37,511 bases of DNA from Tessaracoccus sp. OH4464_COT-324 (GTDB lineage: Bacteria > Actinomycetota > Actinomycetes > Propionibacteriales > Propionibacteriaceae), in NCBI RefSeq assembly GCF_003932855.1, contig NZ_RQYZ01000023.1:1-37511 (forward strand), written 5' to 3'. The position numbers were made by a program, and so were the translations under genes. Shown one piece after another: positions 1 through 37,511 of the stretch. A model generated the notes under the pieces. The model saw only the letters and a list, made by a program, of their open reading frames with translations, was not told the DNA's origin and did not search any database. How positions within the stretch are numbered: position 1 is the first letter of the stretch; the number at the start of each line of letters is the position of its first letter.

Positions 1-108
1 GTGGGAGTCGGCGTCGGCGTGGGAGTCGGCGTCGGCGTGGGAGTCGGCGTCGGCGTGGGAGTCGGCGTCGGCGTAGGTGTCGGCGTCGGCGTAGGAGTCG
101 GCGTCGGC
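1..108. repeat. Six tandem 18-bp units encoding Pro-Thr repeats
   Basis: Six consecutive 18-bp units fill 1-108. Units 1-4 (1-72) are identical; units 5 and 6 differ at one or two bases. On the minus strand each unit encodes three Pro-Thr pairs in the frame of the large secreted protein. Exact 18-bp repeats can change copy number by slippage without breaking the frame, so tail length may vary between strains. The array reaches the first base of the window, so its true length is unknown. Confidence 0.95.
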
Positions 109-3100
109 GGTTTCGGCTTCACCGTGGTTGTGTCGGTGGCGACGGTATCGGCAGGGGTGGGATCCGCGCCCTGCGACCCGTCGTCGGACACCTCCGCTTG
201 AACCTCCAGCACACCGCCGGCGTGATCAACAGCCGTAACAGCGCGCACCTGGCGGGACCACGACGCGCTCGGCGCAAGATCGCCAACCTCCCAGGTGAGC
301 GTCTGCCCAACAGCCGTGGCTCCCCCTGCGTCCTTCACGGTCAGGTCTGCGGGCAAGGTCACCTTGACCTTGGCGCCGATACTGGCTGCCCCGCCGGTGT
401 TGCGGGCGGTCACTGTGTAGACCTGCTCCGTGCCGGCCTCCACCTCGGTGAGCCCATCGTCGACGCTCACGCTCAAATCGGGCCGCTCCGCCACCTTAGT
501 GGCGCACTTCGACAGCAAGGCGCTCAACACCGGGGCCGGGTCATTCACGAAATCCTTGATGTTGAAATCAGCACCGCCGGAGTCGACGGCCAGCTTGCGA
601 TACCCCTCACCGACAGCACCCGGAGTGGTGATGGTGAACAGCGTCGCGCCCTGGTCCTTGAGAGCGGAGGCCGCGGCCAACGCGTCGTGCTGCGAGGACT
701 GGATCTGCTCGTCTCCCGCCAGCACCACGCACTTACCAGCGCCCGGTCGCCAGCCCGTACGTGGGGTAAGGCTTTCGACGATGGCGTCCGTGCCCGGCTC
801 ATGCCCGCCGTCGGTGGTCAACGAGTCGATGCCCGATCTCAGCACCCCCAGGTCGGTGGTCGCGGGCACGTGCAGCACCGGAAGGCCTCCCAGGGCAGAG
901 CCGCCGAACCCCCACAACGCGAAGCTGTAGTCCATGCTGGCGGCGATCTGACTCGCCATGAAGTTCACGTTGTTGCCCACCGCACGCTGGATCGAGTCCA
1001 TCGAACCGGACTCGTCAATCAGGAAGACGATGTCGCCCGCGGGAAGCGTTTGCCTGGTGATGGTCGCCTTCGCCGTGGCGCCCAGCCACTGCTTGTTCTC
1101 GGCAACGCTGACCGTTACCTCACCGAGTACACCGCTGCCTGAATCCGTCGGCACAGGGAACTGCACCACAGCCCGGCCCTGCGCATCTGTGGTGGCCTGC
1201 CGAGTCTCCGAGCCTAGCTTGAACTCCGCCAACACGCCGGACTGCAACTTCAGGTCGGAGCCGGTCCAGGCCGTCACCTGCACGTCGGCCTTGTTGCCGC
1301 GTACAGTACCGGGCACCACGTGCGCCTCAAGGCGCAGCGGGAGGCGCACCTTGACGGTAGTGGAATCGCTCGTCTGTTTCCCGCCGTCTCGCCGATCGGT
1401 AGCAGTCAAAGTCACGACGTAGTCGCCCGGCTTCTGATACACGTGCCGCGTTTCGGTTAGCGAATTGACCCGGGCCTCCTCCCCGTCGCCGAAATCGACC
1501 CGATAGGTCAGCCAGGGGTCGATCGGCGTCGACTTGCTGAAATCGAACTGAACCGGCGACCCGACTTTGGCTTCCAAACCCGGCCCCGCATCCACCACCA
1601 CCGGGCCAACCACAACGGTGGAGGTCTTCACCGTCGTGGCACCGTCCTTGTCGGTGGCCGTGACCGTGAGAGTGTACGTGCCCGCCTGCCAGGTGTGCTT
1701 GACGTCCCGGCCGGTCGCCGTGGTGCCGTCACCGAAGTCCCACGCGAGCGTGGGGTTGTCGTTGACCCCGGGATCGCTGACGCTGAGCGTCATCTCCAGC
1801 TCGGTCCCCGGCAACGCGCGCGTCGGCATGGTGCCGTGAATGGTCGGCGCGACGTTGTTCACTACCACCGGCACCCGTTCGCCCTTCGTCGCCGCGCCCC
1901 TGGAGTCCGTCACCTGCACTTCAAGCCACCCGTTGGCGTCCTGGTCCGGGAACAGCGCCCCCGGCCAGGAATAGGTGGTGGTTTGTCCGGAGCTCGCGGT
2001 CCACAGGTAGGACAACGAGTCTCGGTTGGGGTCGCTGATCGAATACGGCGACGAAACAGACTGGCCCTCGTCAATCTCCAGCTTGGGCACGGTCACCGTC
2101 ACCACCGGCGGATCGTTGACGTCGATGACGTTCAAAGTGATGGTGCCCTCGTCGTGGACGGACGGCTTCGAGCGAAGCGTAGCCCGATAGGTGAACGAAT
2201 CCTTACCGACGAAGTTGGACTCCGGCGTGTAGACGACCTTCGTGTCCGACAAGTAGGTGCTGCCGTTGCTCACTCCAGTGAGAATCCGGAAGCGGAGCGG
2301 CCCCGAGCCCGCAGCAATCGTCGATAGGTCGATCTCAGTGGTCTTCCCTCGCCGAACATCTACGGTGACATCGGGAGCGTTGACGGAGTCGGTCTGGCAG
2401 GGGCGGTGGGTGCCCAAGTCGAACTCCCAGCGGGAGACCGCGCCGTCGGCGATGACGTATCCGGGCTCCGCTGTCGCCACGACCACCACCTTGCCCTCCC
2501 GAGCATCAGCCGGGGTGGCGGTGTAGGTAAGCCCCTGCACCGTGGGAAGCTGCACCGAACCGTACTGGTCGCACTGGGTGATCTGCGTCACGGTCGGCGC
2601 CACTGGGGTGACCGGAGTCTTGGTGGCCGCGACGCGCATCTCAAGGTGGATGGCGAACCGCTCCATCGGCCACGCCTGCTTGCGCAACTCCTTCGCCTGT
2701 TCCCGCATCCTCTTGGGCTGCGTACGGTCCAGCTCCCCGGGGTCTGTCCGCTCCTGGCTGATCTGAATCCGCAGATCCTCAATGTCCGCTTCCGTCGCGC
2801 CGATCGCTTTGAGCTCGGCAATGTCTTCAGCGCTAAATCCGTGAGCGCGGATATCTGCCACCATCTTGCCGTAATTCGCCCAGCGCTCCTCAATGGTGGG
2901 CAGCTTGGCGGGCGACCACTCAGCGAGCCAGCGGCCCAAGTCATCCACGGCGGAATCAGTGAGACCGAACTCGGTTTTCAGCGTGTTCCGCTCCTGTGCG
3001 GTAATAACACCCTCCTTGGCACGGCGCTGCCATTGGTCGATGTCTGCGAGCGAGTCGCGGCGAGAGTGCTGCCAAACCCTGTGTTTATCCGCCTCCGCCG

Positions 3101-4262
3101 CAACTGCCTCAAGCAACTCGGCCTGACGCAGGTTGGCCGCCACCAGCTGACGCTGGTACTTCGCGGCCGCCTCAGTCTGACGTCGAATGCCTGCCGCGTC
3201 ACCGTCAATCTCTGCGCCCTGAAGCCGCTCTACCGACACCCTGGCCGCCTTGCCGTAAGCCTGCGCCTCGTCGGTGACGCGCAGCAACTCATGCATACTA
3301 CCGTTCGACGGCAGATCGCGCGGGAAGAAGAACTCGGGTTCAACGACCGTGCCGTAGTTCGAATCCGGCGGATCGGCAACGATGTCGGAATACATCAGCG
3401 CCGCCCGACAGTTGATGTTGGCCAGCAATTTTGCACTGGTCCAAGCCGATTTCTCAGCCCACCAGCCCAAGCTGACCCAATCCAGCACCGATTCTTCTGT
3501 GAGGAATCCGCCCCAGGCGGAATCCGTCTGGTCGCGCATCGCCTGGTAGACCCCGCCCAGCCCGGTACGCGTGTAACCCACACTGACCGCGTTGAGAATG
3601 GGCTTCATCATGTCTTCGAGGTTGGACTTGGTCTGCATCAGGGCACTGAGTTCTTCCCTGCTGAGCGCGTACCCCATCGCGATCTGATTCTCTACGGAAG
3701 CCAACTTCTCGCCTAGATCCTTGACCTTCTTCAGATCCTTGATCGCCGACCAGTAGTCGTACCCGATGGTGGCCGCACCCACGCCTACGCAAAGCCCGCC
3801 GTGCCCGGGCGCCGACGCGGCGGCGGATGCTTTCCAGTCGGCCATCATCTGCAACGCCGCGCCCGGGCTGCACTTGTCCCCGCAGTCCAGGACCTCGAAA
3901 ACGAACTCGTCCGACTTCCTTCCCCGGTCAACGGCGATCATCTTCCACCGCCCCACCTTCAACGGCGGAGCCTCGATCGGCTGCTCCAGGAAAGTGCCCA
4001 CCGTCAGGATCTGGTTCGGGGAGCCCCACGCCGGCGAGTCGCAGTTCGTGGCGTTGCTGTTCTCCTCGACGATGCAGATCTCGCCACCGGACAAGTCAGA
4101 AGTGCCGGTGACGGTGAGCAGCTCGTCGGCGCGGATGGTGTCCTGATCCAAGCCGATGCGGAGATTGTGCAACGCGGCCTCAGCCCGACTGGGACTCAGA
4201 ACCGTCCCGGACAGCAACAGGGCGAACGCAATGACCAGGGCAGGGAGTCGTCGAAAATACAT
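1..4262 (-). CDS. Large secreted multidomain protein (PKD, vWA and DUF11 modules, Pro-Thr tail), 3' end beyond the window
   Basis: One frame stays open from ATG at 4262 to the window edge, 1,420 codons without a stop, so the C-terminus is missing. Residues 1-29 look like a Sec signal peptide (Arg-Arg, hydrophobic core, AEA before the likely cut). A beta-rich module follows, then a long helical region at about 125-540. Next come cadherin/Ig-like modules (about 550-800), two PKD repeats with WDFGDG near 841 and VDFGDG near 922, and another beta module. A von Willebrand A domain at about 1076-1255 has the MIDAS motif DESGS starting at D1083. A DUF11 repeat (about 1258-1345) precedes a Pro-Thr tail from about 1385. 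This architecture is typical of surface adhesins that bind metal-dependent ligands. The tail probably spans the cell wall towards an anchor or membrane segment outside the window. Function and ligand are inferred; the domain calls rest on motifs only. Confidence 0.88.
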   Translation of the reverse strand, partial: MYFRRLPALVIAFALLLSGTVLSPSRAEAALHNLRIGLDQDTIRADELLTVTGTSDLSGGEICIVEENSNATNCDSPAWGSPNQILTVGTFLEQPIEAPPLKVGRWKMIAVDRGRKSDEFVFEVLDCGDKCSPGAALQMMADWKASAAASAPGHGGLCVGVGAATIGYDYWSAIKDLKKVKDLGEKLASVENQIAMGYALSREELSALMQTKSNLEDMMKPILNAVSVGYTRTGLGGVYQAMRDQTDSAWGGFLTEESVLDWVSLGWWAEKSAWTSAKLLANINCRAALMYSDIVADPPDSNYGTVVEPEFFFPRDLPSNGSMHELLRVTDEAQAYGKAARVSVERLQGAEIDGDAAGIRRQTEAAAKYQRQLVAANLRQAELLEAVAAEADKHRVWQHSRRDSLADIDQWQRRAKEGVITAQERNTLKTEFGLTDSAVDDLGRWLAEWSPAKLPTIEERWANYGKMVADIRAHGFSAEDIAELKAIGATEADIEDLRIQISQERTDPGELDRTQPKRMREQAKELRKQAWPMERFAIHLEMRVAATKTPVTPVAPTVTQITQCDQYGSVQLPTVQGLTYTATPADAREGKVVVVATAEPGYVIADGAVSRWEFDLGTHRPCQTDSVNAPDVTVDVRRGKTTEIDLSTIAAGSGPLRFRILTGVSNGSTYLSDTKVVYTPESNFVGKDSFTYRATLRSKPSVHDEGTITLNVIDVNDPPVVTVTVPKLEIDEGQSVSSPYSISDPNRDSLSYLWTASSGQTTTYSWPGALFPDQDANGWLEVQVTDSRGAATKGERVPVVVNNVAPTIHGTMPTRALPGTELEMTLSVSDPGVNDNPTLAWDFGDGTTATGRDVKHTWQAGTYTLTVTATDKDGATTVKTSTVVVGPVVVDAGPGLEAKVGSPVQFDFSKSTPIDPWLTYRVDFGDGEEARVNSLTETRHVYQKPGDYVVTLTATDRRDGGKQTSDSTTVKVRLPLRLEAHVVPGTVRGNKADVQVTAWTGSDLKLQSGVLAEFKLGSETRQATTDAQGRAVVQFPVPTDSGSGVLGEVTVSVAENKQWLGATAKATITRQTLPAGDIVFLIDESGSMDSIQRAVGNNVNFMASQIAASMDYSFALWGFGGSALGGLPVLHVPATTDLGVLRSGIDSLTTDGGHEPGTDAIVESLTPRTGWRPGAGKCVVLAGDEQIQSSQHDALAAASALKDQGATLFTITTPGAVGEGYRKLAVDSGGADFNIKDFVNDPAPVLSALLSKCATKVAERPDLSVSVDDGLTEVEAGTEQVYTVTARNTGGAASIGAKVKVTLPADLTVKDAGGATAVGQTLTWEVGDLAPSASWSRQVRAVTAVDHAGGVLEVQAEVSDDGSQGADPTPADTVATDTTTVKPKPPTPTPTPTPTPTPTPTPTPTPTPTPTPTPTPTPTP

Positions 4263-4519
4263 GGAACCTCACAGACACAGTGACGGATGGCGACAGCATA
4301 ACCGCACGACACAGCGCACGCCGGGTTTTCGATCAATCTCCGGAAACTGGACCCAGTCCAGCCTCTCTAGCAGTGCGTCCGTTTTGGTTGGCTGGGTGTA
4401 GCGGCGCTGGAGGTATGGGCGGAGGTCCTTCACAAGAACTACCGGAAAATCGTCATCGCGCGAGGCATCCACGTTGCTTGTTCAGCGAGCATCACCTGCT
4501 GCTCTTGACGGGAACGGCG

Positions 4520-5101
4520 AGCGTGGACTACAAGCCAGGGGCTGACGGTGCCGTCGTCGGATTGGCGAAGCTGGCGCAGCCGGTCAGGGTGTTCGCTCGC
4601 CACGCCCAGGTTCAGGAACGGCTGACAGCACAGGAGACCCACGCGTTCGCCGCCTCGCTCAGGGACAACGTGGCCCTGCGTCGCCCCGCCGCCGACGCCG
4701 AGTTGCTGCGCGCCCTGGCCCGGGTGGGGGCCGACTGGGCCACCGACCTGGACGCCCTGGTGGGAGGCGACACGACGCAACTCACCACCGCCCAGAAGCA
4801 GGAACTCTCGCTCGCCAGGGCCCTCGTCGCGAACCCCGATGTGGTGATCTTCGATGAGTCCTTCTCCGCACTCGATTCGCTCGGTAAGGGGAACCTTGAG
4901 GCCGGGGTCTTCGACCTCATGCCCGACAGCACCGTGCTGGTGATCGCACACCAACTCGGCATGGTCTCTGCGGACACCCGGGTCATCGTGATGGACGACG
5001 GCCGCATCGTGGAGGACGGCTCCCACGAACATCTCCTCGCCGCAGCGGGCCCCTACGCGCGCCTGTGGCGGTCGTGGCGAGCACAGCCCGCCCCGGGGTG
5101 A
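4520..5101 (+). pseudogene. Decayed ABC exporter ATP-binding domain without Walker A
   Basis: The translation carries the second half of an exporter-type nucleotide-binding domain. It has a Q-loop-like TAQETHAFAASLRDNVALRRP, a signature-region LTTAQKQELSLARAL, Walker B VVIFDESFSALD, an H-loop-like VLVIAHQ and the usual tail VMDDGRIVEDGSHEHLL. No P-loop GxxxxGK[ST] can be found. AVVG is followed directly by LAKL, as if the P-loop between them had been deleted. No transmembrane domain precedes it, and the reading frame upstream of about 4520 resembles nothing. The unusual LTxAQ signature occurs, as I recall, in some actinobacterial exporters and may not itself be damage. Without Walker A the product should not bind ATP normally, so this is called a relic. 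The exact left edge is uncertain. Confidence 0.7.
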
Positions 5102-5203
5102 CGGCTGTGGCTGCGCAGCTAGCTGTCTGGGGCCCGTTTCTGGCACGCTGTGGACGCGCCGATACAACCCGCGAAACCGTTGACGTCGAGGGAGCCTTCG
5201 AGC

Positions 5204-6109
5204 TCACCGAGCCCGCCGACGGCTTTGCTCGGGCTGGCGCGCACCAGCAACCCACCAGATCAAGCCGAGCACCGCGGCCGCCACCCCGCCCCACAGCGGC
5301 CACCACAGGAAGTCCACCACGGTGGCCTGGAGTTCGCGCTCGGCCGCGGACACGAACGTCCCCGTCAGTCCGAGGCCGACGGCTGGAGCAAGAGTGGGCA
5401 CAGCCGAGGTCAGCGCGCGGATGATGAGTGCGCCCGCCGACGCGGCCAGCCCGACGAGCAGCAGCACTCTGCCGCGCCGCCCCCGGGGCGCGACGATCAA
5501 GGCCAGCGTGAGCAGGCCAAACGCGGCGAAGAGCGCCACCTGGCCCAACTCGGACGCCCGGATTGCCGGAGCCAGCAACCTCGTCGTGCTTTCCGACAGC
5601 TGCGAGCCCGCGACGGCGATGGTCTCCGGCAGTTCGACCCGGTCGAGGGCGCGGGCCACAACCGGGTCGCCGTCGGCCTTCAACCGCTCGACGGCCACCC
5701 GAACGAGCGGCCCCAGGTTCAGCGTGACCTCTGGTCGCGGATCGCCGCCGTGCCAGGCGGCCAGGTCGGCAACGACCCTCGTGCGCGTGTCCGCCAGCAC
5801 CGCCCGCCAGGCCCCGTCGAAGGTTTGATTGGCGAGGGCCCGGTCGACCGCTTGGGACAACACCTCCTCCACCTTTCGCCGCAGCTCCGGCAGCGGGAGG
5901 CCCTCCGCGGGGGCGATCTCCCCGATTTGTTCCAAAACCTCAGTCGAAAGCGCCCGCTGCACCTCAGGATCGCGGGCGACTGCGACGGCGATCCGCTCGG
6001 CGGGCTCCGGCTCGAAAGCCAAGTGGTTCACCCAATAACCGGCCAGCCCCAGGAAGCCCAGAACAACGGCCGCGGTTCCCAACAACGCGGCTAAAGTATT
6101 GCGGACCAA
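5204..6109 (-). CDS. Integral membrane protein of unknown function
   Basis: A 301-residue protein with an N-terminal membrane helix (about 5-25), an extracytoplasmic or cytoplasmic helical region of about 170 residues, then three hydrophobic segments near 200-220, 228-250 and 272-292 and a basic tail. Similar unnamed proteins with one N-terminal and several C-terminal helices are common in actinobacteria, but I recognise no enzymatic motif. It is monocistronic as far as the sequence shows: the next minus-strand gene upstream starts at 6739 and ends about 108 bases away. The high GC and third-position bias match the genome core, so it looks like a resident gene. Confidence 0.75.
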   Translation of the reverse strand: MVRNTLAALLGTAAVVLGFLGLAGYWVNHLAFEPEPAERIAVAVARDPEVQRALSTEVLEQIGEIAPAEGLPLPELRRKVEEVLSQAVDRALANQTFDGAWRAVLADTRTRVVADLAAWHGGDPRPEVTLNLGPLVRVAVERLKADGDPVVARALDRVELPETIAVAGSQLSESTTRLLAPAIRASELGQVALFAAFGLLTLALIVAPRGRRGRVLLLVGLAASAGALIIRALTSAVPTLAPAVGLGLTGTFVSAAERELQATVVDFLWWPLWGGVAAAVLGLIWWVAGARQPEQSRRRAR

Positions 6110-6217
6110 CTCGAACCCCCTACCTACCAGAGACGTCTTCGAGGCTACCGGCCCGCCACGGGAGAAACCAGCAAGCGCCCCTCCGGGGGAACGACCAATG
6201 GCCGACGACCGGTTCAG

Positions 6218-6739
6218 CTATTCCGAGATGATCGCCACGACGAGCGTCGGCTCCCCCGCGGCGAGGTAGGCCGACACCTTCGCGAAACGCTTCCTCATCT
6301 CCTCGCTCGGGGCGAAGAAACTGTTGAGTGCCTCGCCCGACAGGTACTTGCCCTTCGGTATGAGATCGCCCAGCGAGTCGGAGAAACTCGACGGCAGTTC
6401 GGCGTCCTCACTCGACTTCGCGCGCGCTTCGTCGTACAGCGCCTGGGGCAGCTCGACGACGGCGTGTAGCCAGTACGTCGACGGGCCCGGAACCCGCGAG
6501 TCACCCAGCGTCCCCGATCTCCACTTGGCCGAGCGGGCGTCTGCCAATGCGGGGATTCGTTTGGTGATCGGCTCCAGATCCGTGCGGAGTTCGCCACCAT
6601 TCTGACCGCCGATCGTCGGGTCTCCGCCCGAGCCGGACCCCCCACCAGACAGGGGAGAGCAGCCCACCAGGACGAGCGACGCCGCAGCCAGCAGCGCGCG
6701 TCGGTTCCAGCCTTTTTCATAAACTAGAAAGTCTGCCAT
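6218..6739 (-). CDS. Putative lipoprotein, paralogue of the upstream 128-residue protein
   Basis: 173 residues. A basic stretch (WNRR) and a hydrophobic run lead to a lipobox LVGC with Cys27, so the mature protein is probably membrane-anchored, followed by a Gly/Ser-rich linker. The core (NGGELRTDLEPITKRIPAL ... PGPSTYWLHAVVELP) aligns by eye with the product of the next upstream gene. The ATG overlaps the upstream stop as TAATG, so the two are translationally coupled. The body is GC-rich like the core genome, whereas the upstream paralogue is A/T-richer. It lies downstream of a candidate type VII toxin gene, and lipoproteins are the usual immunity proteins against toxins acting outside the membrane. 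An immunity role is inferred, and the family was not recognised. The first codons before the basic stretch may not be the true start. Confidence 0.7.
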   Translation of the reverse strand: MADFLVYEKGWNRRALLAAASLVLVGCSPLSGGGSGSGGDPTIGGQNGGELRTDLEPITKRIPALADARSAKWRSGTLGDSRVPGPSTYWLHAVVELPQALYDEARAKSSEDAELPSSFSDSLGDLIPKGKYLSGEALNSFFAPSEEMRKRFAKVSAYLAAGEPTLVVAIISE

Positions 6740-7125
6740 TAATGACCCACCATGCTAAGGACCAGAATAGGCCTATCGCTTGCTATGAACGCGCTTGCCC
6801 ACCACTGCTTGCCGCTAAACAAGTCATTGAGCCTACTCGAAGACAGGAAAGTCGCTTGGGGTACGCATTCGGCCACCAGAGGATGCAGGCCCTCAGGAAA
6901 TACAACTTCATTGGCGAGAGAACGCGCCCTCAGCGCAGAGCTCTCTTTCAGCTCAACTAGCGCGTCAATCCAGTAGCTACTTGGTCCAGGAAAATCAGGG
7001 TTTCCAAGCAAACCGCTCGCCCACTTGACAGACTCAGCATCTTCCAAGGCTGGTATACGACTTATTAGGGGGAGCAGATCCGTCTTAAGCTTCTCGCCAC
7101 CATTTTTACTAGGGAAAGGTATCAT
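6739..7125 (-). CDS. Small protein homologous to the downstream lipoprotein; candidate immunity protein
   Basis: 128 residues without a signal peptide or lipobox, so cytoplasmic as annotated. It shares with the downstream lipoprotein the pattern NGGEKLKTDLLPLISRIPAL, then an acidic-Ser-x-KW motif and PGPSSYWIDALVELK. A ribosome-binding AGGAG lies about 10 bases before the ATG at 7125. The gene is 96 bases downstream of the 400-residue candidate toxin gene and in the same A/T-richer segment. This position, immediately 3' of the toxin, is where immunity genes usually sit. Loss of a lipoprotein signal, or a start further upstream, are alternatives to a truly cytoplasmic protein. Function is inferred from context only. 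Confidence 0.68.
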   Translation of the reverse strand: MIPFPSKNGGEKLKTDLLPLISRIPALEDAESVKWASGLLGNPDFPGPSSYWIDALVELKESSALRARSLANEVVFPEGLHPLVAECVPQATFLSSSRLNDLFSGKQWWASAFIASDRPILVLSMVGH

Positions 7126-7221
7126 AAAACTAAGACTCCTCTCAAGTACAACTGACGATCATTCCATCCATGGGCCAAGAATGGCCCAAAGACCAGTGCT
7201 AACGCACTGATTCACCTTGGG

Positions 7222-8424
7222 TCATCTACCCGAGCCAGACCTTGGCTCTGGGGCAAAATCGTAACTAGGGGGAGGAGACCCGACAGGCCAGGTGATTACA
7301 CGTTTAACCTCGCCATGAGAATTGAAGGATTTTGCCCAGCCGATCTCCTGGAACCGCCCGTTAGCGCTATCGGGAGCATCGGAGGCGATGTCCTTTTGTC
7401 CACGGTTGAAATTATAACGATCCTCCGCATGGACAGTAATAGTCATGGTGACCATTCCATCTTTAACCTCGACATCAGCAGAACTCCACTGCTGGTAGCC
7501 GCCAATCGTTTTCTGCCAGCCCTCTGTTTTGGGGTAGTTGGGAGCCTCATGACTGGGGCCAGTGATCTGAAAAGATCCACCGCCCCGAGCGGCCATCTTA
7601 TCAGCTGCTTGTGCAGTTCGAGCTATCTCAGACTCGATATTCTTCTTTATAGCCTCATCCTCTCGGGCTCCCGCCTCATAGTCAAAGATCTTATCTTCTC
7701 CAGTGTTCCCCCTAAAGTGTTCGTAAAATTCGCAAGCGCGAGCCAAGTCTGGTCGAAGCAAGCGGGCACCCAGAACCTTTGTCCCCCATTTGTGCCACTC
7801 AAGGTGATCGGAAGCTGTGGGCTCCTCAGAATCCCACTCAAAGTCCTCATCCCACTGAATCTCTGGCTTCTTGGGAGGACCGAACTTGTACCCATCCGGG
7901 CCTTCTTCTCCTTCAAGACCAGCATCAGCTGGAAATGCGAAATGCACCTTGGAGAGAGCATCAGATACCCTAAATCCTCCAAAGAAATCAATGACTAGCA
8001 TATCATGCCTAGCCTTTTTCACCAGGTTAGCTATGAGAAGTTGCTTGACCAATGGACTGAATCCTGCGGGAGCAGCCATGATTTTATACAGGGCGGCTTC
8101 AGCGCTCATCGCCACCCTTAGCATCCCGTTCCTAGTCTCAGCTACTATGCCGCTAGCTTCGTTCATAGCCGAAGAAGTCGCAGCAAGTTCTGATGAGAAA
8201 ATAGCCAAGCTTCTAGGCGACCCTTCCCCTCCATTGAAGTAGGATAGAAACGATTCGAGAGCCGGGCCTTCATTCCGCGAAGCGAGAAAGACCCCCGTCT
8301 CATTTGCACGGTCGGCGGATTCAGCCAAGTAGCTGGCGGCTGACGAAAAAGAGTAAGCGCTTCCCGCCAAACTTTCTGCAGAGCTCGGGAGAGTCACATT
8401 AGCCATAGACAGAATAATACTCAT
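7222..8424 (-). CDS. Candidate type VII-secreted polymorphic toxin, unknown C-terminal domain
   Basis: 400 residues. The first 130 or so are helical and rich in Ser and Ala, as in WXG100/LXG-type leaders (SLAGSAYSFSSAASYLAES). The middle has an acidic stretch with several Trp (about 190-215). The C-terminal 100 residues contain a motif around EDRYNFNRGQKDIA and NGRFQEIGWAKSF, followed by ITWPVGSPPP near the end. The C-terminal pattern looks like a discrete module, but I cannot name its fold or activity. The ATG follows the stop of the small upstream gene by two bases, and the Shine-Dalgarno GGAGG lies inside the end of that gene, so the two are coupled. No signal peptide is visible, as expected for ESX cargo. 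Base composition is clearly lower in GC than the flanks. Toxin activity is inferred from architecture and from the adjacent candidate immunity genes. Confidence 0.65.
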   Translation of the reverse strand: MSIILSMANVTLPSSAESLAGSAYSFSSAASYLAESADRANETGVFLASRNEGPALESFLSYFNGGEGSPRSLAIFSSELAATSSAMNEASGIVAETRNGMLRVAMSAEAALYKIMAAPAGFSPLVKQLLIANLVKKARHDMLVIDFFGGFRVSDALSKVHFAFPADAGLEGEEGPDGYKFGPPKKPEIQWDEDFEWDSEEPTASDHLEWHKWGTKVLGARLLRPDLARACEFYEHFRGNTGEDKIFDYEAGAREDEAIKKNIESEIARTAQAADKMAARGGGSFQITGPSHEAPNYPKTEGWQKTIGGYQQWSSADVEVKDGMVTMTITVHAEDRYNFNRGQKDIASDAPDSANGRFQEIGWAKSFNSHGEVKRVITWPVGSPPPSYDFAPEPRSGSGR

Positions 8425-8426
8425 AG

Positions 8427-8732
8427 CTATCCTCCAAGAAGAGAGTTAAGAAGTCGAGCGATCTTTTCACAGGCATCTTCAGCCAAACGGTATGAACTCG
8501 CAGTCTGCCCCATCTTCTCAGACTCCTTGCTTAGCTTGACAGCATGCAAAGCGAGGCATTGAGATGCATTACTTTGAACTACTTTTGCGGACACGGCTGC
8601 CATTCTATCCGTCGCTGATCCACTGTCATGTACATCACATTTAAAGTTACTACCTACCTCGCTCAATTGACCGCTGATAATCTGCAATTTCTCAGCGCCA
8701 GCATCCCACGAAGAGGGAACGAATTTCACCAT
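8427..8732 (-). CDS. Small helical WXG100-like partner protein
   Basis: 101 residues, predicted almost entirely helical, beginning with a short SSWDAGAEKLQIISGQLSEVG segment and ending in a second helix. Size, lack of a signal peptide and position two bases before a candidate secreted toxin fit the small helical partners (WXG100-like or Lap-like) that pair with type VII effectors. A strict WXG turn is not present. Trp9 is followed by Asp-Ala-Gly, so membership of the family is inferred. The start at 8732 has only a weak ribosome-binding site (AGG), but a TATAGT -10-like hexamer lies just upstream. Confidence 0.6.
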   Translation of the reverse strand: MVKFVPSSWDAGAEKLQIISGQLSEVGSNFKCDVHDSGSATDRMAAVSAKVVQSNASQCLALHAVKLSKESEKMGQTASSYRLAEDACEKIARLLNSLLGG

Positions 8733-8753
8733 AGGGAATACCTAAACTTTCTA

Positions 8754-8759
8754 ACTATA
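8754..8759 (-). promoter_or_regulatory. Possible -10 box before the small helical partner gene
   Basis: TATAGT on the minus strand lies 21 bases before the ATG at 8732, in a very A/T-rich stretch. No convincing -35 hexamer stands 16-18 bases further upstream, so this is only a candidate. Confidence 0.3.
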
Positions 8760-8880
8760 CTATTTAATCTTAATCTGAAGTCTCGAAAAGGAGACAAGCA
8801 AGCTTCGACCGCCCTATGCATGAGAACCGAGGCAGCTCAAACCTAAGCTTTCCCGGCGCCCACTCCGACGCCATAGCAGT

Positions 8881-9474
8881 TCAGCTTTTACCCCCTTCCT
8901 TCAACTCGACAAGCAGAGCATCCATTAGGCCCCCAACTTCCGCCCGGGTAGGGACTCTATTCAGTTCATCCGGGAGGACGGGGATAGTTTCAAGAAAAAG
9001 ATTCAATGCTCGCGCAATGAGACGCTCAAGTTCCCCCTTGCCTAGACGAAAAAACCCATCCTCTATCTCTATAGCAGTAAGGACGTTCGAGTCAGCGTAG
9101 ATAGTAACAATACCGCACGTCAGAGTCTGCGGTTCAGTCGGCTGAACCTTGACATGCTCTTCAGCCTCATCCACCGACTTCTTAACCTCAGCATTTACTG
9201 CCGAAAAAGATCCTCCTTCCTCTAGCTCGGCTAGGAGATTCTTTAAATCTTCTCGGAGATCACTCGCGACCGTCTCCGCAAAGAATAATTCTTGATACGA
9301 GTCCAAGGATCGGTAGAAAGCTTCCACCACGGATGAACTCAGAGAAGCGGAGCCCTCGACAGAGTCGCTCGAACCGCGCAGGATCACAGAGAGAACCCTG
9401 CTTCCGTCAAAAGAGACGCCTACTCTGCCTGAGCTGTCCCAAGCTTCCACGAGTGGGGGCGAGCATCTGCGCAT
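8881..9474 (-). CDS. YbaB/EbfC-like protein preceding the toxin locus (EspL-like?)
   Basis: 197 residues. The N-terminal part (SSGRVGVSFDGSRVLSVILR, then a helix VVEAFYRSLDSYQE) follows the YbaB/EbfC pattern of a short beta hairpin with a VxVxxDGxxxxLxL core and a following helix. A Glu-rich helical middle and a C-terminal domain follow. A strong Shine-Dalgarno (GAAAGGAGGG at 9481-9490, six bases before the ATG) fixes the start. The gene opens the A/T-richer island and reads towards the helical partner and toxin genes, with about 150 bases between. EspL of mycobacterial ESX-1 belongs to the YbaB-like family, so a role as effector partner or chaperone is plausible. A DNA-binding role is the alternative. 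Domain assignment is by pattern only. Confidence 0.55.
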   Translation of the reverse strand: MRRCSPPLVEAWDSSGRVGVSFDGSRVLSVILRGSSDSVEGSASLSSSVVEAFYRSLDSYQELFFAETVASDLREDLKNLLAELEEGGSFSAVNAEVKKSVDEAEEHVKVQPTEPQTLTCGIVTIYADSNVLTAIEIEDGFFRLGKGELERLIARALNLFLETIPVLPDELNRVPTRAEVGGLMDALLVELKEGGKS

Positions 9475-9593
9475 CGTGTCCCCTCCTTTCGTGACTGATC
9501 CTAGCAGCCAATACGTGCAACACAGGACTTTTCGTCACAAGCCTCACTGTTCCCAGCAAAGCAGCAAGTCCCCAACCAGCCCGGCAGCCTCCT

Positions 9594-11303
9594 CTACTCG
9601 GCGCGGGCCAGGTTGGTGACCAGGCCGAGCAGCACCAGCCCGGCGGCCGGGAAGAACACTGCCCACGGAGCCTGCTCCATGTGGCTGACGGAGTCAACCA
9701 ACAGCTTCCCCCACTCCGGGGAATCGTGGCCCGCGCCGAGACCCAGGAAACCGAGCCCGGTCAACGCCAACGCCAGATGCGGCAGCCGCACCAGCGCATG
9801 GCCGAAAACCGGCCGGAACACGCTCGGCAGAATGTGCCGGCGCGTGATCCACCAGCGCGACGCCCCCGAGGTGATCGCCGCCTGGTGAAAGCCCGCCGCC
9901 CGTGCCTCTGCCGCGAGGGTGCGCGCGTGCACGGCCAGCGGAATCCAGCCGACGAGGCAGATCGCCAGCCAGGCGCTCGACATTCCCGGCCCGAGAACCG
10001 CGGCCAGCACCACGCCGAGAAACACCGACGGCACCGCGTTGAGGATGTCGGCGATCCCGGCGGAGCCCCTGCGCGACGCGAGACCGACGAGCAGACCGAT
10101 CGCCAGGCAGATGGCGGTGAGCGCCACGGCGGACCCGATGGTCAGCCACGCGCCCTGCCCCACCCGCGACCACACGTCGCGCCCCACATGATCGGTGCCG
10201 AGCGGGTGCGCCCAGGAGGGACCCTGGTGCCGCGACAGCGGATCGACCGCGTTGCCACGCAGCCAGCCGCCGACGACAAGCAGCGCGAGCAGCGCGACGC
10301 TGAGCCACCACCCCCAGCCCCGCCGCACGGTGCTGATGTGGCGCACCATCGTCGCCCCCTGGCCTGCGCCCAACGCCGGGGCCATCAGCCAGTGGTGGAG
10401 CAGGTTGCCGACGGCCCCCACTGCCGCGCCCAGCACCACCAGCACGGCCATCGCCGCCTGCACGACGGGCACGTCCTGCGCCAGGGCGGCGTTCAGTGCG
10501 GTGCGGCCCAGGCCCGGGATCGCGAACGTGTCCTCCACCACCACGGAGGCCCCGACGATGCCCGCCAGCAGCAGGAGCACCTGCGGTAGCACGACGGCGA
10601 GCGCACGTCGCGCCACCTCCGCCGAGATCCGCATCGGGCGGGCGCCGTTGGCGCGCCAAGTGCGCACCCAGTCCTCCCCCGCGACGGCCGCCACTGCGGT
10701 CATCAGCACCCTGAGCAGCACCCCAACGGAGGCTACGGCGATGGCCGCCACCGGCAGCACGGCGTGCTGGCTGCTGCGCCAACCCGTGGCCGGAAACCAC
10801 TGAAGCCGGACGGCGAACACGTAGGCCAGGAGAACGGCCAGCACGAACTCGGGCAGCGCGGCGAGCGTCGCGGATACCGCCCGCAGCACCCGCGACGTGC
10901 CCGGCCGTCCGCGCCCAACGCCGGCGATCATCGGTGCCACGAGGAGGAAGCCGAGGGCCAGCGTGGTGGCCGCCGCCATCCCGGACAGGTTGAGGGAAAC
11001 CAGCAGCGCCGAGCCGACCTTCTCCCCCACCGGTCCTCCGCTGACCCACGACACCCCGAAGTCTCCCTGGCAGGCCTTCACGAGCCAATGCCAGGTGCCG
11101 ATGACGGGATTCTCCGGCAGGTCCAGGCTTTCCCGGATCGCTGCCAGCGCAGCCGGGTCCGCGTCCCGCTCCCGCTGCCGGGCGCGCAACACCGTGCGCG
11201 CCGGGTCGCTGCCGGTGAACCACGGCAGCGCCCCCGCGAAGAGCGCGGCGGTGAGGAATGCCCCAGCCAACAGCAGGGCGGAACGCAGACTCGATCTGTT
11301 CAC
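9594..11303 (-). CDS. Fused DppB-DppC-type ABC transporter permease
   Basis: 569 residues joining both inner-membrane permeases of a peptide/nickel-type importer. The first half (about 1-300) has the DppB layout, with a large periplasmic segment and the motif EDWVRTWRANGARPMRI before further membrane helices and VVVEDTFAIPGLGRTALNAA. The second half (about 320-569) has the DppC hallmarks HPLGTDHVGRDVWSRV and the coupling loop EARAAGFHQAAITSGASRWW, ending at GLGFLGLGAG. Most relatives encode these as two proteins. The start is GTG at 11303, only eight bases after the stop of the binding-protein gene and without a clear ribosome-binding site, so translation is probably coupled. It is the last gene of a five-gene operon headed by a cobalamin riboswitch. 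The substrate is inferred to be cobalt (possibly chelated) or a corrinoid. Confidence 0.9.
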   Translation of the reverse strand: MNRSSLRSALLLAGAFLTAALFAGALPWFTGSDPARTVLRARQRERDADPAALAAIRESLDLPENPVIGTWHWLVKACQGDFGVSWVSGGPVGEKVGSALLVSLNLSGMAAATTLALGFLLVAPMIAGVGRGRPGTSRVLRAVSATLAALPEFVLAVLLAYVFAVRLQWFPATGWRSSQHAVLPVAAIAVASVGVLLRVLMTAVAAVAGEDWVRTWRANGARPMRISAEVARRALAVVLPQVLLLLAGIVGASVVVEDTFAIPGLGRTALNAALAQDVPVVQAAMAVLVVLGAAVGAVGNLLHHWLMAPALGAGQGATMVRHISTVRRGWGWWLSVALLALLVVGGWLRGNAVDPLSRHQGPSWAHPLGTDHVGRDVWSRVGQGAWLTIGSAVALTAICLAIGLLVGLASRRGSAGIADILNAVPSVFLGVVLAAVLGPGMSSAWLAICLVGWIPLAVHARTLAAEARAAGFHQAAITSGASRWWITRRHILPSVFRPVFGHALVRLPHLALALTGLGFLGLGAGHDSPEWGKLLVDSVSHMEQAPWAVFFPAAGLVLLGLVTNLARAE

Positions 11304-11311
11304 GGGTCAGT

Positions 11312-12850
11312 TCACTTTTTCTTGACAGTATTCTCGGTGATCATCTTCCATTCCAGCGGGTCCTGCGCCAGGCCGGAGAGTTCGTTAACGCGCGCGATGC
11401 GCACGTGCTCGTGCACCACCGGGATGTAGGCGCCGCCGCCGAGGATCAGCGCCTCCGCTTGCACGGCGGCCGCCCGGCGCGCGGCCATGTCGGACTCGGT
11501 GGAGACATCTTCGACGATCTTGTCCACCGCCGGGTCGCACAGGAACGAGAGGTTGTATCCGCCCTCGCAGGTGAAGTCGAGCTGAATGATGCTCAGCGGA
11601 TCGTTGGCCTTGGACATGTACATGCGTGACAGCAGCACCATGTCGAACTTGCCGGCCATGATGTCCCCCTCCATAACCGAGTATTCCTTCACCACGGGGG
11701 TGTCGACGGTGAACCCGGCCTTGCGCAGCTGATCCGCGATGACGGTGACGGTCTCGGGCAGCTCCGGGCGGTCGGAGTAGGTGGCGATGGTGATCTTGGC
11801 GCCTGCGGGGTCCTTCGCTTCTGCGTAGGTGGGCGCTGAGCGGTTCTTGCTCCACTCCAGGTCGCCGCGGAAGATGCCCTGGGCAGGGTCGGCGTGCGAC
11901 GCGAAAATGGTCTTCGCGATCACATCGCCGTCGATCGCCTTGGCGGCGGCGACGCGCAGCCCGGCGTCGGCAAACGGCCCGGATTTGGTGTTCAGATAGA
12001 GGCCCGACGTGCGCGGAATCAGCCGCGATTCGACGGTGAAGCCGTTCATGTTGGGCAGCTGCGCGATCGGTACGTTCTGGAAGACGTCCAGTTCGCCGGC
12101 GCGCATCGCGTTCACCCGGGCTTCGGCCTTCGGGATGAACTGGACGTCGAGCCCGGAGGATTTCGGCGCGCCCCGCCAGTAGTCAGCGTTGGCTTCGAGG
12201 GTGGCGTGGGTGGTGCCGTCGAGCTTGGTCAGCTTGAACGGTCCGGTACCTGCCTCGATGGGGTTGGGTTTGTTCTTGTCCGCCTGGTAAGCCTTGGGCG
12301 CGAGGATCACCATGTCGGGGTTCGCGAAGCGCATGATGAGGATCGGATCCGGTTTCGCGGATTTCACCAGCACGACGTCCTCGCCCTCGGCGGTGATGCT
12401 CAGTTCGCGCCCGGAGACGGTGCTGGGGGCTGGGTTGGCGGTGAGGGCAGCGTTCAGGCTGGCCGCGACGGTGGTGGCGTTCACCGGGGTGCCGTCGTGG
12501 AATTTGGTGTCGGATCGGAGCGTGAACTTAGCCGTCATCTCGTCGACCATCTCAAACTTTCGGGCCAGCTCAGGCTGCACCCAGCCCTGGGGATCGATGT
12601 GGATGAGCGCCTCCGAGACCCCGAGCCGCATGAGGCTGGAGGCGTCGTCGGTGTACGGGGACAGGTCGGCGACGGGCGCGAAGTTGAGCGCCACCCGCAG
12701 CCGGGTGCTGTCGGCCGCAGGTGCGGAGGACTCCCCGCTCGCCGAGGCGGATGAGTTGCTGTCCTGGTCGCCCGTCACCACACAGCCTGTGGCCAGGGTG
12801 AGCACGGCGGTTCCTGCGGCCAGGAGGCCGAGGAGTCTGCGTCGTTTCAT
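11312..12850 (-). CDS. Family 5 extracellular solute-binding lipoprotein
   Basis: 512 residues. A basic start (MKRRR), a hydrophobic run and the lipobox ATGC (Cys23) show a lipoprotein, followed by a Ser/Ala-rich linker. The mature part has the SBP_bac_5 (DppA/NikA/OppA) layout, including a segment like DSTRLRVALNFAPVADLSPY near the mature start, the motif KFTLRSDTKFHDGTPVNA, and GTGPFKLTKLDG with later YLNTKSGPFADAGLRVAAAKAID. It would capture the ligand outside the cell and deliver it to the fused permease. The ATG overlaps the stop of the MFS gene (ATGA). Placement under a cobalamin riboswitch favours cobalt, a cobalt chelate or a corrinoid as ligand. The protein family alone cannot distinguish these from peptides or nickel. 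Confidence 0.9.
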   Translation of the reverse strand: MKRRRLLGLLAAGTAVLTLATGCVVTGDQDSNSSASASGESSAPAADSTRLRVALNFAPVADLSPYTDDASSLMRLGVSEALIHIDPQGWVQPELARKFEMVDEMTAKFTLRSDTKFHDGTPVNATTVAASLNAALTANPAPSTVSGRELSITAEGEDVVLVKSAKPDPILIMRFANPDMVILAPKAYQADKNKPNPIEAGTGPFKLTKLDGTTHATLEANADYWRGAPKSSGLDVQFIPKAEARVNAMRAGELDVFQNVPIAQLPNMNGFTVESRLIPRTSGLYLNTKSGPFADAGLRVAAAKAIDGDVIAKTIFASHADPAQGIFRGDLEWSKNRSAPTYAEAKDPAGAKITIATYSDRPELPETVTVIADQLRKAGFTVDTPVVKEYSVMEGDIMAGKFDMVLLSRMYMSKANDPLSIIQLDFTCEGGYNLSFLCDPAVDKIVEDVSTESDMAARRAAAVQAEALILGGGAYIPVVHEHVRIARVNELSGLAQDPLEWKMITENTVKKK

Positions 12851-14124
12851 CGTTTTCCTTTCGTTGGAGTCGGTTCGGAGCGTCGTCGACAGAATGCGAC
12901 AACGCCGAGTGTGGAGGCGGCAGACACCGCTGCCAGAGCAAGCCAGGGAACGGGCGCCAGGCCCGACGGTTCAGCAGACAGCGGCAGGATGAATCCGATG
13001 GCGGTGCTGCCGACGAGCACTGCGGCCCCGCCGATGGAGGCGAGCATTCCCAAGTACGTGCCCATCCGTTGCCCACCCGCGAGGTCAGCCACGGCGGCTC
13101 GCGCCGCAGGCAGCACGAGTATCTGGCCAAGATGAAGCCCGACGACGAAGAGCGCTGAGGGCAGGTAGGAAAGCACCCCGGGCAGGGGTGTGAAGGGCGC
13201 GAAGCCGGCGACCCCAAGGAACCCCAGGGTGATCAGCGCGTAGCCCCAGCCCAGTACCCGGGAGATCCGCCAGCGCGCGACGGCGCGCGAGATGGGCAAT
13301 TGCAGCACGAGAACGACAATGGCCGCCAGCGCGAACAACCAGGTGATATTGGCGCTGGGGGCGCCGATGCGTTCCAGCTCCACCGGGATGGCGAGGTAGA
13401 GCTGGTTGTAACTCAACAGGTAGGTGCAGTGGATGAGAGCAAACAGCAGAAAGTGTCGGTTGGCGAGCACGTCCCGCAGGGAGGAGCCCACCCGGCTGGG
13501 GGCGCTGGCTCGGGCCTCAGCCGGCAGCCAGCGGAGCTGGGCCAGCAGGATCACACCAAACACCCCGGCGGCGACGAAGCAGGTCGCTTCGAAGGGCACG
13601 ACGAGCAAAATCCCGCCCAGCAGAGGACCGACGATAGTGCCCATTTTGGCGGCCATCACCTCCAGCCCAATGACTTCAGTTCGTCGCGGGCCTCCCTTGG
13701 CCTCCAGTTCGCCAGCCCACACGGTCAGGGCGGATTCCACCGCCGGAGAGAAGAGGGCAGCCGCAAAACCGATGAGTGCCACGCCCAGCGTGACAGACCA
13801 AGGGTCACGCGCCAAACCAAGACCGACGAAACCCGCGATGCGCACGGCCACTCCGATGAGGATGATCTGCTTGACGCCGAAGCGGTCGGCCAGCGCCCCG
13901 CCCAAAAAGAACAACCCCTGCTGGCAGAAGGTGCGCAGGCCCAAGATCAGCCCAACAGCCCAGCCGGCCAAGGCCAGGTCCTGAGCGAGGTGGGCAGCGA
14001 GGAACGGCACCACCAGGTAGAAGCCGACGTTAAACGCGAACTGGGTGACGACCAGTAGACGCAAGGCTGCCGGCAGTCGCCTCAGCAGGGCAATGGGGTT
14101 ACCTCTCCCGGGTCGTTTCAGCAT
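12847..14124 (-). CDS. MFS transporter embedded in the ABC importer operon
   Basis: 425 residues with about 12 hydrophobic segments. The loop 2-3 region GLRTFCQQGLFFLGGALADRFGVKQII is the MFS GGxLADRxG motif. It starts one base after the stop of the upstream ATPase gene and its stop overlaps the start of the binding-protein gene, so it belongs to the same transcript. Its closest organisational parallel is CntE, the staphylopine exporter of Staphylococcus aureus, which is encoded with a nickel/peptide-type ABC importer (CntABCDF). That suggests export of a small chelator which the ABC system takes back with metal. No chelator-synthesis gene (CntK, CntL or CntM-like) is in the window, so the export role is inference. 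Efflux or uptake of another compound remains possible. Confidence 0.88.
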   Translation of the reverse strand: MLKRPGRGNPIALLRRLPAALRLLVVTQFAFNVGFYLVVPFLAAHLAQDLALAGWAVGLILGLRTFCQQGLFFLGGALADRFGVKQIILIGVAVRIAGFVGLGLARDPWSVTLGVALIGFAAALFSPAVESALTVWAGELEAKGGPRRTEVIGLEVMAAKMGTIVGPLLGGILLVVPFEATCFVAAGVFGVILLAQLRWLPAEARASAPSRVGSSLRDVLANRHFLLFALIHCTYLLSYNQLYLAIPVELERIGAPSANITWLFALAAIVVLVLQLPISRAVARWRISRVLGWGYALITLGFLGVAGFAPFTPLPGVLSYLPSALFVVGLHLGQILVLPAARAAVADLAGGQRMGTYLGMLASIGGAAVLVGSTAIGFILPLSAEPSGLAPVPWLALAAVSAASTLGVVAFCRRRSEPTPTKGKR

Positions 14125-14125
14125 G

Positions 14126-14911
14126 TCACGCCCCCGGTTGGGCGGGGACCGCGCCCACCAGTGCCCGCGTCTCGGCTGCTTGCGGCGACTCGAAGAGCGC
14201 GGGAATCGGGCCGGACTCGACGACCCGCCCCTGGCTCATCACCAGCACCGAGTCGCAGAGATAACACACGGCCCCCAGGTCGTGGGAGATGAAGATGAGC
14301 CCCACCTGCTCGGCCTCGCAAATGTCCCGCAGGGTGGTCATCACCTGGAGCCGAACCAACGCATCCAGGGCGCTCACCGCCTCGTCGGCGACGATGACGG
14401 CGGGCGACGGCGCGAGGGCCCGGGCGATCGCGACGCGCTGCCGCTGCCCGCCGGAGAGTTCTCCCGGGCGCCGGTCGGCGAGCGACCGGTCGAGCCCCAC
14501 CGCGTCGAGGCATTCGAGCACCCGCGACGTGTGGTCGCCTCCGATGCCGAGGCAGTGCAGCGGTTCCCGGACGCAGTCGCGGATGCGCAGGTGTGGGTTG
14601 AGCGAGCTGGACGGGTCCTGCGGCACGAACTGCACCTGTCGCCTAAACCAGGTGAGGTCCGCGCCCACCTGAACCGGGCGGCCGTCGAAGGAAACCTGCC
14701 CGGTGTCCGGGGTCTCCAGCCCGAGAAGGAGCCTCATCAGGGTGGATTTCCCGGAGCCGGATTCGCCGACGATGCCGAGGCGCTGCCCGGCGCGCAGGCG
14801 CAGGCTGATGCCGTCCACGGCGCGCACGTCGGGCGTTTTTCGCAGGGCCGCGAGCAGGCCGGGAACGCGGTAGGTGCGGCTGACGTCGCTCGCCGACAGC
14901 AGTGCGGTCAT
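14126..14911 (-). CDS. ABC transporter ATPase, DppF/NikE type
   Basis: 261 residues. Walker A GESGSGKS lies at 49-56, the Q-loop region reads FVPQDPSSSLNPHLRI, the signature is LSGGQRQRVAIARAL, Walker B is VIVADEAVSALD and the H-loop is FISHDLGAV. The SSLNP motif and the short extension before Walker A are typical of the second ATPase of peptide/nickel importers. The ATG overlaps the stop of the first ATPase gene (ATGA), and the MFS gene follows after one base. It hydrolyses ATP with the first ATPase as a heterodimer to drive uptake through the fused permease. Confidence 0.92.
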   Translation of the reverse strand: MTALLSASDVSRTYRVPGLLAALRKTPDVRAVDGISLRLRAGQRLGIVGESGSGKSTLMRLLLGLETPDTGQVSFDGRPVQVGADLTWFRRQVQFVPQDPSSSLNPHLRIRDCVREPLHCLGIGGDHTSRVLECLDAVGLDRSLADRRPGELSGGQRQRVAIARALAPSPAVIVADEAVSALDALVRLQVMTTLRDICEAEQVGLIFISHDLGAVCYLCDSVLVMSQGRVVESGPIPALFESPQAAETRALVGAVPAQPGA

Positions 14912-15723
14912 GTCAGCCCTTTCGTGAGGCGTTGCAGGGAGGCGCAGGCCGCGGGCAGCGCGGTCGCCGAACTGGCTCGGAGGAGATCGCAGACGTACTC
15001 GTGCGGCGGGTCGTCGACGATGGCTGTGGTTGGGCCGTCGGCCACTTTGACGCCGCGGCGAAGCACGACGAGGCGGCTACACAGCAGCGCGGCCACCGCT
15101 ATGTCGTGGGTGATGAACATCAAGGCGGTAGCTGCGCTGAGCCCGGCGAGGACTTCCAACACCCCGGCCTGGACGGTGGTGTCGAGCGCGGAGGTGGGCT
15201 CGTCGGCGATGAGCAGGGCCGGGTTCGCGGCCAGGGCCAGCGCGATCCCGACGCGCTGGCGTTGGCCGCCGGAAAGCGCGCCCGGGTAGCGTCGGGCGGT
15301 GCTCTTCGGGTCCGGGAGCTGCACCTTGCCCAGCAGTTCCACCGCCTGTCGTCGCGCCTCGGGCGCAGATATTCCTTTGGCACGTAGCGGCTCGGCCACC
15401 TGATCGCCGACGGTGACCAGCGGGTTCAGCGCGGTCCTGGGGTCTTGGGCCACCAGACCGACGGCTTGGCCGCGCAGCCGGCGCAGCCGCTTTTCGGGTA
15501 GCCCGACGATCTCGACGCCCTGGAGCTGGACGGAGCCGGTGACGGTGGCGGTGACGGGGAGGAGCCCGAGCAGCGCGGAGGCGGTCATGGATTTCCCGGA
15601 CCCGGACTCACCGATGATCCCCACGCGCTCGCCGGGGTTGATGGTGAGGCACAACGAATCGAGCGCGGTCACGTCGCCGAACCGCACGGTCAGGTCACAC
15701 ACCTGGGCCACTGGGGTGGTCAA
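14908..15723 (-). CDS. ABC transporter ATPase, DppD/NikD type, first gene of the riboswitch operon
   Basis: 271 residues from a TTG start at 15723. Walker A GESGSGKS lies at 38-45, then AQDPRTALNPLVTVG, signature LSGGQRQRVGIALAL, Walker B LLIADEPTSALD and H-loop FITHDIAVA. The frame is open back to 15807, but that upstream part lies inside the cobalamin riboswitch. The strong ribosome-binding site GGAAGGAG (15728-15735) stands four bases from the TTG, so TTG is chosen. The conserved domain also begins right there (VAQVCDLTVRFG). It is the first cistron and the direct target of the riboswitch, with the other four genes following by overlap or gaps of one to eight bases. Confidence 0.9.
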   Translation of the reverse strand: MTTPVAQVCDLTVRFGDVTALDSLCLTINPGERVGIIGESGSGKSMTASALLGLLPVTATVTGSVQLQGVEIVGLPEKRLRRLRGQAVGLVAQDPRTALNPLVTVGDQVAEPLRAKGISAPEARRQAVELLGKVQLPDPKSTARRYPGALSGGQRQRVGIALALAANPALLIADEPTSALDTTVQAGVLEVLAGLSAATALMFITHDIAVAALLCSRLVVLRRGVKVADGPTTAIVDDPPHEYVCDLLRASSATALPAACASLQRLTKGLT

Positions 15724-15727
15724 TGCT

Positions 15728-15735
15728 CTCCTTCC
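15728..15735 (-). promoter_or_regulatory. Ribosome-binding site that sets the TTG start of the first ATPase
   Basis: GGAAGGAG on the minus strand lies four bases before the TTG at 15723 and directly abuts the 3' arm of the riboswitch regulatory hairpin (15736-15754). The abutment suggests that forming the hairpin hinders ribosome access. Confidence 0.75.
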
Positions 15736-15869
15736 GGACCATTGCGCGAGGTCCACGAATGACTGCCGGCCAGGTGTTCGGACTCGCGGCCAATGCTGGC
15801 CGCCCACCGTTGCGCGTCAGTCCCGGATTCTGACCGGGTTTCCCTGGGCCCTCGAAAGTGCCGCCGACA
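15736..15869 (-). ncRNA. Cobalamin riboswitch with regulatory hairpin
   Basis: Read on the minus strand, the core has GGGAA, GGTCAGAATCC, CTGACGCGCAACGGT (15806-15844) and a B12 box of the form AGTCCGAACACCTGGCC (within 15764-15785). The order and spacing are those of the cobalamin riboswitch. A closing stem pairs UGUCGGC (15863-15869) with GCCGGCA (15764-15770). A GC-rich P5 hairpin spans 15786-15803. Downstream, GGACC/GGUCC forms a hairpin (15736-15754). The AUUG of the P5 loop can pair with the CAAU of that hairpin loop, the kissing interaction known for this class. The hairpin touches the Shine-Dalgarno of the first ATPase gene, so control is probably at translation initiation, with cobalamin binding shutting the operon down. 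The compact length (about 106 bases for the aptamer) suggests reduced peripheral stems. Confidence 0.9.
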
Positions 15870-15952
15870 TGATGAGTACGAGTCAAACCCTATGCAAACC
15901 CGTCCGAGACACGCAAGGTCTCGCCCGGGGAAGTCCCTTCGGGCTGGGCGCA

Positions 15953-16846
15953 TTAGTAGTAGTACGGGAATCGTGACCAGTCCGGGTCGCGTTTTTCGAG
16001 GAAGGAATCGCGCCCTTCGATGGCCTCGTCGGTCATGTAGGCCAGGCGCGTCGTCTCGCCCGCGAACACCTGCTGGCCGATCAGCCCGTCGTCGATGGCG
16101 TTGAAGGCGAACTTGAGCATCCGCTGCGCCGTCGGAGACTTGCCGCAGACCTTGCGCGCCCACTCCAGGCCCTCGACCTCCAGCTGGTCGTGCGGCACCA
16201 CCTTGTTGACCATCCCCATGCGGTGGGCGTCCTCGGCCGAGTACTCGTCGCCCAGGAAGAAGATCTCGCGCGCGAACTTCTGCCCCACCTGGCGCGCCAG
16301 GTATGCGGAGCCGAAGCCAGCGTCGAAGGAGCCGACGTCGGCGTCGGTCTGCTTGAAACGCGCGTGCTCGCGGCTGGCCAGCGTGAGGTCCGCGACGACG
16401 TGCAGCGAGTGTCCGCCACCCGCCGCCCAGCCGCCCACCAGCGCGATCACCACTTTCGGCATGAACCGAATCAGCCGCTGCACCTCCAGGATGTGCAGGC
16501 GCCCGAGCTTCGCCGGGTCGACATCGGCAGCGGTGTCACCGTCGGCGTACTGGTACCCGGCCTTGCCCCGAATCCGTTGGTCGCCGCCCGAGCAGAAAGC
16601 CCACCCGCCGTCGCGGGGGCTGGGGCCGTTGCCGGTCAGGAGCACGCACCCCACGTCGGACGACTGCCGTGCGTGATCGAGCGCCCGGTACAGCTCGTCG
16701 ACGGTGTGTGGGCGGAAGGCGTTGCGCACTTCCGGGCGGTCGAACGCGATCCGCACCGCCGGCACTTTCTTGGCACGGTGGTAGGTGATGTCGGTGAAGT
16801 CGAAGCCGGCTACCGGCTCCCAAAGCTCGGGCTTGAACGGGTTCAT
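15953..16846 (-). CDS. menB: 1,4-dihydroxy-2-naphthoyl-CoA synthase
   Basis: 297 residues of the crotonase superfamily. It closes the second ring in menaquinone synthesis, converting o-succinylbenzoyl-CoA to 1,4-dihydroxy-2-naphthoyl-CoA. Diagnostic parts are RPEVRNAFRPHTVDEL, the oxyanion-region GWAFCSGGDQRIRG, VGGWAAGGGHSLHVVADLTLAS, TDADVGSFDAGFGSAYLAR and the tail EKRDPDWSRFPYYY, all characteristic of MenB rather than of fatty-acid enoyl hydratases. The ATG at 16846 overlaps the stop of the glycerophosphodiesterase gene (ATGA), so the two form an operon. No other men gene is visible here. Confidence 0.97.
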   Translation of the reverse strand: MNPFKPELWEPVAGFDFTDITYHRAKKVPAVRIAFDRPEVRNAFRPHTVDELYRALDHARQSSDVGCVLLTGNGPSPRDGGWAFCSGGDQRIRGKAGYQYADGDTAADVDPAKLGRLHILEVQRLIRFMPKVVIALVGGWAAGGGHSLHVVADLTLASREHARFKQTDADVGSFDAGFGSAYLARQVGQKFAREIFFLGDEYSAEDAHRMGMVNKVVPHDQLEVEGLEWARKVCGKSPTAQRMLKFAFNAIDDGLIGQQVFAGETTRLAYMTDEAIEGRDSFLEKRDPDWSRFPYYY

Positions 16847-17562
16847 GCCCTCAGCCTAGTGGCGCGCTCGGGGTAGTTGGTGATCAGCGCGTCCACGCCG
16901 AGCGCCCGCACTGCGGCCAGGTGCTCGGGCTCGTTCACGGTCCAGACGTTGACCTTGAGACCGGACTCGTGGGCCCGCTCGACGTAGTGCGGCTGCTGCA
17001 GCAGATGGAGCCCCGGATGCAGGGCGCCCGCGCCGAGCTGCGTCGCGTACCGCCACGGCTCGACGATGCCGTCGGCGAACAGCAACGCCACGGCCTCACG
17101 CGGCACCCGCCCAATCAGCTCAAGCAGGGTGTAGTGGTCGAACGACGAGTACAGCACCTGCTCTGCCATCCCCAGCTCCTCGACGAGCAGCCTCGCCTGC
17201 TCCGCGATCCCCGGGTAGCGTTCGATGGAGGTCTTGAACTCGATGTTCACCGTCGCCGGCGTGCCCCGATACAGTTCCAGCACCTCGGCGAGCAGAGGCA
17301 GTTGGGTGCCTTCGAAGCCGGGCATGTTGTTGTGGAAGGAGTGGCGCCTCAGCTGTTCCAGGGTGAGGCCGACGACGGGCCCCGTCCCGGTGGAAGTGCG
17401 GTCGATGGTTTCGTCGTGAATCACCACGAGGTGCCCGTCGGCGGTGCGTTGCACGTCGAACTCGACGCCGTCCGCCCCCAACTGGATGGCTCGCCCGAAA
17501 GCGGGCAAGGTGTTCTCAGGCGCGGTGCCGCTCGCGCCGCGGTGGGCCCAGATTCTCGTCAC
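16843..17562 (-). CDS. Glycerophosphodiester phosphodiesterase family protein
   Basis: 239 residues from GTG at 17562. It hydrolyses glycerophosphodiesters to glycerol 3-phosphate and an alcohol. Visible active-site elements are the N-terminal AHRG (His7), ENT, EFD (Glu34, Asp36) and HDETIDRTS (His49), then NIEFKT and the late VNVWTVNEPE. The frame is open further upstream to 17640, but that part overlaps the tRNA-Arg gene and its terminator, so the GTG just before the conserved VTRIWAHRG is chosen. No clear ribosome-binding site precedes it, and a leaderless transcript is possible. No signal peptide is seen, so the enzyme is cytoplasmic. menB follows with a four-base overlap. Confidence 0.9.
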   Translation of the reverse strand: MTRIWAHRGASGTAPENTLPAFGRAIQLGADGVEFDVQRTADGHLVVIHDETIDRTSTGTGPVVGLTLEQLRRHSFHNNMPGFEGTQLPLLAEVLELYRGTPATVNIEFKTSIERYPGIAEQARLLVEELGMAEQVLYSSFDHYTLLELIGRVPREAVALLFADGIVEPWRYATQLGAGALHPGLHLLQQPHYVERAHESGLKVNVWTVNEPEHLAAVRALGVDALITNYPERATRLRA

Positions 17563-17580
17563 GGACGCTAGTCTTGCAGA

Positions 17581-17610
17581 GAAAACACAAGGCCCCGTTT
17601 CCGGGGCCTT
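17581..17610 (-). terminator. Terminator of tRNA-Arg
   Basis: On the minus strand a perfect stem AAGGCCCCG / CGGGGCCTT (17589-17610) lies four bases past the tRNA end and is followed by TGTGTTTTC. This is a good intrinsic terminator and separates the tRNA from the GDPD-menB operon. Confidence 0.8.
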
Positions 17611-17613
17611 CCG

Positions 17614-17686
17614 CGCGCTCGGGAGGACTCGAACCCCCAACCTTCTGATCCGTAGTCAGATGCTCTATCCATTGAGCCACGAGCGC
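17614..17686 (-). tRNA. tRNA-Arg (anticodon ACG)
   Basis: 73 bases, class I cloverleaf. The acceptor GCGCTCG pairs with CGAGCGC, the D-arm holds GGCTCAATGGATAGAGC, the anticodon stem TCTGA/TCAGA encloses the loop CTACGGA with anticodon ACG, and the T-arm contains GGTTCGAGTCC. The discriminator is G, and no CCA is encoded. Confidence 0.95.
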
Positions 17687-17875
17687 TGGTGCGTTAGAAA
17701 ACTATACCCGGCTTCCCTGGGATCGCCAAATCGCGGTGGAGCCGTGTCCGCCAATCCTGATTGGGTCGGCCCGACCATCCCTGCTGGGTTCGGCGGAGCT
17801 GGGCCCGGGTGGCCCGACCAGTGGTTCGTCCCCGGTAGAGTCTGGCCGAGAGACTGGATGAGGCACAGGGGTATC

Positions 17876-18451
17876 ATGCGATCGTTCGTGGCAATCGACT
17901 TCGAGACGGCAAATGAGCAACGCCGCTCCGCCTGCGCTGTCGGCCTTGTTCGCTTCGATTCCGACGGCGCAGTAGTTGACACCTACTACAGTCTCATCCG
18001 CCCACATCCCGAGGTCGATTACTTCAACCCGGTAAACACCTGGGTGCACGGCTTGACGGAGAGGGACGTGGAGGATGCCCCGGCTTGGGATCAGATCGCC
18101 GGGCGGGTCCACGACTTTGTTGGAGCAGACCCGATTGTGGCGCACAACATGGCATTCGACGGCTACGTGCTGTCCGATCTGGCAAACCTGTACAACACCA
18201 GGCCGATCGACAACCGAAGATTCTGCACTCTGCGGCTGGCCCGCAGCATTCTCGCCACCGAGCTGGAGCGCAAGAAGCTCAGCCACGTCTATGACTACTA
18301 TTTCCCAGGCGAGACGTTTGAGCATCACAATGCCACCGCGGACGCTGAGGCCTGCGGGCGCATATTCGCGCGGATGCAGCGGGATCATTCCTACGAAAAA
18401 CTTGAGGAGATTTGTCCTGCGACGCCCGCTTCACGGGCGACGCGGAGGTAA
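17876..18451 (+). CDS. DEDDh 3'-5' exonuclease (DnaQ/epsilon-like), BRCT tail out of frame
   Basis: 191 residues. The exonuclease motifs are complete: DFET (Asp8, Glu10), HNMAFD (Asp95) and HNATAD (His151, Asp156), giving the DEDDh set. An AGGGG ribosome-binding site stands five bases before the ATG; the frame is open further upstream, but that part overlaps the tRNA and has no similarity. The exonuclease fold ends near residue 175 (SYEKLEEIC) and the frame then stops at 18451. A BRCT domain lies immediately downstream in another frame. Exonuclease-BRCT fusions are well known, so this is probably one gene split by a frameshift. The exonuclease domain could still function alone in repair or RNA/DNA trimming. 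Confidence 0.85.
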   Translation: MRSFVAIDFETANEQRRSACAVGLVRFDSDGAVVDTYYSLIRPHPEVDYFNPVNTWVHGLTERDVEDAPAWDQIAGRVHDFVGADPIVAHNMAFDGYVLSDLANLYNTRPIDNRRFCTLRLARSILATELERKKLSHVYDYYFPGETFEHHNATADAEACGRIFARMQRDHSYEKLEEICPATPASRATRR

Positions 18452-18455
18452 CGCC

Positions 18456-18782
18456 GTCACAGACCATGCGACGGCGGGGCCCATCGCTCGTTATGGCAGC
18501 GGCAAAGAGGCGCTCAAAGGCGAGATCGTCGTCGCCACCGGCACGCTGCTCCACGGCCAACGTGCCGCGGTCCACGAGTTGATCATCGCGACGGGTGGTC
18601 CCCCGGGCAAGTCACTGACGAGGAAGACCACCATGCTGGTGGTAGGCATCCCAAGCTCGGGCACGCGGCTCGAAGGGTCAACCGAGTCGCGAAAGATGCT
18701 CAAGGCAACCCAACTCAGGGAGGCGGGAACGCAGATCGAGGTCGTCACTGAGGATGAGTTCTTTCAACGCCTCGAAAGCTAG
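18456..18782 (+). pseudogene. BRCT domain frameshifted from the exonuclease
   Basis: This frame encodes a full BRCT-like domain: LKGEIVVATGTLLHGQ, then ELIIATGGPPGKSLTRKTTMLVVG, then a C-terminal helix region VVTEDEFFQRLES. It has no ATG or GTG start until the middle of the BRCT fold, so it cannot easily be an independent gene. It is in the +1 frame relative to the exonuclease. An A-run (18396-18400, GAAAAAC) lies at the end of the exonuclease domain and is one possible slip site. Sequencing error, a true disabling indel and programmed frameshifting cannot be told apart here. Confidence 0.65.
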
Positions 18783-18819
18783 GGACTACGCAAGAAGGCA
18801 CCCCACAGTTGCGGCTCAC

Positions 18820-18839
18820 CGGGCCGGACGAAAGGCCCG
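18820..18839. terminator. Hairpin between convergent genes, possible terminator
   Basis: CGGGCC and GGCCCG form a six-base-pair stem with an eight-base loop between the convergent BRCT and lipase genes. There is no T-tract on either side, so terminator function is uncertain. Confidence 0.3.
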
Positions 18840-18897
18840 CCGCGCATTGGCCGGCGCGTCCAGCGCAGAGGGCAGCTACCGGAAACCGGTTTTAGCG

Positions 18898-20838
18898 TCA
18901 GTCCTCGTATTTTGTCCCGTAGCGCTCTTTATAGGCTTTATTGAGGTAATCGATCATGTGACCGTTAACCCCATTTTCTGCCGCACGCTTCACCTTATCC
19001 AAAGATTCCTTGTCGAAGTGATCGACCCTGAGACCAAGAAGCCCCTTGTCTTCCGGGGAGAGCGCGGGAAGGTTGAATTTGGTACCCGGAGCATCTGAGG
19101 CAAGGGTTACTGCTTGCACTTGCGTGAGGATGTCATTGGTGGTTCGGTAGGCGCGGATGAGCCCTCCGTTGGCCGCGCGGTCCACCTCGGCAATCGTGGT
19201 GCCGTTCGCAGCGGCGATGTACCTCTTCGTCGCCTCGCTGACGCCCGCGGCGTTCGCAGTGACCGCTGGGCTGTCGGTCAACAAGGCGGAGACTGCCGCG
19301 AGGCGCCCGCCAAGGGAGTGCCCGCCGAAGACGACCTTCCTGGCGTTGCCGGATTGCTCGATCGCCCCGGCAATCCCGATGGCTTGCACAGTCTGAAGGC
19401 CTGCGACCCTCGAACCGGGAATGTTTTCGAGAGCGAAATCTTGTATCAGCTTTCCATCCGACCCCTTGAAGATCACATAGTAGCGATCCCCGTTAGCGTA
19501 GACTTTCGTCCTCAGCCCGGTAGCCGGATCCGTTAGCATATGTTTTGACAGCCCAAGCTCTCTGAGCTGGGCGTCCGTGGCGACGCTGAAACCTGCAGGA
19601 AGTTCCTTATTATCCTGCTTTTCTTCGGCGAGGTGTTGCATGAGTCGGAGGAAGTCTTCGTCACCTTTCTGGGCGACCGTTCCGGTCGTGAGCGCTGCGA
19701 AACTTGTTCCCCCTGCTGCGGACCCCCCCGAGCCGAGTGCCGCGGCGGCGGACGAGAACTGGTTCCCGATCTCTCGCACCTGGTCCACAATGGGGCCGGC
19801 CTCGCTCAGCAGGGCCTGCGTGTGCGTGGTGACTACACTCATCGCCCCGGAGATTATCGCTGCCGCCACGGCGAGGAACGCCTCCAGCGCTCCGGGAACT
19901 TCCATGAGGATCATCGCCGCATAGGCTTGGAAGGCGCCCAGGATCTCCCCCGCAGCTCTCATTTCCTCCTCAAGCGCTGCCCTGCGCTTGCTCGCCGCTA
20001 TCGAGCCCAGCTTCCCCGCCGAGTCGCCGAGAGCTTTAGCGGCTTCCGCCGCCCGAGTCAGGCAGCCTCCTGCGGCACGAGCGCTGGCCGAGAAGGCGTC
20101 GAACGCGTCGCCGAACCAGTTTGGCAGTTTCCCGGGCAAGGACTCTATCTCGACCGCTCCCCCTCTCATCGCGCTGGCCACTCGCGCTGCGCTGGAAACG
20201 AAACCGGAGATGCTGCCCGGATCCCCTCGAAACCTCTCCACCAACTGGCTCAACCTGGCGAACATCGACTTCACCGGGCCACCCGCCGGCTCAGGGATAC
20301 CCGAGAGAACGCTCATCGCGGTGGACTCTCTGGCCAAGTCGGAAAGGTCTGAGGGAGGGCCGGCCGCGGCGCCTCCGCCGCCGAAAGAGCCAGTCGCGCT
20401 CGCCCAGGCCCCCTGCGAGAGGAGAGGAGCCCTTTTAGAGGCTCCAGAAGCGGCCAGATTCATACCGACTCTGCTGGTGTTTTCCCCGGAGAAAGAATTG
20501 AATGTAGACGCCGCCGGGCCGCCCCAGTAACCGGAAAAAACCTTCTCCACGCTGGCGGCCCTGTCCTCCGCGCACCTGTAGTCGTCCGCTGTCGCCAGCA
20601 AGCCACCCCCCATCCCCGTGACGCCGGCACCCACGGCGTCGAGGAAGTCACCCACATTGGCGGACGCGGACGTGTAGGCCCCCGAGGTCAACGACTGCAG
20701 AATCTTGGAGAAGGCAGACCCACTGGGAGGCGTGGGTTGGCTCGTTCCTTTCAGGCGGGATCCCGCCCCGTTCGCCGCCCACGAAGCCCTGTAGATCTCG
20801 TCCGGGCTGAAACCGACGCAACTCACTGAATCACGCAT
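18898..20838 (-). CDS. WXG-type secreted effector with C-terminal class 3-like lipase domain (second copy)
   Basis: 646 residues without a signal peptide. The first 250 residues or so are helical, with GYWGGPAASTFNSF near 100 and, after a linker, PGKLPNWFGDAFDAFSASA, both of which resemble WXG turns of ESX cargo. After a long helical middle the C-terminal 220 residues form an alpha/beta-hydrolase: YYVIFKGSDG, FALENIPGS, VVFGGHSLGGRLAAVSA with nucleophile Ser508, RAYRTTNDILT with Asp569 and NGHMIDYLNKAY with His627 as likely triad. It is a paralogue of the upstream gene. The start is unsure: the AAGGG before ATG 20838 abuts it, and GTG at 20826 fits the paralogue better. It probably cleaves lipid esters after type VII secretion. 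Target and immunity protein are unknown. Confidence 0.8.
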   Translation of the reverse strand: MRDSVSCVGFSPDEIYRASWAANGAGSRLKGTSQPTPPSGSAFSKILQSLTSGAYTSASANVGDFLDAVGAGVTGMGGGLLATADDYRCAEDRAASVEKVFSGYWGGPAASTFNSFSGENTSRVGMNLAASGASKRAPLLSQGAWASATGSFGGGGAAAGPPSDLSDLARESTAMSVLSGIPEPAGGPVKSMFARLSQLVERFRGDPGSISGFVSSAARVASAMRGGAVEIESLPGKLPNWFGDAFDAFSASARAAGGCLTRAAEAAKALGDSAGKLGSIAASKRRAALEEEMRAAGEILGAFQAYAAMILMEVPGALEAFLAVAAAIISGAMSVVTTHTQALLSEAGPIVDQVREIGNQFSSAAAALGSGGSAAGGTSFAALTTGTVAQKGDEDFLRLMQHLAEEKQDNKELPAGFSVATDAQLRELGLSKHMLTDPATGLRTKVYANGDRYYVIFKGSDGKLIQDFALENIPGSRVAGLQTVQAIGIAGAIEQSGNARKVVFGGHSLGGRLAAVSALLTDSPAVTANAAGVSEATKRYIAAANGTTIAEVDRAANGGLIRAYRTTNDILTQVQAVTLASDAPGTKFNLPALSPEDKGLLGLRVDHFDKESLDKVKRAAENGVNGHMIDYLNKAYKERYGTKYED

Positions 20839-21168
20839 CCCTTCGCGTGGCTAGGATCTCATCTGCTTTTGTCGGCGGCCTTCGACGCAACTCGCTCAGC
20901 GCCGCCGACGCCTTCCCGAACACCCGCTGGGTGCTCGTCCGGGTGTCATGCTAGCCCGGCAGGGGGTCATTCCACCCCGAGATACGAACAGAATCACAGA
21001 TCCGCAGGACGAGGTCCGCGCCCTGCACCAAGCAGCCGAAGGCTGGGCCGCAAGACGCATCGATTGCGACAGCCGACGTCGCAGTTTCCCCTTCACGAAC
21101 ACGACGTGGGCACCGCACACTGCGCGCGGCACCCACGTCAGGCGGGCTGATAGCACCCTCGAAGGAGC
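20839..21168. other. 330-base gap between the two lipase genes
   Basis: Several short open frames cross this stretch (for example 20951-21136 on the minus strand, 61 codons), but none has a good ribosome-binding site, recognisable domain or similarity to the neighbours. It is unusually long for the space between two same-strand genes in this window. It may hold a promoter for the second lipase gene or the remains of a lost gene. Nothing definite is seen. Confidence 0.5.
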
Positions 21169-23019
21169 CTACGGCTTGTTCCTCCGGTACGCCTCGTTCA
21201 GATAGCCGATGCCATGCCCCTCGATGCTCGTGAACGAGCCATCTGACGTGTGAGCCGGGATGTCGAAGTTGACGCCAGGGGCAGTGCTGAGGCCCATGGA
21301 CTCCTGTGCGTACGTCAGGGTGTCGTTGCTGGTGCGGTAGGCCCGGATCAGGCCATTGTTCGCGGCCTCATTCAGCGCCTCTACCGACGTGTTGTTGTAC
21401 GCCGCAACCCTGTGCTTGGTGTCGAGGCTCACCCCGGCTGCGTTCGCGGTGACCGCCGGGCTCCCGGTCTCGAAAGCCGCAACCGCCGCCAGCCGGCCGC
21501 CGAGCGAATGCCCACCAAAGACGACGTCGCCCGCGTTGCCGGAATCTTCGATCTTCCTAGCGATATCCATGACCTGATACGTCTGCGGGCCCGTTCCGAT
21601 GGCGCCGGGGATGTTCTCATTCAAGAAGTCGTGGGTATAACCATCGTTCGTTCCTTCGAAGATGACGTAGTACTTTCCGTCCTTGATGTAGACGTTCGAA
21701 TTCAGCCCACTTTTCTGGTCCCTGAGCATGTCCCGGGTCAGCCCGAGTTCTGCCAGCTGCTTGTCGGTGGCCTCCGTGAAGCCCTCTGGCAGTTCTGTTC
21801 CCATGGCGAGGCTCTCCATGAGATTCAGGATAAGCTCGTCTTCCGGGTGCGCGTGGACGCCTTTGAGACTATCGGCGAAGCTCCCGTCGCTCTCGGTCGG
21901 AGAAATTGCGCCGGCGAGCGCGGCAGTGGCCCCCGAGAACTGCTGCGTGAGTTCCTGGGCTTGCTTGACGATGCCAGTGCCTTTGCTGATGAGCTTCTGC
22001 TCCTCCTCCAGCAATTCGGCCATCTTCTTACCCACAGCCACGACTGTTTCCACAGCAAACTTAACGCGGCCGCTCTCGTAGTCCTTCAGGATCTCTGGCA
22101 AGCACTTGATGAAGATCTTGCCCAACTCGTATACCGCCTCAACCCCCTTCTGGATGACCGCTTTCCGGGAGTCGCTGGCGGCAGAGCCAAGCTTCACCGC
22201 GAGAGCACCCAACTCCCTTGCGGCGGTATCCGCCTTCTGCATGCAGGACGCCTCGGCTTCCACATAGGCGGAGAAGTTGTCGAAAGCTTCCCCGAACCAG
22301 TCCGGAGTCTTTCCGGGCAGGCCTTTGATCGTCTCCGCATGTTGGCCAAGGCTTTCGCCCAGCGACGTAGTGGTCGATTCGAAATGACTGATGGAACCAG
22401 GGATCCCCAGGAACCTCTCGATGCTACGGAACAGCGGAGTGCACAAAACCTCCGCGATATCAAGTACCAGGCTCACAACCGCGGGCAGCAAGCCCTCCCC
22501 GGTAGACTCCGCATCCAGCCAGGACATGTCGTCCCCGGCGCTACAGGATCCGACGGTGAACGAGCCCCCCGCTTCCGACCAAGCTGCCTTGGGCAGCGGA
22601 GACTCGTTTTGATTCGAGGCTTTTAGCGCGACGAGATCCCAACCGCGGGTCCCGACTCGTCCAGTTTTCGCCGAATCGTGGGGTTTCACCGGCCCAAGAA
22701 TGGACGTTGTCGACCCGAAAGTACTCGCAGATTCACCCGAGCCTTCCGCCGCCCACTCCTCGCGCTTGTAGTAGGAGTCAGCCGTCACTATCAGCGACTG
22801 CCCCATGCGCTCGACGCCCTCGCCGGCCGCGTCGATAAATCTGCCCACCGACCTGGTCGCGCCAAGGAAACCACCCACGTAACCCGACAGCACCGCCGAG
22901 AATGCGCTAACGCTGGGCGCGACAGGCTTCTGCAAGCCCTTGATAGCGGCGCCCTGACTGAGAACTTCCTTGGCCGCGTCACAGATCTGGGTTGGGCTGA
23001 AACCCGAACCATCTCCCAT
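21169..23019 (-). CDS. WXG-type secreted effector with C-terminal class 3-like lipase domain (first copy)
   Basis: 616 residues. The leader resembles the second copy (GFSPTQICDAAKEVLSQG versus GFSPDEIYRASW). A WXG-like PGKTPDWFGEAFDNFSAYV lies in the middle, followed by long helices. The lipase domain has YYVIFEGTNDG, FLNENIPGA, VVFGGHSLGGRLAAVAA with Ser505, RAYRTSNDTLT with Asp566 and IEGHGIGYLNEAY with His602. Ser, Asp and His fall at equivalent positions in both copies. AGAAGGAGG directly before the ATG fixes the start. The YbaB-like gene ends 15 bases upstream, so they are one transcript. Lipase-type type VII effectors such as TslA of Staphylococcus aureus are known, though with another domain order. 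Lipolytic activity is well supported; secretion is inferred from the leader. Confidence 0.82.
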   Translation of the reverse strand: MGDGSGFSPTQICDAAKEVLSQGAAIKGLQKPVAPSVSAFSAVLSGYVGGFLGATRSVGRFIDAAGEGVERMGQSLIVTADSYYKREEWAAEGSGESASTFGSTTSILGPVKPHDSAKTGRVGTRGWDLVALKASNQNESPLPKAAWSEAGGSFTVGSCSAGDDMSWLDAESTGEGLLPAVVSLVLDIAEVLCTPLFRSIERFLGIPGSISHFESTTTSLGESLGQHAETIKGLPGKTPDWFGEAFDNFSAYVEAEASCMQKADTAARELGALAVKLGSAASDSRKAVIQKGVEAVYELGKIFIKCLPEILKDYESGRVKFAVETVVAVGKKMAELLEEEQKLISKGTGIVKQAQELTQQFSGATAALAGAISPTESDGSFADSLKGVHAHPEDELILNLMESLAMGTELPEGFTEATDKQLAELGLTRDMLRDQKSGLNSNVYIKDGKYYVIFEGTNDGYTHDFLNENIPGAIGTGPQTYQVMDIARKIEDSGNAGDVVFGGHSLGGRLAAVAAFETGSPAVTANAAGVSLDTKHRVAAYNNTSVEALNEAANNGLIRAYRTSNDTLTYAQESMGLSTAPGVNFDIPAHTSDGSFTSIEGHGIGYLNEAYRRNKP

Positions 23020-23034
23020 AGCTATACCTCCTTC

Positions 23035-23655
23035 TTAGCTAGCCAGGATTTCGTTGGTTTGTTGTTGCAAGTCGGCTTTCGCCTCTGCCAGCGCCCGCTG
23101 CAGTGCGGCGCTGATTTCCGCAGTCGGCTGGTCTTCCAACCAGCCACTTACCCACAGCTCGGCCAAGCGGCGCTGCGAATCAAGCACCACCCGCACCAAC
23201 TGCTCCTCGTCACTGCCCACACCTTCAAGCTGGGCGATCCTCTCCAGCTGGCCCTCCGTCGGCGGCTTAAGTTGGGCGAACTTGGCCCGAACATGAGCAT
23301 CCATCTCCTGTGGCGTGGCGTCCGGGGAAAGGCCTTCCCACAACTCGGCAGACGAGTCCGGGGGCGCGGGAAGATAGAGGAACTCTTCGACGGTCGCCCC
23401 ATCGTCTTTGTCCTCTCCGCTGGCTGCGGCACGGTAGGCAGCCAGGAATGTATCCGTCCACTGCGGGCCGGGCACCGTCGGCTCCGGCGCGCTCAGCGAC
23501 AGCAGCTCGCCGAAGCCATCAACCTCCACCTGGAGCCCGCCGAGCCTCGCCCGCCGCGCCCTCGGAGCGGCAGCCAGCGCCTCGAACAGCCTCGATCGCG
23601 CATCCTCCAGCAACCGCGCAACCGCCGGATCAAGTAGTTCAGGTTTCTTCCCCAT
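23035..23655 (-). CDS. YbaB/EbfC-like protein preceding the lipase effectors (EspL-like?)
   Basis: 206 residues from ATG 23655; a GTG four codons upstream (23667) is an alternative, and neither has a clear ribosome-binding site. Near residue 35, GGLQVEVDGFGELLSLS is followed by a helix TDTFLAAYRAAAS, the same arrangement as in the YbaB-like gene before the other toxin locus (GRVGVSFDGSRVLSVIL, then VVEAFYRSLDS). The C-terminal half is helical and acidic and ends EAKADLQQQTNEILAS. The gene lies 15 bases before the first lipase effector and 75 bases after jetC. By analogy with EspL of ESX-1 it could be a chaperone or partner of the effectors. YbaB membership is by pattern and should be treated as tentative. 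Confidence 0.55.
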   Translation of the reverse strand: MGKKPELLDPAVARLLEDARSRLFEALAAAPRARRARLGGLQVEVDGFGELLSLSAPEPTVPGPQWTDTFLAAYRAAASGEDKDDGATVEEFLYLPAPPDSSAELWEGLSPDATPQEMDAHVRAKFAQLKPPTEGQLERIAQLEGVGSDEEQLVRVVLDSQRRLAELWVSGWLEDQPTAEISAALQRALAEAKADLQQQTNEILAS

Positions 23656-23742
23656 GGCGAGCCACACTAACAGGCAAAAGGATCAACTCCCCTTGTTGGC
23701 AGCACATGACACGCGCAGAAACTCAAAAAATCGATCCGCCGT

Positions 23743-26700
23743 TCAGGAGTTCTCCGGCAGCCCAACCTTCGGCTTCGCCCAGGAGCGGCCCATCGTGTCT
23801 TTGAGGATGTCGTACTCCACGTCGACGTGCGGCTCGATTGCGCTGTACTTGTCGTTGGGCGCGCCAATGATGAGCTGGAAGCCGAGGCCCCGCCACGCAC
23901 CGATGGCACGCTTCGTGAAATGCGCGTCCGCTTTGATCAACGCCTCGTCGAGGAACACCGGCGCATAGCGCGGGCGCTCGGCCGCTGCGTCGCCCAGTTG
24001 ATACCTGAGCGCGGCCCCGACGATAAACGCAATCAGCTCCTGTGATTCGCCGCCCGATTTCTCCCCGATGTGGTCGTACAGCGAGACGTGCTCCTTGGTG
24101 AGAGCGTCGATCTTCTCCGCGCTGACCCGCACATGGTTTCGCGCGTCAATCAGCTCAGCGAAATCGGGCGCGCCGCGCCGAATCCGGTCGATCAGCTTTG
24201 CCATGCGCTCGTATGCCTGATGCCGCGCCTCGTCGGTGGCTGCCGCCTCGATCAGCGCCCGCACGTCCCGAAGCTCCTTGCGGAAACGCCTGCGCACCTC
24301 CGACTGGCTCTCCCGCGGCGTGATCTGCAGGCGGTGGCCATCGTCGTAGAACGGAAGATTCTGCATGATAACGTTGATGGGTTCGATCCGCTCCCTGATC
24401 TCGCGCAGCGCCCGATCCAGGGCCGAGTGCAGGTTGGCCAGGTCGTTGCCGGAGAGCTTCAGCAGGCTCGTCTTCCACTCCTGCTCCAGCTCGTGCAGGC
24501 CGCTGGTCTCCAGATCCTGCAAGATCCGCTCGAAGTCCTTCACCGACGTGTCGGGGTCGGCCCTAAGCGACGGGTTCGGCCAGTTCTCCAGGAAATTCTG
24601 GAGGGTGCGCCGCAGGTGCTCCCGCTGCTCGACGAGCGTCTCCTGCGCGGAAAGCTGCTCCTCCGCCAGCCGCTGGGCGGCACCCAGCAGGGCCGCGTCG
24701 AGACGCCGCAGCGCCTCCCGCGGGTCGTCGCCCGCCTGACCAGCGGCAGGGTCGAAGCGCTCCGCCAGGTACTGGGTTTGCTCCTCGCTCAGCTCCCGGC
24801 CCGAGCCCCGCGCCTCGTCCAAGACGGCCTGCGCTTCGTCGACCTCCTGCACGATTTCGGCCCACCGCCCCTCGATGCGGTCCCGCTCGCCCTCGGCGCG
24901 CGCCGCAGTCTTTGCATGCTCTGCGGCCTTCGCCCTGTGGCCCTCCAGCTGAGCCTTCAGCTGAGCGATCTGTGGGTTACCGCCCGTGATCTCGACGCAC
25001 AGCCGCTGCCACCGCTCGTGCTCCCGCTCCAGCGAAACCACATCGATACTCGCCCACGTCGTGTCAACCACCCGCTTGTAGGCCTCGTGCGCAGCGTCGG
25101 CCGTGTTCAGCGCCTGCACCGCCGCCGTCAGCTGCTCCTGAGCCGCCGCAAGACGCGCCTTCGTCGTCGCGATCTCTTCCGCCAATTCCGCCAGCCGACG
25201 ATGGTTCGAGAAACCGAGAACGTTGCGGAAACCATGCCCGCCGTGCGCGCCCCGACTGCCCTGCGAGATCTGCCCACCGATCGTCAACGCCCGCGCATGC
25301 TGATGCAGCTCGGAAACCGAATTGACGCACACGAAGTCGAACTTCTTCACCATGTGATCCTGTAGCCAGCCGGTAAACGGCGAATCCGCGTACTCCAGCC
25401 GCCCGGGCAGCAAACGGGAATCCAGCCCGTGACGGCGCTGCAACCCCGTGTGCACGCCCTCGAACCGCAGCCGCGTCTTCAGCTGCACGTCGTTGATCGC
25501 GGCCCGGAACCCGCGCAGATCCCCCTGGTCGATCAGCAGCGTCGTCGCGAAACCGCCCAGCGCCAGGTTGAACGCCTCCCGCCACGGCTCGTACTCCGTC
25601 AACACCTCCACGAGCTCGCCGACAAACGGCAAGTCCGCGGACGAAAGCCCCGCCGCCTCGGCCAGCTGGTCACGGGCCTCGTAGTGCGCTGCGGGCAGGT
25701 TGCCGCGCCGCCGTTTCGTCTGCCGCTGATCCGTTTCCAGCTCCGCCAGCCGGGCCCGCCAGGCCTCGTGCACGCCCCGCGCCTGGGCGTAAGCGTCCCG
25801 CGCGGACAGCTTTCCGTGCTCATCGGCCAACGCCGCCTGCGCCCGCTCGCGCAGCTCAGCGAACACGGCCGACGAATCCACCGTCACGCCCAGGGCGACG
25901 ATGGCCTCCTCGAACCGCTGCCTCGCCCCACGCACCTCGTCGAGACGCCGCTGCGCGTGCTCCAGCTCGCGCTCGGCGGTCTCCAAGCGCCCGCCGCCGG
26001 AGCTGCGCAGCACCTCCGCCAGCGCATCGCACTGCGCCCGCTCCGTGTCGGCCAACGCCTGCTGGGCGCGAACCTCGTCGTCGAGCCGCTGCTTCCTGCG
26101 CTTCAGCTCCGCCTCCACGGCGCGCGTCAACTCCAGCCTGCGCTCGTTGCGCCACAGCACCGCGAGCGAGTCGGCGTCCGAGAAGCTGCCCAGCGAATCC
26201 AGCAGCCGCAATTGCTCAGCCGAGCGCTCGATGCGTTCCCGATAGCCGCGGATCGGGCGCAGCATCCGCACCTGCCGCTCAGCGGTCAGCATGCGCTGCC
26301 GGGTGCTCTCCAGCTCGTCGAAGTGGCTCACCACCGCGTCGGCGATGGCCAGGGTTTCCGGCTCCTCCAGCACCATCCGCTTGTACAGCTCGTCGACGGT
26401 GGTGATCTGCTGACCGGCCTGGATTCGCGCGAGCAGGCTCATGGCCTTCGCCCCGGCGCCGGCGGCCCCGATCCCGAGTACCGAGTGCAGGCGCGCCGAG
26501 AACTCGCGATCCGTCGCCACCGGCTCCAGCGCGAGCGCCTTCACCGCCGTGTCCGAGAACCGTTTGGCTGCCGCCCGCTCCAGCTGCACCAGCTCGAAGG
26601 AGTCGTGGGCCACGGCGCGCGTGCGCGGCACGTCGTCCATCGTGCGGGCGCCCGCCGGGATGTACCAGGCCCGAAGCGCGGTGAACCGGGTGCCGTCGTG

Positions 26701-27099
26701 GTTCACCCAGGTCATCGCCACCGCGCTCCAGGTGTCGACGCCGTCGCCGCGCAACACCCGCGCCTGCGTGCCGGCGTCGGTGCGCGACTCGTCCAGCTTT
26801 CCCCGGCCGTAGGACAGGATGTTGCGCTGCTCGTCGCTGCGCGGCCGCCCCGTGACCGCCCCGTTCGATGCCCCGTTGAAGGGCGTGGTATGCGGCATCA
26901 TCAGCGCGATGTAGGCGTCCATCAGCGTCGACTTGCCCGAGCCCGAGCCGCCACACAGCAGCGTCGCCGTGGGCGAGAAGCGTATCCGATGCGCCCCGTC
27001 GTATCCGCCCCAGTTGATCAGCTGAAGCTCCTCCGCCAGCCACTGCTGGCCCAGCGATGCCGCCGGGATCAGCCCAAACAAGGTGTCCAGCATCGTCAT
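23743..27099 (-). CDS. jetC: SMC-like ATPase of a Wadjet/MksBEF complex
   Basis: 1,118 residues. Walker A GGSGSGKST is at 50-58. Two long coiled-coil arms flank a hinge region (about 480-640, with GFATTLLIDQGDLRGFRAA and SQGSRGAHGGHGFRNVLGF). The C-terminal head has the signature GEKSGGESQELIAF from 1012 and Walker B APVFLDEAL with Asp1051 and Glu1052. This is the JetC/MksB (SbcC-like ATPase) subunit, which extrudes DNA loops and, in Wadjet, recognises small circular DNA that JetD then cuts. The start shares one base with the jetB stop. The gene downstream is not jetD but a YbaB-like protein. All nucleotide-binding residues appear intact, so the motor is probably active. Confidence 0.95.
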   Translation of the reverse strand: MTMLDTLFGLIPAASLGQQWLAEELQLINWGGYDGAHRIRFSPTATLLCGGSGSGKSTLMDAYIALMMPHTTPFNGASNGAVTGRPRSDEQRNILSYGRGKLDESRTDAGTQARVLRGDGVDTWSAVAMTWVNHDGTRFTALRAWYIPAGARTMDDVPRTRAVAHDSFELVQLERAAAKRFSDTAVKALALEPVATDREFSARLHSVLGIGAAGAGAKAMSLLARIQAGQQITTVDELYKRMVLEEPETLAIADAVVSHFDELESTRQRMLTAERQVRMLRPIRGYRERIERSAEQLRLLDSLGSFSDADSLAVLWRNERRLELTRAVEAELKRRKQRLDDEVRAQQALADTERAQCDALAEVLRSSGGGRLETAERELEHAQRRLDEVRGARQRFEEAIVALGVTVDSSAVFAELRERAQAALADEHGKLSARDAYAQARGVHEAWRARLAELETDQRQTKRRRGNLPAAHYEARDQLAEAAGLSSADLPFVGELVEVLTEYEPWREAFNLALGGFATTLLIDQGDLRGFRAAINDVQLKTRLRFEGVHTGLQRRHGLDSRLLPGRLEYADSPFTGWLQDHMVKKFDFVCVNSVSELHQHARALTIGGQISQGSRGAHGGHGFRNVLGFSNHRRLAELAEEIATTKARLAAAQEQLTAAVQALNTADAAHEAYKRVVDTTWASIDVVSLEREHERWQRLCVEITGGNPQIAQLKAQLEGHRAKAAEHAKTAARAEGERDRIEGRWAEIVQEVDEAQAVLDEARGSGRELSEEQTQYLAERFDPAAGQAGDDPREALRRLDAALLGAAQRLAEEQLSAQETLVEQREHLRRTLQNFLENWPNPSLRADPDTSVKDFERILQDLETSGLHELEQEWKTSLLKLSGNDLANLHSALDRALREIRERIEPINVIMQNLPFYDDGHRLQITPRESQSEVRRRFRKELRDVRALIEAAATDEARHQAYERMAKLIDRIRRGAPDFAELIDARNHVRVSAEKIDALTKEHVSLYDHIGEKSGGESQELIAFIVGAALRYQLGDAAAERPRYAPVFLDEALIKADAHFTKRAIGAWRGLGFQLIIGAPNDKYSAIEPHVDVEYDILKDTMGRSWAKPKVGLPENS

Positions 27100-27878
27100 C
27101 AGTCCTCAGCCCCTTCACCGTCGTCGGCCCAGCCGGCCTCCGCGTCCGTGTCCTCGGCGGCGGCAGCGACGATCGGCTCACCCGCCGCGGCCCGCTCCCG
27201 CAGCCAGTCGTTCAACTCGCGCAACCGCTGCGCGCTCAGCACGATCTCCACCAGCGAGCTGATGCTGAAACGCCCCTCGGATTCCTCGACGAGGATGCCG
27301 TCCTTGAGCAGCCGCGCCAGCGCCGCACGCACCTCCCGCTGCCTCCGGGCGATGTCGGCATCACCGTCACCGAAGTAGCTGAGCGCGTTGCCCTCAATCT
27401 CCTCGACGTCCACGCGCACGGAGGCCTCGCCGGCCACCGTCTCCCGCTGGTGGACCGTGCGCAGGTAGATCAGGATCAGCGTCTCGGTGCGCGAGTAGGC
27501 CTCGTCGCGCAGCAGGATCGGCACATCGAAGTCGTCACTGCGCACCTGCTGCTTGTATGCCACTCCGCGTTCCAGGTCCACCACCAGGTTGACGAAGAGG
27601 TCGTGCAGCCGCGACTCGATCACCTGCTGATTCGCCAGCAGCACGCCCCAATCCTCCCGGTTGCGCTCCGCGGACAGGAATCGGCGCTGCAGCAACCGAA
27701 CCAGCACCCGGCGCACGGCGGAGTCGAGCACCCCGCGGTCCCCGGGGAAGCAGCCCTCCAGGTCGTTCTCCATCGGCACCGGCTCGACGAAGACCTCCGC
27801 CCCCGCCGCCGCCAAGGTGGCTGCCTCGTCGCTTTCAGCGCCCGAAACGCGCGGCTCCTCGCGCACAACCTCACTCAT
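27099..27878 (-). CDS. jetB: DUF4194 protein, KITE-like subunit of the Wadjet/MksBEF complex
   Basis: 259 residues. After a disordered acidic N-terminus it shows two winged-helix-like segments ([56 protein letters not shown]) with [24 protein letters not shown] between, the hallmark of DUF4194 (JetB/MksE). It bridges the ATPase heads and the kleisin-like subunit. The C-terminal tail is acidic and low in complexity. It overlaps jetA by eight bases and jetC by one, so the three are strictly co-translated. Confidence 0.93.
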
Positions 27879-29346
27879 CGGTTTCCTCCTTCACAGCCTT
27901 CGCGGTGACCGCGCCGAAGGCGAAGCGACGCACAGAGCCGTCCGGGCGTCGGGCCTCCACGACGGACACCGTCTCCTGCTCCGTCATGCCATTACGGTGG
28001 GCGATCTCCAGCAGGCCGAGCAGGTCCACCGGGCGGCGAGCATCGTCGGGCACCTCGGCGAACGCCGAGGCCAGGTCGAACTCGCCCGTGTCCAGGCCCA
28101 GCAGATACTCCTCCAGCTCCCGATAGCGGGGCCCGCCCCACGCCCGGGTGTCGGCGTCCAGGAACTCCGGCTCCCCGTCGACCTCCCTGAGCGGCTCCGG
28201 GCTACCCGGCGGCTGGAGGTCGCTCAGCGACTGCCTGAGGTGGCCCAGGCCCGCGGTGGGGAACCGCCGCAGCGGCTCCACCGGCGCGTTGCCCTTCGAC
28301 TCACGCACCCAGCCCTGCATCGCGGCCATCGCCTCCCGCAGCAAGTCGTCCACCTCGCGGTCCCGGACGGGGTCGTGCGTGCGCACCTGCGACGTGATCA
28401 CGTGCGACGCGCGACGCTGCGCGGCCAGCACCTCCTGCACGCCCTGCTCGACACGCTTCGCGATCGTGCTCAGCTCGTCGCGCTGGCCGGGCTGCAGCAG
28501 GTTAGCGAACGGCTGCACGACGAGGTTGTTCAGCTGCTCAGTGAGCTGGTTGATGCGCTCCGGGTCGCCGATGAGCTTGAGCGCGCCCGAGAAGGCCCGC
28601 CCCTCCGGCGTCGCCTCCATCACATGCTGCCCGCGATGCAGGTAGCCGCGCAGCACCTCGCCTGCGGGCCGCACGTCGCGACGCAGCTCGGTCACCACGT
28701 CGCGCTGCATCGCCTTGATCGACTCCGCCACCCGCACGAAGTCGGCGGGCAGTTCCCGCGACAGGTGAAGGACGTTATGTGCTTCTTCCAGCAGCTGGTC
28801 GTCGCCCGCCGGCTCGAACACGCCCGCCTCCAGTCGAGCGATCTCCGCGTCCAGCTCGGATCGCTGTCGACGCAGGCTCGCCAGGCGCTGGCCCGGATCT
28901 GTCTGCGCGTTCTGGGTCAGCAGGTTCACCGAGTCGAGCAGAGTGCGCACCCGGGAACGGGAAACCAGGCTCTGGCCCCCGCCGGTGCGCCCGGCGATCT
29001 CCAGCGCGCTCACCGCCTGCGCGGACAGCCGGTAGACCTCCACATCGTCGTTGAACTGCTGCACCAGCCAGCCCACCCGCACCCAGTAGCGGCAGATCTC
29101 GCGCCCGCTGCCCGACGGCAGTTCCCGGCCGTCCTCGTCATGGCCCGCGGCCCGGAGTTGCTCGACGAAGGCCTCCACCTCGACGTGCGCGTCGGCCACC
29201 GCCACCACCGGCCGATCCGCGCTGAATAGTAGGGACAGCGAAGCTACCACGAAGTGGGCAAATCGGCCGTGCAGCAGGGCCAGGGTGGGGCTCTTGAAGG
29301 ACTCCCGGGCGCGAATGTAGGCGGCCTCCGCGTTCATGTACGACAT
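27871..29346 (-). CDS. jetA: DUF3375 protein, kleisin-like subunit of the Wadjet/MksBEF complex
   Basis: 491 residues from ATG 29346 ([17 protein letters not shown]); the frame is open 12 codons further to 29382, but the conserved N-terminus begins at this Met or at 29337. Typical DUF3375 features are [23 protein letters not shown], the winged-helix-like [31 protein letters not shown], and LFxLFxPxxF-like segments further on. JetA/MksF links the SMC dimer as a kleisin. It is the first gene of the operon jetA-jetB-jetC and starts about 140 bases after the tRNA-Ser gene on the same strand. A promoter was not identified with confidence. Confidence 0.93.
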
Positions 29347-29444
29347 CGCGCCCAAGGCTAACCCATTCAGCGGGCCTCTCACCCACCCGGCAACTCACCC
29401 CACGCTGACAAGGCCATTCGTCCGCCGGGCCCCAGAGGAAGCAG

Positions 29445-29480
29445 GAAGCCCGGCAGCCGAAACTCAGGCTGCCGGGCTTC
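29445..29480 (-). terminator. Terminator-like hairpin after tRNA-Ser
   Basis: A perfect 14-base-pair inverted repeat (GAAGCCCGGCAGCC / GGCTGCCGGGCTTC) with an eight-base loop lies seven bases past the tRNA end on the minus strand. The following CTGCTTCC is only weakly T-rich. Confidence 0.65.
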
Positions 29481-29487
29481 CCGACGG

Positions 29488-29579
29488 CGGAGGTGGCGGG
29501 ATTTGAACCCGCGAGGGGGCTTTAAACCCCCAACCCGCTTAGCAGGCGGGCGCCATAGACCGTACTAGGCGACACCTCC
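29488..29579 (-). tRNA. tRNA-Ser (anticodon GCU)
   Basis: 92 bases with a long variable arm (class II). The acceptor GGAGGTG pairs with CACCTCC, the anticodon stem CCCGC/GCGGG encloses CTGCTAA with anticodon GCU, the variable arm is GGGGGTTTAAAGCCCCC, and the T-arm contains GGTTCAAATCC. No CCA is encoded. Confidence 0.95.
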
Positions 29580-29766
29580 AACGGAAGGCAACTCTACCGA
29601 AGGAAAGCCGATTACGCACAACCGGCCCACCAAGCTGCGGGCCCCGCCGCCAAAACCAGGGCCGGGCCGCCCACCTACACTCCACGAGGATCAGTACCGC
29701 ACTGGTCGCGACGCTCCCCGGCAGAACGCTTTTCTGCGGCAGTTATACTTTCGCCGGAGGTAACCG

Positions 29767-31686
29767 ATGGATCAGTCTCGACAACCGCCCAAGAGGGCTG
29801 TCGGCTCACGCGATATTTTCGCTGACCTGTACCGCGACGAACCCACTCGGGATCCCCAACCCGCCGACGCGGCCACCCCGGGCAGCCACGGCTTCTTCGA
29901 TCCCCCCACCTCACCCCGGCACAGCGATCCTGGCTCACGGGAGTCGCGTCGAGAGGTGCTCTGGCGCACCCCCGACCCAGTTGACGACAGCATGCCCGTC
30001 TTCGATGACTTCTCAGAGCCGGAGCCCCGCCCCGGGCGATTCGGAAAATCCTTGGGCCTGACTATCCTGTCTGCGTTCATGCCGGGTCTTGGCCTGGTCG
30101 GCAGCAGGCAGCGCTCGCTGCGCACCATTGGTATGCTCCTCGCGCTCGCCTGCGTGCTCGTGTCCGCGCTAACCCTGGCATTCGTCGCCACCCGAGTACG
30201 GCCCGACGAGGGTGAGAGCTGGCTGGCAGCAGCAGCCACCACGGTCATCGGAATCGCGGTCGGCAAGGGCGTGCTGAATACCCTCTCCGTGCTGCTGCTC
30301 GGCCTGGGAGTGCTTTGGGTGGCCCTGATCGTCGGTACCAACCTCGCCACCCGGCCTCGCGGGTTGGGAAGAGGCAAGCGCGCCGCGGCCGCCGCCGTCG
30401 TCACAGTACTTTCACTCGGGGTGAGCGCCCCGCTCGCCGTCGGTGTCAATTACGCGCAGGCGCTCTCCGCGACGCTGCAGGGCACCTTCGCGCCCGGATC
30501 CGAGATCGTCTCCGACACCAAACCAACGATCGATGTCGGGGCAGAGAACCCGTTCGGCAACCTGGAGCGGCTGAACATTCTCCTGCTCGGCAATGACTCC
30601 GACGCGGGCCGCATCAAGCACTTCGGCCGGAAAGGCTTCGGAGTGCGCACCGACACGATCATGCTGGCCAGCATCGACACCAGGACTGGCCGGACCAGCC
30701 TTATCCAGATCCCGCGCAACGTGCCCGGCACCCCCTTCCCCAGAGACAGCGCGATGGCCAAGCAGTTCCCGAGGGGCTTCCGCGGCCCGGGGGACCCGGA
30801 AAACTGGTCGATCAACATGATCTGGGAGCACATCGAGACCGACTACCCGAAGCTGTTCGAGGGCCAGACCTTCCGCGGCGCCGAGGGCCTGAAGCAAGGC
30901 GTCGAGGGCATCACCGGGATCCGGCCGCACTACTTCATGATGCTCAACATCGACGGTCTTCGGGAGCTCATCGACGCGATGGGCGGCGTGCGGGTCAACA
31001 TCAACCGAAACATCCCAATCGGCTCCGCCAAGGACGGGCAGTACCTGAAGCAGGGGCCAAACCAGCACCTGGATGGCTACCATGCCATGTGGTACGGACG
31101 CAGCCGCTCCGACAGTGACGACTATGACCGGATGCTTCGCCAGTCCTGCCTGATCAAGGCGATGGTGGAGCAGGCCAATACCACCACCATCCTCACCCGT
31201 TTCGAGGCGATTCTGGGCGCTTCCACCGACATGGTGCGCACCGACATCCCGCGGGAGGCGCTGCAGCCACTCATCGACCTCGGCATGAAAGCACGCCAGC
31301 AGCCGATGGAGCGACTGAGCTTCATCAAGGGGCGCAACGGGTACGATCCCGGCAAGCCAGACTTCGAGGCCATGCGTAGGTTCGCGCAGGAGTTCGTTGG
31401 TCAGCAGCCGGCGCAGGGCAACTCTTCCGAGGAGCAGAAGCCCCCCGCGGATCCGACCACCGAACCCGGCTCCGCGCCCGGGACGAGCGCCAAGCCCGGC
31501 TCAGCCAACAAACCAGCGCCGTCGCCCAGCGCGCCCGCCTCCTCCAAGGCCCCCGACAAGCCGGGCCAGACCAAGCCACATCAAGGGGCCGGGCAGCCCA
31601 CGCCAGACAACCCTGCGGAGGAAGAGGGCGGCGAGGAATTGGGCGACGCCTGCGGCTACCACCCGGAGCCCAAGAAGAAACGCTAG
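29767..31686 (+). CDS. LytR-CpsA-Psr (LCP) family cell-wall ligase
   Basis: 639 residues. LCP proteins attach wall teichoic acid-like or arabinogalactan-like glycopolymers to peptidoglycan. A cytoplasmic, Pro-rich head (1-90) is followed by hydrophobic segments near 95-112, 118-142, 170-192 and 205-228. The extracellular LCP domain runs from about 269 (LNILLLGNDSDAG) through GVRTDTIMLASIDTRTGRTSLIQIPRN, INMIWEHIETDYPKLF, DGLRELIDAMGGVRVNI and WYGRSRSDSDDYDRMLRQ. The final 95 residues are a disordered Pro/Ser/Lys-rich tail. A GGAGG ribosome-binding site lies six bases before the ATG, and TATACT at 29744-29749 could be a -10 box, though it is very close. Its stop overlaps the stop of the convergent gene. 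The exact polymer is unknown. Confidence 0.93.
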   Translation: MDQSRQPPKRAVGSRDIFADLYRDEPTRDPQPADAATPGSHGFFDPPTSPRHSDPGSRESRREVLWRTPDPVDDSMPVFDDFSEPEPRPGRFGKSLGLTILSAFMPGLGLVGSRQRSLRTIGMLLALACVLVSALTLAFVATRVRPDEGESWLAAAATTVIGIAVGKGVLNTLSVLLLGLGVLWVALIVGTNLATRPRGLGRGKRAAAAAVVTVLSLGVSAPLAVGVNYAQALSATLQGTFAPGSEIVSDTKPTIDVGAENPFGNLERLNILLLGNDSDAGRIKHFGRKGFGVRTDTIMLASIDTRTGRTSLIQIPRNVPGTPFPRDSAMAKQFPRGFRGPGDPENWSINMIWEHIETDYPKLFEGQTFRGAEGLKQGVEGITGIRPHYFMMLNIDGLRELIDAMGGVRVNINRNIPIGSAKDGQYLKQGPNQHLDGYHAMWYGRSRSDSDDYDRMLRQSCLIKAMVEQANTTTILTRFEAILGASTDMVRTDIPREALQPLIDLGMKARQQPMERLSFIKGRNGYDPGKPDFEAMRRFAQEFVGQQPAQGNSSEEQKPPADPTTEPGSAPGTSAKPGSANKPAPSPSAPASSKAPDKPGQTKPHQGAGQPTPDNPAEEEGGEELGDACGYHPEPKKKR

Positions 31687-32138
31687 TCCAGATCCTGTTC
31701 AGCGCCCCGCGCCCCAGCCAAGCGAGACAGAATCTCCTCGACCACCTCGGGCAGCTTCCGCTGCGCCGGGCCGCCGGGGAAGATGACGTGGGTGCGTCGA
31801 ACGTCACCGTGATAGATGGTGATGTGAGCGGCGTCCACCGTCTGGGTCACCTTCGTGACATCCGCCCACTTCCCCTGATGGACCTGCCGGGTACCGCTGA
31901 TCCGGTAGCCCTCGTCGTCGAGCCGGATCGTCACTCCAAGCCTCGACATTGAGACGATTGCTGCGGCGAAGAGCGCGATGCCTGCCATCAGCACGACGAT
32001 CGCCAGTATCGCAACGACTGTCCAGGAGTTCTCTAGCGAAACCACCGCGAGAACCGCGCCCCCCAGGCTTGCGACTGCTGCGATCAGGAAGGCGCGCAGC
32101 GGTGGGCGAGGTTTCAGGAAGAAAGTGCGCTCCGACAT
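31683..32138 (-). CDS. Small membrane protein, possible PH-like domain
   Basis: 151 residues. Two membrane helices (about 16-34 and 39-63) are followed by a beta-rich C-terminal domain (VTIRLDDEGYRISGTRQVHQGKWADVTKVTQ ...) that resembles bacterial pleckstrin-homology-like domains. The last helix is charged. No enzymatic motif is seen. It is convergent with the LCP gene, the two stop codons overlapping within 31683-31686. Its start at 32138 lies about 100 bases from the start of the divergent aldehyde dehydrogenase gene, so the promoters share that gap. Confidence 0.75.
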   Translation of the reverse strand: MSERTFFLKPRPPLRAFLIAAVASLGGAVLAVVSLENSWTVVAILAIVVLMAGIALFAAAIVSMSRLGVTIRLDDEGYRISGTRQVHQGKWADVTKVTQTVDAAHITIYHGDVRRTHVIFPGGPAQRKLPEVVEEILSRLAGARGAEQDLD

Positions 32139-32234
32139 ATCGTCATCCTAGACGCGCAGGGGCCACCCAATGCGTCGGACGCTCTGGCGCGCCATAGTCT
32201 GAGTAGGGAAAAGACTCGCCGAGAAAGGACAGCC

Positions 32235-33665
32235 ATGCCCATGCCCGCCTGCCCCACCCAGCACCACATCGGCGGCCGTTGGCTGGGCGAGCCGACGCTC
32301 ACGGTGACCGACCCGGCGACCGGCCAGCCCCTGGCCCGGGTACCCGACGCCGATGCCGCCACCGCGCTCTCCGCCCTCGACGCGGCAGCCGCCGCGCAGC
32401 CGTCGTGGGCCGCTACCGAGCCCAGGACGCGCGCGGAGATACTGCGCCGGGCTTTCGACCTGATCGTCGCCGACCGCGATGGATTCGCGCTTCTGATGGC
32501 GCTTGAGATGGGCAAACCGATCGCGGAGGCACGCAGCGAGGTGACCTATGGGGCGGAGTTCCTGCGTTGGTTCTCGGAGGAGGCGGTGCGCATCCACGGC
32601 CGATACGGCCTCAGCCCGCAGGGCGCGTCACGCATCATCACGGAGCGGGTGCCCGTCGGGCCGGTCTACGCGGTGACGCCCTGGAACTTCCCGCTCGCGA
32701 TGGCCGCGCGGAAGATCGCGCCAGCGCTGGCCGCCGGGTGCACCGTCGTGCTGAAGCCCGCGCTGGCCGCCCCGCTGACGAGCCTGCGCCTCGTCGAGGT
32801 GCTGGGCGAGGCCGGTCTGCCCGCCGGGGTGGTCAACGTGTTCACGACGGCGGATTCGGCGGGCGTTTCCGCCGCGCTGCTCAGCGACCGCAGGCTGCGC
32901 AAACTGACCTTCACCGGTTCGACCGAGGTGGGCCGAAGGCTGCTGGGCCTGTCCGCCGGCAACGTGTTGCGCACCTCGATGGAACTGGGCGGCAACGCTC
33001 CCTTCATCGTGCTGCCCGACGCCGACGTCGAGCAGGCCGTCGCGGGGGCGCTGGTGGCGAAGATGCGCAACAACGGGCAGGCATGCACGGCGGCGAACCG
33101 CTTCTACGTCCACGCCTCGCTTGCCGACGAGTTCCGCAGCCGCCTGGTTGCGGCGCTGTCCGCGTGGCGGGTGGGGCCTGGTGTCGAGAAGGAGACCCAG
33201 CTGGGGGCACTCATCTCCCGGGAGGCGGTGGCGGGCATCGTCGGGCTGATCGACGATGCCCTCGCCCGGGGCGCGACCCTCGACCTGGGCGGCCGCCCGG
33301 GCGACGGGCCCGGCGCGTTCCTGCCGCCGACGGTGCTGTCCGACGTCCCGCCGGGGGCGAGGGTCGTCGTCGAGGAGATTTTTGGGCCGGTCGTGGCGTT
33401 GCAGACTTTCGCCGAGGTCGACGAGGTGATCGCCCGCGCGAACGACACCGACCACGGCCTGGTGGGCTACGTTTTCGGCGAGGAGCGCTCGGCGATGGAC
33501 GTCGCCCGTCGGTTGGAGAGCGGGATGGTTGGCGTGAACACCGGGCTGGTCTCGAATCCGGCGGCTCCCTTCGGCGGGGTGAAGCACTCCGGCCTCGGCC
33601 GGGAGGGGTCGTTCGAGGGGATCGATGAGTACTTGGAGACCAAGTACTACGGGGTGCCGCTCTGA
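32235..33665 (+). CDS. gabD: NAD(P)-dependent succinate-semialdehyde dehydrogenase family
   Basis: 476 residues of the aldehyde dehydrogenase superfamily, oxidising succinate semialdehyde (or a similar aldehyde) to the acid. The cofactor and substrate motifs are GPVYAVTPWNFPLAMAARK, FTGSTEVGRRLL, SMELGGNAPFIV with catalytic Glu250 and NNGQACTAANRFYV with catalytic Cys284, then EEIFGPVVALQTF and PFGGVKHSGLGREGSFEGIDEYLETKY at the end, which is the GabD type. A GAAAGGA ribosome-binding site precedes the ATG. Its end overlaps the end of the TetR gene by 19 bases on the other strand. No GABA transaminase gene is nearby, so the exact substrate is inferred from family. Confidence 0.93.
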   Translation: MPMPACPTQHHIGGRWLGEPTLTVTDPATGQPLARVPDADAATALSALDAAAAAQPSWAATEPRTRAEILRRAFDLIVADRDGFALLMALEMGKPIAEARSEVTYGAEFLRWFSEEAVRIHGRYGLSPQGASRIITERVPVGPVYAVTPWNFPLAMAARKIAPALAAGCTVVLKPALAAPLTSLRLVEVLGEAGLPAGVVNVFTTADSAGVSAALLSDRRLRKLTFTGSTEVGRRLLGLSAGNVLRTSMELGGNAPFIVLPDADVEQAVAGALVAKMRNNGQACTAANRFYVHASLADEFRSRLVAALSAWRVGPGVEKETQLGALISREAVAGIVGLIDDALARGATLDLGGRPGDGPGAFLPPTVLSDVPPGARVVVEEIFGPVVALQTFAEVDEVIARANDTDHGLVGYVFGEERSAMDVARRLESGMVGVNTGLVSNPAAPFGGVKHSGLGREGSFEGIDEYLETKYYGVPL

Positions 33666-34252
33666 TCCCGAGCGGTTTTGCGAGCTGCGACGATGGCCGC
33701 CACGGCCTCGACGCAGCGGGCCTGCACCATCGTCGGATCGTCTCCGGCGTCCACCCGGTCGAAGCTGGCTTCGAGGATGGCCTGCACGTATGCGGCGGTG
33801 AGCGTTATGCCCGCGGGGTCGATGGCTCGGCATTGGGAGATGAGCATGCCGGCTAGGGACTCGTGGGCGCCGGCCACCTGGGCGAGCGCTTCGCGGCTGA
33901 GGCCGCGGGCGAGTTTCATCAGCCAGCCGTGTCCGCTGACGGCTGCCGCTGAGATGTTGCTCTCCAGGTAGGCGTAGAGCTTGGCTTCGGGGGTGTCGGC
34001 TGCCGCGACGGCGTCCTCCACCTGCGCGACCCACTGGGGTAGGTGGCGGGCAACGACGGCGGCGCGCAGTCCATCCACGGAGTCGACGTAGCGGTAGAGC
34101 GAGTTGCGGGCGATGCCTGCCGAGGCCGTCACCGCACCAGCCGTGAGCGCGCTGACGTCGCCGTCGCGCAGCAGTTCTTCGGCGGCGTCCACCAGTTTCT
34201 GGGTCATCGCCGCCCGGTGTTCCTTAACGCTCGCTGCGTTGATCCTTGGCAT
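33647..34252 (-). CDS. TetR-family transcriptional regulator
   Basis: 201 residues from ATG 34252 (MPRINAASVKEHRA). The N-terminal helix-turn-helix reads LVDAAEELLRDGDVSALTAGAVTASAGIARNSLYRYVDSVDGLRAAVV, the classical TetR layout; the rest is a helical ligand-binding domain. The frame is open to 34282, but that ATG lies inside a palindromic operator, so a later Met is preferred. It is divergent to the DUF2871-MFS operon across about 80 bases holding two palindromes, so it probably represses that operon and itself. The ligand may be a substrate of the MFS pump. Confidence 0.9.
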   Translation of the reverse strand: MPRINAASVKEHRAAMTQKLVDAAEELLRDGDVSALTAGAVTASAGIARNSLYRYVDSVDGLRAAVVARHLPQWVAQVEDAVAAADTPEAKLYAYLESNISAAAVSGHGWLMKLARGLSREALAQVAGAHESLAGMLISQCRAIDPAGITLTAAYVQAILEASFDRVDAGDDPTMVQARCVEAVAAIVAARKTARDQSGTP

Positions 34253-34273
34253 GGGGCCCATCATGCCACAGGT

Positions 34274-34292
34274 TTGCGACATGGTGTCGCAA
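34274..34292. promoter_or_regulatory. Palindromic operator, probably for the TetR regulator
   Basis: TTGCGACA-TGG-TGTCGCAA is a perfect eight-base inverted repeat with a three-base centre, in the gap between the divergent tetR and DUF2871 genes. The symmetry and position fit a TetR operator. Confidence 0.75.
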
Positions 34293-34304
34293 CATGCTTA
34301 AATG

Positions 34305-34325
34305 TTAGCGACACACCGTCTCTAA
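34305..34325. promoter_or_regulatory. Second, imperfect operator-like repeat
   Basis: TTAGCGACA-CAC-CGTCTCTAA is an imperfect inverted repeat with the same GCGACA half-site as the perfect palindrome 13 bases away. It lies 10 bases before the DUF2871 start and may be a second TetR site. Confidence 0.5.
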
Positions 34326-34334
34326 GGAGTTTCC

Positions 34335-34769
34335 ATGGAAAAGCGCTTGTTCCAGGCCGCCGCGTTCTGGACCGCCTTCGGGCTGTTCGGCGGCGTCTTC
34401 TACCGCGAATTCACCAAGTACAACGGCTTCGACACCGTCGACAACTTCACCCAGCTCGGCGTCGTCCACACCCACACGCTGATCCTGGGCACCGTTTTCC
34501 TGCTGATCACGCTGATCCTGGAACGCGTCTTCTCCCTCAGCGCCGCAAACCCCAAGACCGCCCGCGCATTCTTCATCACCTGGAACGTCGGCCTGGCGAT
34601 CTCCACCGGCATGATGCTGATCAAGGGAGTCCTCCAGGTGCTCGGCTCCGCCGTGGCCAACCATGCCGCCATCGCCGGGATCTCCGGGCTCGGACACGTC
34701 ACCCTCACCGTCGCGTTCGTCCTGCTGTTCAACACGCTGGCCAAGGCGCTCAAGAAGTCCGAGCGCTGA
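34335..34769 (+). CDS. DUF2871 membrane protein
   Basis: 144 residues with four hydrophobic segments. The pattern AFWTAFGLFGGVFYREFTKYNGF, then TQLGVVHTHTLILGTVFLLITLILER, is the DUF2871 family, whose function is unknown. The conserved His residues in VVHTHTL are notable for a membrane protein and could bind metal or haem, but this is speculation. A TAAGGAG ribosome-binding site lies before the ATG. The MFS gene follows after 10 bases, so they are co-transcribed under the divergent TetR regulator. Confidence 0.9.
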   Translation: MEKRLFQAAAFWTAFGLFGGVFYREFTKYNGFDTVDNFTQLGVVHTHTLILGTVFLLITLILERVFSLSAANPKTARAFFITWNVGLAISTGMMLIKGVLQVLGSAVANHAAIAGISGLGHVTLTVAFVLLFNTLAKALKKSER

Positions 34770-34779
34770 GCGAACCCCG

Positions 34780-36426
34780 ATGACGAGGACCACAGACCAC
34801 AAGTGGTGGTCGCTATTCACCCTGGCCGCCGGGCTCGCGATGATCGTGCTCGACGGCACCATCGTCGGTGTAGCGCTGCCGACGATCATCGGCGACCTCC
34901 ACCTCGACCTGGCTGAGGCGCAGTGGGTCAATGCGCTCTACGCGGTTGTGTTCGCCGCGCTGCTCATGGGCTTCGGGCGGCTCGGCGACCTCGCCGGACG
35001 TCGCCGCCTCTTCATCGGCGGCGTCGTGGTCTTCGTCATCGGGTCGGTGATCGCGGCCCTGGCCACGTCGGGCGCCAGCCTGATCGCCAGCCGAGCCGTG
35101 CAGGGCGTCGGCGGCGCAATGGTACTGCCCAGCAGCCTATCGACGGTGAACGCCACCTTCCGTGGGCGAGACCGGGCCGCAGCGTTCGGCGTGTGGGGCG
35201 CCGTCATGGCGGGCACCGCGGCCATCGGCCCGCTGCTCGGCGGGTGGCTGGTGACGATGGTGTCCTGGCAGTGGATCTTCTGGGTCAACGTGCCTGTCGG
35301 GGTCGGCGTCGTCGCGGCCGCGCTCGCCGTGGTTCGGGAGACGCGCGGCGAATCCGACGGCCGCTTCGACTGGCTCGGCCTGTTGCTGAGCGTCGCGGGC
35401 TTCGGCCTGCTGGTGTTCGCCATCATCGAGGGCCCGAGCGTCGGCTGGCTACGGCCGACGCAGGACTTCGCCCTGTTCGGGCAGATTTGGCCCGCTGATT
35501 TCCCGGTGTCGGTAGCCCTGGCCGCGCTGCTGGCCGGGGCCGGGTTCGTCGGCGCGTTCCTCGCCTGGCAGGCGCACCGACTGCGCGCCGGGCACTCCGT
35601 GATCCTGAACCTGGCACTGTTTCGGATCGCCACCTTCTCCTGGGGAAACCTGACGGCCATGGCCGTCGCGGTTGGGGAGTTCGCGCTGGTGTTCGTGCTG
35701 CCGTTGTACCTGGTGGGAGCCCTCGGGCTGAGCGCCCTGGGCGCGGGCTGGGTGCTTGCCGGGATGGCCGCTGGCGCATTCCTCTCCGGCGGCATGGCCC
35801 GCCACCTGTCCGCGCGGTTCGGAGCGCCACGCGTCGTGGTGCTGGGGCTGGCCCTGGAAGTGCTGGGGGTGGGACTAACCGCAACCCTGCTGAGCCCTGC
35901 CACGTCGCCTGTGCTGATTGCGGTGGTGCTGGCCGTGTACGGCGTCGGGTTGGGGCTCGCGTCCGCCCAGCTGACCTCGACGGTGCTGGGGGATGTGCCG
36001 CCCGAGCGGTCCGGGCAGGCCTCGGCCACCCAGTCGACCGTGCGGCAGATCGGCTCCGCGCTGGGCACCGCGGTGGCGGGCTCAGCGCTCTCCGCCGGAC
36101 TCGGGGCCTTCCTCTCTCGGCGTGTGGCGGATGTGCCGGGGCTGCCCGCCGGGCAGGGCGCGGCCCTGGTCGAGGCGACGACGGCCTCCGTCGGCGGAAA
36201 CCTCTCCGAGCTGAGCGCGCAGGCCGCCGCCGGCCAGCTGGGCCCGAGCGGCGCGCAGCTGGTGGACGCGCTGGCCAGCGGATTCAGCTCGGCCTCCGCG
36301 CTCGCGGTCTGGGCGGCTGCGGGATGCCTGCTCCTGGGCCTGATCGGATCGCTGAAGGTGGCCGACGCGCACCGCACTCGACACGCCGCCGAACAGCCCG
36401 AACTCCAGTTGAGTGGCCGCCGCTGA
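34780..36426 (+). CDS. MFS drug exporter, DHA2 (14-helix) type
   Basis: 548 residues from ATG 34780 (MTRTTDHKWWSLF); the frame is open further upstream but overlaps DUF2871. Motifs of proton-driven multidrug exporters are present: motif D1-like LDGTIVGVALPTI, motif A GFGRLGDLAGRRRLF, and motif C-like GAVMAGTAAIGPLLGGWLV with WQWIFWVNVPVG. About 14 hydrophobic segments can be counted. It is the second gene after DUF2871, under a divergent TetR regulator with palindromic operators, a common layout for inducible efflux. The substrate is unknown. Confidence 0.93.
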   Translation: MTRTTDHKWWSLFTLAAGLAMIVLDGTIVGVALPTIIGDLHLDLAEAQWVNALYAVVFAALLMGFGRLGDLAGRRRLFIGGVVVFVIGSVIAALATSGASLIASRAVQGVGGAMVLPSSLSTVNATFRGRDRAAAFGVWGAVMAGTAAIGPLLGGWLVTMVSWQWIFWVNVPVGVGVVAAALAVVRETRGESDGRFDWLGLLLSVAGFGLLVFAIIEGPSVGWLRPTQDFALFGQIWPADFPVSVALAALLAGAGFVGAFLAWQAHRLRAGHSVILNLALFRIATFSWGNLTAMAVAVGEFALVFVLPLYLVGALGLSALGAGWVLAGMAAGAFLSGGMARHLSARFGAPRVVVLGLALEVLGVGLTATLLSPATSPVLIAVVLAVYGVGLGLASAQLTSTVLGDVPPERSGQASATQSTVRQIGSALGTAVAGSALSAGLGAFLSRRVADVPGLPAGQGAALVEATTASVGGNLSELSAQAAAGQLGPSGAQLVDALASGFSSASALAVWAAAGCLLLGLIGSLKVADAHRTRHAAEQPELQLSGRR

Positions 36427-36563
36427 CCTGCCAGGCGCCGACCACTGGGCCCATTCTGCGCTCAACCGAGCACCCGGGCCCGTTGGGTCCCGCCGGATAG
36501 CCGGAGAATGAAAGTGTCTCGGTTGGCTTCCGGTTGACCCTGTGCCGTGGAAGAATGTCCTTC

Positions 36564-37460
36564 ATGCAGCACGAGTATTTTGACGATGAGTGGGATCCTA
36601 CGGCTCCGGTGTTTTATTCGGATGGGGCCGATGGGGATGATGATAATGGTGTGGTTGGTGTGCCGGCGGCGCCTGTGTGGTCGGATGGGGATCAGCGGGC
36701 GGAGGCTGCTTTACGAGCCGAGTTGAAGGCTGTTCGGGAGGAGCTTCGACGGCTTGGCCCGGGTGTGGGGTTGGCTCGTCGGCTGGAGGTGGCTTCGCGG
36801 GTGCGGGAGGTTTCGGTGGGGTTGTCTGGGCGGGTGTCTTCGGTGGTGTCGGCTGGGGCGGATGGTGGTTTTGGTGCTGGGGGCGTGTCGGGTGGTGGGG
36901 GTTTGGTGCGGGCTTGGTTTGGTGTGGATCATCGGTTGGTGAAGGTGCGGATCAGCCCGGTGTGGTTTGACAAGCTGCGTCCGGGCCAGACGTTGGGACA
37001 GTTGTTCACGTCGGTGTTTCGTCGTTACGCGTTGAGTTTATCTCCGGCCCCGGTTTTCCCTGACAAGGCCGAGAACCCGGCCGATGTGTTGGCTGATCGC
37101 CCGTTGGGGATCCCACTGTCGGACTATTTGGCGGTGTTGGACGCGCACCGCCGGCTACGCGCCCACACCCACGCCCGCGCCCGTGCTCGGGTTGGTGGGG
37201 ACCAGTCTGGGCGGGTGGTGGGACGTTTCGCTGGGGTTGAGGTGGAACTCAGTGAGGCGGGCTTGCTGGATTCGGCTTGGTTTGATGAGGTGTGGTTGGA
37301 ACGGACCCAGGTGGGCAAGGTACGCGACGCGGTGGTCGCGGCCGCCGCGGACGCGTTTTCTCGGTATCGTCCCGTGCCTCGGTCTGATCAGGTGGTTGCG
37401 GCTGTGGGTGGGGAGCATGATGTGTTGCTGGCCGGGTTGAAGAGTTTCATCGGCTATTAA
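36564..37460 (+). CDS. Protein with two YbaB-like segments, G/T-rich coding
   Basis: 298 residues from ATG 36564 (MQHEYFDDEWDP), with GGAAGA nine bases before; ATG 36555 is an alternative. An acidic N-terminus is followed by a coiled-coil-like helix (AALRAELKAVREELRRLG) and a Gly-rich linker. Two segments then share a pattern: VDHRLVKVRISPVWFDKL ... LFTSVFRRYALS and FAGVEVELSEAGLLDSAWFD ... VVAAAADAFSRY. Each resembles the hairpin-plus-helix of YbaB/EbfC proteins. The coding strand uses G and T at third positions far more than neighbouring genes, so it may be acquired. It could be the first gene of another effector locus continuing beyond the window. I do not recognise the full-length family. 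Confidence 0.6.
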   Translation: MQHEYFDDEWDPTAPVFYSDGADGDDDNGVVGVPAAPVWSDGDQRAEAALRAELKAVREELRRLGPGVGLARRLEVASRVREVSVGLSGRVSSVVSAGADGGFGAGGVSGGGGLVRAWFGVDHRLVKVRISPVWFDKLRPGQTLGQLFTSVFRRYALSLSPAPVFPDKAENPADVLADRPLGIPLSDYLAVLDAHRRLRAHTHARARARVGGDQSGRVVGRFAGVEVELSEAGLLDSAWFDEVWLERTQVGKVRDAVVAAAADAFSRYRPVPRSDQVVAAVGGEHDVLLAGLKSFIGY

Positions 37461-37511
37461 ACAGTTTTTGGTTTTTTGGTTGTGCCTGGCTTTGTTTTCG
37501 GTCAGGAAAAA

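Follow-up and report, generated by a model that had tools for sequence, protein, structure and literature searches.

A cobalamin riboswitch precedes a nickel/peptide-class ABC importer operon with an MFS gene in Tessaracoccus: a candidate cobalt-chelate uptake system

The staphylopine system of Staphylococcus aureus is encoded by the Cnt gene set, CntABCDF-CntE. Another known metal-related element is TTGC-N9-GCAA, the Nur-type nickel box. In Streptomyces, SCO0475/SCO0476 are reported to be Zur-linked in the passages of two papers that mention them (PMC4726154, PMC10320115). The closest described case of B12 control comes from a study whose relevant passages predict a B12 riboswitch before NikABCDE in Clostridium tetani and Desulfitobacterium hafniense (Zhang et al. 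2009, PMC2667541). The locus described here shares features with the Cnt, Zur-linked, and B12-controlled systems, and its features suggest a metal-chelate uptake system that may have been re-wired to supply cobalt for B12 synthesis.

The window, a 37,511-nucleotide stretch of DNA from the Arachnia-like bacterium Tessaracoccus sp. OH4464_COT-324, carries a five-gene operon on the minus strand (15723-9594) encoding, in this order, an ATPase, a second ATPase, an MFS transporter, a lipoprotein, and a two-domain permease (Table 1). A sequence-only reading of this DNA had proposed this gene set and order, and both are confirmed, with all parts present and a genuine cobalamin riboswitch at the head. 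The permease is a single 569-aa protein with two BPD_transp_1 stretches, and its best models are nickel/cobalt permeases whose cut-offs it does not reach. The MdtH model scores the MFS protein at 141 bits (cut-off 469), and NorA is its closest solved structure by sequence. Judged from gene order and families, an MFS exporter adjoins an Opp/Nik-type ABC importer, export being the putative direction of transport. By Pfam content, no CbiM or BtuF-class protein is among the five. The first ATPase most likely starts at a TTG at 15723, which is preceded by the predicted Shine-Dalgarno sequence GGAAGGAG; two homologous loci (L008 and L009) have GTG at the equivalent position. An upstream start at 15807 (ORF 14908-15807) was dropped because it falls within the aptamer.

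Table 1. Coordinates of the operon and its leader in the window.
Feature	Position	Strand	Basis
Possible -35 element TTGCGT	15916-15911	-	read from sequence; putative
Likely -10 element TAGGGT	15887..15892	-	read from sequence; putative
Cobalamin riboswitch aptamer (RF00174)	15751..15883	-	33.0 bits; covariation with L007, L022, L045, L046, L047 leaders
P13 regulatory hairpin GGACC-TCGCGCAAT-GGTCC	15736..15754	-	conserved pairs in six leaders
Shine-Dalgarno GGAAGGAG	15728..15735	-	sequence; immediately 3' of P13
ABC ATPase, NikD/OppD type	14908..15723	-	PF00005; NikD/OppD models, scores below their cut-offs
ABC ATPase, NikE type	14126..14911	-	PF00005; top NCBIfam models NikE, below their cut-offs
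MFS transporter, MdtH-like, proposed exporter	12847..14124	-	PF07690
Substrate-binding lipoprotein, SBP_bac_5, NikA-like	11312..12850	-	
Fused permease, NikB-like and NikC-like halves in one chain	9594..11303	-	two BPD_transp_1 stretches

The sequence-only reading had staked its proposal on an RF00174 match, and the leader does match this family above the gathering cut-off (33.0 against 31.5 bits; E 7.1e-5 for the window). That score is barely above the curated cut-off, so the description of the riboswitch as clear is not justified by score alone; the riboswitch itself is real, as helices and covariation in six homologous leaders indicate. In the alignment of these leaders, four helices with 21 pairs are common to all, and 98.4% of the 126 cells are paired as aligned, a value reached by 0 of 500 shuffles. 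None of 500 shuffles equals the covariation score of 0.308 either. Shifting nine letters by hand in the L007 row brings pairing to 126 of 126 cells, and control alignments slid by 1-3 columns retain only 21-52%. Five pairs change on both sides, a count that is weaker evidence since 45 of 500 shuffles also reach it. A chance match is ruled out by the covariation, though the fold energy of the single strand is uninformative (z 0.57 against shuffles, stability no greater).

The operon likely has its own promoter, downstream of menB. In P13, 5 of 5 pairs are kept in all six leaders, one of them changed on both sides. A CGCG is common to the P13 loop and aptamer loop L5 and is invariant in both, and the two loops may form a kissing loop. 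The L007 leader has a Shine-Dalgarno sequence of identical letters at the identical position. Control of the operon by B12 is supported by comparison of leaders. In a plausible course of events, enough cobalamin on the leader RNA would let the L5-L13 contact stabilise P13 beside the ribosome-binding site, and the stabilised hairpin would switch translation of the operon off.

RF00174 matches the host genome (2.76 Mb, 217 contigs) at six places with E <=0.001, five of them above the cut-off. Among the genes headed by other riboswitches of the host are a class I ribonucleotide reductase, one for a BtuF-type protein, and a corrin methylase gene that is followed ~8 kb further on by CbiM. CbiM, the BtuF-type protein (Peripla_BP_2), and corrin-synthesis genes are all encoded apart from the operon, and the host probably makes its own B12. 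Among 39 genomes of the genus, CbiM occurs in 31, the host included; NicO occurs in one and CbtA in one above the cut-off (two at E 0.001), neither being found in the host. Given this distribution of CbiM, host included, the argument that the operon is the only cobalt importer is rejected.

What does the lipoprotein bind? Its top matches by sequence and fold are nickel-binding proteins, SaNikA (4xkr) and a Bacillus halodurans protein (3t66), at only 21-23% identity, and it is nearer to SaNikA than to CntA; its fold may be closest to those of Ni-chelate binders. It stays below the cut-offs of the nickel substrate-binding protein (SBP) models (185 bits against 600 for NF045468; 91 against 393 for TIGR02294). 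Further evidence comes from relatives outside the clade; SBP, permease, two ATPases, and MFS occur together in 12 of 21. A Zur-type (zinc) box with <=2 mismatches lies at the promoters of 16 of these 21 relatives, against 0.0037 expected per promoter window, the match counts being partly fitted because the consensus for the familiar Zur dyad was settled after the first promoters had been inspected, and several first-gene starts being estimates. None of eight clade leaders has such a box, and the best site upstream of the operon in the window has 5 mismatches. SCO0475/SCO0476 presumably belong to such Zur-box operons. The contrast between 16 of 21 and 0 of 8 suggests a metal(-chelate) system whose control passed from zinc to B12, although two species lack the aptamer. 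The window system has as its sister group an actinobacterial family in which Zur-type boxes prevail, and the cobalamin riboswitch would have replaced Zur control in the Arachnia lineage. Together with the nickel-binder matches of the lipoprotein, these boxes point to a metal-type system rather than an ordinary peptide-type one.

Two other boxes were also sought. The Nur-type box had no strict match in the 25 loci listed, with 5 in 958 kb, and was rejected. Iron boxes showed 4 mismatches in L048 and L021, 5 in L010, and 7 in L008, L009, and L011; those with <=4 mismatches were counted 3 times in 958 kb on both strands.

The same findings bear on a different substrate. The ABC importer could take up cobamide, cobinamide, or a corrinoid fragment while the MFS protein exports another corrinoid, which would suit a regulator that senses cobamides; among published riboswitch-controlled genes, 26 orthologues for B12 transport stand against 12 for cobalt transport (PMC3766115). 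However, the SBP is of the nickel/peptide class, whereas the host's BtuF-class protein is a different one encoded elsewhere, and Zur-type boxes in relatives do not fit a corrinoid substrate. Corrinoid traffic therefore seems quite unlikely.

The metal-chelate reading draws on the way the system splits within the genus. In four genomes (L022/G092, L045/G177, L046/G194, and L047/G165) the MFS gene has no neighbouring ABC genes, and the leaders of these lone MFS genes align with that of the window. RF00174 scores them at 38.6 bits in L047 and 31.0 in L022, slightly under the cut-off of 31.5, as is L007 at 30.6; L045 and L046 are also below it. Each of these four genomes also has, at another place, a NikABCDE-type ABC system, headed by RF00174 matches of 86.3-96.0 bits. 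Since the lone-MFS leader aligns and the Nik-type ABC is riboswitch-headed, the two halves remain in one B12 regulon when split. For the SBP of one such unfused system (L090), the nickel SBP model gives 499 bits against a cut-off of 600, and the protein matches 3t66 at E 6e-102. Among the 39 genomes, a NikA-type SBP is present in 6, an orthologue of the fused type (at least 71%) in 5, and both in none. Two of the 11 RF00174 places in G092 precede the MFS gene and the Nik-type ABC; downstream of the other nine, inspected mostly by eye, lie corrin-synthesis genes, CbiM, and BtuF-type systems (one place, L101, being a Peripla_BP_2 protein), and no chelator synthase was recognised there.

The MFS gene is the most widely kept part: two different kinds of ABC system share an operon with it, and where a genome has a third kind it stands by itself. 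One protein (P0049) of the 120 listed, among 1598 MFS relatives, is an ATPase-MFS fusion. That the exporter works with the importer, as first proposed, is supported by this fusion, by the riboswitch leader that the split MFS gene keeps, and by the Nik-type ABC having one of its own. In the MFS tree, rows labelled riboswitch fall in one supported 13-row set, the label being given also to the third-ABC-type loci L011, L048, and L049. These carry short aptamer-like cores, first spotted by eye, that are probable aptamers: L048 scores 29.0 bits with RF00174, below the cut-off, and a model built from the six aligned leaders (R1) gives weak matches in L049 (E 0.07) and L048 (E 0.09), with none at E <=1 for L011 by Rfam or R1. 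Across 47 sources R1 has 19 matches at E <=1. In the 21 relatives outside the clade it matches only L014, before a Peripla_BP_2 gene, and L015 (E 0.84), both away from the operon promoter, so that none has a match there.

Could the operon still import zinc or nickel, or their chelates, with B12 control tied to a demand that rises in B12 shortage, such as metals for B12-independent enzymes? The boxes of 16 in 21 relatives and the nickel-binding nearest structures speak for this, as does the host class I ribonucleotide reductase behind a cobalamin riboswitch, an enzyme that is B12-independent and needs another metal. Yet no metE was noticed downstream of any of the host's six RF00174 matches, viewed partly by eye, and a riboswitch heads the unfused ABC partner of sister species, with no Zur-type box in L090, the one tested. 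Retained zinc or nickel import is thus unlikely, if less so than corrinoid traffic.

Where would a chelator come from? The synthase searches covered PF10100, PF03059, and PF04183, and a chelator could instead be NRPS-made. CntM (PF10100) has 0 matches in the host genome (controls silent), is absent from five same-lineage genomes searched, and occurs in 1 of 22 holder genomes (the 25 loci less L013, L020, and L028), where a 660-bit match in Actinosynnema shows that the search works. NAS (PF03059) is found in 0 of 39 genus genomes, with the control positive in 1 of 14, a weak negative as a test for Cnt, this family being presumed to cover CntL. IucA/IucC (PF04183, NIS synthase) is likewise found in 0 of 39. 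The suggested staphylopine link is not supported by these searches, and an opine metallophore is rejected for this lineage. Of the earlier proposal of cobalt import through an exported chelator, the cobalt part gains support from the split regulon and the Zur-to-B12 contrast, and the opine part does not. The empty synthase searches, and the resemblance of the MFS protein to MdtH and NorA, would suit scavenging of foreign chelates, the MFS protein removing the emptied chelator or being a drug-type exporter carried along. This is the least probable of the readings considered, in view of how widely the MFS gene is kept, with two ABC types or alone where the genome has a third, its fusion to an ATPase, and the riboswitch leader it retains when alone.

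The best explanation, to which we give about an even chance, is a high-affinity, B12-repressed cobalt-chelate uptake system whose MFS protein exports the chelator. The lipoprotein would capture a complex of metal and chelator, import would run through the two-domain permease, driven by both ATPases, and the MFS protein would carry free chelator back out or export newly made chelator. A more elaborate 'cobaltophore' cycle can be proposed only tentatively: a chelator from an unrecognised pathway would be made under B12 shortage, exported by the MFS protein, and re-imported with cobalt, by machinery taken from a zinc-chelate system through a Zur-to-riboswitch swap and belonging to a family tuned to different metals per lineage by regulator exchange. 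A transporter-exporter pair whose halves, once separated, each follow a B12 riboswitch makes a concrete candidate for such a system. If true, the replacement of a zinc repressor by such a riboswitch would be a clear natural case of a regulator redirecting a metal system.

How new is this arrangement? In the literature listings and passages searched, an ABC+MFS operon under a B12 riboswitch was nowhere described, and neither a dedicated cobalt-acquiring metallophore nor the term 'cobaltophore' was met among the literature matches listed. The earlier suggestion that the combination may be undescribed holds in part. The pairing of a B12 riboswitch with NikABCDE had already been predicted; what seems new is the module of fused permease and MFS, together with the zinc-to-B12 exchange and the splitting of the regulon. 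The Clostridia systems, distinguished from Ni-specific ones in the relevant passages of PMC2667541, are alike in their nickel/peptide-class ABC importer and predicted cobalamin riboswitch, and the unfused ABC systems (L090-L093) resemble that kind. The window system differs in its fused permease, its more distant SBP, and its MFS gene, an MFS partner not being mentioned in those passages. With Cnt it shares an SBP_bac_5 ABC importer and an MFS exporter; it differs in its riboswitch, its fused permease, and an SBP nearer to SaNikA, and CntM/NAS-type synthesis genes were not found in the genomes of its lineage searched. At 21-23% identity to SaNikA and the Bacillus halodurans protein, nickel binding by its lipoprotein is putative. 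The Zur-box operons of Streptomyces and relatives have the same protein families at ~37-52% identity, with SBP, MFS, and the fused permease, and in place of their Zur-type box the window system has a cobalamin riboswitch.

The operon lies on the minus strand of the window, in a host genome of 2.76 Mb (217 contigs). Five close-packed genes follow the riboswitch: two ABC ATPases, an MFS protein, an SBP_bac_5 lipoprotein, and a permease in which Pfam finds two BPD_transp_1 stretches within a single chain. Among the 25 loci compared, the closest named MFS relatives were from Arachnia propionica strains (70-71%). The ORF-list start of the first ATPase, 15807, falls within the aptamer. The true start appears to be the TTG at 15723 because of the Shine-Dalgarno GGAAGGAG and the aligned GTG starts in the related loci L008 and L009. 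In the host, the operon neighbours an enoyl-CoA hydratase (menB-like) gene and a GDPD gene, whereas the operon of L007 sits upstream of SUFU and IF-3 genes, and its flanks are conserved in L008, L009, and L022; therefore, operon and leader occupy two different places. ORFs flanking the operon at 7222-8732 and 18898-20838 (-) resemble ESX/LXG-type secreted proteins by eye.

Leader features of the operon
Feature	Position	Strand	Basis
Cobalamin riboswitch	15883-15751	-	RF00174, 33.0 bits, cut-off 31.5
Shine-Dalgarno GGAAGGAG	15735-15728	-	read from sequence

The sequence-only reading described a clear cobalamin riboswitch at the head of the operon. The element was borne out by its RF00174 match and by helices common to six leaders, but the score is only marginal. 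Its folding energy was not better than that of shuffles. The window leader aligns with that of L007, which has the full operon, and with those of L022, L045, L046, and L047, from four species whose MFS gene stands without adjacent ABC genes. The aligned helices, named by comparison with the Rfam consensus, are P1, P4, a P6-like helix, and P13. With the alignment as is, 98.4% of cells were paired; this value and the covariation score were each above all 500 shuffles, and slid control alignments reached just 21-52%. Shifting the P1 strand of L007 by hand brought pairing to 126/126 cells. Both-side changes occurred in 5 pairs, which 45 of the 500 shuffles also reached. On this comparative evidence, the riboswitch is genuine. 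P13 contains one pair changed on both sides and directly precedes the Shine-Dalgarno, and CGCG is kept in both L5 and L13. Because of these two features, the leader anatomy suggests a translational OFF switch.

The riboswitch does not always accompany the five-gene order. It is kept in L007 but missing in L008 and L009, which retain all five genes. By eye, the L008 leader carries apparent scars of the outer stem and P13 beside the Shine-Dalgarno, and no aptamer remnant was seen in that of L009.

The MFS was found in 11 of 39 genomes of the genus (E up to 1e-50). In four of these (G092, G177, G194, and G165) it has no adjacent ABC genes of the operon's kind. Each of the four carries a NikABCDE-type system at another site, made up of five genes with the permeases unfused and headed by an RF00174 match (86.7, 90.0, 96.0, and 86.3 bits, respectively). 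The NikA-type protein of G092 scored 499 bits against a nickel SBP model (cut-off 600) and matched the nickel-binding protein 3t66 at E 6e-102. The NikA type occurs in 6/39 genomes and a fused-type orthologue (at least 71%) in 5/39; none of the 39 holds both. In G117, the NikA type lies behind a match (37.3 bits, E 4e-4) to our model of the six leaders. G117 additionally holds a fused-type relative at 40%; nothing related to the operon's MFS was found next to it. G206 has a NikA-type piece at a contig end and the third ABC type together with the MFS. In other words, the parted MFS and ABC genes each sit behind a cobalamin riboswitch, an assignment that rests on alignment for the MFS genes of L045 and L046, whose leaders are under the Rfam cut-off. 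Each half is thus riboswitch-headed when parted, and one of 120 listed MFS relatives (P0049, 735 aa) is an MFS-ATPase fusion; together, these findings are good evidence for a shared task of exporter and importer.

Further riboswitches were noticed. At L054 10425-10554 (-), host C185:30424-30553, a 42.5-bit cobalamin riboswitch lies behind an ABC operon of the SBP_bac_5 kind, on the strand opposite to it, with just a 35-aa reading frame downstream of the switch, which may reflect an orphan switch, a lost gene, or antisense control. At L055 8418-10919 (-), on host contig C139, a 39.2-bit match marks the beginning of a protein of 833 aa that looks secreted, contains Thr-Pro repeats, ends in LPKTGA, and had no match in a Pfam search; the next ORF is EcfT-like by eye, and the protein is possibly a surface B12-binding protein. 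At L048, an iron-box-like dyad (1082-1100, 4/19 mismatches) just precedes the third ABC type's weak cobalamin aptamer core, so double control by iron and B12 is possible. In [Pseudopropionibacterium] massiliense, a back-to-back pair of divergent cobalamin riboswitch matches (L100 8491-9007) separates two binding-protein-like genes.

Related systems outside the riboswitch clade are widespread (Streptomyces, Nocardiopsis, Glycomyces, Saccharothrix, Actinosynnema, and others); scoring of 7998 candidates gave 1598 MFS relatives (E up to 1e-40). SBP, fused permease, two ATPases, and MFS occur together in 12 of 21 relatives. Such an ATPase pair was not seen in the run in eight (L012, L013, L014, L016, L017, L019, L020, whose contig is short, and L021), and L095 has no relative of the operon's MFS. 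A Zur-type dyad, TGAWAAYNRTTWTCA with up to 2 mismatches, whose consensus was fixed only after the first promoters had been viewed, was sought from -350 to +60 around first-gene starts (partly estimated). It was present in 16 of the 21 (L013, L014, L015, L017, L018, L019, L023, L024, L025, L026, L028, L029, L030, L031, L050, and L095), not found within this span in L012, L016, L020, L021, and L027, and found in 0/8 riboswitch-clade leaders (window, L007, L008, L009, L022, L045, L046, and L047). The rest of the same 657 kb gave 0 dyads at up to 1 mismatch and 6 at 2 mismatches (both strands); the expectation per promoter window is 0.0037. Two papers link SCO0475 and SCO0476 of Streptomyces coelicolor to Zur (PMC4726154, PMC10320115), and a third lists SCO0472 and SCO0474 (PMC6103462). 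These published links are relevant only if the Streptomyces genes, as is probable, are homologues of the operon genes.

An acetyltransferase gene of the GNAT family lies before the SBP gene in L012 (5785-6324) and L014 (5844-6392), and similarly, by eye, in L016 and L017; all four have a similar TGC...GCA dyad upstream, near the gene start. In L017 (Streptomyces clavifer), a cysteinyl-tRNA-synthetase-type gene, possibly a zinc-starvation paralogue, follows the MFS at 11260-12660.

A maximum-likelihood tree built from 31 MFS proteins joined the two aptamer-less rows and the six with leader support in one set (98/97). The nine riboswitch-labelled rows, of which L011, L048, and L049 are labelled on weak evidence, fell in a 13-row set (98/94) completed by the same two aptamer-less rows and by two from Dermatophilaceae that have no switch. 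The Zur rows lay outside this set. Regulator labels required 6 changes in total, against a shuffled mean of 14.7. One riboswitch gain with losses and two gains both fit. Because the tree is midpoint-rooted and L050 is a long branch, we can only infer that Zur control may be ancestral.

What does the operon transport? Uptake of a cobalt chelate with export of the chelator has, in our view, an even chance of being correct, and a full cobaltophore cycle is rather unlikely. Co-occurring opine-type synthases, which the sequence-only reading had raised, did not materialize: CntM was not found in the host, and of 22 holder genomes one had it, that of Actinosynnema, whose 660-bit match shows that the search works; NAS-like and NIS synthetase genes occurred in 0/39 genus genomes. 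In one study, a group of 24 opine clusters from actinobacteria comprised 14 with FecCD importers and 10 with both types (PMC7438024).

The sequence-only reading suggested that the combination may be undescribed. A riboswitch before NikABCDE is already in print: one paper places NikABCDE behind a predicted cobalamin riboswitch in two Clostridia and interprets it as not nickel-specific (PMC2667541). As far as literature searches could show, the fused-permease and MFS module under a cobalamin riboswitch, the split regulon with both halves switched, and the Zur-B12 exchange are new.
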